In this document: positions 1 through 64,000 of the stretch, piece after piece | How the letters are laid out: every line of letters starts with the position of its first letter | Numbering within the stretch: position 1 is the first letter of the stretch | From: Pyrenula massariospora | Lineage: Eukaryota > Ascomycota > Eurotiomycetes > Pyrenulales > Pyrenulaceae | Assembly: GCA_021030905.1 (NCBI GenBank) | Contig: JAGFMI010000008.1 | Span: forward strand, 744,001 to 808,000 | Length of the DNA: 64,000 bases | Reading direction: 5' to 3' | Position numbers and translations under genes: made by a program | The notes under the pieces: model-generated | Told to the model about the DNA's origin: nothing | Seen by the model: the letters and a program-made list of their open reading frames with translations, nothing else | Databases searched by the model: none

Positions 1-2673
1 CGATCGTAAAGCTTCGACAGGAGCGACGTTTGCCAAAGCTTCCAGTGCCGCACACCTTGTCTCAATGGTATGACGAGCTTCAGTTGCAGCTATCAGTTCC
101 TTAATCAACATGTCATGAAATCTCTTCGGTGGGGTCGTGTCGATCAAAACATTCATCTTTGAGGTACCGTATATGCTTGCGAGGACTGCAAGATAGGCTG
201 CCGTCTTCGCAGAGGTCTTAAACCCTTTTTGAATAGATTTCAGAGCGGTGCTCTTATCTGCCTCTGCGAGCGTGAGGAAGAGTTCTGATGCAGCCTTTGA
301 AGCTGCTGCAGTCACCAGAGTATCGTTCGAGCGGAGACATTGTGTAAGACAGTCCACAAGCAATGAAAGGTTTGAAGAGCTGCTATCGATAGATATGCAG
401 CAAGCATGAATAGCTCGGCAAACAGAGGTTATCAAGGCGCAGACACCTTCAAAGAGGTGTGACTGGGCCGTTCCGCTCTGAGGGCGATCTCCAATGTAGA
501 CAGATCCGAATTTGATGTTCTCTAAAAGCAGCAAGAGCTTTGAGTTTAAAATAGTTGTAGCATTTTTTTCATCTTCGTCGTCAATCCTGGCCGAGCAATC
601 CTGCCCAGTGTCATCATTGACTGTCTTCAGCGACACAAAAATATCAATCAAAGCAGACAACCCAAGCAACAGGCCATGACGATTGTCATAGGAGGTTCTG
701 CTTGGCAGGCGCGATAACCTTTCAATCGTGGACATTAAGGGATTTGGTAGGTCCGTAATCTCTGCTTCTGAACTAAGGAGACGTAGAGCATCCGCAGCTA
801 TTCGACGAGAAGTGGCATCCGGTGCTACCACTCCTCGCCATCCGAGCAATGCGGAAGGGGCAAGAGACCAATAATCGTGACTCAATGATGAAACGTCTTT
901 TGACAATGTTGTCATCGCCAATCTTCGATTTGATACAGTGGTATAATCGACTAGACGCACAAGGTCTAAACCATTTGCAACAATGTCAGGATGGCGACCT
1001 ATCAGTTCTTGAAGGGCCGCAGAAGTCCCCCGCCGAACATTCCCATGAGGATCGACGCAAGCTGTTATGGCTAAGGACTGGGCCATGAGTTGGATGAAAT
1101 GAAATCGGGAAGTCTGCGCCTTGTCCGAAAAATTAGTGTACTGTCTGACGAGGTTCTGTAGCTCCTCAGTTGTGTACTTTCTCACAAGGGCCCAGAAGCC
1201 AAAACAAGCAGCATCTCTCACTTGGACACTCGTTAATCTTCCGCTAACGGTATCTTGGTGGAAGTCGAGACCATGAAAGAGATTGCGCACTACTCGCGAA
1301 AGCAATTGGGGAGGGACAGAGCGATACAGAATCAACTGTGCAAGACAAAGCATGTGTCCGTGCCATTTTAGAGGCTGAGATGACTCGAAGCGTCGGTGAG
1401 TATTAACAAGGTCATAGGGATCATTTTGGGAGCCCTTAATCTTGGCGTCTGTCATGGGATTGATAAATTCTACTTCAGGCTCGATATCTGAGAGGATCAT
1501 GTCAATAATGCTTTCATCGTTACCGTCTTCAAGATCGCGGAACTTTCGAGCAGCAAGACTTAGAGCCTTGCTTGAGGCTAATCGAACCCGGGTGTCTTTG
1601 TCTTCAAGGAATTTTATCAGAGAATTGATGGCGAAGTCGCTGACAGACGGCAATACTTCTTCATAGAATTCATCATCTGTGGATGCAAGTGACCGGACCA
1701 GGCCAATGCGCAATACTTTGACGAACAATATTCGCATCCGTGCATCTGTTTTATACTTAGAGGACGCAAAAAGCTCATCGTGAATCGATCCTAGTAGATC
1801 GAATGTGGGTTGTATCAACGCGAACACGTCTTTCTCAGGCGCAGCTTTCAAGAGCCCACCGAGGACTGTGAGGGCTCCAATACGTCGATGGACTTCCTCC
1901 ACTGCATCAGAACCATTAGCTCGGATTACGGCGCATATCAAATCAAATATGCTCTTCAATAACTTGTATTGCTGCAAGTCAGGTCGTACTGAGAGCCTGA
2001 CAAGAACCGCGCTTGCAGCACTCTGCTCTTTGCCAGGCGAGAAGAGGAAATCATAAGAGGATTGACATAGAGCTGCAGCGGTATCCGGTAGGTCTATAGG
2101 TAAGACTTGCTCAAGCTCAGGGTTTCTTCCGACAGAAATTGAGGATACAGAGCTGAGATCGAACGGGGTATAAAGTAAGTGTGATAACCAGAAAAGCATG
2201 ATATACCTTTCCTCCCAAGAGAAAGAGGCAGTGCTGTTCCATCGAGCCAAATTGCTCAGTACTGGGTCAAGGTATCTCGGCTCATTAGGAAATAATCTGA
2301 AGATAACTTTGACACCCCGTACATTGCATAACTGATATAGGACCCGACTTACAGCCCTTGGGATGGGGACTTTCTGCACGGGTGGTTGAGCAGCGTATAC
2401 ATCGGCATAGGATCGCAGGTAAGACACAAAAGCATCGGTCAATGACGACACCCATCCAGACAGGTGTGGGTCAAGTAATTGTGGTAATTCCAAAAAGAGC
2501 TCCAAAGATTTGCACACTTTGATGGGATCTAGGGTCCATTTACGGACACGATTCCTACTGGAATCCCTCCAGAACAGATGCTGTAAAGACTTTTGAATTT
2601 CCGGAATGAGCTCCTTGGCGGATTTATAAACAAGAATATCATTGTCAATGCCTGCTCCCTCGTTTGTATCCAT
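1..2673 (-). CDS. TBCD: Tubulin-specific chaperone D (cofactor D), 5' part, runs off window
   Basis: The minus strand is open without a stop from an ATG at 2673-2671 to the window edge, giving the first 891 codons; the C-terminus lies outside. Cofactor D (Alp1/Cin1/TBCD) captures beta-tubulin and takes part in assembling and dissociating the alpha/beta-tubulin dimer in the cytosol. Family signatures I can read are VRGVKVIFRLFPNEP near residue 115, WEERYIMLFWLSHLLYTPFDL just after it, and NVRRGTSAALQELIGRHPD further on, which matches the conserved RRAASAAFQE(N)VGR stretch of TBCD. The rest is HEAT-repeat-like helical sequence. No intron is needed over 2.67 kb. The upstream ATG at 2692 is out of frame, so 2673 is the start. 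The gene is divergent from the next one across about 500 bp. The family call is firm; only the 3' end is unknown. Confidence 0.93.
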   Translation of the reverse strand, partial: MDTNEGAGIDNDILVYKSAKELIPEIQKSLQHLFWRDSSRNRVRKWTLDPIKVCKSLELFLELPQLLDPHLSGWVSSLTDAFVSYLRSYADVYAAQPPVQKVPIPRAVSRVLYQLCNVRGVKVIFRLFPNEPRYLDPVLSNLARWNSTASFSWEERYIMLFWLSHLLYTPFDLSSVSSISVGRNPELEQVLPIDLPDTAAALCQSSYDFLFSPGKEQSAASAVLVRLSVRPDLQQYKLLKSIFDLICAVIRANGSDAVEEVHRRIGALTVLGGLLKAAPEKDVFALIQPTFDLLGSIHDELFASSKYKTDARMRILFVKVLRIGLVRSLASTDDEFYEEVLPSVSDFAINSLIKFLEDKDTRVRLASSKALSLAARKFRDLEDGNDESIIDMILSDIEPEVEFINPMTDAKIKGSQNDPYDLVNTHRRFESSQPLKWHGHMLCLAQLILYRSVPPQLLSRVVRNLFHGLDFHQDTVSGRLTSVQVRDAACFGFWALVRKYTTEELQNLVRQYTNFSDKAQTSRFHFIQLMAQSLAITACVDPHGNVRRGTSAALQELIGRHPDIVANGLDLVRLVDYTTVSNRRLAMTTLSKDVSSLSHDYWSLAPSALLGWRGVVAPDATSRRIAADALRLLSSEAEITDLPNPLMSTIERLSRLPSRTSYDNRHGLLLGLSALIDIFVSLKTVNDDTGQDCSARIDDEDEKNATTILNSKLLLLLENIKFGSVYIGDRPQSGTAQSHLFEGVCALITSVCRAIHACCISIDSSSSNLSLLVDCLTQCLRSNDTLVTAAASKAASELFLTLAEADKSTALKSIQKGFKTSAKTAAYLAVLASIYGTSKMNVLIDTTPPKRFHDMLIKELIAATEARHTIETRCAALEALANVAPVEALRS

Positions 2674-3173
2674 CACGAGCAATAATGCTCATAGAGCAGG
2701 CACCGGTGCATGGACAATAGCGAGTCTAAAGATGTGTTTACCCGTCTATGGAGCTAATCGCGATAACGGTGGTAAATCCGATATCAACACGTGCGCACGC
2801 GACGCGTCCATAAATGGATGTCCTAATCAGGTTAGGCTAGGCAGCAAAGCTGCCAGCCGCCAACTTTCGGGCTCGCAACTGTGCGTCACACCGGGAGCGG
2901 TCAAACAAAGCCATTCACTGCGTGAACGCCCGTCCTATCGAACACACTTCCTATTGCTCCAGTATCGACAGTCACCCAACACTACACTGGTACGGCCTTC
3001 TGAATGGCTATGGGCTACACACTTATCAAGTGTTGCTGCACTCTGATCCTCTAGTCTGCTTTGTCGTCTTCTCTTTCTTCTTCTCGAACCTAACCGCTAA
3101 ACCTTCAGCACCCAACGATAAGAAGTCCTACCCTTCACCTTCATTGTGTCACCTCTCCGTCACACCTGCAGCT
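2674..3173. promoter_or_regulatory. Divergent intergenic region between TBCD and the 3174 gene
   Basis: About 500 bp shared as promoter and 5' leader by two diverging genes. The stretch from about 3060 to 3170 is rich in CT and is a plausible 5' UTR of the plus-strand gene. I see no TATA box or other defined site. Confidence 0.4.
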
Positions 3174-4697
3174 ATGGCTCTCTTTCGCAAATTTAGCAGT
3201 ACCGCTACTCAACTATTTACTCCAATTAAACCGTCCGCGCATAATCTGCCTCAACCAGACAAAGCGGTTTCCTACATAAGCGGCTACCCGACAAATAAAG
3301 ACGACTCAAGTGAGAGCTCGTTAGACTTTGGAGATGAAAATGAGGATACATTGTTGGATGCTCAGGAGACACCAGGAACCAAGCGTCGAATCCGGATGAC
3401 AATTACAAGTCGCAAGAAACGCCGGCTCAGCGAAGAAGCGTATACTACCTCGGAAAGCGAAGATGAAGATGCTCTGGATGGTGCGACTCTTCTCGACTCC
3501 ACCTCACCTGAAATAAAGGCACAACGTGACAGGAAGGCCATGCCACCACCTAAAAATTTTGGAGACAGAAACTGGACACCAAACCACCAGATGGTGGATA
3601 AGAATCTTGATCATAAAATTGTGCCTCGAAACCAGATTGACCCATCTTCAGACGATGAAGATGAGGAGATGTATGCAGACAAGTACAGAGTGAGAAAGGA
3701 CGATCGCAGAGAGATTGCTTCAGACTACCTTTCTTTCGAAGGTGCTAAGCGCTACGCGGAAGCAACTGAATTACCGGCCAACTCTGGCGTTTGGTCATTG
3801 CAAGAGAAAGACCTCTTCCATCGGTTAGCGATGCGTGGATTTGAACCTCTGATACCGGGCAATTGGTCCATTGATTTTACAACCTTTCCTCGGCCCATAT
3901 TTGACGTCGAGGACGGCGATCCAGCTCTAATCCAGAGCAATCTTCCTCGCCAATTTCGTGCGATTTTCTACCTTCGTTCTCTCATCATGATGGGAATGCG
4001 AGCCCGCGACCGATCTCTTGTCAAACTACCCTGCGAACCAATCATGCGCAAGATCATCAAGTCATACATCTCTTGGGCTCTTGACGACGCTGGCTTTCAC
4101 CCCCCACAATGCTTGAACACTATCCCTATCTACGCCATTGCTACCAAAAGACGAAAGGAGCGAGCTAATGTTGTCATTACACGGATGACAAGGAAATTGA
4201 ACAAGCTCGCCGATCGGTATCGAGTTTTCCACGGCATTCATCCCAGCGTCGAACAAGACGAATCATCGAACTCTTCAATAGGCGATCACAACACTACCAC
4301 CGTGTCTGAAGATGATGACCCTCGCTTCCCTACCCTCACCGGCATCATGATCTGCGCCACCATCGTCATCATAGTCACCTTTGACAGCCACCCTTCCGCC
4401 GCGGCTAGCCGTTGCGGCTCAAATAAGGCTCCCTCGAATGTGTCCACACCAAATTCCCCGTCCAAGTCTCAGCACCCATCTTATGAAGAATCTGGTCTGC
4501 GGATCATTGGAAGTTTCGATTTCAGCGAGTTAGGCATGGATGTGTGGAATGCCTTAGCGGTGGCCATCGTGGTCATGCGGATAAGGAGGAGCATGGAGGA
4601 GATGTGTGAGGTCATGACGGGCGAGGGGGCGAGTGAAGAGGAGAGGAAGATGTGGTCGTTGAACAGAAAATCGATGGTGGATATGGAGGATGCTTGA
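3174..4697 (+). CDS. Uncharacterised conserved-looking fungal protein, acidic/basic N-terminus
   Basis: A single-exon ORF of 507 codons. The frame is open upstream to 2922, but that part reads like leader sequence, so I place the start at the ATG at 3174 (protein begins MALFRKFSS). The N-terminal third is low-complexity and charged, with acidic patches such as DFGDENED and SSDDEDEEM and a basic RRIRMTITSRKKRR segment that could be a nuclear localisation signal. The middle (about residues 200-350) is globular, with SLQEKDLFHRLAMRGFEPLI and a helical stretch containing KSYISWALDDAGFH and IPIYAIATKRR. Two short hydrophobic runs (GIMICATIVIIVTF and NALAVAIVVM) lie near the C-terminus. I do not recognise the family. 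Third codon positions are C-rich to about 4400 and G-rich at the end. Nuclear function is inference only. Confidence 0.75.
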   Translation: MALFRKFSSTATQLFTPIKPSAHNLPQPDKAVSYISGYPTNKDDSSESSLDFGDENEDTLLDAQETPGTKRRIRMTITSRKKRRLSEEAYTTSESEDEDALDGATLLDSTSPEIKAQRDRKAMPPPKNFGDRNWTPNHQMVDKNLDHKIVPRNQIDPSSDDEDEEMYADKYRVRKDDRREIASDYLSFEGAKRYAEATELPANSGVWSLQEKDLFHRLAMRGFEPLIPGNWSIDFTTFPRPIFDVEDGDPALIQSNLPRQFRAIFYLRSLIMMGMRARDRSLVKLPCEPIMRKIIKSYISWALDDAGFHPPQCLNTIPIYAIATKRRKERANVVITRMTRKLNKLADRYRVFHGIHPSVEQDESSNSSIGDHNTTTVSEDDDPRFPTLTGIMICATIVIIVTFDSHPSAAASRCGSNKAPSNVSTPNSPSKSQHPSYEESGLRIIGSFDFSELGMDVWNALAVAIVVMRIRRSMEEMCEVMTGEGASEEERKMWSLNRKSMVDMEDA

Positions 4698-5189
4698 TGA
4701 GGTGGAAGTGATATGCTCGATGTAATGAAATGAAGAGAGATGAAGTGATGATGATTATTGATGAGCATGAGCATTTACTGCAAGGTTTTGGCGTCGTGTT
4801 GCACGTGGAGTGCGAAATGTGTTGGGTAATTGGGCATTTATGATTCCTTTCCCGGGAGCGGAAGAGATGTTGGACAGCGTTCTGTTCTATCCACGCTTAG
4901 CTCCTTCCCTGGCCTTACGGCGTTATTGGGATGGATCGCACGGATCCAACAGCCTCTTTGCTCTTTGCTACAAGATACCCTAAATTAGTTACCGCAATAT
5001 AATCGATTCTTCCCCCTTTTACGCATCTCACTCTCTCACTCACGCTACATCCTCCAATCCGCACAGTACCTTAGGTACCTACCTAAGGTAGTCAAGTATG
5101 TCCATCGAAGCGAAACCCCTTCCCCCCCCCTATCCTTTCCCCTCCCCCCCTCTTCCCCCCTCCTCGCATACCCCATCACACCAAACCAC
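4698..5189. other. Convergent intergenic region, C-tract rich
   Basis: The 3' flanks of two convergent genes. It contains several runs of six to nine C between about 5118 and 5210, partly inside the 3' end of the beta-galactosidase gene. I see no gene here. Confidence 0.5.
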
Positions 5190-8100
5190 CTAATACGCCC
5201 CCCCCCTCTCCACCCACCCCGTCTGCGGACTCGCCCCAACCCCCCCATACCCGCTCAGCACCGGCACCCCCGCAACGAGATCAAACCCGGCGACCTTGGC
5301 GCCTTCGGCATCCAGCGCCCAGAGGAGGAGGGCTACTGTGTTGGCGCCGCGGTGGTTTAGTATACCCTCCGGGACTGGGTAGGTTGATTGGGGGCCGATG
5401 TTGTGCACTTTTTATGCGTCAGTGTTAGTGTTTGCGAGGGGGAGGATAAAGGAGGAAGGGGGAAAAAAGAGGGGGGGGGAGGGGGTGTAAGTACCGTATT
5501 TGCCAAACTGGTAGCCATTCACGTACAGCACGGCGCGGTAGTTGAAGCCGTCTGCTGTTCCGTTGCCGGGAGTCTGGCGTCGAGACGAGGCGAGGGGAGA
5601 GGTAGAAGAAGAAATGGTGGTGTTGTTGGCAGTGCTGTTCGCAAACACAAAAGCTAGTGGTATATCATACCCCGCCGGCAAGTCCAAGTCGAACTTCGTC
5701 GCGTAAAAACCCACGCCCGCCCTTCCAAACCCGTCGAGCGGGGAGCTCGTCACAAAACCGTCAACCGGTGCGCCCGGCAAATGCCAGCCCTGGCGCTCGG
5801 CGAAGAAGCCGCCCTCGTTGAGCGGGCCGCGGGTCTTGTCGACGTAGTTCTCGCCGTGCAGGTTGCCGGTCAGTTTCCAGGTTACGTCGGACTGGGGGTG
5901 GCCGTTCAGGGCGTAGTCGAGGATGCCGCGGGGGTGCTTCATTTCGTCGGAGCCCGGGGAGAAGTTTTCGTCGAGGCCCATGTGGTCGATTAGGATGGTG
6001 AGGGTGTGGGGGGTGTTGGGAGAGAGGTTGGGGAGGGTGAGGGTTTGGTTCTGGGGTGTGTTAGTTGGGTTTGTGTGAAGGGGTGGGGAGGGGATTGGGG
6101 AATGGCTTACGTAGTTGTCGTCGCGGTCGATGCCGGGCCAGGAGCCGATGAAGGTGCTGTCGAGGTAGACGGAGTGGCCGAAGGCGGAGCCCTGGGGATG
6201 GTGATCAGTTGACCTAGGAATTACGACGGGCGTGGAGATAGAAGCTTACACCTTGGGTAGAAATGGAAAATGTAGATTCGTTTCCGTTAGCAACAAAGTG
6301 ACCTCTGTACAGTAGCGATCCAGTATTGTATCCGTAATCAGAGGCGTACAGGCTGGTCGGAGTTGTGAGCTTGCGAGGATTGTTAGTGCTGTTGTTGCTC
6401 GCATCGGTCCATAGCGAATCATCATAGCCACTTTGGATCTCCGGCAATGAATCATAGTACTTCCAAGTCAGCGAGCTTAGTGTTGGAGCTGAGATCTCTG
6501 GCGCAGTATATTCAACTGTGCCAGTTGAGTCTAATTGTTCGCCGTTGAAATAAACGCTGCCGCCCTCAGGAGCGCCACCAATGACCTCAACGGTCGTGGT
6601 AGCATTCACATCGCCTGTTAGGTAGAGATCATTCCCTGATGTTGTGGCGTTACGGAGTAGATACCCAGCTTTGAGAATAACTTTAGTTTTCGAAGGCGAG
6701 AAGTAGTTGCCAGTCGAATTCGATGAGGGGAGTTGGTAAGTCCAATAGTTGTATGCATCGTTCCGCCATAGCAGGTATACGTCCAGCTCATCACCTACCG
6801 AAACGACCTTGCGTTCTGGAGTGACTTCCCAGTTGAGAATAAGGGCTCCAGACTGTTGCTGAGTCTGGACGCCAGACCCTTCCGTTACAGTAACAGTCGC
6901 ATTTGTAGCGCTTAGAGTGGAAAGTTTAAATGCTGTCTCATGCGTCTCGCCGGCGCCACCGTAGACCACCAAGACCGTCTTTGAAGGATACTTCTCCCAA
7001 TTGAAAATCTCAGCGGAGGAGTATAGCACGTCTATGCCACCAATGTCATAGTCGGTCACGTGAATCTTGGAGTCTCGACCATTCAGAGTAAGCGAGCCAC
7101 CCAATTGTGGAATGGAGACGTTGCCGAGGCTTGTCCCAACATTGAGCTTGTACTGCGTTGAGGCTAGGCTGTTGTATGCGGAATGTCTGATGACATAGAA
7201 GTTTGTAACATTTCCCAGTATGGGTGTGACGGCAATATCCCCGTTATTGGTATAAGATCCATTTGTCGTAGTGCCAGCATTGGCTGTAAGATAAGCAGGC
7301 GATGAAGTAATAAAATTCGCTTCTAATTTCGCTTCGCTGTATTTCTCACGAGTAATAGTTCGATCTTCTTTGATCACAGAACCATAGTCGTAGGAAGTGT
7401 ATCCTCCAGGATGACCCAGATTCCCCCAGTTGGTTCCTCCGTAGGTCATGTAAATGTTGAAAATGGCTACTCCAGAAGCGAAGTTATTCTTGTAGAAGAC
7501 ACGTTCAAACTCCATGTTCAGCAAGACAGAACATTGATCGAAACCAAGTCCACCCCAAGGGTCGAAGGCACCACCTTGGAACTCTACCAGAGCATACGGT
7601 GTTGATGGACTTTGCTGAAGATGCGTAGCTCGGAAGTACGTCGGGAGATTGCCATCGGGCCATACGTATGGATTGGCACCTAACATGAGTCAGCTTCAAC
7701 TTTGATGTTTTGGGAAATAAAGTATACAGTCAAATCCAAGAGGATAAGAGTCATGGCCATAAATGTCGACAGCACCAAGGCCCGTTCCAGGAGCAAATAG
7801 GCCTTGCGCAGCTGCGTCGTTGTCGATGAATGGAACGACAATACCAGCATCTCGGTACTGCTGCTCAACGGCGGCAAAATATTCCTTATTGGGAAAGACA
7901 ATTCCATTTGCCGGAAAGGAATACTCATTCTCGGGCTGAAGAAGTATGACCGGTCCTCCGTTGGTAATCTGAGCCTTTGCAATAATTTGCCCCACACTCT
8001 GCACGTAAAGGTCAGTAGCATCAAGGTACGAGGTATCATTTGTCCTCAAAACACCAGTGATCCTTTGCAGCCAGCCTGGGAAGCCGCCTCCCGAAGATTC

Positions 8101-8567
8101 AGCGTTGATATAAGGTCCAGGCCGAGCCAGAAGGTAGATCCCGGCCTGACTCGCTGCATCGAAGAACGGCTGAAAATCGAAGATGCCTTCTGCCGTGAAA
8201 ACACCTGGTTGACCCTCGAGAAGTGCCCAATCCACATAGACTGATACGCCATTATATCCTAAAGCCTTGATCTTTTGGAAGATATCCAACCATAGGCTGG
8301 GGACAGGAAGGCGATATATGTGGAACTCTCCGCTATAGAACATGACTCGCTCGCCGCGAACAAAAAGCGAATGTTCATCCCATGTTACCTTTCGTAGTCA
8401 GTAATTCCAAAATCGCTCTGTTAAGAAGCGTTACTTACAAGGTCTTGGAGAGGGGCTCTTTTGTAGGGTTTGATCAGGGCATTCGGTTTCCCGGCGATGG
8501 CCAGAGCAGAGCCATGGATGGCAAAGAAGGAGACTAGAACTCCAAGAACATACTTGAGAGACACCAT
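5190..8567 (-). CDS. lacA: Secreted beta-galactosidase, GH35 (EC 3.2.1.23)
   Basis: Six exons on the minus strand: 8567-8439, 8388-7728, 7679-6250, 6191-6111, 6050-5495 and 5407-5190, all with GT-AG introns of 49-88 nt, giving 1024 residues, close to other fungal GH35 enzymes. The start [19 protein letters not shown] is a clear signal peptide ending near ALA at 21-23, so the enzyme is secreted. It removes terminal beta-galactose from lactose and plant cell-wall polymers. The GH35 signature [13 protein letters not shown] is complete, with the proton-donor Glu near residue 198; the nucleophile Glu is in [13 protein letters not shown] near 296. Many NxS/T sites fit a glycosylated extracellular protein. 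The C-terminal jelly-roll part contains [15 protein letters not shown] and KYVHNIGPQ. The splice sites were chosen because they rejoin family motifs in frame. Codon use becomes strongly GC-rich in exons 4-6. Confidence 0.93.
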
Positions 8568-9756
8568 TCTGAGCTCCTACCTGTCGACAATTCCAGACAC
8601 CCAAAACCACGAAAAGACCTTTGCGGCTCCCGGTCCATATTTGAGCGGCGAAGGCAATCGGAATCTCTCTCCAATTGACCTTGCCATAGTTCAAGCTACC
8701 CCTCTCCGTCGCCCCGTAGCTGCGGCTAACGGATTGATGCATACTCATACGTCCTGGGCGACCGTTGAGCAGTATGAAGATTTTCAGGTCTCCGCACCGC
8801 TCTTGGAAGGTCGTTGCCGGTGGTGCTTCCCCAAGATCCAGGAACACGCACGACATCCATGCTGCAGATTGCGGGGGAGACAGTGGGAGAGGTCAAAGGG
8901 ACGGAAAAATTCCCGTTGCGTGAATAAGTAGCGCGTTGTCGGGGGGGACCCATGCAGTTGGAAGCCGAGCGGTTTTTGAAGCTAGAGAGCTTCATCTCCG
9001 GTCGCCACATCGTCAGCGAACAGCTTCGGTTGATCAAATACCGACGCGCCAAGGAAAAAGGTCAACGACGCGTCTTCCCATCTTCGAAATGTACGGAGCT
9101 AGTGAGCCAGTGAGCCAGTGTCGCCAATCCAATGTGCCTTTGATGGTCTCAAGATGATGTGCGGTGCAACCCGTGGCCGGATGGCTGCTCTGAGTCTAGC
9201 AAACAAGGCAAACGTTGTCACCGAGAGACTGCGGCGGGCTCCGAGACGGCGTGACCGTTCCAAATCCTTAGTGAGTGGCCAAATTCATTTCCCATTGACA
9301 GTAATAGCAATTCTACTATCCACTTGAATTTCGCGTAAACACATAGGTCGTAGGATGTCCCTAGTTGGGAATTTGGTCTATTTGAAGTGGGAGAACGAAC
9401 AGAAGCGTAGACACCTAGTCCTGCTTGATGTACGGTTCTAGCATAAGATTCATCCCTATCCATTAATCCCATTGCACGGGTGTTCTGTTTCCCAAAGAAA
9501 TATCAAAATGGGTTGGTATCTTATATTCGATGGCTGAGGTGAAAATAATACGCTCTGGAAAAGCTATGGGTAGACCGGTGCATCATGTTCAAAGTTCCGC
9601 CGGGTGCTCTGAACCAACGGTGAGAATTCGAAACCCTCATAGTGCAACCTCCCACAACGACCACTTGTCATATCCTCTCCTTGAAACCTTCCCGCTTCTA
9701 TGTTTCGACGTTCCCTCGTTACGCTATTTCATCGCCATCGAGTCAGTTGCAACAAT
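8568..9756. other. Intergenic region upstream of beta-galactosidase and the P-loop gene
   Basis: About 1.2 kb between two divergent genes. It should hold both promoters. Short ORFs here overlap each other on both strands and show no family motif, so I call no gene. Confidence 0.4.
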
Positions 9757-10776
9757 ATGGTTGTTGAGCATCTCAACCGCTTTCTCCTGATCACTCATCC
9801 GCGATCTGCTTCTAACCTTCTTGTCAGAATTCTGAATCTCGATGAACAACCAGAAGTCCTGCCTTCCAAGAATGGAGGATACTTCTTTCTCCCAACCTCA
9901 ATCTTGTCCCACCAACTTGACATTCGTTCCAAGCCAGTGACAGAATGGACCATCAGTGAGCGCGAGGCAATGATGCGGAGCTTTCAAGCCGATGCCGAAA
10001 AGTTCGACGCCCATCTCGAACGGGCTTCAAGAGAAAGCAAGAGGGTAGTCGTAAAGGAGCACGCACATTTCTTGATCGAGCCACTGGCTGAGAGCCGCTT
10101 CAGTTTTGGTACGCAGGCCAAAGATGAGCCTCGTTGGACCGTTCGCATCCCTAGCATCTATGGAAAGGCGACTTACACTGCGCTAAACGAAACTGTTCTG
10201 CCGGACGAGTTGCTCGAGACTTTTCACCCAACGTTTCTCATACGGCATCCAGCATTGGCGTTCCCCTCTCTTTACAGAGCATTGGCTGAGGTTGAGAAGC
10301 CGGTTGCTGTAGGAGAAGACGGCAAAGGGCGCGATGTGAACATGACGCTGCACTGGAGCAGGCTACTGTACGACTTCTATACCAACCATTCCAAAGCACT
10401 CCAGTCCAAGATAGTAAATCGTGGCCCAGGGCCATTGATTCTCGACACGGATGACGTCATTGCCAATCCCGCAGTAATTTTTCGCTTCAGCAACATTGTT
10501 GGTCTCGACACAGAGAAATTACAATTCAAATGGGAGCAAGCCAGTGAAGAAGTCCGTGAGCGGAGAATTGGACTAGGCAAGCGGATGTTCTCCACTCTCG
10601 ATGCTTCAACGGAAGTCATGAAAGACAAGGTGGCTGGCAACATTGACATTAATGCTGAAGCAGAGAAATGGAGAGAAGAATTTGGAGACAAAATGGCAAT
10701 GAGAATGAAGAAATTGGTGGAAGCAGCGATGGATGATTACAATTACCTGAAAGCTAGAAGATTGCGCCCGGAGTAG
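9757..10776 (+). CDS. P-loop sulfotransferase-fold protein
   Basis: A single-exon ORF. An ATG at 9700 is in frame, but the protein from the second ATG at 9757 (MVVEHLNRFLLITHPRSAS) starts as this family usually does; it has 339 residues. The segment THPRSASNLLVRIL is the 5'-phosphosulfate (P-loop-like) motif of sulfotransferases, and FLIRHPALAFPSLYRAL near the middle resembles the 3'-phosphate binding Arg...Ser segment. The substrate cannot be told. In fungi such proteins occur alone or beside secondary-metabolism genes, but no such genes are adjacent here. No signal peptide or membrane segment is visible, so it is probably cytosolic. Fold assignment is fairly firm, enzymatic activity is inference. 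Confidence 0.7.
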   Translation: MVVEHLNRFLLITHPRSASNLLVRILNLDEQPEVLPSKNGGYFFLPTSILSHQLDIRSKPVTEWTISEREAMMRSFQADAEKFDAHLERASRESKRVVVKEHAHFLIEPLAESRFSFGTQAKDEPRWTVRIPSIYGKATYTALNETVLPDELLETFHPTFLIRHPALAFPSLYRALAEVEKPVAVGEDGKGRDVNMTLHWSRLLYDFYTNHSKALQSKIVNRGPGPLILDTDDVIANPAVIFRFSNIVGLDTEKLQFKWEQASEEVRERRIGLGKRMFSTLDASTEVMKDKVAGNIDINAEAEKWREEFGDKMAMRMKKLVEAAMDDYNYLKARRLRPE

Positions 10777-12303
10777 TAGCGTAATCTCATGATTCGGAAA
10801 GCTGCAGCAACTCTACAGTGCAGGATACAGTGGCTCCAAGTTAGTCTTATGAGATTTCTGCATGGTCTTCGGTGTCAAGAAGTGGGAGCGATGCAAGCTT
10901 GTTCCTTTTAGCATTATCCATTTCGCAATCCGGTTGGTCGAGTGGTACCCGTCCAACATTCTTGCCGTGCCTCATGGCATGCAAACCTTCAAACGCAAGG
11001 CCTACATGCTTCAACAACTTGATTTTGACTCCGACTCCTCACTGCGATACACACTAGAACGGATGACCACCAATGAGATACCGTCTTCCACTTCTGCTTG
11101 TTACATGGACTTTCGCCGCTTTGAAGATTGATCGTGAATTTATTCCAAGTATGTTGTCAGGCTCGTAGCGCAAGCCGCGTAATGAACGCCGAATACGGAG
11201 CATCGCTGGAAACAGAAGCCAACGCTGGATGAAGAACGTGGTGCGGGATTTCCTCGGCCGATCTGACCGTTAGTATTAGCGCCAGCCTGACATTCGAGCC
11301 TTGCGCAGCCAGACAAATTTTTGGGCTCCAAGTCGTTCGTATGCGATGAGCCTGCAATCCGCGTACAAGTTTTGTGATGGCGTGCGCGGCTCATGTCGAA
11401 TTATATGTACTTTTTTCCGCCCCAATAGCCTCACGCCTCCCTTTAGTTCCCCTCTCTTTGTGAAACGAATTTGGCCCCCTCCTCAATCCGGCATCGTGTC
11501 ATCTTAGATTTGGTGTCAGCCTCTTTTAGGCATTTCGTCACGAACGCCAAATCCATGCTTACAGCTTGTACGCCATCGGAGATTCCTTCCATTTCCTGTT
11601 CATGATCCAACTTATGAACTCCCGAAGATGCCGTTCTCAAAGTGTCGAACTTGGTTGTTCCGCCACGTTCAACACGTGAGAAGGTGCGGTCTTTGACCGA
11701 GGACATGGCTTGTCGATGAATTTGTTGGACGTTTCGAAAGTCCAACCAGACAGCTCAGAAATTATCCGACTTACTGGAGCACTTTTCACTTAGATCCCAA
11801 GGCTGACCTGGTTGGCTCCATCTGCGGGCCCGGTGCAGTGGCGCTGGCTTAGATGTTGCCATTCGTTTCCGCCCCAAAGAACGAGCCTCCGATCCCAAAA
11901 TCCACGCCTTTACTTGAGTCTAGTGGAAAATAGGTTAGTCGCAGGGATTGATTACTCTACCCAGACCCACCGAATAAGCATAATGGACCTTGTTGGTCTA
12001 AGTTTGGGGCTGTCCTCCGTTGCTCCTAATTGCAGCCTTCTACGTAGGTAAAGTACAAGACGCGGCCATCCGCGCTCGCAGTCGTGAGATGGTGTCAAAG
12101 GCTCTCTCTGTGATTGTCAGTCCGGTCGAACCTCGACCCGGCCCACAATGAATGTTTTCTCTTCGATTGCTACAGTGTTTCGTTGATCTATCTTTGTCTC
12201 AATCTGTTTTCCTACCTGCTGCTGGCGGGGCTGGATTTCCTAGGCCAGACAGCCAGCAACCACCCGTTTACATGCCTCATGCGTTTGTCCAACCCAACAC
12301 GAT
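10777..12303. other. Gene-poor 1.5 kb
   Basis: No supported gene. One minus-strand ORF (ATG at 11706, stop near 11443, 87 codons) has a plausible amino-acid mix but no recognisable motif and no homologous look; it may be chance or a relic. The last 200 bp before 12304 are the likely leader of the GT71 gene. Confidence 0.35.
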
Positions 12304-13902
12304 ATGATGTCGTCCGAAAAGGGTCAGAGTATCTTGCCACTCAAAAGCCCGATCCTTATACCCGTAAAGCATGATAGCCTTGAGTCGATGAAGAGTCCCA
12401 AGCTGCAACCTGTTGAGCCAAGATGGCAGGTTCGGGATATCTCATCTCAAAAATTTACTCGCATTGCAGCAGCATGCATTCTGACAATTCTTTTTCTCTT
12501 CTCACCTCTGTACAAGATGCATCAATATGCAACCCGAATGATCATCGAGGGGTCCATCTCACACGCCCAGAACCTTACAGCTGAAGATCTTCCACCCACT
12601 GAATTCGGAGCCATGGCTCAACGAGTGTCCGCTATAGCCCAAGTCGCGGAGTTCGTGAAGAAGTACCCTAAATTGGATCATAAGCCTCTCAATGAGCTGA
12701 TACAGCACGCTTTCCCTTGGTGGGTCCAGTCACAAGAGATCTACACTCCCTGGCAGAAAAGTCAGACCCCATCACTGGACTCCGATACCTCCCTTATCAT
12801 TCCAGTCGGAAAATCCAAAGCCAACTTCGCGGGTGACCTGATCGCCACACTCCGCCAAGTAATAGGATCAAAGATTCCAATTGAAATCGCCTATGCAGGG
12901 CACACCGATCTTCCCCTCGCCGTGCGCGAAAAATTCCGCCTCATAGGCGGACCCAACATCTCCTTCCTTGACGTCACCGAAATATTCGACGACGACTACA
13001 TCTCCTTCGCGCAGGGCACATGGGCCATCAAACCCTTCGCCATGCTCGCGTCCAAATATCCCAGAACTATCCTCGTCGATGCCGATACCGTCATCTTCTC
13101 TTCCCCGGACAATATCTTTGACGAAGACCCCGAACTCCGCCGCACAGGAATCCGACTATTCCACGACCGAGTCCTCGAGCCTCACCCGGAACGCACGTCT
13201 TGGATCAAAGCCACCCTCGCCGCCGCCGGCCGCGCCAATCTCCCCACTCCCGCCCTAAACAACTCCTTAATCTGGAACGGCGTTATCGGCGATATGGTGG
13301 ATAGCGGGATGGTCCTCTGGGACAAGTCCCGCCCCAGCACCTTCCTCGCCCTGATGTACGTCGCATGGATGAACACCCGCGAGCCCCGCCTCAGCGAGAC
13401 CTACGAGCGCTGGTACGGCGATAAGGAGACCTTTTTCCTTGGACCCGAATTCCTGGGCGTCGAGTACGCCATCGCGCCCGAGTACTCCGGCCACATTGGC
13501 AACGTGGAGCCGGGCTGGAGCTCCCCCGCCGAGGGGCCCGAGATGTTGAGTCTGTGCTCTGAGCACGTCTTCCATGCCATCCGCACCACCACCGGGACTA
13601 CATCATCGTCTGCGCGGAACGGGAAGCCGAAGCCGGAGTTCAAACCCTTCTGGCTGAATGGTGGGCTGTACTTCTCGAAGAACCACCTCAGCTTCGGGTA
13701 TGCAAATTTTTCTCATTGGTGGCCGGGGAGTGCGCGGCATGAGAGTCAGCAGTGGCAATTCCGACACAGTCCACAGGGCACCGGGTGGATGTGCGCGCGG
13801 ACTCCGAAGGAGGAGGTGAGGGAGATTGGACCGGATGATGACTTTAGAGCGCTGTGGGAGAGGATGGTAGAAGTCAGTTCGGGGTTGAAGGGCATCTTTT
13901 GA
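12304..13902 (+). CDS. Alpha-mannosyltransferase, GT71 (MNN1/MNT type), type II membrane protein
   Basis: A single-exon ORF of 532 codons starting with two tandem ATGs at 12304 and 12307. It is a Golgi type II membrane enzyme in design: a short basic cytosolic tail, one membrane anchor (FTRIAAACILTILFLFSPLY, about residues 51-70), a stem, then the catalytic domain. GT71 enzymes add alpha-1,3-mannose to N- or O-glycans using GDP-mannose. Visible motifs are WAIKPFAMLASKYPRTILVD followed by the metal-binding DAD (D259-D261) and the later SGMVLWDKSR and WYGDKETFFLGPEF segments, which are typical of the family. Codon third positions change from C-rich to G-rich near 13500. It acts in the same broad pathway as ALG3 at 38.7 kb, but the two are not linked. 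Confidence 0.88.
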   Translation: MMSSEKGQSILPLKSPILIPVKHDSLESMKSPKLQPVEPRWQVRDISSQKFTRIAAACILTILFLFSPLYKMHQYATRMIIEGSISHAQNLTAEDLPPTEFGAMAQRVSAIAQVAEFVKKYPKLDHKPLNELIQHAFPWWVQSQEIYTPWQKSQTPSLDSDTSLIIPVGKSKANFAGDLIATLRQVIGSKIPIEIAYAGHTDLPLAVREKFRLIGGPNISFLDVTEIFDDDYISFAQGTWAIKPFAMLASKYPRTILVDADTVIFSSPDNIFDEDPELRRTGIRLFHDRVLEPHPERTSWIKATLAAAGRANLPTPALNNSLIWNGVIGDMVDSGMVLWDKSRPSTFLALMYVAWMNTREPRLSETYERWYGDKETFFLGPEFLGVEYAIAPEYSGHIGNVEPGWSSPAEGPEMLSLCSEHVFHAIRTTTGTTSSSARNGKPKPEFKPFWLNGGLYFSKNHLSFGYANFSHWWPGSARHESQQWQFRHSPQGTGWMCARTPKEEVREIGPDDDFRALWERMVEVSSGLKGIF

Positions 13903-15356
13903 GACCGACCAAGGAACTAGATGGAATTCAGAATCTGATAGTTGGGCGTCGTCTCTCGACACCCCAACGAATTCTCGCACCAGAGCAGAGCCGTGATCTG
14001 TTCCTCGGCACCAACCTCGACTAAGTCCTGGAGGGAAATAGGGACAAAGCTCTCTATGCGCATGAAGACCGACCACCAATTCACATGGAAGACGGGATAC
14101 TGGGCAAACAGAAGATTCGCTTCATAAGGTTTTGAAACACAGACCAGGAAAAAGAAATTCGTTTTCAGACTGATTTGTCAGAGCGGAGGTACACCAAGAC
14201 CCTGCTTGGAACCCGTCTTTTCTCTCAGATACTCCCGAAACCACGCGCCCGGTCACCTCTCCTCCTGCGTTCTACAGCCGCAGTACTCACCGTCACGCGC
14301 CCCAGACAACCAACCGGCCTGCTCCAGCCTCTTCTCTCAACACAAACAAATTTACCAGCATCAACGCGGAAAAAGAATCGCATAACTATTCTCCGCGAGA
14401 GAAGACGGACCCGCCCTTTCACAGACCGGAGATGAATTTCCGAGAGCAAGAGCCCCACGGCGTGGTAGGAGCCAGCCTGCCTCGCGTATCCAAACGCAAA
14501 CGCGCATCCGTCCTCGATTAGGCGTTGAGTGCAGAAATGGTTCATCTTGAGGCTGCGTGGTTGGAGCCATAGCACACCTGACAGCTAGCACTGGCTAGCA
14601 CCGACTGCACATCGGTGTAATGAGCTGGTGTGATGCGAGGTCTGATATCCGACCCCGTCCGGCTATGGCGGGTTGGTACTCGTACGAGTCCGTGTTGAGC
14701 GTCGGCGGGTTGGCGTACATAAAAATGGAGAAGAACGAGATATGTTCGATCTGAGTCTTGGATGTTGTGTTTGTACTTTTATGATGTCCTGTCTTGCATC
14801 GAAGGATTCTTCTTTTGATTTGGTTTATTCCAGCCCTGCAAGAAGGAACTACGAAGTAGAGTTTAAATGGCAGATCACTGACACCTAGGTAGATACTACG
14901 ACACCCCTTTCCGAGAATCGGCGTCGATCTATAAAACATTGTTATGCATTTCTTGTCTCTACCTTATACTTAGGATAGATACCTCTTAAGCAAAATCTCA
15001 GTTCGAAGACTGTGTCGTAAACCTCCTTGTGTTGACTTGTTACAACGTACCTATCTGAACTATCCTCCCAGCTCAGCTCAGCTCGGATTAGCTCACCAAG
15101 ACCATACACACACAGAGAACCTGCCCGTGCGTGGATTTCAAAGCGCATCCCAACCCGTAACCCACATATTGAGAGATCGCCTCGGCATTCCCACGCGTAC
15201 GATATACCCGCAACTGCTAGAGGAGCGGCCCTCGAGCTATCCTCTCACACTAAGTAGGCAAAGCATTCCCTACCCCCAATTCCCGCCCCTAACTTAACTT
15301 CAGCCACCCATCACCCACCATCTCCCTCCCCTCCCCCTCCCTCCTACCCTTCCCTC
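13903..15356. other. Convergent intergenic region, 1.45 kb
   Basis: The 3' flanks of convergent genes. Short overlapping ORFs on both strands between 14175 and 14591 show no family motif. A very C/T-rich tract on the plus strand begins near 15300 and continues into the 3' end of the next gene. Confidence 0.4.
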
Positions 15357-17527
15357 CTACCCCTCCCCAACTCCAAACCCCACAACCTCCTCAAGCGCAA
15401 ACTCCAACACCCCCACCTGTACCCCCACCCCCTCCCACATCCCCTTCCCCCCCTCTTTACCACCCTCCTCCCTCACCCTCCGCACCATCTCCCTAACCCC
15501 CTCCAAACACCCCCTCAACGGCTCCCCCCCCCTCATCCCCCAAATCTCTCCATCCCCATCCTTATCCCCTCCTCGTCGTAGAAGAAGAAAGTGATACAAC
15601 CTCAAAGACGCAGTATAAAACCCCACCCGCCCCACAAACCTCTCAACCGAGCCATCGCGGGGGTCCGGAAACAGCCCCCCCCCAAGCGCCCCAACAACCT
15701 TAGCCCCCGAGAACAAGCTCCCAGGCGACTCCGCGCGCTGGATCTCGTGTCTTAGCCATCCCACCGCGACGGTACGGAGAGGTTCGCTTGTCATATCCGC
15801 GTCTTCAGAGGAGGAAGGGGCGGTGAGGGTCTGCGTGATGATGTCCCACCGTGTTTGTTCGTCCGGGTGGCCGTGCAGAAGGTGCGAGGCGATGTGGTGC
15901 GAAACGGCGCGGATGTCTGGGTCCGCGTGGGCGGCGGACAGGTGGGTGAGCGGGTGGAAGGCTGTCGCGGTGAAGGTTTCGGTTGGAGGGTAGGGGCCGA
16001 TGTTGGAGTGCTGGGTGGCGAGGTAGAGGAGGGTTAGGAGGGCGTCGAGGGTGGGGAGGGGTTGGGATGGGAGGTTTGGGTAGTGGGATAGGAGGTTGGT
16101 AAGGGTAGGGAAGACGAGGGGAGTAAGGGGGGTTGGGGGGATGTCTTTGTAGTAGGCGAGGAGGGAGTGGAAGGTGGAGGCGGCGAGGTAGAAGAGGGTT
16201 CCTGTTGGGGGGAAGGGGATGGAGGTTGGGGAGATGGGGTATTCTGTGGGTTCGGGGTCTTCTGCGGAGGGGGAGGGGGAGGGGGGTTGGGGTGGAGAGA
16301 GGATGTGGGTGAAGGTTGAGGGGTGGTTGAGGGAGAGGGCGTTGCAGAGACGCTGTTGAAGATGTTAGCTTGAAGTCTGAGGCGAGAAGAGACAGAATAG
16401 AGTGAGATAAAGGGCAACGCAGGAAGGGTTAATAAGAACGAATTACATACCACCAACTTCTCTACAATCAAATCTCCATCCCTCAACCCTTTATCTCCCC
16501 TCCACCCCTCTATCGCCGACGTCCTCCCTGGCACAACTTTCTTCGGCTCCACCTGCTCCCTCAACCTCACACTCCAGCCCATGCCCACCTCCGCCCCTAC
16601 ATCAAGCACCCAATCCTCTAACACCTCCAACGCCACCGCTTGGAGCAATTTCTTCACAATTGCGTCGTCACCATCTAAATCCTCAGCCTTGACTGCTGCA
16701 TCAACACCTTCTTCCGCCTCCGGATCCGGCAGCGGCGCTGTGATGTGATCTCCGCCAGGCTGCGAGGTAGCTGGATCTGCGTTCGCCATCGACGTCCTCG
16801 GTGGCAGCGCTGGTCGTTGGGTCCCAGAAAGCTTCGTCAAAAGCTCAACAATCACAACTGTCGTCGGCGCAGTAATCAAGCCACGGTACGCACGTAACAC
16901 AGCAGGCAGGCTCGTCGCTAGGAACCGGCTTGGATTCTTGGTCTTGATGCGCGGATGTAGAATAGACAGCATGTGAACAAGCGAGGTGAACTGTAGCGTC
17001 GACATGGCAGGCACTGATACAATGGGCTGAGGTGGGTCCGAGACTTGTAATTTTTCTTTGAGTTGTTCTGAGAGATTCTGTTCTGAGGGAGGCGGTGGAT
17101 CGGGCATGCCATCGAGTTTCATGGCGCCAAGGTGAATTCTATCTGCTTCTCCCGAAAAGGTGCGCAGGCCCTCGCTTTCTGGGTCATAATCGTCGTCTTC
17201 ATCAGCGCTTTCGTTTGCGAGTCTTTCCAAGGCTTCGGTGACTCTAATAATGACTTCCCTTGGATTTCCTTTTCGAGCCACCAGATCTAAACAGCCCTGG
17301 CTCTGAGGGAGCATGGGTAGGAGAAGGTGGACAAGGTCCCATCCAATATTTTCGGTCAAAGAGTTTTCAGAGTCATTCTCTAGGACTTGTTGTAATGAAG
17401 GGAGACGGGCTGGGGTTAGTTGGTACTCTAGGATAGTAAGATAGGTGATATAGTCAGCCTTGGGAGGGAGGGCCGCAATGATGGGGTCTTCAGGTTCAGG
17501 CTCAACCTTGCCCGGTTGATCTGCCAT
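15357..17527 (-). CDS. Ybp1/Ybp2-like (YAP1-binding / glomulin-ALF4 type) protein
   Basis: Two exons, 17527-16451 and 16352-15357, joined over a 98-nt intron (GTATGT donor, CTAAC branch region, CAACAG acceptor), give 690 residues. The start is MADQPGKVEPEPEDP. In the Ybp family of alpha-helical repeat proteins, yeast Ybp1 assists oxidation of Yap1 and Ybp2 acts at the kinetochore. Supporting segments are the N-terminal YITYLTILEYQLTPARLPSL, ENIGWDLVHLLLPMLP, CLDLVARKGNPREVIIRVTE and PAMSTLQFTSLVHMLSILHP, and the C-terminal repeat-like part LFYLAASTFHSLLAYY. Which of the two yeast roles applies cannot be told. Exon 2 is compositionally odd: its first half uses almost only C-ending codons and its last 130 codons mostly G-ending ones, creating homopolymer runs. 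Confidence 0.8.
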
Positions 17528-20500
17528 TTTCTAATGGAAACCTATGGGGACAGAATATGGAAGTTGAGTTTACTAGAGAAATTCCGAAGTCCCGCAAGAA
17601 CAAGGCGACAATTTGGAAGTGAGGTAATGTGAAACCAGTTGAGGAGCACAGATGCACAGAGCGGAGGATTTGCGGGGCTCGTGGGTGGGGAGGAGCCAAG
17701 CTACGCGACTTTGGACTTGGGCGCCGTCCGCCCCGGGCGCATCGAGACTCTAATTACACTAAGACTTCTCTTGGCGGATCACGGCTTGGAAATTTACTGG
17801 GTACTCCTTCTACTCACCAATGTGGCGCTGTTTAAGCACCTCTCCAGTTTACGTGAAACCCTCAATAGAGGGATTAAGGTTGTCTTGTTGAATGCTTTTC
17901 TCACATGTCGGTACATTCTCTACCACCTACCAGCGACGTCCGTCCCATGATCCAAAGATCCAAAAATAGGTCCGTGAATGTTCCGAGCCAAGCAGATTAT
18001 CAAACAATTCAAGATCTCATACTAGTGTAGTCTCTTATGTCGAAAACTCATATTCGCTTGGGTTTACTCTCGAAGGTTTTCTTACTGCATTTACTGGTAC
18101 CACCTAGGATCTCATGGGCCGTAACGCTGTGTGCCTCTCTCGCGAGTGAATCCTGAAGCCCGATTGTGGAATCTATGTAAAGAAGTCCCAATCGGGTCCG
18201 GAATGTCTATTGATTCGTAGACATCCTGGGAGCGGTACACCTGCCGCTTTGAGACTTCTGCGATAACTCCGTTTGCTTCCGTTAGTGATGGCGTGTCAAG
18301 TGTCAATTTACTTCGGTTTAGCAATAGTACATGGCACTGGACACGCTTCAACTACCTGACGGATGCGGCTGAATATAACCCCACACAATATGTGCGAGAG
18401 CGTTGGAAATTTAGCATGTAGGTTCGCCGAAAGCTCAAACAGAATAATAGCCGAGCTCTGGACCAAGGATGCAAGCAATTCTTCCCCCACGACGTAAATG
18501 GTCGAGAATCGTGAGAATGGTGAAAATTCCTGGCTAGGAAATGGAGCTGGGCAGATCGAGCTGCGATGGCTCGTTCATCGGTTGAATTTCTCTAAGACAA
18601 AGTTTCGCCTGTCGGTGCATTGAAAGGAGAAAAGGAGAGGCTCAGGTTGAGAGTGTCTTGGCTCCTGCCCCGAGTAGAGATCTGCATATGTTTGTCGGGC
18701 AAAATTCAATATGCACAGGGGCGATGTCTTCGTAGCTTGGCGCTCAAAACGTACCGTGTGTCAGCAGCGATACTACGAATGGAAGCTTGTTAGCCATGTC
18801 GCACACATGCACCTATGTTCGCATCACTTTAATAGGCTAGAGATAATCCTCCAGGCTTCCATACTTCTCGGCCGAGATTATGGTTGACTGGAACGTCTGC
18901 AGTTGTCCTCGTACAAAACGTGATTGCAAGATAGGTTCGAGCAGGGATCGTGTGCGAAGAACGTTCGGCGAGCACGTATTTATTTGAAATTACTTGCTTG
19001 CTTTGTCAGAGCTTCCCCTGAAAGTCGAGCCAAAGTCAAGGACGGAACAGAGCAGCAATTGGACCAGATTGAGTCTCACTCGCCGAGGGCTAATCAGAGC
19101 CTGACACAAGGCTCTAAAGCATATCTTGATCGAGATGCATCGCTAAGCTTGTGACACGCGTAGGCTGTCAGGAACGTCCTAGGATACCGATGAGGTCGCT
19201 TGGCAGCTTTAGGGATGCGATTTCGGTTTGCCGTAACGGGGTGGCCGGCGGTATAACTGGGACGGCTGGAGCCTCAGCGGCCTTTAATTTACACAGCATA
19301 AGTAGATTCCATCATGATCTGCAGTACAGTGGTTAATCATTCATCCACTCCTTTGCGACCGCACAATCTTGGACCGACCTGTTTTCTAACAGGCCTGGAC
19401 CCAGGCGGACATGGAGGGGGGCGGAAACGCACGGGCCGCCCCCGCGATGAAAAAAAAAAGTTGTGATCGTTGTTCTCGAGGCTGAGTCGCATCTGGTTGT
19501 TGGGAATCGGGCCCGCCCGGTTCGTAACTGGGTCTGTTTCGACTCGTGATACCCAGCGTAATTTAGGCTAATTGCATAAGGAGGAGCTGCGAAAGTAGGT
19601 CCTCGCTTAATCTAGAAAGCGACGTCTTGGAGGATAGCTCCAATAGAGTGCTTCTTACCGTTGTATGAAGCATTGGCGCACAGAGCCTGACAAAGATTGC
19701 TAGGTAGCCTGTGGGCTGTCGCCAGTGTCAAACAAGTTGAATGTTCCTGTCTGAGATTTCTTGAATGAGTTTTTTGGCGAATACTCTTTGTGCGTTGGTG
19801 TTTCTTCAATCATCGAAAGGTTTATCAACAACAATCCGAATTTCGCCCTTGGAGAGGCTGTTACGTTTGCATATGTAGGCAGAGCTACATGTAAGCTCGA
19901 TAATTCTCACCCGGCTTTAAGTGCCTCGATCAACGTGAGGGTGGTGCTGGGTCGCTTCAGTGCGGAAACAGCCTTGCTTATGACAAGCATTTTAGGGCCA
20001 TAGGGCCGAAGGATGCTTTAGCGAGCCAACGTCGCCCCTGAATTGGTTGGGTTACGTACAACTGAATTATGCAAGGTCCTTACATCAATTATACCTTCTC
20101 ATTTGATATGAATGGCCTTCACTCTGCTACTTACAGTTTATAGAGGCCAATGAAGCACCGCCAAAGATAGAGTGGGTTGGCCGCTTGATGGAGTTCGCTT
20201 TCTTAAGAAACGCCAACATCGAATCTTTAATACACTTTGTGAAATTATCGATATGCGCCACCGCACACACAGGCCAGCCCTGACGAAAAACTCTTGCATA
20301 ACTGGTCATTACAGTTGGGTGCGCGGTCGTGCTCCTAAAGATCTGCAGATACTTGCATGGCCCTAGCGCTTAGAGCTACATTCATTGGCCTTTTTTCCAG
20401 TCGTCGACCTTTCTCCTTTCTGAGAAATTACCCAAGCTGTGGTCTCTCCGGCTTTGGACAGCCGTCGTCCAATACCTTCATACAGAAAGCATCTAAGCAG

Positions 20501-20609
20501 CACTATTCACCAATGAATCTTTGCCGCTCTTTTATCTTCTAGTTTTGCCCTCGGTCTTCCTCCATGTTCTGAAGATACAAACTCTGCTTTCCTCTCCTAG
20601 CCCCCTACT
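17528..20609. other. Gene-poor 3.1 kb
   Basis: I found no ORF with a recognisable motif or codon pattern, no tRNA and no clear transposon ends. A GC-rich patch at about 19385-19450 with an A10 run stands out in otherwise moderately AT-rich sequence. The final 150 bp before 20610 are the probable promoter and leader of the receptor-like gene. Confidence 0.4.
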
Positions 20610-21798
20610 ATGGCTTCCAACGTGACCGAAGCGCGGTTGAAACCTTCTCCCGGATATTTGGCGGAAGATCTCAGCCGGCCATTGTTGGACCTTAGCGTTG
20701 CCTTCCTTGTAATACAAACTTTGTTCTTCGCCTTCTTTGTCGCCTCACGATTTACGGTCAAGTCCTCATCATATGGGCTTGAGACTTGGTGTTTTATACC
20801 AGCAGCATATATAATTTGTACGGCTATATGCATTAATGCTATCCGTAAGTCACATTGCTATATCATATCCACCAACGTTCATAATTTTTTCTCTTTGGCC
20901 GAGCTAACATCATTCACAAGTTTTGGTCAAGATTGGCGGTGCTGGACGTCACGAACTCTACTGGCTCTCGACGGATCCACAAACGATAACAACACACTTA
21001 AAACTTGTGACTATAGAAGAAACACTCTACGTTTCATCTATCGCCTTTTCTAAGTTCGCTATCATCACTTTATATCTCAAAATCTTTCTCGATGGATGGG
21101 TTCGCCGACTTATCTGGTTCACCGGTACCATCGTTCTTCTGACCTGGCTCAGTGGCCTACTAGAAGCGTTTTTAATTTGCCAGCCGTTCAGCTATAATTG
21201 GGACAGAACAGGCAAGGGACACTGCGGCGATATAGCAGCTGCCTTCCGATACATCAGCATCCCGAATATCCTTACTGATCTTGGTATTCTGCTGCTACCA
21301 TTTCCAGCCCTGTATAAATTGCGTGTGACAAAATGGAAGAAGATTGGTATCATCGTAACATTTCTGCTTGGTAGCTTGTAAGTGGAAAACATGCTGAATG
21401 GCTGATATTAGGGGCTGACTCTCTCATCCTACAGCGGCATGGTCACCGCCATCATACGTTTCGTTAATTTCTATAATACCAACATCTATGTTGATATAAC
21501 CTATAATTATAAACCTACTTGGACATGGACTATCGTCGAGCCTGCAACATACTTCATATGCGCCATTCTCCCTCACCTTCGGTCGCTACTTCGCCACATA
21601 TACAGAGACCAACAACGATCCACGAATTCCTCGTCGCTAACCCGACAACCGCTCCGCACCACAATGCATCGTGGAGACTCCGTAGACCTGTCTCTTGCTG
21701 AACCTCCGTCAGCCCCGAGAAAAGCAAACTCTGCCACACCGACACCCTCGGACACTCTGCGATCTGGTGCCTCCACGTTCAGAGAATCTGAGCTTTAA
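20610..21798 (+). CDS. Seven-TM rhodopsin-like (Pth11/SAT4-type) integral membrane protein
   Basis: Three exons, 20610-20844, 20921-21377 and 21435-21798, give 351 residues; the introns have GTAAGT donors and ACAAG and ACAG acceptors and restore one frame. Several hydrophobic spans are visible: DLSVAFLVIQTLFFAFFVA, FIPAAYIICTAICINAI, VSSIAFSKFAIITLYLKIFL, LIWFTGTIVLLTWLSGLLEA, ILTDLGILLLPFPALY, KIGIIVTFLLGSFGMVTAII and WTIVEPATYFICAILPHLRS. The order and the phrases FLICQPFSYNWD, GHCGD and WTIVEPATYFICAILP are characteristic of the fungal rhodopsin-like domain (Pth11-like family), which includes surface-sensing receptors of plant pathogens. There is no N-terminal CFEM cysteine domain. The C-terminal tail is Ser/Thr-rich and probably cytosolic. 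The ligand is unknown. Confidence 0.88.
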
Positions 21799-22376
21799 CA
21801 GCCTATGTCGGCTATCCCTGTTGCAATCGAAAAAATACTACCGGCTCTATGGTCCCAAGGCTAGAGGATAGTGATGATGGCGGGAGGAGCCATTTCGACG
21901 TCCAGTCCTGCTGCAAACGACGCGCTGGCGTCCGTTAGATTCTCTTCTTTTAATGTGTGATAAAGTTGTCTGTGAGAATTTGCTATCTGCATCTCTCTCT
22001 ACTTGATGGGAGCGCGATAATAAGTTTTATATCACATCGCAGGTGGAAATTAATACAATACGCTTCCCGATTGTTCTGAGGTGATTTTTGAATAGCTCTT
22101 GTGACTGTAGGACTCGAGAAGACGTAGACTTAGCCGAGACCCAGCAAGCTTACGCGAGTCTAGATATCAGAAGGTTTCAGACATCTGAAAGTCTGATCTG
22201 GCGTCCGTCCGGCTTATATTCGGATGCGCTACAGCCTTGACGATTTCCGATTCAGCTTCAAGGCCGTGAAAGCTTGGGACACGTCATATCCTTCCTTCTT
22301 CCTCACATAGCACTGGCGGCCGCCCAGCCAAAAATCGGGCGAGACAAAATTAATTGCTAGCCACACGGCCAGTGCG
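21799..22376. other. Convergent intergenic region
   Basis: The 3' flanks of two convergent genes, 578 bp. I see only short imperfect inverted repeats near 22165-22200 and no gene. Confidence 0.4.
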
Positions 22377-23539
22377 TCATTGTATCACGCATTGCGAAGC
22401 TCCCTGGTTCCTATTATTGCCACCGCAATAGTCCGGAACCTTCTCATCCTTTGCTGTAGCAGGGCCCGTAAAACCAGTCTTGTCGGTGCAGCCCGCGTCA
22501 TCGATGCAGACCTTGGTCCAGTAGTTCTCCTGTGGAGAGATTCTAGGCTTAGCAGGTGATTTCAGATGGAGATGCGCGCTTGTGCGGAAAGAGTTGAAAT
22601 CAGCCTTACTAGTGCAAGCCATATGTAGCTGTCAGCATTTCGAGTGCAGACTTCAGCATATGATTTTCGGAGTGCCTGAGTCCCATAAGGGCCGTACCCT
22701 GACTCAAGCGTCTGGCCGGTTACCGGACTTTTGGAGTCGCTGAATGGGGGCGGACCAATTCCTATGTCGCCAATATATTTAGGCCAGCCCTCGAGATCCC
22801 TATTTTGTGACACTTAGTATAGAAATTGCTCACTATACTAGCTTCACGTAGACAGAGTAAAATAAGAACATACTGGATATTGTCTCCACCAATGGTATTA
22901 AAATGGAGATATTCATGGAGAAGGGCCGCAGATAGAGTGAGCATGTCATAGGTAACAACTTCACCAAGCTCTTCACATTGGATGGCATTTGTGCCGCTAA
23001 GTTCTCGCACTCTTCTAGTGCGCTCCTTCATGCAACAACGAACTCGAAGAAAATTGTTAACACCTTGACGATTGAAACTTCGGCTGCTGTAGCAGAGAGT
23101 CCCAATTTCCGTGGCACAATTATGATTGTCGCTAAAGTCTCTATTGTCGATAACAATGGAGCTCAACAGGACAGAACCGTCTTTTTTATTATTTCCAAGC
23201 ATTACACTGAAGACTTTCCTCACCGTGTCTTTGTCACTGGACCCGAAGTAATGGGAAAATATATCATTGTCGAAACCGATATCGATTTGCGCTGATATTA
23301 GGGTTATTGAGTTAGACCATGCACTTTGGAGCTGGATCTTGAAGCGAACGTCGTGTTCATTATTATCATCAAAATTCACGAAGGTTAGCTGCGATCGCTC
23401 AAGAAGCCTTGAGGCACTCGGGCTGCTGGTATTGAGGTCAAAATGGGTAGATGTAGCGCTTGAAAGCCTACCTTCTCAGAGGTTTTGTCAAGCTGATAGA
23501 GAACCATCCTGCGATGGCCATGAGCGAGCGAGGACGCAT
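22377..23539 (-). CDS. Putative zinc metalloendopeptidase (HExxH, fungal lysine-specific/M35-like type)
   Basis: Proposed exons 23539-23472, 23422-22874, 22799-22610 and 22529-22377 (319 residues). Introns 2 and 3 are clear: GTATGT with a TACTAAG branch, and GTAAGG with CCACAG. The first exon is weaker; it was chosen because the main ORF lacks an ATG and a 49-nt intron restores the frame. The segment LSAALLHEYLHFNTIGG carries the zinc-binding HEYLH (His192/His196), and the later GYGPYGTQALRKSY and CTRNADSYIWLALENYWT are typical of fungal secreted metalloproteases of this group. Eight or more cysteines fit an extracellular protein, although the predicted N-terminus (MRPRSLMAIAGWFSISL) is only a mediocre signal peptide. 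Activity is inferred from the motif. A wrong first exon is the main doubt. Confidence 0.65.
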
Positions 23540-24803
23540 TGCGGAGATGTCAAACAGAGCGGCCGTTTTAGGTAAGACTTCCTGGCAGGGTAGGCGTGCC
23601 CAGTAGAGGTGAAAACCCTGCCTGCTTGCGAACCCCTATATAGTTTTAGACAGGCAGTAATATATGCTCGTTCTAGCCTGCCTCCCACATTCGGCAGGAG
23701 AAGGATTATACCAGAGGAGCGATTTGCAATTAATGTATCTTTGCCGATGCAGGAGAATTTATGCAGTATCGTACGATTGAAAATCTAAGGTGTACCTGTG
23801 GTAGCTAATTTTTGGTGCAGGAATTGGCGCTGCTATATACCCCGAGTACACGGAGGTACAGATCTTCGTTTTAGGGCGAAGCCATTTCAGCCTGCTAAGA
23901 TGTTAGTGCAAGACAAAAACTATTTTTGCAATGTCTATAATACAGGTCGCTGATTTCTGACCATTTTAAGTGGCAATGTTGTTGGTCATTCTGACACATG
24001 TGATTGAAAAACGATTTACATGTACATGCCGTGACTTGAGAAAACGCTCGTAGCAAGTATGAAGTGTGGATAAGTCGCCTAATTCTTTGGGTCCATACGA
24101 CCAACAAGTCGAGTCAGTCAGGAGTAAGATGTTGGTTGCGGAAGGCTACATGGCGTCTGTGTACACTCGCGACGCAATCAGGTGAAATAACAAGGACCTA
24201 GCGATGCAGGGATACAATGTCAAACTATCCCGTAAGACGATTCAAATGGCAGATCAATGAAAATCATATATTGATGGTGGACTCGTGAAATGTTAATTTT
24301 GAAAAGGAGGATAAAAGGTCCTTACATTTTGGGGGGGAAGGCCAGAAAAAAGACGTGAACATTGGAATTACTTCGCCTCGAGGTCGGGGTCTGGGGGAAG
24401 TCGTGTAAACAGGGGAAATGCATGCCTATTCATCTGCTAAGGCTGCGGCACCGAGAAGGCCGCAGCACAAACCGAAAGGAGCGGCGCAGGTTGGCTAGCA
24501 CGTCGGCCCGAACCATCTCGAATGACGCCGCACATTCCAACACCAACGACTATTTTACCGGCGGCACAGCTACACTCTGACGTTTGATCTTTAGTATATC
24601 ACGTAGCGCCTTCAGCCCGCGGTTGTGTTGATCGGAGAAGTGGCGTGGCGCATTCAACCAATGAACACAATGCTGGAGCCTGAACATGGTGATCGAGATA
24701 TTTAACTCGCTTTGATTGAGACTCTTGCTCTAACAACCTGGGTATCTGAGGTGTTCATTTCTCATGAGCTTCTTCACAAGTAGTCTCGCCCTCCTACACT
24801 ACT
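23540..24803. other. Gene-poor 1.26 kb
   Basis: I see no supported gene. The last 120 bp before 24804 look like a promoter and leader for the plus-strand ORF. There is no defined repeat. Confidence 0.4.
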
Positions 24804-25553
24804 ATGGCCGTCGAAAAAGGCTCAACGCAGGAATTGGACAAGGAGCAAGAGGAAATTCTCCATCTCAGTGGCACTCGGGTGAGAGATGTCGATAAGCGCC
24901 CCTACTCGTCATTTTGGAGTGGACACTACCTGGGCTTCCTATACCCTGGTTCTAGGGCTCGCTCCATCCCGCCCCAGGTTCACCTCTCCATCTCTGCCTC
25001 AACCAGCGCCTTCAGCCTCTCGTCCTCCGGTTCACACAAAATTTCCTTAACTTTCACCCTTCAAGCACCCTGTCCTCCAATCACCGTGTTCGTTGAAAAC
25101 ACAATATTTGAAAGGGACCCATTTCTTTACCCCGATTGCCAGGGCTTTAACGCCGTCGATGTTATATCTGGAGAGCATTACGACCCTGGATACCTGGACG
25201 TCCACGTTATTCTGGACCCTGACCGGAACGAGCTCTCTTACCGCAACTCCAATCTCTTCACGACACTTTACCCAAATACGCCACACATCGTCGAGCGATG
25301 GCTCAAGCAACGCAGTGATGATTATAATCCCCTGCAACCGGGACATGAGTACAGGCTCGACCCTTGCCCATTAGATGAGAGCAAATGGATATGGTGGGAC
25401 TACGGAAGGAAATGGCAGATTTTGAAATGGCGCAGATGGCCGTTTGGCCAGCGGCAGTACGCAAGCAAATATTCGGGAGATGAAGGAAGAGATCGACCAG
25501 GTCATCTTGAGATTAAGTGTGTTGAGACCTGCTCGATTAGGGTTGTTGATTAA
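24804..25553 (+). CDS. Uncharacterised protein, 249 residues
   Basis: A single-exon ORF with an ATG in good context at 24804. The sequence is well balanced and globular, rich in Trp, Tyr and Pro, with SFWSGHYLGFLYPGS, a beta-rich middle (VHLSISASTSAFSL, KISLTFTLQAPCPPITVFVE) and a C-terminal WIWWDYGRKWQILKWRRWPF. No signal peptide or membrane span is visible. The ORF length, codon use and alternating polar/hydrophobic pattern support a real gene, but I do not recognise the family and assign no function. Confidence 0.7.
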   Translation: MAVEKGSTQELDKEQEEILHLSGTRVRDVDKRPYSSFWSGHYLGFLYPGSRARSIPPQVHLSISASTSAFSLSSSGSHKISLTFTLQAPCPPITVFVENTIFERDPFLYPDCQGFNAVDVISGEHYDPGYLDVHVILDPDRNELSYRNSNLFTTLYPNTPHIVERWLKQRSDDYNPLQPGHEYRLDPCPLDESKWIWWDYGRKWQILKWRRWPFGQRQYASKYSGDEGRDRPGHLEIKCVETCSIRVVD

Positions 25554-26442
25554 GTATATCTACTGTACGGTGGCTATTGATCTTTGTTTGTAAACTTTTA
25601 GGTGCTGCTCGAAGTTATGCTGATACTAACCGCTAATTTCTAATCCCATAAAGCGGATGTTGAATTTTATCATGCCTATAGCGCATTGTGCTTTTGATTG
25701 TTATGGTTGTTTTTCTCAGTGCTTCTATTACCTCGATAGACATATCATGCGGTTCATAGACTACAGTCAAGTCATGAGATAAGCAATCAATGCCAGCACC
25801 GTTCTAATCTTCTCACGAATAAGTAAGATCACTCTTTTTAAAGCAGCGGCGTCCGCCACTGAATCCAGTCTGTTAAGAGATGGATGAGAATGGCTCGAGA
25901 CAAAGTAGCTAAGGTATTTGCGCTGCCTCACTTTTTGAAAAGTCGTTTACACCGAGTCTTGCCGTACCCCGTAATCCGTTAAGGATCATGGGTAAGTGAA
26001 GTCATTATCTAGATTCTTACTATACTTCACAAAATCTGCAAGTGACAGCGCTGTAGCTAATGCTACAGGGGTAGAATCACCGCAAGCCTCAGGACCTATC
26101 GCCCGTCAGGAGAAGGTAGGCAGCGTCAGATCTCTATCGCCAGGACCTTGTTGTGAAGGACAGGTCTTTTCTCTCTTGATTTTCTATGTCATCAATTTAA
26201 CCAGCATCTTGTGCAATGTATTTTTCCGGTACAAGATCGTCATGATTTTCTTGGAGGCGCGCACGTCTAGGGTGAGGCTCAAGCACCAACTTGTGAAACG
26301 TTACGTACCGTGTACAAACACGCTGTGACATAGCTCTTTCTGGCTATGGCATACGCACGGAGGTTGTCTTTCCGCGGAGCATAAGTTTGCCTCTTGAGTG
26401 TCTCAAAACGAGTTCTGTGGGCTACGATAACATAGCCAAATT
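25554..26442. other. Convergent intergenic region, 0.9 kb
   Basis: The 3' flanks of two convergent genes; no gene or repeat is recognised. A plus-strand ORF at 25996-26328 has no motif and an alternative-start codon usage pattern of chance ORFs. Confidence 0.4.
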
Positions 26443-27678
26443 TTATTTTGATGCCCCGCTTGCCTTGCCATCAGGCTTGGCAAATGTAGCAGCGACAATC
26501 ATGGGGAAGCAAACGGTCGCTTCGACAAACACCTAGGTGTGAGGATTAGTACATTGGCATGAGAGGTTCTAGCTCTCCGGGACCGATGGTGACATGCCTT
26601 CACAGAGCTTGCCCCGACCTTAATCTTGCCCCAGCTCACAGCCTCATCCGTACTTGCACCTGCATCGCTGCCATCGAATTCCTGATTAGTGTTGATATAT
26701 ACGGCGCTCTCAGCCCCATTTCTCATTAAGCAAGCATTTGCGATATGATGTTTGATGACACCTCCTCCTAGAATGATCATGCCGGCTCGCTTCGCATAGA
26801 CACCGACTCTATTGATGCGTCGAATGTCTTCTACAATGTCAATTTTCAACTGAAGAGGCGATGACTTGAAAGTGTGAAAGTATGCCATGTCACCAAGACT
26901 GCCGTCCATTAGCGCCGGACAGAAGATTGGGATATCATTTTTATATGCCCAGTAGCAGACTGAGCGCTCATCATTGATCTCTTTCCCGAGACGATGGATG
27001 ACCTTAGATGGTGTCCAATTAATTTCGTCTTCAGTGCCTTTGCTCGCCTCCTGCTCCTCCAACATCTTGTCCAGAATCGGTACGATCCAGTCTTCAAATG
27101 CGCAATAGTTCTTGTTCGGAACCAACAAATTACCGATTCTATTAACACCTTGTGCCCGGAGCGATCCACCTGTTGCGTTAAATGAGCCAATATATGTATC
27201 TCCTAAGCATTTGATCAAATCTTCTTCAATACCGCCGGCAGTCGTCACCACGGCTGATACATGTTCGTGCTCGAGTAGGTACCGAAAGACGCCACGAAGG
27301 CCGGAAGAAATGAGATTGGAGGTATAGCCAAGGAATATTGTTGTTTTCTCGCCAGTTTCGGGACATCGCCAGGACCTCTAGTAAAGTATTAGTTTCTCGA
27401 AGAAGCGAAGGAGCTTAGAGGCGGTCGCCACAGGGCTAGAGAACCCATACCATCTCGTTTATAATTCGAACAGCTTCACCAATTGAGGTTGCTTGAAAGC
27501 CCATATTGCTTGTGCCGCTGATAAGATCTTCGACCGTGATAGACCTTCCCGCAAACTCATTGAAATTCAACTCCTCAACTTTTTGCGCATCTTGTGGCAT
27601 GTCAATCGAGTGCTTTAGGACCGCTGCTGTGGATACAGATGGCGCAGCCCTTGCAGTGGTACTCCCATTCGTCGTCAT
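26443..27678 (-). CDS. DYS1: Deoxyhypusine synthase (EC 2.5.1.46)
   Basis: Three exons, 27678-27451, 27377-26598 and 26532-26443, give 365 residues. The enzyme uses NAD and spermidine to put a 4-aminobutyl group on one lysine of eIF5A, the first step of hypusine formation in the cytosol. Family motifs are all present: [35 protein letters not shown], the substrate loop [16 protein letters not shown] and the active-site [12 protein letters not shown], with the catalytic Lys near residue 285. Intron 1 is GT-AG (GTATGG...ACTAG). The second intron starts with GC rather than GT (AAG|GCATGT...CCTAG|GTG); no GT donor keeps the C-terminal frame [20 protein letters not shown], so a GC-AG intron is the best reading. 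Confidence 0.93.
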
Positions 27679-28945
27679 GATTGTGTCTTCTTACCATAAA
27701 GATCCAACAAGTTTCAAGGTGCTCGAGTGAAGGTCTAGGGGATCCCTCGCCGCTTCCGAAATCTTTCTCTGCCGACAGGCCGCTTGTCGAGATTTAAGGC
27801 TTAGTAGGAGACATGACTGCTTTCTTTGTGCGTGCTATGTCGATTCCATGTCACGGGAAAAATTATGGCGTCACCGAGATTCGTCAAATATTTGAACTCC
27901 GAGGTGTTATGGTCAAAAAAATCGTAATTTTCGTAATGAGCCGCGTTGCGGGGCCGAAGCATGGCTTGGCGCATCCGGTTGTAAGTGTTGACCGCTGTCG
28001 AGGCTGGGGCACAGAAATCGTGGCCTCCCCCAACCGGCTACTGATCGGACTGAGTAGCCTAGCCGGGGGGCCACGATTTTTGCCCCCTAGCCTCGTGTCT
28101 GACTACTAATTCTATGGACTCTGATCTATCAAAGTCTCGACACCGAGACACGAAAGATGCGCCTGCCGCTACTACGAGGGTCACCATCTCTGCTTTTTGC
28201 GTGTGAGAGCACGTCATATTCTCGTGCATCATTGCAGGCTTAATCCCCATCTCCTCTTAGAATAATGTGTGATCGTACTGCTTAAGTTACAATCCCTCGA
28301 GACCTGACCCTAGATAAGGGTTGTTCCATCCATCTCGAACATTTTCTTGGCCTCAAATCCCTAAGTCTGCATTCCTCGCAAACAGTGTGACCCTCGTGTC
28401 CATATCCCAGGCATATTCCAAAGTGACAGAGCGCTTCCGCGAATGGCTCTTCGAGCAAAAAGTTTCAAATTCGATTCGTTGCCGGTGTACAGCCTAATGC
28501 TTACTTCGTGATTTGGTATCCCAATCCTTGGGCAAAACATTCCCTTAGCGTTCAGATGCTTCTAGGGATATCTAGCATTCTCGACGAACTGCGAGGAAAT
28601 CGTATTTCTCTTAGGTATATTTTGCCAGGCAAAATCATATTGTGCTTTCCAGACCAAGTATATCTTCTCGATTTACAAGCGCCGGGACGTCGCCTAGGCT
28701 GTCTTTTCCCGAGGCGTTGAAGTCAGGAGACTCTCTCAAAGTCATCGCTCTGGAGAATCTGGATAGAGCGAGCCTCGCAAAATATAGCCAAGACGCTTAC
28801 AAAAACCGCTGCGACGCGAGATGCCATTTTAAACCCGAGTTCAGACGACATCTAACGACAGAGAAAACTATCCGCAGCTAAACATACTTTGATCTGTAAA
28901 TTTCTCCTCCTTAATTGTTCCACTTCGGCATCGACCAATGAGGCA
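27679..28945. other. Intergenic region with a strong hairpin
   Basis: About 1.27 kb between DYS1 and the HET pseudogene. Apart from the palindrome listed separately at 28000-28094 I see no gene. Confidence 0.4.
28000..28094. repeat. Long imperfect inverted repeat (hairpin), about 43-nt arms
   Basis: The left arm (28000-28042) and right arm (28053-28094) are near reverse complements, separated by a 10-nt loop. Each arm starts outermost with GAGGCT and contains AAATCGTGGCC in the middle and GGCTACT next to the loop. The arms differ by a few substitutions and small gaps. It could be a fold-back element or MITE remnant, or a structured transcript. A shorter related inverted pair (CGTGTCT near 28093 and AGACACG near 28146) lies just downstream. 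Confidence 0.7.
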
Positions 28946-30759
28946 ATGTCTCGGTTCATATACCCTCCACTCTCCCGAAAAGCTCCTAGCATACGCTTAC
29001 TTAAGCTGCTTCGGAACCCATCTCCAGCAACTCCAAAAGACAAGGCCGGAATTCAGTGTGACTTAGTGCTTGCATATCTAGATAGTGATAAGCGGTACGA
29101 GGCAGTATCTTACACTTGGGGCAGTGGCAAGAGAAACCGGCCGATTACACTTTCTGGCAAAGTCTTCATGGTCTCCTCGGTGGTGGAGGATATCTTGATC
29201 CGACTACGTCAGTAGGATCACGACCGTTTCCTTTGGATTGACTTTCTCTGTATCAATCAAGCAGACATATCAGAAAGGAGCTTTCAGGTCGATCGTATGA
29301 GAGACATTTTTGCCCAAGCTGATCGTGTACTCGTTTCTCTTGGGCCCCACACTATTTCCAACCAAATTCAGCCTCACGAGATGAATCATCCCAGGTTTGG
29401 CGGAACTTCTAATGTCTTTCACTATAGAACGTCCACCACAGGCATCGCGAGCTACGATGAGGAGCGTCTGTTACGCCTTCTCAATAAACCTTGGTTTACA
29501 CGAGTTTGGGTGGTGCAAGAAGTCGCAGTAGCAAAAAACTTACTCATGGTCTGCGGGGAACGCGAAGTCAATGGACGAGAGTTCGCCGAAATGTGTCAGC
29601 GATTCCTATCCCAAGTTCGCGGAGAAGACTTACGCATGAAAATTAAGCAGTTGGAACCCCTTCTCTCCTTAATGCGCCTAACTCTTGGAACCATGGAAAA
29701 GCCCGAACTCCTAATGCTTCTACACAAGTTTCGGTCTTGGAGAGCTGGAGATCCCCGGGACAAAATTTACGCTCTCCGGGGAATTGCGAGGGATGATCCG
29801 AGTCATCCCTGGCTTACTCCCGACTATTCCCAACCGGTAGAAGCAGTGTACCGGCGGGCAGCGAACTATATGATCCAGCGATACAATTCTTTGTCTGTGC
29901 TCACCCATGCAGTTTGGAAGCCCAATGATAAGAGATCAAAGGGTGGAAGGCTTCCTGTTAAGCGTTTCAAAGCTTCTTCTGCACTAGCTAAGCTTCCTGG
30001 ATTTTCACAATCACTGAAAATCCTCCAAAAGCCACAGACACTAAAGGTGGAAAGGCTCCCTTCTTGGTGTCCCGATTGGACAGATGCCTTTACTTTTCCC
30101 AAAGACCCACATCTCGAGTCAGGTGTGTTTTCTAGATACCCGCCTAGTAATATCGAAATCCCGCCTAACAACGGGCCCTATCGCGGCATACTTAGAGTAG
30201 TAGGCTATTCGGTCTGTCAAATCACATCAGTTTTTGAGAATTGCGACGTTGAAGCTATTCCCTTACCGAAGATAGAGCGCAAGATTCCGGATTGGCCATT
30301 TAGTGAGGTTTAAGAACATCTTGGGGTTTTAAACGCGTCATTGAAGAAAAGTTCAGAGAGCACACCGCATGTCAAACACAAAGTTGAGCGTAAACGCATG
30401 TTTCGCAAAGCCATCTCTGAAACAAAGCCAGAGCCAGGACTAGAAGGCAACTTGACGATTGGTGATCGGATATGTCTCTTGAAAGGCGCCACGGGCCTTG
30501 CAGTGCTTCGACCACAGGATAAAGGGGACAAACAGGATGAGACCTTCAGCTTAGTTATCCTAGAGCATTCCGATTTTGGCCAAATCCGTTACCCATGGAT
30601 GTTCAACAGGGCAGTCTGGGGCACCAAGCACACTCCAGACTAGCGTATGAGCTATTTGGAATCTCGTGGCGTGGAAAAGGACATCCAATCTGGGAGGAGT
30701 ATGAGTACGTAGAATTAGAGGACCCCGAGATTGACTTGGACATCTTCGACCTAGTTTAA
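28946..30759 (+). pseudogene. Heterokaryon incompatibility (HET-domain) protein, decayed
   Basis: A HET protein gene starting at the ATG at 28946 (MSRFIYPPLSRKAPSIRLLK). The three conserved HET blocks are present and in one frame: RYEAVSYTWGSG, RFLWIDFLCINQADISERSF and KPWFTRVWVVQEVAVAKN. HET proteins trigger cell death after fusion of incompatible hyphae. The frame is broken by a TAG at 29213-29215, between DILIRLRQ and the next conserved block, and by a TAA at 30311-30313; the typical C-terminal GDRICLLKGATGLAVLRP follows in the same frame. Near 30641 the reading moves to another frame, where AYELFGISWRGKGHP leads to IFDLV and a stop at 30757. Both in-frame stops could arise from CAG/CAA by a C-to-T change at CpA, the RIP context; this is inference. 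Sequencing error is the alternative. Confidence 0.8.
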
Positions 30760-31112
30760 ACGCAGCACTGCTCAAGAAGGCGACAGAGCTTTGCGCAACA
30801 TTACTTACGTAGTGGGGATAGTGGAGGAATTAAAATCGCGTTAGAAGTCTCGAGAGATCCATGCCCTGAACACCCTGCTTCTGTCCATCTTGGGAGGGCT
30901 TTTATAAGGGCAAATGCAGAGGCGTGTGAGAGGGTAGAGGAAGAAAATAGACGTGAGAACGAAGAGGAAAAACGCCGCGCCGGGCGAGAAGCGCAGAAGC
31001 AAACCTAACGTTAGAGTCTCAAGGCGATGGGCGCCAGCGTAATAAGCTTGCTGCTTTGCAAGGTGATTTTTCAGGGCCGTGGCCCACAAGATAGTTCCCC
31101 AAAAATGATCCG
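30760..31112 (+). other. Coding-like fragment after the HET pseudogene
   Basis: From 30796 to a TAA at 31006-31008 one plus-strand frame reads 70 codons of protein-like sequence with ALEVSRDPCPEHPASVHLG followed by a charged helix (VEEENRRENEEEKRRAGREA). It has no ATG and lies in the same frame as the HET tail, just beyond its last stop. It may be the decayed end of that gene or part of another lost gene. Confidence 0.35.
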
Positions 31113-31827
31113 TCACTCGTTGGACCTGATCATACCCGAGATCCTAAACACGCCCCATCCACAATGCGCTGGCGTCCACTTGCTCAGATCGATGTCCACC
31201 GTCCTGGTGTCCTTAAAGCCTTGCTTCAGCCAGAACCCATGCGCTGGAGGCTCAGCGCAGATAACCAGAGGCAACTCTGCAGCTTTCGCCCTGTCAATGG
31301 CTATCTGGATGAGCTGCGAGCCGATTCCCTGGTTACGGCTAGACGGTTTGACGTAGATGTGCGTTACTTCTGCATTTCGTCAATCAATAGGTTGCCCTTA
31401 TATGTGATCACGGCGATCACAAACCCATATGATCTACCCCCTCCGTCTCACCATTGATCTCCTTCACCGCCCGCATGACCGCCCCGTAAACCTCCGGCTC
31501 GACGCCGTCCGGCACATCCTGCTCCTGGTTCCCATCAGCGCCCCCATCCTCCTTCTTCCCACCACCACCCTCCCGCAGTGCCAAGACAAGATGCCCGACG
31601 ATCTCTCCAGACGCGTCGTTGACGACTTTCAGCGTCGTCATGTGCGGGGCCTTGAAACCGCCCTTGACGGCGCTGGTGTAGAGCGCCCGCTGGGCGGGCT
31701 CGTTGGGCCAGTCTTTGATCAAGAAGCGGTTGATGGCGAGCTGGAGCTTGGAGTCTTGGAGCAGGTTTGCGATGGCGGGGATGTCGGGTTCCGTGATTGG
31801 GAGGATTGAGTGGTTGGGGGTGGACAT
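31113..31827 (-). CDS. GNAT-family N-acetyltransferase
   Basis: Two exons, 31827-31425 and 31369-31113, joined over a 55-nt intron (GTTTGT...ATGCAG), give 219 residues. The ATG at 31827 sits in an ideal context (GCCACCATGTCC). GNAT enzymes transfer acetyl from acetyl-CoA to an amine. The first exon has TEPDIPAIANLLQDSKLQLA and HMTTLKVVNDASGEIVGHLV (beta strands 2-4); the second has motif A, HIYVKPSSRNQGIGSQLIQI, with the CoA-binding R/Q-x-x-G-x-G pattern, then LVICAEPPAHGFWLKQGF. Between them is a Gly/Glu-rich loop that looks disordered. The substrate is unknown. Confidence 0.85.
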
Positions 31828-33642
31828 GGTGGCTGTCTTTCTGTTTGCTAGCGGATGCCGTGTGCTGAATCCCAAACAAAGACTTTAGGAAAGAATGATC
31901 AATACTTCGCTATTTCTTACATGATGTTCTATTAGGTGTGGTGAGCGGGTGCTCATATAATGTGGTCAAATTAGGCATCGATAGTTTTCAGCTCAGGCGT
32001 CAAAATAACTTCGAAGTAGGCATCACGATTTCTTGCCCAGCCTGGATACGTAAGTGCTTAGCTAGATCGCAACGCTTAATGCTTATGTCCATCATCTAAA
32101 GTTCCGCAGAAAAATATATCGTAGGCGTGAACAAATCCTCAGCGGTGGCCGTTTTCCCGTCCGGGTAAGACCACTGAGGTCGATATTTTAAACGAAGATT
32201 TGGGATGCGGGAGCCTAGAAGCTGGCAGTGACGCCTACTCAATGCTCGAAAGGACCTTCTCATGCAAAATTTTGCAGATGTTTTATGAATTTATCTTGAC
32301 CTGTGCGTATGGGCGTTTCATAGATACTTTGGATTCTCCAAGAAAGCTTCAATTTAAAATGCGAGCCTACGGCAGTCAAGGGCTACGTATCAGAACTCGT
32401 GATGCATCCGATAATTAGCCAGGCGGGCGGGCTCCAATGCTAACGACGGGGTGTGCAAATTCACCCTGAGCGCGGGAATCCTGATAAAGAATGTTACCGC
32501 CTAATTTCTCGAATTATTGTCGGTAGCAGAGACAGGAACAATTTTCATTACAATACATCCAGAGTTTTGTGTTACAGGCGGCCTTTGCGCCTTTTTGCCT
32601 TTGCCTCGGCTTGATTTTAGACCATGATGACCGCCGCGGAAAGTGCAAGCAACTTCATGCCAAGACCAGGGTCTCAAACGCACTTCAAGGTCTATCCGAC
32701 TTCATGGTAGACCTGTTAAATTCCAATGCGAAAGGAGTACTCTCTTTCTCTTTGTTCGGCCATACCTCGTTTGAAAAATTTTCCCTTGTGCATGTCGTCG
32801 ATGCTAGATGTCAGAGGTCATCATGGATCTAAAATACGCCGGGTGGGCGCCAGTGGTGACAATCAGACGCGCTATGAGTTCTGATATTAAGCCTCGTGTG
32901 AGAATTCATCAAATTGAACCACTCAATACCGGCCTCCATCTTTCTGCGCTATTCTTTGAATTCTGAGCCAGGTAATCGGTAATGCCGGACTGGGTTGAAT
33001 AACAGCGAAATGAGGTGTCGGATATCGGCCATAATGATTCCTTCCGCTAGGACCTGTAGGAGCATAGGAATCCTAGACTAGATGATCTTGCACAGACTAT
33101 GGCCAAGCTGGAGTCGCAGAGTGGGCTTGGAGAGGACTAAATTTTATCAGAAAAGGCCAACCGTGTAGCTCATGATAGAGAATGTGATTCTCTATGAGCA
33201 CTTTGCACATAATCGAGAACTTCTTCGGCCTGCTTTGCTCAAGACTCTAGGTTCCTTCACTGGTCTGTTGGTGGCATCCGTCACTTCTTTAGAGGACTTC
33301 TATGCTTCATTGAATTGTGAAAGCCTTGAAAGGTATACTCCAGCCTAATCTGAGTCAATATCCAGATAATGATGGCTTTCAGCTTGGAAAATTCGGTATC
33401 TTTCAGTCGAACGGGATTAGGGATATGATTCTCGTTACAAATCGAAGTTTGAATGTATTTGCCACATGACACTGCTGGAGAGAACCTCAACATAACTAGA
33501 ATCTGACATGTAATTGAAAAGGACACCGTAACAATCCTACCAACAGCAAGACATGAAAGCTTCGCCAATAGATCCCATCTCATTGAGTAGTTAATTTGAA
33601 GACATTGATCGAACAGGTGGTCTCCTCAAACCTCCGATGTAA
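31828..33642. other. Gene-poor 1.8 kb
   Basis: I see no supported gene. A small perfect hairpin (ATAGAGAAT/ATTCTCTAT, 3-nt loop) lies at about 33174-33194. The remainder is ordinary-looking intergenic sequence. Confidence 0.4.
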
Positions 33643-36600
33643 CTACTCATCTTCGAAAGGGTTTTCAACATCAACTGGAGAAACATATCCGTCAGGCGCA
33701 AACCAACCGTTCTCAACGAACCATCTACGCATATCCATCATCGTTATTTCCCTACAATTTGGAAGTATTTGATCAATGGTTCTCGTAATGTGTTCGTCCC
33801 ACTGAGTTTTATCTGCGTTCCCAGCGTCTTCTAAGATAGGTGCCCAATAACCATCTAACAGGTCTCGTCTAGTGTCACTATCGAGCTCGGCCCAGAATTC
33901 CGCCGTATTTTCTGTGTAGCGATCATAGGCGGAGAGAATTAAACCCGACTCTTGGTTATCCGGCTGGTAGAGCTTCCCGTGTCGGATGACGAAGCGAACT
34001 TTGCGAGTATCATCGCACGACCTATTTACTAGCCCGCCAGGGCAAGTTGGCAGTGCGTAACGAGCCAAAATTGGTAGGAAATCAACTAATTCGAGTTCCA
34101 GAAAGAAACAGATATCGTTTCCTGCCAGGTTTCCTGCAGAGAACCATTCTTGTAGCGATCTTACTTTCTTCTTTCGTCCAAGGGCAACAATCGTGACTTC
34201 CCGCAGGCTTGCCCCAGCACCCATCATCTGATGCATGGTTACTACCCAAGGAGAACTTCCTCCGAGGTAAAAATTGGGGTGCAAATCATCCGTCAACACT
34301 CCAAAAAGCGACGAGAGTGGGGTTATTAGAACCGCACCCGCGGGAAAGTCATTGTTTTTCAACTGGATATTTTGTCGCGTATTTGGATTTGCCTTCTGAT
34401 CGAGAAGCCAAGCAATAAGTTCCGGGCTCGGGGTAACACCCCTGAATCGCGGAGGATTTGATAATGCGCACAGAAGCAGATAGTCCAGATACTCCGGCCG
34501 TAGCTTGCGTCCGCATCCCACTTGTTCCGCGAACGATTTTATGAAGGCAGTAAATTTCCAGGAGGCCGCTATCCCCACAACATCCATTTGGACAAGCCCA
34601 CTTTCCTCATGTTCCCCAATGTCAAAGAGAGGAAAGTTCCATTGGTCAAAAGCATTACCCTTTCTATTTGGATCTATTGCTCTTGAATAGGACAAGATGA
34701 TTGTTTGTATGGATGCCAGAATTATCTCTTCAGGTACTGTCCGTTGATCATGCATCTTCCTAGGAATCCAAAGATCCTCACTTATGTCTTTGACGCCGTA
34801 TTCATCTCTCCATCCGAGAACACGGAGAATGACCATATTTAAACGAATGTTTGCTACTCTTGACTTTTCCCTAGTGGGCTGATAAAAGCCTAATATTCGC
34901 TGTCCATCCGGCGTATTGGCAAGAAAGTCGTACGCGCTTCGATGTATAAATCTGACGTGTTTGGACCTCACGTAGCTCCGAATCTTCTGATGATCCGAAG
35001 GCTCGATATCTGGCCCCTTTTCTTCTGCTGGTCGTCTCGAAATTTCTAACAGTCCTGCAGATCGGGCTGAGAGACGTTCCACTGTATCACTACAGAGCCT
35101 TGCTAGCTCTGATAAGGGGACATTTTCCTCCTTTTCTAGAACTCTCTCTTGGACATCTCTATTTCTAGCCAGCATGAGGTCAAAGACGCTGCACACTTGA
35201 TAGTATCTGCGGTGTTCTTGGGCGCCTTTGAGCGGACTAATTATCATGTTGAAGTACATCGCCGCTTCTTCTCTGTAAATCTCTTCGTCTGGATTCTGAC
35301 GGCCCCACATTTCGTTATAGAGGTCGTTGATCTCTTTTGGACACTTCTCTAGATGTCTCTGCAATTCCTTCCAAGTGCTGCAACGCTTTGCGCCATAGAT
35401 CAGGCTTTGAAGGACGTAACGGACCCAGATAAATACACCCTCAGCTTTCCTCACTACCTGATCCACCAGCGCACCCACTTGCTCATTTTCGAGGCGCTCA
35501 AGCTGACCCTTGCGCGCCGCTTCCTGGACATAATCTTCGACATATTTCATGATGTCATTTCGTGTCAGATCTTGAAGTTTCATCTGGGGTATGGAAAGGA
35601 AAGTGGTTTGAAGCTCGCGCTCAATTTCAAACTCTGGCCGGCTCGACACCAGGATTTTGACTTCGGGCACCGACGAAAGTGTCTTGACATGGTTGACAGC
35701 TTGGATTGTCCCTTCTTTCTGGTCAAACTCGTCGAGCCCATCGAGTAGTATGAATACAGGAGATGATCGCAGCTCAATTGCTGTGAGAAAAGTCCTCAAA
35801 AGTTCTCTAGGGGACCAGTCTCCAACATCGTTTTTTTGATCCAATCTATGTTCTAGATCTTGTAGTCGATCCATGAGGTGAGCATCCTTTGAGAGAAGCT
35901 GATGGAGAAGGGAGCACCACAAGCCCTTGGATGACCGCTGAAGTGGATTAGCACTCGCCAGCCAAAAGAAAAATGAGAGCCTCAAAATTTCTCGATGAGG
36001 TCTCCATTGAGCAAGTGCTTTTACCGTCTGATCATCTTCATTGATCAGCTTCATGAGAGTAGACTTCCCAGAACCAGGTTTCCCTTGTATCCAATACAAC
36101 TTCTCTTCACTCCCTAGAAAAACCGGCAGAGAGCTCCAAAGGTTCTGTTTTTGGAGATTGTCCTCGAAAGCGAACTTGAAGGAATCCTTGTGCACGGCCT
36201 CAATATCGTTACGCCGAGTGTTCATTTCGGGGAACCTCAGACTGTTTAGAAGCCGTTGTCGTCGAAGCTCGCTTCCTCTGTCGTTTCTCAGAATATTAAG
36301 TCTATCATCGAAGTGATCTTTGACTTGTTTCGAGCTGTGCATGATTTCCAAGCGTGTCCGATCTTCCTCTTTACTGATTAGGTCCGACAAAGAGGTGTAC
36401 CCATCAGCAAATCTTTGGATGAATGTCTTTAAGGAAGCCTCCAAACGATCAGAAGCATTCTGCTGTACCACGATGGATGCGGCTTGATCTCGGCTCATTT
36501 GAGTTAAGACACTAGTTTGAAGAATATTTTGATATTTCTCCATCTTTTGCTCTATCTTTCCTATGGTCTTCCTATGCCGGAAAGTCTTGAATTGCTTTTT

Positions 36601-36921
36601 GAAGGTGGCTTTAATGTCATCCGTAGCTCCAACTTTCATTTTTGTCAGATGGTCCTGCAGTTCGTTGGCTGTTGCGAGGCATTTCTCCGCAACTTGACGG
36701 AGCTGGGATTCTGTTCTTGTGGCTGCAGTAACTAGACTGCGCTGCGAATCCCGCAAATTTCTCGAGTTCTCGGCGACAAGATTGCACCTCTGCTCTAAGT
36801 CCTGGTTGTCTATTGAGGCGCCATGCTCATAGACTTGCTTGCATAGCTTAACCACTTCCACACCAGAGCTGGTGACTTGTAGAACATTGCACGCCACCGC
36901 AAAGGCCGCCAAAGCTTCCAT
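33643..36921 (-). CDS. NACHT-domain STAND (NLR-like) protein
   Basis: An uninterrupted 1092-codon ORF from the ATG at 36921. The N-terminal 230 residues are helical (MEALAAFAVACNVLQVTSSG onward) and match the effector-like region commonly found before fungal NACHT domains. The Walker A motif GKPGSGKST is at 280-288 and the Walker B FILLDGLDEFD near 388, followed by VKILVSSRPEFEIE (sensor/R motif) and KAEGVFIWVRYVLQSL. The C-terminal half has FIHRSAYDFLANTPDGQRIL, usual in this fungal group, then a long unassigned helical part; no ankyrin, WD or TPR repeats are visible. Such proteins act in fungal non-self recognition and programmed cell death. Unlike the HET gene 3 kb away it is fully intact. 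No intron is required. Confidence 0.88.
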   Translation of the reverse strand: MEALAAFAVACNVLQVTSSGVEVVKLCKQVYEHGASIDNQDLEQRCNLVAENSRNLRDSQRSLVTAATRTESQLRQVAEKCLATANELQDHLTKMKVGATDDIKATFKKQFKTFRHRKTIGKIEQKMEKYQNILQTSVLTQMSRDQAASIVVQQNASDRLEASLKTFIQRFADGYTSLSDLISKEEDRTRLEIMHSSKQVKDHFDDRLNILRNDRGSELRRQRLLNSLRFPEMNTRRNDIEAVHKDSFKFAFEDNLQKQNLWSSLPVFLGSEEKLYWIQGKPGSGKSTLMKLINEDDQTVKALAQWRPHREILRLSFFFWLASANPLQRSSKGLWCSLLHQLLSKDAHLMDRLQDLEHRLDQKNDVGDWSPRELLRTFLTAIELRSSPVFILLDGLDEFDQKEGTIQAVNHVKTLSSVPEVKILVSSRPEFEIERELQTTFLSIPQMKLQDLTRNDIMKYVEDYVQEAARKGQLERLENEQVGALVDQVVRKAEGVFIWVRYVLQSLIYGAKRCSTWKELQRHLEKCPKEINDLYNEMWGRQNPDEEIYREEAAMYFNMIISPLKGAQEHRRYYQVCSVFDLMLARNRDVQERVLEKEENVPLSELARLCSDTVERLSARSAGLLEISRRPAEEKGPDIEPSDHQKIRSYVRSKHVRFIHRSAYDFLANTPDGQRILGFYQPTREKSRVANIRLNMVILRVLGWRDEYGVKDISEDLWIPRKMHDQRTVPEEIILASIQTIILSYSRAIDPNRKGNAFDQWNFPLFDIGEHEESGLVQMDVVGIAASWKFTAFIKSFAEQVGCGRKLRPEYLDYLLLCALSNPPRFRGVTPSPELIAWLLDQKANPNTRQNIQLKNNDFPAGAVLITPLSSLFGVLTDDLHPNFYLGGSSPWVVTMHQMMGAGASLREVTIVALGRKKKVRSLQEWFSAGNLAGNDICFFLELELVDFLPILARYALPTCPGGLVNRSCDDTRKVRFVIRHGKLYQPDNQESGLILSAYDRYTENTAEFWAELDSDTRRDLLDGYWAPILEDAGNADKTQWDEHITRTIDQILPNCREITMMDMRRWFVENGWFAPDGYVSPVDVENPFEDE

Positions 36922-38671
36922 CTTGCTCCCGATAAGTGAAATTCCGTTGCCCTTCCTTCCTGCAAAAGTCCAGAAGAGAGATCAAAGGACAATCGGATGC
37001 TCAGGCGGCTGAATGCACGATTTCCTCTGGCGCGACAATCTGCAAGCTCTACTGATTTTCAATAAGTGATCGAGGCATCTCGGACCAAGCGATCAGTTCT
37101 GTAGAAGAAGGCAAGCTCAAAGAATCAGTGCTCTGCTGAGCGCTCATCTTAATGGACAATTCATTGAAGCTGAAAATTTTTCGCAGCGCAAGGCTGGAGA
37201 AAGCCATGCGAGACGGCCATCCACGTCGCCACCAATCACGTCGTCGCGACACTGCCACCACGATAAGTATTCGTAACAAGATCTCGACGAGCCGACCGCC
37301 AGCCCCGTGTAACAAACTTTGCGGGGACGATGAGCTATTCTGCGCCTTGTCGACAGCCCATATTGTGCTGAGATTGCTTGTAAAATATGCTCAATCTGAC
37401 AAAGCACTACATGAACTCAGAACTCCACGAATATGAATTGTGAGATGGTTGCGATAACCTCTAATATTACCTGGAGTGACGTGAGGGATACTTCTCAAGG
37501 CTTTTGAGCACTCATTGGATTGCGTGTGTCTCGTCTCAAGGTCACCGTAATAATAACAAACGCACAGAACACCGAACCTGCCCTTCAGCGGCAGCAGTTC
37601 TCCTCTTCGCCCAATGTAACTCTCGCGCCTCTCTCAGCTCTCCTCAGCGTCCAAACTCCCAACATGGACGGTCGGGTTACCCGCTCCGGGCGTCAGACCG
37701 AGCCTGTTATCAAGAGCCCTCCCTTATCTATCACGCACCAGACGCGCACCACTCCCAAGAATCAGCAGCACCACGACTCCTAATACGCAGCCCCAAACCC
37801 TACTGTGTAAGGTAGTACCTTCATCCCCTTAATTGACCGTCCCTCCAACAACTACCTACCTAGCTCCCCCACCAAAGCCATCCCTACACACCCCTCCAAC
37901 CCACAGCTCTCACGATCAACGCACACCTAAACCACTCAGCGAAGATGAGACACAAAACCTCCGATAAGTGCACGTCATATAGCTTCTGATACCCGGCTTT
38001 GGGTTCTACAATTGCAGCGGGAGTAGATCCAAATAGTGACAAGTACGTATAGTGCAATCGACGATCTAGAAAGAGGCACCCAGGGAGAAACGCGCAGGTA
38101 CGCGTATCATTGTTCTATCACCACAACAGCTTCATCTCGTGCTGGTGAATATGAAAACCTGGGCAGATGTTCTACTTGCTTTGCCAAAGAAATCCAGTCA
38201 TTATTCTAATACATGCTCTATAATAGGCAATTTCCAACGCTCAAGGAACGGCGGTGGATTGTCTTCTACACCATGAGCCCACGTACAGTACACCCCTTGG
38301 CTACCCAGCTATGGAGATGAGATAAGACAATATGACGGCCAAGCTGGTGCCCGCATCTGCCTCGGAACGCGCCGCAGAGGTTCTGGTCGAAAGCTCTCGC
38401 CGAAAGACAAGGGCGTGATGAGGTTGGACGGCAGCCGCAGCACCGAGGGTTGGTGAGCTTTGGGTGCTCGAAGCGGGAATCAGCCGGCGTTCATTGTCTC
38501 GAGTCTAGCGGGTTGAGAAATTCAGAGCCACGAAGGATTGGTGTTTGGGTTGTGATGCGGGCCATGTCTTAGAGCATATGGCCGACTAACACTCGACCTG
38601 GGCTCTAACTTGATGAGCGATTGGTCGTAGCGATTGATTTGATAATCTTCACGATCTTGAGTAGAAAGCCT
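36922..38671. other. Gene-poor 1.75 kb
   Basis: I see no firm gene. A short plus-strand ORF (ATG at 37664, 39 codons, beginning MDGRVTRSGRQTEP) follows a CT-rich leader-like stretch and could be the first exon of a small gene, but I cannot complete it. Confidence 0.35.
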
Positions 38672-40224
38672 TCACGACGGCGCTGCTGCTTCTGCATAAG
38701 TCTTCTCATGGTGATGACCACTATGGTGGTGTGCCTTTTTCTGCGCCGCTTTCACAGCCTCATCCCTCTTTTTCTCGATCTCCTGGACCGCATCCTTCTT
38801 ATCCACTTCCTCATCATACGCGACCTCTCCTTTTGCATATCCTGTTCCTACCCATATCGCTGCAACCTGTAGGCCTAGTATCCCAATAACAGTCAAGGAA
38901 CTTTCGTTCGTACTAGGAAACGTCAGCCAGGCCCACTCCTGTGCAGCCCAGATGACATATATCAAGGGAAAGGGTATGCCAGCTCTCCAAAGGAGGTAAG
39001 GCGTCCCCCAGGCGATATATACGAAGAATTGATAATGTAAGCTCCGAGCACAAAGCATGCCAATAGCCATACACGTAAGCAAGGTATCTGTGACAAATGT
39101 CGGTGTAATTCGCGCTACAATTCGCCGTTCCTTCTGCCAGTCCATGGGAAGGAGATACGTTTTGGCGAAATCAATAACCCCTGTGCAGCGCGTAGGCGCA
39201 ATCCACCGTGTATTGAAGAAGAGAAGTAGAAGTAAAAGATGGTTATGAATAAGGAGGTAGGAGAAAGCGTCGGATAGGAAGGTTTTTTCAGAAATAAAGC
39301 GCCAATTTACGGTCCACTTGTAGAGAAACTTTCGAGAGAGATCAAAGGCTCGAGTGACGTATGCGTATGGGCCTCCTTCAGCGTCCATGAATGGTATAGA
39401 CAACGCAGCCTGTTTGTGAGGCAATTAGTGTTCGGGAAATCTCGACATTTTCGTATCCCGACGAGGAGAATAAAGGGACATACCTGTATCTGTGGCAGGA
39501 GGATTCCAACCAAAAACGTTTCCCTGTTCCCTAAAGCCAGTAGCAAAAGCAACCCCATTGCTGGGGCAAGCACGACAACGGTCATCTTAATTCCAACGCC
39601 TAAGCACCAAACAAGTGCAGCCCCTTGCCAGAGCTCTCTTTGTGCAAGCCATACCGCGCCCCACAGCCCCAGGACGGCCCAGCAGTCATTGAACAGCCTT
39701 AGCAGAAATATACTGTGTACTCTTTTGCTTAGGACAAGGAGCGGCAGCAGGTACGGTGGAGCGCGGACACGGACGTAGCAGGACAGGACGACGGCAAGAA
39801 CGGAGAGATAAAGAATGTAGAACACGAGCTGGCCAGTGAAGATGGACGTGCCGTGGCCTGTAAGGTAGTACAGGCCGGAGTAGATGTAGACATGGAGGGC
39901 CGGATACACGAGAGGTCCGGTGTCGCCGGAGAGCTTTGCGTAATTTCTCTCGCCATTGAGAAAGAGTGATACTTGTTGCATGTACGTCGTCCAATCGATT
40001 TCTGTATCTACGAAAACTCAGCGTCAGATGAAACATTTCACAGGATTTCCAGGATTTTGGTAGCCATTGAGCCGGAAGCTCGGTCAATACTTACATGGGA
40101 CCTTCCAAATGATCAGAGGGCACAGTATGGCTTCAGCGGCGATGAGAACGAGAGACATCCATCTAGTATGCTCAGGGTTGCAGATTAGATCTTTGATGAG
40201 CCTTGTGAGCTCCATGATGGCCAT
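38672..40224 (-). CDS. ALG3: Dol-P-Man:Man5GlcNAc2-PP-Dol alpha-1,3-mannosyltransferase
   Basis: Three exons, 40224-40095, 40007-39484 and 39409-38672, give 463 residues. ALG3 is a multi-span ER enzyme that adds the first dolichol-phosphate-mannose-derived mannose to the lumenal lipid-linked Man5GlcNAc2 precursor of N-glycans. Strong family motifs are [60 protein letters not shown] and [20 protein letters not shown]. About ten hydrophobic spans are visible. A second in-frame ATG (40215) is an alternative start. The C-terminal tail is charged and His-rich ([13 protein letters not shown]), cytosolic and probably dispensable. Introns have GTAAGT and GTATGT donors. Confidence 0.93.
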
Positions 40225-40655
40225 CGGGGTTGTTGGCAGGTCATCAAGTACAGAAAAGGCTGTGGGTGGACAGAGAGACCTCTATCCTGGAGCTGTGAGC
40301 GCAGAGTGGAGAACTTAGCTCCAAAAGGATCGACGGCATGACGGGCATGACGGGCTTGGCGCCAGGGGCCCGACCTCCGCCTGATAGTGGAAAAGATGCC
40401 CCAAGTCCGATTACCAACAAATCTTCGAGCACAAGCATCCATATCGTCAACACATTTATGACTGAACGAGGTGTAAAGGTTAGGAGTAAGGCGTCTCTAT
40501 CAAATACGGGTATCTATAAAGAGGCGGTCTCTATTCTGACCATGCAGTAGAATCTAGAAACCTTCTCTGACGCCAACTATGCTGATGCATGCATATCGTA
40601 AATCATTCAGTGTGAAAATGCAAATGCGAATGCGGATGCGGGTGAATCTCCATCA
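40225..40655. other. Short intergenic region upstream of ALG3
   Basis: 431 bp holding the ALG3 promoter and the 3' flank of the SNG1-like gene; both genes run leftwards. No specific site recognised. Confidence 0.4.
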
Positions 40656-42274
40656 TCACTGGCGGAACATTGTGCTAAGCCTCGGTTTGGGCTTTCCTTG
40701 TTCCTTAGCCTTGCCAGCCTCGGTCTTCCATCTCATAAACATGCAACAGAAGGGAAAGAGCACCGAATTGATGGCCGTCCACGCGAACAAGACTCCAAAA
40801 TTTTCGCCAATGTGGCTTTTGGTATCAAACAGCAGCGTCCGTGATCCACCGACAATGTGATGTAGTGGCCACGCGTATCCCCAGTAAAAGAACCTTGGCG
40901 AGAGGGTGATGTTGTAGAATGACGTACAAACATTCGTAATCACCCAGAAGATCAGCCACATCGAGGTCCAGGGCATTCCAATTATCATGGCCGCGTTCTC
41001 GCAGGCGAGACCGAGGGCACACATGCCAATATAATTCAGCATCCAGTAGACAGGGAACGTGCCCTTGCCGTACGCATTGGCAGAAGTCGCTACTGTATCA
41101 TGCGGCGCTGGCGGGGAGCTGAAGGGTATTTGGAAGGCGAGACTGACGAGCGAATAGCCGAGGGAGAGGAAAAGATAAGCGACCACGGTCGCACCCCAGC
41201 GCCAAGCAATGAGTTGGTGGAACTTTAGGGGTGGATGTCCAATCGGGATCACATATTTGCTATGGACAGGCAGGAAGAATGTAAAGCTGAAGAAGGCGAT
41301 GATGATCAGGTAGATGAGGCCGATAGTCACGGCAGGAGTTGTTACTGGCGGTTCGAAGGGGCGAATGTTGTAGGTGCTAAAGCCGATCCCTGGGTTGAGA
41401 GCCTGTGGAACCTGCGCTAATGTATCACGAGGGAGAGAATTGTTTTGAAGAACTTGTTTTGACCACATCTCGCCAAAAGAAGTAAGGATTTCAGTTTCCA
41501 TTTGTTGCAACATGGGTATCACGTAGTTAGAGTGAATAGTTTCGTCGCGAGCTTGATTGTAGACAATTTGACAAGAACCGAGCGGCGAATAAGACTCATT
41601 CCCGGTCTCAACAGCAGAGCGTAGAAGAGCCGTGGCGTTGGCGTTGATCAATATGGCTGCCCAGGCACCTTCGTCATAAACATAACGGCGCACAGCGAGT
41701 GGGTCATTGTTAAAGTAGGCTGGGCCACGGTCGATTAGTCCAAGATGCTCAATCGGTGACGTTCTCTTCTCGTTCGTCATGCGCTGAATGAAAGGGCCAA
41801 CAAGTGGTTTAACATTCTGGTAAGGAGAAACTCTGCTGTCAAAATCCACCACAACAACGGAAAGCCGCTCCAGGTTCTCAGGAACTCTGAAGAGAACGGC
41901 CCAGTAAAGGGCGAGCACGGCTATGATGAAGATGAAGAGGATGAAAGCTGCCCTATATTAGTCTTCGCAAGACGAAAGGTCCGCCGAAGCTTACTAGTTC
42001 GCGCCCAAAGGAACACCACATTCTTCCGGACCTCATTGAGAGAGCTGTCCCAGAATCCAACAGGTTTCGGCGGGCCTTTCTCAGCGGACTCGCTGTCATC
42101 GGGACTATGTGAATTTCGCGAAGGCTTTTCGTCAGCTGAGGGCGATTCTCTTCCTTCACCCTCGTGTCGATCTGGGTTGACAGCCATATCGGTCCGCCCT
42201 ACCGAATTTCTTGGAGTGGCAGAGTGGACAGTAGGAAGGGTAGTCTCTGAAGATGTACGCGCGATGCCCGCCAT
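40656..42274 (-). CDS. SNG1-family (DUF3533) membrane protein, nitrosoguanidine-resistance type
   Basis: Two exons, 42274-41995 and 41947-40656, give 523 residues. The 47-nt intron runs from A|GTAAGC to GGGCAG|CT, and this acceptor is the one that keeps the frame. After a disordered, Ser/Pro-rich cytosolic N-terminus (about 85 residues) there is one span (FILFIFIIAVLALYWAVLF), a large extracytosolic domain with DFDSRVSPYQNVKPLVGPFI and YVYDEGAWAAILINANATAL, then five or six spans such as IGLIYLIIIAFFSFTFFLPV and MWLIFWVITNVCTSFYNITL. This layout is that of DUF3533 proteins; yeast Sng1 affects resistance to nitrosoguanidine and plasma-membrane lipid asymmetry. Transport activity is not shown. 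Confidence 0.87.
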
Positions 42275-43098
42275 AATGAATAAATGCGACCTGAGAATGT
42301 CAGGCTTTGTCTAGGCCGGTATGGGCAATCCAATGGCGGCGAAACGGCGAGAAAGACAAGGGAGTTGCCCTCGGCTTGCCAGGGTACAACCAGCATTTTA
42401 TGACCCATGACGCAGTGGAAGAGTCGGCAAGTTCTTAAGCGCATCATTCGGTAGAAGCTTCAGTGAAAATGACGTGCGTTTCGAGAATAAGGTATCGCCG
42501 GCGGTGATGTCAAGCTTGACGTCGTCGAACTTTGTGAGGCGCTGTCAGAACAAGGGTCAACTGGCGCCGTGCCGAGATCCGCATCTGGGGGCGTCTACGT
42601 CCTGCACGGCATGCCACGCTAAGACCCTCCGACTCCTCCCGCTATCCTGGAAACTTCAGATATAGCAGAGCTCCCACTCTGGTCAAGCAATCGCAAGGGG
42701 ATACCAGCTTTTGCTCTGACTGTTCGGGCAGTAGGTTCCCTAGCTCTGGGCATCTTAAGTCCTCGCTGAAACTTAATCATGCTGACCGCCTCAGTAATCA
42801 ATTATCTATCTTGTTTCATCCTGCCCATCCAAGAGCGATCCATAGCAAATCATCCTGAAAAAGGCCACAGGATTCTCGCCGCCGCGCCGAGGGTATCAGT
42901 GCCACTTCGCTATAATTTCCCCCTTCCGTGCTCCCTTCCGCAAAGCTCATCGCAGTGTTTCAAGTCGGATGATTCGTCCCGCCGACCACCGTTGCCAAGA
43001 GCTGCCGCTGAGCAAGGACCGCCGCGCTCCTCCCAAAGCCATATCGGTATCAGAAAGCCACGCAAGCCTTCCGTGACTTGGACAGCCGTGAGGCGCCA
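42275..43098. other. Intergenic region, 0.8 kb
   Basis: The promoter side of the SNG1-like gene and 3' flank of the mitochondrial carrier. The plus-strand ORF at 42779-43102 shows no motif. No repeat recognised. Confidence 0.4.
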
Positions 43099-45129
43099 CT
43101 AGTGTAGGCCCATGAGCCTCTTCGAATTCTCATATACTATGTACGAAATCGAAACCGCTGGTGCGACTTTTAGCAGGTTTGGTGTTGCCCCTTTGAACAG
43201 ACCGCGAATGCCCTCGTTCCGCACTGTTTGTTTAGTCACATCCCAGATTCCTCCGTACACTGGAGGGTGCAGAACCGTGCCCTGAGCCTGCAGTCTTGTT
43301 CGGATAAGATTCATGGGGTAGACAGTAGTTGCGCTTATCGCACCACTTAAGGCGCCAATCATCCCTGTCTCCACATTACTAAGCTGCACATCCTCCTCGT
43401 GGCAGCGTTGAGCCTTTGCTCGGGGAGCGAGAATAAATGTCTTGAGGTTTTCAAAGACGAAAAGGTCGATAGCACTGTATGGAAACATCCCAGCAAGGCC
43501 CATCGGGAGGCCCCGGTAGTAGGACCGAAAGCCGGTGTGTTTCCACATTTTGCGAGCAGTCTGAGCGATCAGAGCATTACCACGGAGCCCGCCGGAAACA
43601 GTTTCGCATTGCATGCGACTAAAGAAGAGCCACCAGTCAGCTAGAGATTTCGAGGTATCTATAGTGGAGTAGCAAAATCCCTGAACACGCCAAGAAAGAG
43701 GGGAAATAATTCTTGGTGAACTGACAATTTGAGCGTATCGAGAGGATAGACTACACATTGTGAGACGACACCTCCAACGCCACCGGCCACAAATTGCGAC
43801 CACGGATGCAGATGACGTGGATCGTTGTGTCCTTCTATCTTTGCAAGGGCCCGTTTCGACGCCTAGTCCTATTAGCACAAGAAGAGCGAAACACGTAATG
43901 CTTAAGCACACTTCATACGCTCCAAACTTGATTGCAGATTCCGGCATGACCTTGAGCACATTCAACCCGTTGCCTATGTACAGTTAGCAAATAAGCATAC
44001 CGTAAGCCGAGAGAAGGCTGACCGGCAAACAGGTTTCGGATTCCGCCCCCTGCCCATAGATCTTTGGTGGCGTCTATTAACGGTTTTCCTAGATGCCTAG
44101 CTGCCTTGACTGCTGAGCCTGATTTCGCAGCATCGATGGCAGCTTCTTTGTTGCTCGTTTGCGCGATGAGGTAAACTTTCAGACGGTCAAGCGGCGCTGT
44201 TGCTGTCCTTGACACCATCCCCGCAATACCGCCAGCGAGGAAGTAGCCTGAAGAGCGCAGATACATAGTCAGCATGGGGTGCTCGATAGTTTCATCCTGG
44301 CCATCCTGGCCGTCCAAGCAGTCTATCAAGCTATCCTGGTCGATTGGGAGCGGAAAAGAAATGGCTCGTATAGGGCCAAGGTTCTTGGTGAACTTTCCAG
44401 GGACAGAAGAAAAGGCTCAATGAACTGCAGCTCTCACCGATTCCTTGAAGGCTCGCATTGATGTGTACGTCTCCCTCTGCATTCACGGTTCCGGTGGCGG
44501 AGTAATAGGACAGCACGGCTCGTAGGTTTGGCACACCAGAAGGTATGAAGAGAAGAAAGTTTCTAGGTCGTACGTTAGCCAGGGACAATAAGGGAGGCAT
44601 GACATTTGATACCGCCATTCTTCGAAGCTAATTTCTCCGTCGTGATTGGTATCGACTTCATCAAAGAACTTGTCAAGCTTTGCATTTGATATTGTCAGAC
44701 CAGCCCTTGCGAATGCAGCCTTTAGCTCTGCCTTGTCCAGTGCACCATTGTGATCTCTATCAATACTTTCAAAAAGCTGCCACAACTCTCGTTCGGTGTG
44801 TTCCACGAAGACTCGGAATTCTATAACACATCAATATTGGCCGGATAAGGGAACTCGTCCGGAGGCTGCACCATTGTACTGTATTTGCCCATCACCGCTT
44901 GTGTCGACAGCTTCAAGGACGTCGTGGAGAAGGGAGTCCGCATTTTTCAATGCTGCATAGTCTAGTCAGCTCAGTGTGGGTATTGTCTAGGATATTGCGT
45001 ACGGTGATCCATCTTTGTCAACCCTCTGCGCAAGCCATTGAGATCAATCTGGCCCTCCTTTCTCGTATCCAAGGTCCTCCATAATCTCTCAATTCTGGCA
45101 TCGCGGTCTGTCTGAGACTCCCCGTCCAT
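43099..45129 (-). CDS. Calcium-binding mitochondrial carrier (SCaMC / ATP-Mg-Pi type)
   Basis: Eight exons: 45129-45003, 44952-44872, 44820-44613, 44562-44438, 44322-44023, 43973-43912, 43862-43726 and 43618-43099, giving 519 residues. The N-terminal half has four EF-hand-like loops: DTRKEGQIDLNG, DTSGDGQIQYNE, DRDHNGALDKAE and DTNHDGEISFEE. The C-terminal half has the three mitochondrial carrier repeats, with PLDRLK, PLDTLK and PMNLIRTRL as the signature P-x-[DE]-x-x-[KR] positions (the third is a variant). Such carriers sit in the inner mitochondrial membrane and exchange ATP-Mg for phosphate when cytosolic calcium rises (yeast Sal1). The fourth intron's acceptor (GATAG|AC) was chosen because the two nearer AG sites bring in stops; the linker there is the least certain part. 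Confidence 0.88.
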
Positions 45130-45895
45130 GCTGACAGCTTCGACCGATCGCCGTCACCGCGGTTCTAGCATGTTTCTTTTGTCTCTTCCCGCTCAAAATT
45201 CCGGTCGTGAGTTTCGCGCGGTGGCGCTTGCATACATGTAGCTCGAATCAGCGTTGCCCGTCGAGCGTTTATAGTTGTTGTGCTCAAAACATGTTCGTAG
45301 GATATAGGTAGGTAGGTAGCGATCGTGTGAAGGCGTTTATTTTGGTGACTGGGCTGAAGGTCGATTGTCGGTACCTTCTGATGCGGGAGCTTCGACAAGC
45401 CGCATGACGTGGGGTCGATTGGCGACGGCCACCGAGAAGCTTCGGCCAATCGGTGGGACCCGAACAGGCCTTGAGGATCGAGCGGACCAAAGTTTAAGAT
45501 AGACAGTCGTTAGTCAAGACCGAACGACCGTCGTGGGTTTCTCTGTACGTTTTTAGATCTTCACGCTATTATTACAAAGATGCTATTCCCGCCCTCTGTT
45601 GGTATTGACTAGTCGTCCAAGCGATCATCGATAGGGTTCGTGTCCTAGATGGGTTCAACACGCTCAAGGGAAATCGCTCCTGTGCTTTAAAGGCTGTACA
45701 AGGATTCCCCCTTCTTTTTGCATACGGCGGTCTCCAGATATGCCCTTCGGTGATTTGCTCGACTTGCCTCCAACTCTGTCCATTTCCAATATCTTTATTC
45801 TATCTACTTGTCATTATTGTGCCGCCGTGGTCCGATGACTTTTAAAACCGTGGCTGCTCTTTCCATGCACTCCTGGATCAAATTCACAGCTTTCT
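45130..45895. promoter_or_regulatory. Divergent promoter region, carrier and cyclin C
   Basis: 766 bp between diverging genes. It contains a short GGTA tandem run near 45301-45320. No gene is visible; a C/T-rich leader precedes the cyclin start. Confidence 0.4.
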
Positions 45896-46879
45896 ATGGC
45901 GGCCAATTACTGGAACTCGACCCAGCGACAGTACTGGTCATTCTCACGAGAGCGTTTGGCTGTTCTCAGACAAGCCCTCGATGACCGAGACTCTCATGCT
46001 GTAACCCAGTATCCCTTGCCCGACATCCGACTAATCTTCATCTACCTCTATTCGCAGCTTCAGAGGCTGACTCGCAAGCTACATCCAAGTCACACCACAC
46101 CCCGACAGTTACCCTTAGCTACAGCTTTGAGCTACCTTCGGCGCTTCTATCTATACGTGCCCTTCCGTCATACAAATCCCCACCTCACCCTGACGACAGC
46201 ATTCTATCTTTCATCCAAGCTTGAAGAGACGCCTCATCACATACGGCTGATTCTTACGGAAGCACGTTCATTGTTTCCAGAAACACTACCTCCCGATGTT
46301 GCAAAAATTGGAGAATGCGAATTCAGCATCATCAGCGAATTGAATTCTCACCTTATCGTTCATCACCCGTACAAGACCTTGGAGGTATTGAAACAGGCAC
46401 TTCAGCTATCCCAAGAGGAGTACAATCTCGCCTGGTCGGTGATCAATGATAGCTATCTCACTGATTTGCCTCTCCTTGTTGCCCCGCATATTATCGCCCT
46501 TACTGCGATTGTACTAGCAGTCGTTCTGGCACCTTCTCGCTCAGCACACCTCCTCAATGCTCAACAAGCATCACAATCAAACAGTGCGCAGCAAAACCAG
46601 CCGCAGCAGCAGTCACCACCTGGACAGCCGGCGGTTCGCCCAGGTTCAGCCTTGACGTCTACGATGAAAGCGCCACTTTCTCCGGCACACCTATTGCAGA
46701 ATGAGAAAGTGCAACGAATAGTCGATTTCATGGCCGAGAGTGAGATTGACATCGAAGCGGTGGTTGAGAGCACGCAGGAGATTATCAGCCTGTATGAGCT
46801 GTGGGAGTCGAGCTATAATGAAAAAACTATCAGAGAAGCGGTTTTGAGATTCGTAAAGGGAAGGGGATTGGATAAATGA
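45896..46879 (+). CDS. SSN8: Cyclin C, Mediator kinase-module cyclin
   Basis: A single-exon ORF of 327 codons starting MAANYWNSTQRQYWSF, the characteristic N-terminus of cyclin C (Srb11/Ssn8). Cyclin C pairs with Cdk8 in the kinase module of Mediator and modulates RNA polymerase II transcription in the nucleus. The first cyclin box includes PLATALSYLRRFYLYVPFRH and LTTAFYLSSKLEETPHHIR; the second includes CEFSIISELNSHLIVHHPYK and HIIALTAIVLAVVLAPSRS. Between residues about 217 and 260 there is a Gln/Pro-rich insert found in filamentous fungi, and the C-terminus ends with a helix IREAVLRFVKGRG. Length and motif order are normal for the family. Confidence 0.93.
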   Translation: MAANYWNSTQRQYWSFSRERLAVLRQALDDRDSHAVTQYPLPDIRLIFIYLYSQLQRLTRKLHPSHTTPRQLPLATALSYLRRFYLYVPFRHTNPHLTLTTAFYLSSKLEETPHHIRLILTEARSLFPETLPPDVAKIGECEFSIISELNSHLIVHHPYKTLEVLKQALQLSQEEYNLAWSVINDSYLTDLPLLVAPHIIALTAIVLAVVLAPSRSAHLLNAQQASQSNSAQQNQPQQQSPPGQPAVRPGSALTSTMKAPLSPAHLLQNEKVQRIVDFMAESEIDIEAVVESTQEIISLYELWESSYNEKTIREAVLRFVKGRGLDK

Positions 46880-47635
46880 CATCTCATTTGCGGTCCGCTT
46901 CCAAGTTATTTATCCTTCAAAGCCGTCTCTGACTCTTATTGATCGACCGAATCTTAAGGCCAGGTAGGAGAACAATTCGGTTCCTACATGAGATTGGTGC
47001 ATGACTCTTGCTACTTTAGGGGCCGCGATGCCGTTCTACAGTAATTCCTTGATATAAGCGACAGCTTCATTGCCCGACTTTTAAGTCCTTATTTGGTCTG
47101 TATAGCTAGGGTCCTCACAAACGTATTTCCAGACATAAGGCTTTCAAAAGGCGGCCGTCGGCAGTGGGAGGAGACGGCCGGTTTGACCTGTGGAAAAAGC
47201 AATCCATGACACGCCCAGGTTGCTTATAAGGTCGTTTCACTGTATCTGGCCTGATAGCAAACAAGACGTCTCCTGCAAGCGCTGTCTTCTTTGAACAAGG
47301 ATAGAACCATAATGGCTTTGTTCGATCAATCTCTGCAGGGTATTTATATGAAGCCATAACGCAAACGCCCGGTGGGTCGGCTTTGTTTGCTTGTCTACAA
47401 TAGCGTTGTCTATAACTCACCAACAAAGGATCCATTACGACATTTGATGGCCTTGCTCTAGACTGTAGGATTTGAGGCATCTATATTATAGAGCAAGCAC
47501 CTTTCCATACATTCGTTCTTTTCCACTTCATTCATTCAACCCAAATTACACGAAACAACCTGCGTCAAGAAAGCTCACTATTCTAGAACTACCGTTAGTC
47601 AGAAGCTCGCACTCCGTCCATTAACATCTCTAGAT
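46880..47635. other. Intergenic region, 0.76 kb
   Basis: The 3' flank of cyclin C and promoter/leader of the next plus-strand gene. A minus-strand ORF at 47115-47480 has no motif and I reject it as a gene. Confidence 0.4.
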
Positions 47636-48976
47636 ATGTTAGTGTCTACCGCCAGGCGCTCTTCACTTACTACCACATACTCTCACTTCCCAACCATGCC
47701 CAGTCCACTGCACCGAAATACCACATATGAGAACTCGCCAGGAGAACAGTCATCTTCTCAAGACAACTTTGACGCTGAAGACCAGGCATGCAGTCGAAAT
47801 ATGCTTCACCCTTCCTCCGTCCAGAAGTGGATTTGCTTCCACGGTCATGAGAAGTGCGAGGAATGCAGGCGTGAAAAGGCTCTCGCTGTGGAAAATGGCC
47901 TCCCTATTCCTGACATTGAGCAAGTTGACCTACATTCTTCGAACGAGTATTCAACTGACAATTCCAAGGGCTTAAATCCCTTGGGAGGTACACGGTCGAC
48001 GCCTACACTGCAGCTCAGCGTGCCAGACACGTGTCCTGAGACTGTCTGCGAGGATTCGCAAGCTGAAACTCATCACCCGTTGACAGTAGACGAAGTCGAC
48101 GAGCTTTTTCGGGTCGCCCAACGAGACTACCCATTGGATATTCCTGACCTGATACTCAGGGGGACTAATCCAACCCCTCGACGTAATGCAGTCGATTACA
48201 CACCCTTGGCACAGCAACAAAACGACCACGCCGACACTCTCATTACCGCCCAGTCCACCATCGCGGAAGCCGAGCAATTACTAGCTAACTACAACCCAAC
48301 CGGCCTCCCTTTAGTCACCCCTAACGAGGCCGAGGCGGACGGCGACTCGGAGTCTGCGGCCTTAAACGCCGTAGCTACAGAACTAGCCAGCCTCCTCACC
48401 GCAATCTCCCAGAACCAGGCCGCCAACACCACCCACATCCCTCCCCAGCCCCCCTCTAGTCAAGGCGCCGCCCCGCCCATCCTCACCCCCACCCCCATCC
48501 GCCCAAAACCACGCACCTCCGACCCCCCCAAGCGCCCCTCCCTCCACCGCCGCCGCTCCACCCAAACCATCACCCCCCTCCGCCGCCGCATGCGCACCTC
48601 ACCCCCAGCCACCCTCCTCCGCACCGCAACCACAAACGCCCAAGCTATCCTCGACGACCGCTTCGAAGCGGCTGCGATGGCGGAGAACGCGGCGAGGACA
48701 CGCGAGGATGACGACCTGTGGTTTGAGGCGGCGCAGGCGGCGCTCAAGGAGGCGCAGGACAGGTTGAGGGGGATGAGGGACTATGGGGATGAGTTGGGGG
48801 TGGAGGAGGAGGAGTGGGAGGATGAGGAGATGGAGGAACAGGGACGAGAGCGAGAGCGGGATGGAGAGGATGCGATGGATGTCGAGGTGGAGGGTGTTGA
48901 TGTGCGGGATTTTGTGGTTCCGATGGAGCGTAGTGAGACGTGGGGACGGCTGGGGAGGGTTGATGCTGCGTTCTAG
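47636..48976 (+). CDS. Uncharacterised protein with a small Cys motif and acidic C-terminus
   Basis: A single-exon ORF of 446 codons from the ATG at 47636. A second in-frame ATG (MPSPLHRNTTY, 47696) could also be used. Most of the protein looks disordered. Visible landmarks are WICFHGHEKCEECRREK near residue 65 (a C-x6-C-x2-C arrangement, too short to be a standard finger), a Pro/Arg-rich basic middle (RPKPRTSDPPKRPSLHRRRS), a helix rich in Ala (RFEAAAMAENAARTREDDD) and a strongly acidic tail. Codon third positions are almost all C from 48400 to 48640 and almost all G after about 48665. I do not recognise the family; nuclear localisation is a guess from the basic patches. Confidence 0.65.
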   Translation: MLVSTARRSSLTTTYSHFPTMPSPLHRNTTYENSPGEQSSSQDNFDAEDQACSRNMLHPSSVQKWICFHGHEKCEECRREKALAVENGLPIPDIEQVDLHSSNEYSTDNSKGLNPLGGTRSTPTLQLSVPDTCPETVCEDSQAETHHPLTVDEVDELFRVAQRDYPLDIPDLILRGTNPTPRRNAVDYTPLAQQQNDHADTLITAQSTIAEAEQLLANYNPTGLPLVTPNEAEADGDSESAALNAVATELASLLTAISQNQAANTTHIPPQPPSSQGAAPPILTPTPIRPKPRTSDPPKRPSLHRRRSTQTITPLRRRMRTSPPATLLRTATTNAQAILDDRFEAAAMAENAARTREDDDLWFEAAQAALKEAQDRLRGMRDYGDELGVEEEEWEDEEMEEQGRERERDGEDAMDVEVEGVDVRDFVVPMERSETWGRLGRVDAAF

Positions 48977-49867
48977 ATAGGGTGCGGTTGAATGGGTATT
49001 ATGTCTGGCGAGGGCCGGGGAGGATAGACTAGAGCCCATGGGCGGGGGTTTCGGTGCAGTTTGTGCTCTTGGTTAGGATGTTGAATGTTGATTAAATAGA
49101 TGTATTCCACCCTCTACTTCTTTCGTACTTCATTTTATCAGAACATTTTGCGATTTTGTGATCTACCTATCTAGCCACCCCTAATGCCGCGGACCCGATC
49201 TGAGGCTACGGTTGCTTGGTTATCTGCCTGCACAATCGGGCCCGGGTATCAGAAGTCTTGACCTACCGAAACATTAGCCGGACGGCCGTCAGTGCTAACG
49301 ATGAGAGTTGCCAAGACTTCTGATACCTTACCTCGCTGGGCTCCTCTGTGTGTCTGAGGATCCCGGAAATACGTCTCGAACTTATGTTAGATTCAATTAG
49401 GGACGGCTAGGCTCAAGGCAAGGTATTGTGCATCTCGATATAGATTGATGCTATCCCCTTCCACATCCTCGGTGCTCCCAATTGCGAGATACTCTGGCGT
49501 CCTACATTATCGTACCCTCGGTTTAGGTGTTAGGTTGAAATCCTCGCTATTTCTAGCGTGATAATTGGCAGGGTGTGTAAAACAGTAGCAGTAAGGTGAA
49601 TTTACTATATCGCTAATGTAGCAAAACGTAAGGGTGTACGGAAAGGGAGAGGTCAACATCGGTACGCTAGAAGTTTCCCCCCTGTCACTCTTTCTAAACC
49701 GCCTATCAAAACACATGCGGAGTGGATCAGTAGACGGATCTTGGCATTTCCGGTGTTTAATATCTTCAATTGTGACACCAAAGGCTTTCCACCTACAGAC
49801 AGTCTTGACTCAGTCTTCAAGATTTCACTGTGAGACCGAGGTAGTAAGCTAATCTACAGTATCGGAT
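48977..49867. other. Convergent intergenic region with an inverted repeat
   Basis: About 0.9 kb of 3' flanks of two convergent genes. Apart from the inverted repeat listed separately I see no feature. Confidence 0.4.
49245..49327. repeat. Perfect 16-bp inverted repeat with 51-nt spacer
   Basis: GGTATCAGAAGTCTTG at 49245-49260 is exactly repeated in reverse at 49312-49327. Inside it is a shorter inverted pair (TTAGC/GCTAA). It could be a small MITE, a transcript hairpin or an RNA processing signal between convergent genes. No target duplication is evident. Confidence 0.75.
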
Positions 49868-51127
49868 TCAGATGTCAACAGAATCGTAACAGTGACCGCA
49901 CCAGCCACAGTCCTTGTCACATAATGCCCAGTCCAGATCCTCGGAAAGAATGTCGCCGCTCGAGTAGCTTTCCGCTCCCGATACTTGTCTCCCCTTCCCA
50001 CGCCGCTGGCGCGGTCCCTCTTTGGCAAATGCAACTGGTTCGTATCCCTCTTTGACAAAAGCAGCTGGTTGGTTACGCGGAGGGGTTGATATTTTTGGAT
50101 TGTTCAGTGGCGTAGCTTGACTGGCATATGGGTTGGGTTGGGTATCATCCTGGGTAACTGCAGCTCCGAATGAGGCATCATAGACACGTAGTATCTCCAT
50201 TTCGTGTGTCAATGAGTACATGTTAACAGAACGTCCAGGAGATGGTGCTTTTCGGACAGCTCGAGTATCATTCCCGGTCGAAGTTTGATGCTTTCCTTCA
50301 AGACAACCGTCTTTAGTTCTGCGCTGCATTGACAGTGGTCGATCCGATAGTGATAGCGTTGAGATAGGTTGCGCTTTGGCTTTGACGGGATCTCGAGGAG
50401 GGCCTTTCCACTTCATTTTCCCATGTGGATCAAATTGGGGCTGTTGACTTTGCTTAACACGCTTTCGTGACTCCCGATTGACAATCTTCCATGTTTGCTG
50501 CGATAGATGCTTGCCATATGAGGTATATAAGCGAGGCAAGTATTGCACACCCCCCGCACCATACGTTAGTAATGTTTCGGACAAAGGTCGCTGCTGAGAT
50601 GGATGAGTTCGTGTGTTGGTGTCCTGCGATAGAAACTGCAATCCGGCCCGTTTGCTTAAGCTCCACGAATTAACATCCCCGCTACTCAAACCACTGTGTC
50701 TTTCAATACACTTTTGAAGGCCGAGCAAGTTCATCCCCGTTCGATCAGGCTGGAAGTATTCCAGAAGTTGGAGATCAACAACTCCACGGAGGCAGATTTG
50801 AAAGTGACTGAAAAGAGCGTCCGAATCATTTCTGACATCGAAAATGACTTTCGAAATACCCTCTGATTCCAACAGCTTTTTCAAGGTGCAGGCTTCACTT
50901 GAGATAGTAAATGCGTCGTGTTGAAGGACGTAAATATCAATTAGGAATGTTTCTCTGAGGGGTGACGCATGTATTTGCAGGAGATCAAGCGTTCCAAATC
51001 GACCAAGCTTATGACCTTCACAGTCAATATAGAGAGATGGAGGGTGTCTGGGCAAATTTTTTAACTTGGACAACATAGACTTTAGCGCCTTCTCATTGTC
51101 AATCAATTGGATATCCATGACTCTCAT
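49868..51127 (-). CDS. RNase D/EXD-like 3'-5' exonuclease-domain protein, one catalytic Asp missing
   Basis: A single-exon ORF of 419 codons from the ATG at 51127 (MRVMDIQLIDN). The first 210 residues form a DEDD exonuclease fold: Exo I SLYIDCEGHKLGRFGTLDLL (Asp35, Glu37), Exo II VIFDVRNDSDALFSHF (Asp near 101) with VVDLQLLEY, and Exo III LLTYGAGGVQYLPRLY. In active family members the last motif reads Y-x-x-x-D; here the Tyr (189) is kept but the Asp position (193) is Gly. The C-terminal half is basic and disordered, ending in a Cys-rich patch (CDKDCGWCGHCYDS) that may bind metal. The family is firm; activity is doubtful because of the missing acid. Confidence 0.8.
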   Translation of the reverse strand: MRVMDIQLIDNEKALKSMLSKLKNLPRHPPSLYIDCEGHKLGRFGTLDLLQIHASPLRETFLIDIYVLQHDAFTISSEACTLKKLLESEGISKVIFDVRNDSDALFSHFQICLRGVVDLQLLEYFQPDRTGMNLLGLQKCIERHSGLSSGDVNSWSLSKRAGLQFLSQDTNTRTHPSQQRPLSETLLTYGAGGVQYLPRLYTSYGKHLSQQTWKIVNRESRKRVKQSQQPQFDPHGKMKWKGPPRDPVKAKAQPISTLSLSDRPLSMQRRTKDGCLEGKHQTSTGNDTRAVRKAPSPGRSVNMYSLTHEMEILRVYDASFGAAVTQDDTQPNPYASQATPLNNPKISTPPRNQPAAFVKEGYEPVAFAKEGPRQRRGKGRQVSGAESYSSGDILSEDLDWALCDKDCGWCGHCYDSVDI

Positions 51128-52172
51128 CACGGCGAAGAGGAACGAAAGTCTTCCTCTTAGATACTGATTCAGTGCATAAAAAATTCAAAAAATCGAAGTC
51201 AAGATGTGCCCACTACAACCACACCAGTAGTGTGTGCTACTATACTAGACGATCCTACACGAGGCTAGGTAGTAGAAGCCGTGACTGATCCAATGAAGAA
51301 ACAGTCCCTCCGCTCAGCGTTAAGGATTGGATCGGCCGCGAGTTCTGCTACCCAGGCTCGACAGAGATGAACACTTACGGGAGAACTAATGCACCAGCGA
51401 GCGAGTTCATGTGAAAATTGTGGCGTCCCGAAAGCTATCCTTGGCCGCATTTCCGGTTGGAGCTGATTTGACGCACGACGTGGCAATCTGCGTAGAAATC
51501 ATTCGTGCACGTAGCTTCTTCCAACTCCCGAGGAGCGAAATGAATGCTGTGAAACCACACCTAGTACAGGAACAAATTTCCAGCAGCGTGATCCCCTCTG
51601 CAGAGCTTGTCGTAAGGTGTGCTAGCTGGGATCTGAAAGGATAGGATATGACCTGAACTATAGATGTATGTCCTAATCCGACTTTGGCAGTGGACGGCTC
51701 TTTTCGCGAACTCAGCAGAAGGATTTTTTGGCTGAATTTACAGAGCAGGCTCTCGTACATGCACAGGCCAAGCGGAGGACCGGCGCGACGGCTGCCTTTC
51801 CGTGCGCCCATCCCAGCTCCTCTCATCCCCTCTCAAACTCGCCATGCCTCTATTGACAGCGTACCACTTGATTTCTTATTCTGTGCTACGTGAAGGTGAT
51901 GATCTTATTAGTCCGACAGACAGTAGAACTTTTTGGTAATTGCTCGATCGACCGATGGCCTGCTCAGGCAGCAATGCAGGAGCGCAATGTGCATCCTGGC
52001 ACCAGGAATGCAGCATTGAAGACGGGTGCAAAAGGTGCCGCTATTCCGCAGAGCCGCGTGCTCAAACATCGATGATGCGAGAAGATACGAGCATTTCTAG
52101 CGAGAAGAGTTGCTGTCCTAGATTGCTGTCTTGCAATACACCCCACCATCTACTTGCACGCGAGACTTCAAA
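51128..52172. promoter_or_regulatory. Divergent region, exonuclease and dynamin-like genes
   Basis: About 1.05 kb between diverging genes. Short overlapping ORFs on both strands show no motif. No defined site or repeat. Confidence 0.4.
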
Positions 52173-54731
52173 ATGGGCAGTGTCAACCCTTCTAAGCCAT
52201 CCACAAATGTAATTAAACTTCATTCAAAGGATCATGAAGAGATTTTGGATGTAATAGATCAGCTTCGATCAGAGGGAATCAGTAGATATGTTGGGCTACC
52301 TCAGATTATTGTATGCGGCGACCAGTCATCTGGTAAGAGCTCGGTGCTTGAGGCTATCTCGGGACTCGACTTCCCGCGAAAAGACAGCTTGTGTACTCGA
52401 TTTGCAACTGAACTCATTCTGCGAAGAGCGCCCGAAGAGGCTGTGACTGTTTCTATCTCACCAGACAACACTCGCTCCACGATCGACAAGGAAAGACTGC
52501 GCAATTTCAAACCACCTAATTTGGCCCTTGAACACTTTGCCGACATAATTCAAAGCGCTGGAAATCTTATTGGCGTCGGGAAAGACGGGCAGGTCTTCTC
52601 AAAAGATGTCCTAAGGGTTGAGCTCCAAAGTCCGGAACAAACTCATTTAACACTCGTGGATCTTCCTGGTCTTTATCATGCAGCAGACGAATCTCAAGAC
52701 GAAGAAGGGGTTGCGTTCGTCGAATCATTGGTATCATCATATATGCATAACCCTCGCAGTGTAATACTAGCCGTCATTTCAGCAAAGAGCGATATTGCTC
52801 TACAGAAGGTAACTGCGTTGACTCGCAAGGTCGACCCCAACGGAGCACGGACTATGGGAATTATCACAAAGCCTGATACATTGCCAAAAGGATCAGACAT
52901 GGAGCAATCGTTTTACCAACTAGCAATGAACAAACGCGCACGGTTTAGGCTTGGTCTTGGTTGGCATGTCCTGAAAAATCGAGATTACGAAGAACGTCAT
53001 GTGAGCCTCGAGGAGCGATGCTCTTTGGAGAAGCATTTCTTGTCCAGGGGTGTTTGGGCAGAACTACTGCGCAATCAGGTCGGTATTGAAAGCTTGCGAC
53101 CTAGATTGAGTACGGTACTGCGAGACCACATTCTCTCGTCTCTCCCAGGACTCATCGATGAAGCACAAATTACACTGCGGGACAGCAAAGCGAACATGCT
53201 ACGGCTGGGGCAAGGCAGACAGACGTTGGCCGATCAACGTCGATACCTATTTCGGAGCAGTGAGAGAGTTACTTTCCTCATAAACAATGCTGTGAATGGT
53301 GTCTACCATGACACATACTTTGGAGATGCAATGAGTGAGCATGGTTACGAAAAGCGCCTCAGAGCAGTGATGCAGAATCGTCTGATCGACTTTTCGGACA
53401 ACATGCGACAACATGGGGAGTCAAGAAAGATAGTGGATGACGGTGAAGCTGCAGAGTATAGTGAACACAAAATCGAACGATCTGCATTTATTGACGAAGT
53501 CCAACAGAGAATGCGGCGAAGTCGAGGATGTGAGCTTCCTGGGACGTTCAGTCCACTGATCATTGGCGAGCTGTTCTATATCCAAGCGAGACCCTGGAAA
53601 GCTATTACTACTTCGTGCATCGAGATCTTGGTTTCAGATTTAAGAAAAGCGGTGACATTGATCTTGAAGGACACCGTGGATGATAAAACCTATGACGGGC
53701 TTCTTCACCACGTTATCAATCCAAAATTCGACGAGCTAGAAGAGTCTCTGAAACAAAAGGCAGACGAGCTTTTAGAACCTCAACAAAGAGGGCACCCAAT
53801 CACCTACAACCACTACTTCACATTCTGTGTTCAGAAAGCCCGAGAAGCACATCTCCGTAGATCCATCAAGAAAAAGCTCAGGGACTTTTTCCCAGCGCCA
53901 TTTAAGCAAGGTCGTGAAGAGACCCATTCTTTCGATATGGAAGCGCTGGTGGCAGCTCTGGCAATTCAAACAGAGACGGACATGGAAAGGTTCGCTTGCT
54001 CAGAGGCAACTGATTGCATGACAGCTTACTATAAGGTATTGCCACCCGACGCGAAATCCAGAAAATCTCTGACCGTATTTTTGTCTGTTAGGTCGCGAGG
54101 AAAAAGTTTGTTGACGACTTCAGCAATCTCGCAGTCGAAAAATGCTTTCTGGAACCACTCTTGACCATCTTCTCCTCACGGGTGGTAGACATGTTGCAGG
54201 ACACTGTCGTTGAAGAGATTGCCGCCGAGGACGAGAGCATAAGATTTGAACGGCGACGATTTGAAGAGAAAGTGGCTGTCTTGCAGGCGTCACTGCAACA
54301 GCTGCATCGTCTCGATCGACATCATTTGGCTGGTAACATTAGACAAAGTCCTTTTGACGAGACGGAGACTAACTGCGCTAAAAGATGTTTTGAATGTTGA
54401 GGAGCAGCATTCCGATAAATCCTCTACCGAAACCAAAGACGATAGTAACGAGGATGGCTTTAGCGTACACGAACAATCGTCGAGCTCTGGAGAGGAATCG
54501 CCAAAATCTATAGATGGACCACCGAAACTTGTAATAAAATCACCGAAATTTGAAGAGGAACCGGTTGCAGTTGAACCCGTTGTCGAAGAATATGGAACAT
54601 TGAGGAAGGCAGATGAGATTCCGCAAGCCGTGATCCCGATGGAGGACCCCGACTTTTTGGCCTTCTCAAGTTCAGCGAAGAAAGGAAAGAAGAAGAAGAA
54701 GCATCCAACGGCAAGACTTTACGAGGAGTAA
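52173..54731 (+). CDS. Dynamin-superfamily GTPase (fungal Mx-like)
   Basis: Three exons, 52173-54035, 54092-54332 and 54385-54731, give 816 residues; the start is MGSVNPSKPS, because the upstream open frame lacks an ATG. Dynamins are membrane-remodelling GTPases. G1 is GDQSSGKSS (49-57), G3 is DLPG (163-166) and G4 is TKPD (about 231-234); the switch I threonine lies in DSLCTRFATELILRR. The stalk and GED-like helices follow (DMLQDTVVEEIAAEDESIRF, FEEKVAVLQASLQQLHRLDR). There is no PH or proline-rich domain and no transmembrane span, as in the Mx-like fungal group. After the GED the third exon adds an acidic disordered tail ending in KKGKKKKKH. Specific function is unknown; orthologues are often multigene and fast-evolving. 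Confidence 0.9.
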
Positions 54732-57168
54732 ATAAGGGCAACTCCGGTTAGCTGTTCCTGCATCAGCTCCACCCATACGCTGTGATCCTGAGAGTACAGT
54801 AGAATTTCAATAAAAGCATGTGCTTTATCACCCCGATCTTAAAGTCTGCTTTCATCCTCTATAACTCAATATCTGCACAGACGTAATTCCGTATATAAGA
54901 TTTGTAAAGGGAGGCCGATCATAGCTAATGGAGATCTATGTACCCTGTGAGAGATGCGCCGAAGGCGACGCCCTTAACGCTTCCATCACAATTTTCATTA
55001 CCTATCCTGTCCCATAGCAAGCTGCACACAGTCTGTTGCTTATCGAATACATGTTTATCTTCATGAGCTGTACGACAGGCCAGTTCTGCGTGAGGCACCT
55101 GCCAACTAAAACAGGTCTTGGGAAGCTCTCTCCAAGATTCATTCGTTTGGTGCTAACGGTAGTAGATATCAGCTTAGAATAGAAGAGCTGATCAGTATCC
55201 TTATAGCCCTGTGGGGCACAGGTCGAAGGAAGGAATTTCTATGCGAGGATCTGGGTTCAGACAGCACAAAGGGATATGTACCAGGGTAGTTTCTTTCGGT
55301 GAGGGTGATGGCAGACTGTAATGGCGTGCGTGAGGATTGAATCTATGCTGTATCACAGCACAATTTTATAATTTAGCACTGTTAGGATTGAGTCACTTTT
55401 TAAAAAAGCTTTATAATATACCTTTCCTGCGGAGATATGAAATAGATTACTGAAGGTAGCCGTAAAAGTAATAATGGAGGTACATTTTATGAAGCAAGTA
55501 GAGATAATAAGGTAGTTGACCTCCTCAAACCAAAAATAACGGACAATGAATGATCTTAAAGCTAGAAACTTTTTGATAATCAATAGAATCAGCAGACAAG
55601 AGCGGCTTTTACTATCGATCCTCACCATATTAGGGAAGTCTTGACTCGACGACCTATATCCGCAACCAATATTCAAACCGAATTCGTCAACAGCGTTTTA
55701 CCACATACGGATGAATTCTGGCGAGGGTGGAAGATACATTATGTCTTCATTTGTATGTGGTCACGACAGATCGCAGTGGCAATGGCAATCCCTTTACTAT
55801 CACGTGCAAATGCACTGGAGGCAACAGATATTCACAGCACGCCTAACATCATGTTGCTTTCAATCCACTTTTTTTTGAGCGATCTGCTGCCTGAAAATCT
55901 AAAGATATCGATCATTTAAATTCTTCAGAGATCGAAGCCATTGGACTGCTCCCGGCACAAATCGATAGCAAAAGGCCTTAGCTTCATAGTGCTACGTAAA
56001 GAGTTTGGAAAAATTTAGACTGCGAAATAGTTTAGGTTGAGTGACCCACAACAAATTTTATCCCAATCTATGTAAATTTTTAGATTCCAAATTTTTATTT
56101 AACAATTTATAAATAATTTTATTTTTAAATTAAATTATTCGATATATTATAAAAATATTTAAAAACAAATATATTATAAATTAAATTTAAAAATTAATAT
56201 TTTAAAAAATAACTTTAATAATTAAAATTTTAAGTTATTAAAATAAAGTAATAACATATGTAAAACAATTTTAATTTTCTAAGAAATTTATTTTAATTAA
56301 TTAAAAATTATTTAAAAATCTATTTTGATTAATTAAATTTTTGCTTTGATTAATCGAGATTTATTTTGAAATTTTGAAATTAAATTTTTCAGTTTGTTCA
56401 TTCAATAATTAAATAGGATTATATTTAATAAGATAATTATATTATCTAGGGTAATCACCTAACTTTTCAAATAAGAGATATTCTTTGCATCGACCTCAAA
56501 TTTGTTACGGGACACTGCATTTTGGCCCAAAACCTATCGGGACTCGCCACCACTGTAAGACCAGGCGAGGCTACCCCTGCAACATCTTTTTAGGGGTTGA
56601 CAACCTTCGTTACATTACCTGTCGCTGTCTAAAATCTCCTTTCAAGCACACCCTGGAAGTCATTATTTACGATCCCTTTTACTCCTAGAACTTGCTGCTA
56701 TAAGCTTTGTAAGGTTATAGCTTCTTAGGCATGCTTTAAGAAGCGTTCGCTTTATCTCGTCATTTCAAGCACATTACAATTCTTCCGGGGTACTTCAAAT
56801 CTATGCACAGTGGTAAATGATGCTGAACTGGGAGTCAGTTCCCAGAGTCCTTAAAAGCTGTATTGTACACTCTTAGTGGAACAAATTTACATAAGAACAT
56901 GCAGAAGCGTTTTCAGAAGATACTATTCGTACAGTTTAGATTACTATTAAAGAGTGATTGAGCCAACCACAACTCTAGAAGATCTATTAGCTGCCACAAA
57001 GAGAAGGACCGCTACTACGTCGACATAGTCATACAAGAACAGGAAAGAAAGCTTCAACATAACCAAAAGAATGACCCTCATTGACCTTCCATGTAATTAT
57101 ACAGGAATTTGTCATACGACTGATACCTTCACCGGCACAAATTATGGCCCACATGATCATTAATCTTC
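54732..57168. other. Gene-poor 2.4 kb with AT island
   Basis: I see no supported gene. The central 400 bp are extremely AT-rich (listed separately). Flanking sequence has only short chance ORFs; the one at 56485-56688 is Cys-rich but has no recognisable motif. Confidence 0.45.
56040..56460. other. AT-rich island
   Basis: Nearly pure A/T over about 400 bp, with TpA-rich and A/T-tract sequence and almost no C or G between 56080 and 56330. Borders with normal sequence are fairly sharp. This is what heavy RIP of an old repeat produces in fungi; a mitochondrial insertion is another possibility. No coding trace remains. Confidence 0.6.
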
Positions 57169-57609
57169 TTAGTCCCCACTCAACAAAGCCCTTATGTCCT
57201 CATCCTCGTCGACAAGAAAGTGTGCACGCTGCTCTGCAGACAGAGAAGAGCTAGCACTAGGTCTGCTCATACCAGGTTCAGCGTCCTCCCCTTGCTCTGG
57301 CAGTGCTGTTTGAGTGCCATCCCTCATTCTCCGGAGCGAGTAGAGACAATTTACGTACTGCCGCTCGTATCTGGCGATATTTTTCTGAATCTCTTGGATT
57401 TCGTTATCGAGGTCACTCTTTTCCTTGGACTTCATGGGGAGTTTGCCCTTCCAGCCAAGTTTGGACTGTTCCTCTTCCTTCTGCTTGAGGAGGGCTTCAG
57501 AGATTTTCTTGTCCGCTAGTGCTTGAGTACCTCGGTTCTGCAGGACCTGTTTGGCATTCTGCTTTTCCTCGTCGGTCTTTGGTCCAGCGACGCTCTGGTC
57601 TTGTGACAT
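57169..57609 (-). CDS. Small coiled-coil protein, uncharacterised
   Basis: A single-exon ORF of 146 codons from the ATG at 57609. It is hydrophilic and helical: a Lys/Glu/Gln-rich stretch (ALLKQKEEEQSKLGWKGKLP) followed by a likely coiled coil (LDNEIQEIQKNIARYERQYV) and a Ser-rich acidic end (AHFLVDEDEDIRALLSGD). There is no signal peptide, membrane span or enzyme motif. Codon use and the ordered heptad pattern support a real gene. I do not recognise the family; it could be a small subunit of a larger complex, but that is only an impression. Confidence 0.65.
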   Translation of the reverse strand: MSQDQSVAGPKTDEEKQNAKQVLQNRGTQALADKKISEALLKQKEEEQSKLGWKGKLPMKSKEKSDLDNEIQEIQKNIARYERQYVNCLYSLRRMRDGTQTALPEQGEDAEPGMSRPSASSSLSAEQRAHFLVDEDEDIRALLSGD

Positions 57610-58593
57610 TGTGAAGGACCGATCGGAGCTCGCTCAGAGAGAAGGCGAGGCTCTTTCGGGAAGGTAGCGTCTCGTTTAAGAAGCTTTTGTCTTATGTCAG
57701 AGTTCAGAACTTAGAAGCTTTTGATCGTAGATCAGGATCATAAATTGCTAAGAGGTTTTTGAAGCGGAAGAAAATAAAGGCCATTTCAAGCCTGCGAGGG
57801 AGCTATTTGTATACACGCAAGATGGTGGATGACTCCCAGAGCTATGAGCAACGCCCATTGCGTGAAGGGATTGATGCTCTCTACGAAGATTCTTCACGCC
57901 TAGAATTCCCAACTTGTGTTGTCCTATCTAGACATATTGTGAAGCTTTGGCGGGCTCAATTGAAGACCTACAAGATATGAGTCAGATAACCTGTGTCAAA
58001 GCACTCAGTAGCTACTACACACATATCAACATAAGTTAAAAGAGTCTTCACGGCGGGGGATTTGGTAATCTACAGACAAACGGAACGTATAAACTTGATA
58101 GAGCTACGACCTCTAGCATCTAATGGAAATCGAGACTGCCGAATGATGGGTTGTTGTGTCTGGGTGGCACGCCAGCTGCTTGGCCATTCCTTTCATTCGC
58201 AACGTTGGCGAAGGTTCCTGCAATGGCACTCGAGAATGATCCAGCTTTAGTGGCAAAATCATAGAAAACTGTGAATATATACGAAGCCCCACCCATTGAG
58301 TCCACATTACTTGAATTATCCTGGAAGCGTGATTGCAAGGATGACAATTCTCCGCACGCGCTTGAATGAACGCTTCCAAGCATTTAACAATCGGGTTGGG
58401 TATGACTCATAAACTAATTTCGCGGCGACCCAGGACGTTCGACGTGGGCTATGTGTACAGAAGGCTGGAAAAGAATGAACAAGCGCCGCATTCGAAGGAA
58501 GTAGGCGCTTGTAAGGGACGTTAAGCAAAGTATTTCCTATTTAGGGAATGGCCGACGTAAGTGTATCAGTGCCGCGCAGCTACAGGGACTTAG
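57610..58593. other. Intergenic region, 1 kb, with two weak short ORFs
   Basis: Two short ORFs are worth noting but not firm: plus 57822-57980 (ATG, 52 codons) and minus 58383-58120 (ATG, 87 codons, Gly/Ser/Ala-rich, MLGSVHSSACGEL). Neither has a motif. They may be relics connected with the truncated gene that follows. Confidence 0.3.
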
Positions 58594-60214
58594 GGAATTT
58601 GTGTAGCTTTTGGACAAGAAGATCTAAAGTCAAACCCAGATCGTCTATTGAAAAAGCCCATCCTGCCCCTCAGGTACTCCGACGACAGTGTACGGCTTGT
58701 TTCCTCAGCGGTTGAGTTTGCTATCATAGACCGCCGATCCTACGGAGAAGAATTTGAGGATAAGGTAAAGATGCTCCATTTTGACCATGCTGAAACCCAT
58801 CAGCTTCTCCCATTCCTCAGATGGGCAAAGCTTGAGACCACATATCTTTCGCGTCTCGTCAAGGAGATATCGGTCGTGGAGTCGGGTATCACATATCCGT
58901 TATCGGAATCGAATTGGGAGGTGAGGATCAAAGCTCACGCATTGGTCGGTATGACCGCTTTTCATGAAAAGTTCTACACACAAGCCACTGACCGTTGATC
59001 AGAGTTGCAGCACATTTGAATAGTCCTCGAACTCGAGGCGGAATCCAAGCATTTTATGACTTGCTCCGGAGCGCGGAGACCCTGAAGCCAGAAGGCATCT
59101 CGGCCGAACAAACCTTATCTCAGGATGGCAAACACTTCTCAGTGCAAGTTGGAACGAGCAAAGTTCATATAGGAGACGGCCCCGATAGACTGAAGATCTA
59201 TGTACCCCATGACACGATTTCGAAGAATGGCTGCTTCCACTCGGCACTTCCGAACCAGCTGGTCCAGTGGATGATGCGAGATCCAATTACGCACATCCAG
59301 GAGCCGTACGACTCTGGAGCCTCTAGAATCATCAAGAGTATCCTGACAGCCGTGAAGGACTCTCTAAACATGATTCTTGACTTGGAAGGGATAATAGAAA
59401 TTGACATTCCCCAGCTTGACGAGGAAAACGACGATGACGGCGGAGGAACGCTCGCTCCACAGGGTAGTCGAGCATCGTCAAGCTTGTCAGGAGAGAACGT
59501 CATGACTCCAAGCACTCCTCTCTCGAGACCTGAAGAGCTCACCATTCCAGAGCATAGCACAATTTCTCGGAGCTACCGCGATGAAAGCATCAGCAGAGCA
59601 GTCGGTAGAGAGCTCGCCTACACTCCCTCTCGAAGGACCCAATACGACTCACTAGTCCCATTCTCGCCACCGCCAGTTTCCGAAGCCAATCTTGCCAATC
59701 AAGAATACACCAAACTTCTAGATCATGCGATACAAGCAGCTACAAGCACCATCTTCCTAAGACGCGGAGATTCTAGCGCTACCGGTGGCTCTTTACGAGA
59801 CCTCAGCCGTCTCAACGAAGCGCTCGCATTCTCTGCACCGTCTCAGCTCGAGAGGGACAGGAAGATCGGCGCGGTCGGGGAGCTATTTGTAAGTGATATC
59901 TTCCTTCCTCGTGTCTATTCTATCATCTCCCCGCAGCAAATCTGACAGAATTTCTCTACCTAGGTCTTCCAACTACTCTCCTCGCACGATCAGAAAATAC
60001 ACCGCCGTTCTACATGAGCAACAGCCAGTACAATAAGATGAAGGAGTACTCGACCGAGAGCTCGATCTATGTTATCTTCCGCGTTTTCGATATGACCAAG
60101 GACTCGACTGGGGTGAGGATCTATGTCGATCCGGATAAGATGCGGGAGGAAGGGGAGCTAGTGTTTGAGGTGGATGCGTGGAGCGTAACTCCTGGGCGAA
60201 GTCTAGACGTGTAA
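58594..60214 (+). pseudogene. 3' remnant of a large NO VEIN-type (DUF3883) protein gene
   Basis: The C-terminal third of a fungal protein of the NO VEIN C-terminal family (usually over 1500 residues with an N-terminal Hsp90-like ATPase). Coding segments run about 58594-58948, 59005-59888 and 59964 onward, with two normal introns (GTATGA...CAGAG and GTAAGT...CCTAG). Recognisable parts are RSYGEEFEDKV, FLRWAKLETTYLSRLVKEIS, AAHLNSPRTRGGIQAFYDLL, the linker rich in Ser/Pro, and IGAVGELFVFQLLSSHD. After KIHRRST the frame breaks near 60005 and PPFYMSNSQYNKM appears in another frame; about 60 residues of the conserved nuclease-like domain appear to be missing there. No upstream exons or start are present, so the gene is 5'-truncated and broken. 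Family assignment is from memory of the C-terminal motifs. Confidence 0.7.
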
Positions 60215-60897
60215 AGGTATAATTTAGAGTACAAACGGATTTCGATATGAGCAAGCGAGATTTATCGAATTGCAATCCCCTCATGGCAATCCGGTTCGCC
60301 CGTTCTTGGAGCAGCGGCCTCCACCGTCATAGCTAAAATAGACCGAGGTCGATGAGACACTGTTAGAAGCAAGCGATATTCATAGAATTGCAATCCCCTC
60401 ACGGCAACCCGGCTCACCCGTTCTTAGAGCAGCGGCCTCCGCCGTCATAGCCACAGTAGACCGAGGTCGATGAGAAACTATTAAAAGCCAACAGGATTAT
60501 TTACTTAGCTAACTACAATTTTCTTCTAAAGAATTACTTATTAAGCCATGCCTATGTAGACAGCGCACTTCATTGTATCAAATACGGCCTGGCTAGTCGC
60601 CGCGTTCGATTCATTGAGCAGGTTGTCTCTGTGAACCCGCGCTCCGATCAATCCGCAGGGTATTTTGTCATGCAGTATCAAAGTCTGGCGGGTTTGGTGT
60701 CGAGATTTCAAGCTTTAAGTTCGCTGTGGAATTAGATAGAGGAGTTGAGACTGGATGTGACATAGGTACCACCTATGATAGATTGCGCCGCTAGTTATAG
60801 AATTATGCGGTTGAATATATTGTAGACCAAAAAGGTCGTCGTTAGACTTGTAATGATTTATTTTATGATTTGTTTTGCCTTCAAGAATCGGCAATTT
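60215..60897. other. Intergenic region with a tandem duplication
   Basis: It holds the 118-bp direct duplication listed separately and otherwise no gene. AT-rich sequence precedes the tRNA gene. Confidence 0.4.
60251..60486. repeat. Two-copy 118-bp tandem direct repeat, transition-rich divergence
   Basis: Copies at 60251-60368 and 60369-60486 align without gaps. I count about 15 differences, of which about 11 are C/T or G/A changes. Shared blocks include GAATTGCAATCCCCTCA, GAGCAGCGGCCTCC and TAGACCGAGGTCGATGAGA. Such a pattern fits mutation of duplicated DNA by RIP, though the copies are shorter than the usual RIP length threshold. Confidence 0.8.
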
Positions 60898-61046
60898 GAC
60901 ACTATGGCCGAGTGGTTAAGGTATGGCAAATATTTTACCGATCGTCGGAGTTCTCTAACGCTTTTCCAGGCGACAGACTCGAAGGTTCCGAACTTTGTAG
61001 CCATCTGTTGGGTTCGCCCGCACAGGTTCAAATCCTGTTGGTGTCG
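60898..61046 (+). tRNA. tRNA-Ser(CGA) with canonical intron and an extra D-stem insert
   Basis: Removing two inserts leaves a complete class II serine tRNA. The acceptor stem GACACTA (60898-60904) pairs with TGGTGTC (61039-61045), with discriminator G61046. The anticodon stem-loop is ACAGA-CTCGAAA-TCTGT, anticodon CGA. A long variable arm (GGGTTCGCCC) and T-arm ACAGG-TTCAAAT-CCTGT (the B box) follow; the A box TGGCCGAGTGG is intact. The first insert is the usual anticodon-loop intron, 60984-61002 (19 nt, between positions 37 and 38), as in yeast tRNA-Ser(CGA). The second, 60921-60969 (49 nt), splits the 3' strand of the D stem after AAG: it begins GTATGG, has CTCTAAC with the branch A at 60958, and ends TTTTCCAG, which are the marks of a spliceosomal intron. 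If it is not removed the D arm cannot form. Confidence 0.88.
60921..60969 (+). other. mRNA-type intron-like insert inside tRNA-Ser(CGA)
   Basis: 49 nt with donor GTATGG, branch CTAAC 11 nt before the acceptor, pyrimidine-rich end and CAG. It sits at an AAG|G protosplice site. Exact removal restores the D stem GCC/GGC. Confidence 0.8.
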
Positions 61047-61053
61047 TTTATTG

Positions 61054-61057
61054 TTTT
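61054..61057 (+). terminator. Pol III terminator
   Basis: A T4 run 8 nt after the tRNA 3' end, the usual RNA polymerase III stop signal. Confidence 0.5.
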
Positions 61058-61289
61058 GCTTCCCTTTTAACTTGTAGCCATGTTAAATGAGTCGTAGTCA
61101 TAGAGGAGTGGGCTTTTTTGGAGTGGTTTTGTTTTGCGCGTGATTGCGGAAACGGAGGACTTGGGAGATCGCAGGTGAGGGGAACATATGCGGCGAGGCA
61201 AGGCTGGATCTCGGTCGTCTAGGTAATATGCGAATCGACGAGACTTTCTATCGTTACTAGAAAGATGTGGTAGATTCTTTGGCTCGGTA

Positions 61290-61562
61290 TCCCTTACTAG
61301 TCGGTAAAGGGCCAAGTTTCTGTAGTTCTATTTTCAACTATCTAATTATCCACCATTAATACTCTATGTTGTTTATTTTAATATTTATTTAGATCGCAAA
61401 GAGCTGTACTATATATAATATAATATTTTCTATATTAATTTTACTTGTAATGTTATAAATTGCTTAAAATATTACTTAAATTCTCCTCCGAGGGGGAATG
61501 TGTAGATTTGATGGGGATGCGGAGAACTACAAAAACTTGGCCCTTTACCGACTAGTAAGGGA
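61290..61562. mobile_element. MITE with 39-bp terminal inverted repeats and TA target site
   Basis: A 273-bp non-coding element. The left end (61290-61328) starts TCCCTTACTAGTCGGTAAAG; the right end (61524-61562) is its reverse complement with one mismatch in 39. TA flanks both sides (61288-61289 and 61563-61564), the target duplication of Tc1/mariner-type elements. The interior is about 195 bp of AT-rich sequence with no ORF, so it must have been moved by a transposase from elsewhere. The near-identical ends suggest a fairly recent insertion. It lies 240 bp from the tRNA gene. Confidence 0.85.
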
Positions 61563-62175
61563 TAGCTGCGAAAGAGAGTGTGCAACGCCCCCCTTGTACG
61601 GAGAGCGAACGCCGGACCATGTTAACGCTGTTTGAATTCACATCGGAAAGTAAGGTACGACTTATGATTACAAGTTTTCGCTGCTCGAAAGACGGCTCAG
61701 CAGCACACTGCTCTTGTCCTAATCTACCACGCGAAAGCTAGAGGAGAAGCCACATAAAGAGCATCCAGCTACATCACACATCTTGCATTACGCTACGGCA
61801 CGCGGAGCTCAATTTTCCAGAATCGAAATATGAATTGATCTATAAAGCAACACTCAAATCAAAATGCATTTCAAAGCTCCATGGCCCCATGTCCGCCGGC
61901 GAAGCATGCTCCCTCAAATGCAAGCAAAGTCCTCCCAAAGTAAAATCCGAAGCGAATTCAAAGACGCAAAAGACCGCTTCTTCCCATTATTTGTCTTCAT
62001 CGGCCCGGCTCAGCGTTGCGGTCGTAGGAGATGGTCGTTCAGCAATCTCTGCGTCGTAAAGTGTAAAAAATGTAATAGCAAGAACTGATTTCGTTATGTT
62101 AGCGCATCCGATCATGACTCGTAGAGATATGAGGCGTGAGTCGTACCTCCAATCCTCGGCCCCAGGCCGGAAGGA
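61563..62175. other. Intergenic region, 0.6 kb
   Basis: The right flank of the MITE and 3' flank of the small CaaX-peptide gene. Overlapping plus-strand ORFs at 61835-62088 lack motifs. No gene called. Confidence 0.35.
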
Positions 62176-62304
62176 TTACATGACGATGCAGCCGTATCCT
62201 GGTCTGACGCCCATGGGACGCGGGAAGACGGGGTTGACCCTTGTGACGTCCGTCTGAACAATCGCGGTTGATGGGGCTTGGGGTGAGGATGTTGAAGGCT
62301 CCAT
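62176..62304 (-). CDS. Candidate a-factor-type lipopeptide pheromone precursor (CaaX peptide)
   Basis: A 42-codon ORF, ATG at 62304-62302, TAA at 62178-62176. The peptide starts MEPSTSSPQAP and ends RPGYGCIVM. Cys-Ile-Val-Met is a farnesylation (CaaX with Met) box, and a G-Y-x-C or G-Y-C core just before the box is typical of fungal a-factor-like pheromones, which are made as short precursors, farnesylated, trimmed, carboxymethylated and exported by an ABC transporter. The single Cys is in the box. The context AACGCCATGGAG is a strong start; upstream is a CA-rich leader without ATG, and a TATA-like CCATAAAAG lies about 160 bp upstream, all consistent with a well-expressed short gene. Function is inferred from the C-terminus and size only; another small prenylated peptide or chance is possible. 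Confidence 0.62.
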   Translation of the reverse strand: MEPSTSSPQAPSTAIVQTDVTRVNPVFPRPMGVRPGYGCIVM

Positions 62305-63428
62305 GGCGTTTGTGTTGAAAGTGGGGATGGAAGTTGTAGTTATGTTTGCGGTGGTGATTGTGATTGATTGGAATTGTAGGTATCTTGTAACGAAGTTGGA
62401 TTCAAAAGAAGGTACGTAGATCGTTGGAGGATGGGAAGGAGACAGGCTTGGAAGGACGGGACTTTTATGGCAGTCGGAAAAGAGCTTTGTGGCGGTGTAA
62501 GGATATAATTAGACTAGACGGTCTCTGAAAGACTTGCTCGCGTCTGTGGATGCTTGGAAGAGTGGCAGTGGCTGGCACTGAGTAGGCGTATTGGATTTGA
62601 TTCGTTGGTTTGATGAGATGAAGTGGCTTGAGTTCAAAGGTCGAGGCGAGGGGATAAAGACGATGAAGGAATTCATGGTTGGTGCCTGGAAGGTTGGAGG
62701 GCCTAGCTCAATGCTGTAGAGAACAATACTAAGCTTGATATTGTCGCCGGAGGCTTAATATTGTTGTCACGGACAAAGACGAAAAATAGTTCGAAGATTA
62801 GTTTACCCACCCTCTGGTCATAGCTGCTAATCTGAGTCATCGATAGTCTAGAAGCGCTGTAAGTAGTAATAGAGATCGCCACATAGAAGTCTGAGGTCAA
62901 TCTGAGTTGAAGGTGGTGGGGAGAACATCGTCTCGATCACGAAGCGTTGCAGAAACGCTCGAATGTCAAGCATCCAAATCGACCGTCACATTTAGCAAGA
63001 TTACTCATTAGAACGATGTCGTATATTAGCACAGTATTCCCATCCAAGTCAGGCGCGATCCAATCTACATTAGAGTCACAGTCAGAACGGTTGAACTTTC
63101 AAAAGAAATCTTGTCACAATGCTCTGGAATAGTTCGCGAGTGCCACTCCCAAGATGTGGGGATATCGCGATTGGAATGCTGACGGAAAAAGGCTCCAGAA
63201 CTGAAGGATTTGGATACGGATGAATAGCAAACGCTGGTCGTATTCTCCATCCCACATCATTGTAGGCATTCGTGCTCTGCGATTTGATGGTAAGTAGGAA
63301 GCTAAGCCAGATTAGGAAAGATCTAAACAATATCAACAATTGAATGGGCTTTGTATTGTTCGGCAGGAGGTGGACTTCCGCGAAGCTAGGTTGGGATAAA
63401 AACGCAGGAGAAGAATATTTGAAATATT
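62305..63428. other. Intergenic region, 1.1 kb
   Basis: Promoter side of the CaaX-peptide gene followed by the 3' flank of cyanase, both leftward. The ORF that continues through 63082-63531 on the minus strand is a shadow of the cyanase end. No other feature seen. Confidence 0.4.
62463..62468 (-). promoter_or_regulatory. TATA-like box upstream of the CaaX-peptide ORF
   Basis: On the minus strand the sequence reads CCATAAAAGTCC, about 160 bp before the ATG at 62304 and upstream of a CA-rich leader. Suggestive only. Confidence 0.35.
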
Positions 63429-64000
63429 CTAGAAGCGAGTAAAAGGCAACCTTGAAGTTGTTAGCACTTTGCGCGAAAACCTTGGAATTGCAAGTGCGAA
63501 CCATTTTCCTCTCATGGTAATGTTGACCCAATTATTCCCGTCTTTGTCAGTCTCCTTTTCCACGTGCGTCGAAAAAGCGATCGCACTCATGATCCCGTCT
63601 CCGAATTTCTCGTTTATAACAGCCTTGTATGCATATCCATAATTCTGCACAATTTCGTACAGGCGATAAACCAACGGCTCTCTGGGCGGCATGTCAACAG
63701 TTCGACCTCGGTCGGGAAACCCGCTCAATTGTTCGTTTAGGAGGGCATGATCAATTTCTAGGACTTTGGATAGCTTCTCAATGTCCTCTGGTGACGCCTT
63801 TGCTTGGCCATAGAACAGGGCAGCTGTAGCGACTTCATCACGACCGATCTCCTTGGCGATCTGCTCGAAGGACAAGCTCTTCTTAGCCTTGGCAGTAAAG
63901 AGTGTCGGAGCTGATTTAGGAAGGTTAGAATGTTGTGTCACCTGGAATTGTTATTTATGCTCTAGGAAGTGGAGGCGACAGCGAGAAGCTTACATCAAGG
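63429..64000 (-). CDS. CYN1: Cyanate hydratase (cyanase, EC 4.2.1.104), 5' end off window
   Basis: Exons in the window are 64000-63994 (last bases of exon 1), 63941-63502 and 63450-63429; the ATG lies beyond the window edge, because the main exon lacks one and is preceded by an intron with GTAAGC and TTCCAG. Cyanase turns cyanate and bicarbonate into ammonia and carbon dioxide via carbamate, in the cytosol. The N-terminal helical domain ([20 protein letters not shown]) and the catalytic domain are complete: [18 protein letters not shown] carries the active-site Arg and Glu, and GIMSAIAFS the active-site Ser. The C-terminus WLPFTRF is formed across the last intron (TG|GTTCGC...GCTAAC...CTTCAAG|G). 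That 51-nt intron has no stop and is divisible by three. Confidence 0.93.

Follow-up and report, generated by a model that had tools for sequence, protein, structure and literature searches.

Spliceosomal-type introns in the tRNA-Ser(CGA) gene and many other nuclear tRNA genes of Pyrenula massariospora

Introduction

Canonical introns of eukaryotic tRNA genes occupy a fixed site between positions 37 and 38, are cut by the tRNA endonuclease, and have neither GT-AG ends nor a branch site. In archaea, red algae and nucleomorphs, bulge-helix-bulge introns occur at atypical sites, and one tRNA may contain several. Spliceosomes normally work on Pol II transcripts. Tani and Ohshima in 1989 and Canzler et al. 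in 2016 are said to have described mRNA-type introns in fungal U6 snRNA genes. The accessible part of a 2017 paper names U3 and U6 as the only small structured RNAs then known to be often interrupted, and states that U3 introns are removed by the pre-mRNA splicing machinery (PMC5832005). Ascomycete rDNA carries spliceosomal introns (Cubero 2000 and Bhattacharya 2000, via the accessible part of PMC11889510), and the SRP RNA of Cryptococcus is reported to have no intron (PMC4605306). Within these portions of the literature, U6, U3 and rDNA already provide examples of structural RNAs with mRNA-type introns. A 2026 review, in its accessible sections, describes eukaryotic tRNA splicing without the spliceosome and gives no exception (PMC13149111).

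The locus described here, a tRNA-Ser(CGA) gene of Pyrenula massariospora, shares features with each of these systems. As in fungal U6, mRNA-type introns interrupt a Pol III structural RNA, and a U6 copy of the same genome is affected as well; the host, in contrast, is tRNA, many genes are involved, and a gene may hold up to two such introns in addition to a 37/38 intron. The fungal U3 snoRNA is likewise a structured RNA with introns, and the 2017 statement on U3 and U6, in the part of the paper available, leaves out tRNA. The rDNA introns provide a parallel within the Pezizomycotina, as they are mRNA-type introns in a structural RNA (PMC11889510, in part), but rDNA yields a Pol I transcript. 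Canonical 37/38 introns co-occur in many of the genes reported here, including the tRNA-Ser(CGA) gene. The introns of archaea, red algae and nucleomorphs resemble the present inserts in their unusual sites and differ in the central helix, which was absent from all 30 inserts in a weakly discriminating test.

Results

The window, a stretch of 64,000 nt (C32:744001-808000), belongs to an assembly of 37.8 Mb in 33 contigs. The window protein at 12304-13899 finds its top match (64% along the entire length) in Pyrenula ochraceoflavens, whose genus belongs to the Pyrenulales (Eurotiomycetes). On its plus strand, the tRNA-Ser(CGA) gene with both introns covers 60898..61046, as identified by the Rfam model RF00005, ARAGORN (with the first insert removed) and our cloverleaf parse. 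Exon 1 (60898..60920, positions 1-23) contains an intact A box (60905-60915). It is followed by a 49-nt intron of spliceosomal type (60921..60969) with the 5' splice site GTATGG (60921-60926), which matches the consensus at +5 and mismatches it at +6, the branch site CTAAC (60955-60959), the branch A of which lies 11 nt from the intron end, and the 3' splice site CAG (60967-60969). Exon 2 (60970..60983) extends from the 3' strand of the D stem to position 37 and includes the anticodon CGA. A 19-nt canonical tRNA intron (60984..61002) separates it from exon 3 (61003..61046, positions 38-73), in which the B box is intact (61025-61035). The 49-nt insert lies at 23/24 and hence lacks the canonical 37/38 placement, which 60984-61002 has. 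The preliminary description had reported a tRNA-Ser(CGA) gene with two inserts at these coordinates, one of them a classical 19-nt intron after position 37, and this anatomy holds. Its D-stem insert with GTATGG, CTAAC and CAG was also recovered, and its place could be refined to 23/24, within the 3' strand of that stem.

Standard searches overlooked the gene: both a whole-window scan with the default Rfam filters and ARAGORN applied to the window missed it. In E-value mode on 60700-61200, RF00005 yielded 38.3 bits (cut-off 29) over exactly 60898-61046, with long inserts in both the D arm and the anticodon loop. ARAGORN returned tRNA-Ser(cga) once 60921-60969 was deleted, although it placed the anticodon-loop intron differently. 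Deletion of the 49-nt and 19-nt introns restored a complete cloverleaf, for which our own scorer gave 6.6/7 in the acceptor stem, 5/5 in the anticodon stem, 5/5 in the T stem and a long variable arm. The ends of the 49-nt insert have four equivalent frames, one of which is GT..AG, and in a blind deletion test the GT..AG deletion was among three tied optima from 2653 distinct deletion products. A run of four T residues, 7 nt 3' of the gene (61054..61057, plus strand), is a possible, weak Pol III terminator. No TATAW was found within 70 nt upstream, unlike in 34 of the 43 genes of the main parse described below.

Repeats were observed on both sides of the gene. Upstream, at 60250-60485, a 118-nt unit is present in two head-to-tail copies that are 87% alike. 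A 277-bp element at 61288-61564, 241 nt downstream, has 42-nt terminal inverted repeats (98% complementary) and resembles a small non-autonomous DNA transposon.

The genome-wide search with RF00005 gave 41 matches from 63 scored of 1116 candidates, including matches on two small contigs (C25 and C26) regarded as mitochondrial. On C26 (15,175 bases), the tRNA matches are mirrored about the middle, perhaps owing to a palindromic misassembly of mitochondrial DNA. A low-scoring match, tRNA-Ser(AGA), showed a variable-arm insert of the form GTAAGC...TAG. Further candidates were collected by pattern searches, in which A and B boxes were sought at atypical distances from each other, A boxes alone, or a B box. 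Most of these searches produced no more matches than the reversed control pattern, so most of their matches are due to chance. The loci taken from them comprised 20 chosen by eye, 21 from one A-box search, 38 of the 65 from a second, and 80 of the 100 listed B-box places (110 matches in all).

The main parse took in 96 loci, and 43 scored at least 30 as nuclear tRNA genes; to form a tRNA, 23 of the 43 needed a total of 30 GT..AG deletions. Five of the 80 B-box loci scored at least 29, and four were accepted (L128, L147, L187 and L198), with one GT..AG insert each in L128 and L198; L190 was excluded. The initiator Met gene L002 (65.5 bits with RF00005), which the T-loop rule of the parser excludes, was counted by eye. 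The same kind of insert thus recurs across the genome: of the 48 nuclear tRNA genes parsed, a set that is incomplete and favours those whose A box is intact, 25 hold GT...AG inserts (32 in total, each 46-60 nt long), with two apiece in seven genes. The 25 include L038, a gene with two inserts and the parsed anticodon GTG, which may be Asn or Lys. At least five insert-free genes (L055, L066, L078, L147 and L187) emerged only after the RF00005 search. L073 (28.5) and L190 (29.1) were considered as standard tRNAs and rejected, being tRNA-like but failing to parse, and were not counted. These two sequences resemble each other and are tRNA-like with a long variable arm (CCCTTCGGGGG).

The 32 inserts affect the acceptor stem as well as the D, anticodon, variable and T arms. 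Among the 30 of the main parse, those on the D-arm side lie at 18/19 in three genes, at 21/22, and at 23/24 in tRNA-Ser(CGA) and tRNA-Ser(TGA). The sites 24/25 and 26/27 are used in two genes each and 25/26 in two Ile genes. Single inserts occur at 28/29, 29/30, 30/31, 32/33, 33/34 and 35/36, one in L038 adjoins 37/38, and one further insert is located in the variable arm. In the remaining part of the molecule, single inserts were found at 51/52, 54/55, 61/62, 62/63 and 63/64, followed by 69/70 in three genes, 70/71 and 71/72. The last exon of L036 is 3 nt long. In the tRNA-Trp gene L050 (C27:1324726-1325157), a GT-AG insert between T54 and T55 splits the B box. Introns of at least 8 nt at 37/38 were present in 29 parsed genes, and the genes for Asp (L053), Trp (L050), Leu(AAG) (L045) and Phe (L088) each combine a 37/38 intron with two GT-AG inserts.

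For several tRNAs, every copy found is interrupted. This applies to both copies of Trp(CCA) (L047 and L050), to both copies of Ile(AAT) (L043 and L052), and, in the main parse, to the sole copies of Phe, Asp and Ser(CGA), all of which carry GT-AG introns. A non-exhaustive search revealed no copies free of GT-AG introns for Ser(CGA), Trp, Phe, Asp or Ile(AAT). When the spliced Ser(CGA) sequence was used as a BLAST query against the genome, the window gene was the sole locus returned.

The 30 inserts of the main parse (46-60 nt, median 50) show splice-site signals beyond their GT and AG ends. Position +5 is G in 25 of the 30; the 3' ends are TAG in 15, CAG in 10 and AAG in five, giving YAG in 25; and CTNAY is the best branch-site candidate in 21, a count made without a shuffle control. 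These consensus counts are inflated because the main parser breaks ties by splice consensus. In the blind test, every 38-90-nt stretch was deleted, with the other insert pre-removed in genes that have two, and the products were ranked by cloverleaf alone. GT..AG was in the best class for 23 of the 30 inserts, including the window intron, as compared with six for the next dinucleotide pair; the best class held a mean of 3.8 of the 256 dinucleotide pairs. Where a single optimal product included GT..AG (15 inserts), +5 was G in 13. The blind optimum lacked GT..AG for seven inserts (the first of L036, L038 and L053, and those of L044, L046, L067 and L083), most of which interrupt a loop or lie in the variable arm. 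Shifting both deletion ends off the GT-AG place lowered the mean cloverleaf score in either direction. The acceptor- and T-stem inserts are not independent of the hypothesis, because they were found by allowing GT-AG deletions. tRNA-Ser(TGA), a paralog of the window gene, has a poor 5' site (GTCATT). ARAGORN was rejected as a blind deletion scorer for being too lenient on loop sizes, and our own cloverleaf scorer was used instead.

The spliced products were then assessed by their pairing. We aligned 18 of the 19 spliced class I products, omitting L038 as doubtful and excluding class II genes. Pairing was observed in 96.3% of the 378 stem cells, as compared with 59.3% in shuffles, and sliding the partners by one column reduced it to at most 45.0%. 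The covariation score was 1.059 versus 0.284 after shuffling, and none of 500 shuffles reached 1.059. The alignment yielded the cloverleaf de novo, with 20 of 21 pairs changed on both sides.

Decoys showed how far the allowed deletions can go by themselves. Of the 59 A-box loci, 52 scored at most 24.8 after a per-deletion penalty, even when as many as three GT-AG deletions were permitted. One of these 52 low scorers, L083, became a gene once the branch-site filter was dropped in the main parse, in which seven of the 59 reached 30. Among the 80 B-box loci, 75 scored at most 14.1 or gave no parse, which is a weak null because all but three of the 75 gave no parse. Since the decoys stay low, free GT-AG deletion does not make tRNAs of ordinary sequence. 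As far as sequence can tell, the inserts have the marks of U2-type introns, namely GT...AG where the exons require them, a 5' consensus and a branch site.

For comparison with mRNA introns, the deoxyhypusine synthase gene of the window (26446-27678, minus strand) offered two homology-supported introns. The GT-AG intron (73 nt) begins with GTATGG, the same 5' hexamer as in the tRNA-Ser(CGA) intron; the other (65 nt) is best read as GC-AG. These were the only two mRNA introns compared, and both are longer than the tRNA-gene inserts (46-60 nt). Scanning the window for mRNA-intron motifs gave fewer intron-like stretches (84) than shuffles did (146) and so lent no support. An ORF-junction search for such introns was discarded as chance-saturated, with 296 hits for GT-AG versus 310-437 for seven other pairs.

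Kinship between the introns was confined to paralogous genes. In an intron-versus-intron comparison, the pairs L039/L040 (68) and L047/L048 (58) exceeded the highest shuffle maximum of 37, and the next pair scored 35. The introns are identical at 46 of 60 columns in L039/L040 and at 39 of 49 columns in L047/L048. Three of the four 60-nt flanks of these pairs align at about 50%, and the 3' flank of L039/L040 at 36 of 44. Introner-like elements were considered and dropped, as the 30 introns share no sequence family beyond the two paralog pairs. L048 (C22:588881-589001) is a Trp-like tRNA gene whose anticodon, TTA, would read the stop codon UAA; it shares the D-stem intron of tRNA-Trp L047, with the splice signals intact, and may be a copy in decay or else a natural ochre suppressor. 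The introns of tRNA-Ser(CGA) and tRNA-Ser(TGA), both at 23/24, are identical at 27 of 62 columns. The 23/24 intron of tRNA-Ser(CGA) is probably old, because the two genes share the site and their introns no longer align.

The flanks of the interrupted genes are Pol III-like. TATAW occurs within 70 nt upstream of 19 of the 23 insert genes and 15 of the 20 insert-free genes, versus 7% of 450 decoy stretches. T5 follows within 37 nt of the gene end in 22 of 23 insert genes and 13 of 20 insert-free genes, versus 2% of decoy stretches. No T5 run was observed inside the 30 introns, where 2.5 were expected. In nine of the 23 insert genes, a T-arm or acceptor insert precedes the last exon; a T run follows each of these nine 3' ends and supports them without recourse to the splice sites. 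Since the locus searches required intact A boxes, their presence does not count as evidence for Pol III. On these signals, the interrupted tRNA genes fit live Pol III genes.

The genome contains an uninterrupted U6 gene (L062, 77.5 bits) and a second copy, L063 (C27:330471 onward), which matches positions 1-59 of the 105 of the U6 model. Three GT-AG introns (49, 49 and 51 nt) interrupt L063, and between the first and the second lies a 5-nt exon, ATTAG, which adjoins the ACAGAGA and AGC elements. With the three introns deleted, L063 aligns to L062 end to end. A non-tRNA structural RNA gene is therefore also affected in this genome, in keeping with the earlier view of the D-stem insert as a spliceosomal-type intron with U6 as its precedent.

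Discussion

We consider it very probable that U2-type introns reside in many tRNA genes of this fungus, and that the pre-tRNAs, most likely made by Pol III, are matured by the spliceosome together with the tRNA endonuclease. Ordinary U2-type introns of about 50 nt would have settled in many nuclear tRNA genes, tRNA-Ser(CGA) included. This gene would give rise to a single pre-tRNA, with Pol III the most likely polymerase; the spliceosome would excise its GT-AG intron, and the GT-AG introns of other pre-tRNAs, and the tRNA endonuclease and ligase would excise the 37/38 intron, leaving a normal and presumably functional tRNA. As for the entry of the introns, the leading idea, borrowed from U6, is that they may have reverse-spliced into tRNA that was then reverse-transcribed; reverse splicing is a possible origin.

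The most familiar setting for a spliceosome would be a Pol II transcript, and the tRNAs could be embedded in such transcripts and spliced as part of them, with Pol III uninvolved. The split B box of L050 also agrees with this. The frequency of TATAW and T5 around the insert genes, far above the decoy level, and the lack of T5 runs in the introns, which fits Pol III, make a pure Pol II origin improbable. The preliminary description had regarded the insert as a single accident in a copy that might be dead, and this view was not supported: 25 of the 48 parsed genes hold the same kind of intron, and the non-exhaustive genome search found no second tRNA-Ser(CGA) gene. tRNA pseudogenes do occur in the genome, since the T stem of L029, a parsed gene without inserts, has decayed, and the four-T terminator and missing upstream TATAW of the window copy would suit a dead gene left by a one-off insertion. 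Its exons, on the other hand, form a full cloverleaf, the inserts of the two paralog pairs are better kept than three of their four flanks, and insert-free genes for Trp, Phe and Asp were likewise not found in that search. A pseudogene is accordingly very unlikely.

Excision by the tRNA endonuclease from a bulge-helix-bulge would account for inserts away from 37/38, as in archaea, red algae and nucleomorphs, in a host that does have endonuclease-type introns (the 29 genes noted above). A 4-bp central helix between 3-nt bulges was present at the GT-AG cut in none of the 30 inserts, although this test discriminates weakly because only two of the 29 canonical introns pass it. GT, G at +5, a branch site and AG are unexpected for endonuclease introns, and we give this reading a probability that is slimmer still. 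The window gene alone would not dispel the suspicion of an assembly error or a chance array of splice-like motifs, given the four equivalent frames of its boundaries. The pattern is found on many contigs and in various isoacceptors, and the decoys stay far below the threshold, which leaves such an artefact a negligible chance. Spliceosomal introns in pre-tRNAs remain the preferred explanation.

The introns in the tRNA genes themselves look ordinary, to judge by their sequences. As far as can be seen, the novelty lies in tRNA as the host, in how many genes are affected and in the combination of two kinds of splicing. A search at the level of titles and abstract openings, in a coverage with most subscription papers and all preprints outside it, found no paper that describes introns of the spliceosomal kind in tRNA genes. 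The insertion sites are distributed over a molecule of known structure and form a direct record against which intron gain by reverse splicing into RNA, a long-standing question, can be tested.

Should these genes be functional, the spliceosome would process precursors just 120-200 nt long, which are probably Pol III transcripts, handle a last exon of 3 nt (L036) and cut within stems. The supply of tRNA would then be tied to splicing. Because mRNA-type introns sit in many of its tRNA genes, the fungus probably needs the spliceosome to make its tRNAs. It is likely, though less firmly held than the presence of the introns and their splicing, that maturation is obligately dual and that translation would be impossible without the spliceosome, with at least Trp, Phe, Asp, Ile and Ser available only from genes with spliceosomal introns.
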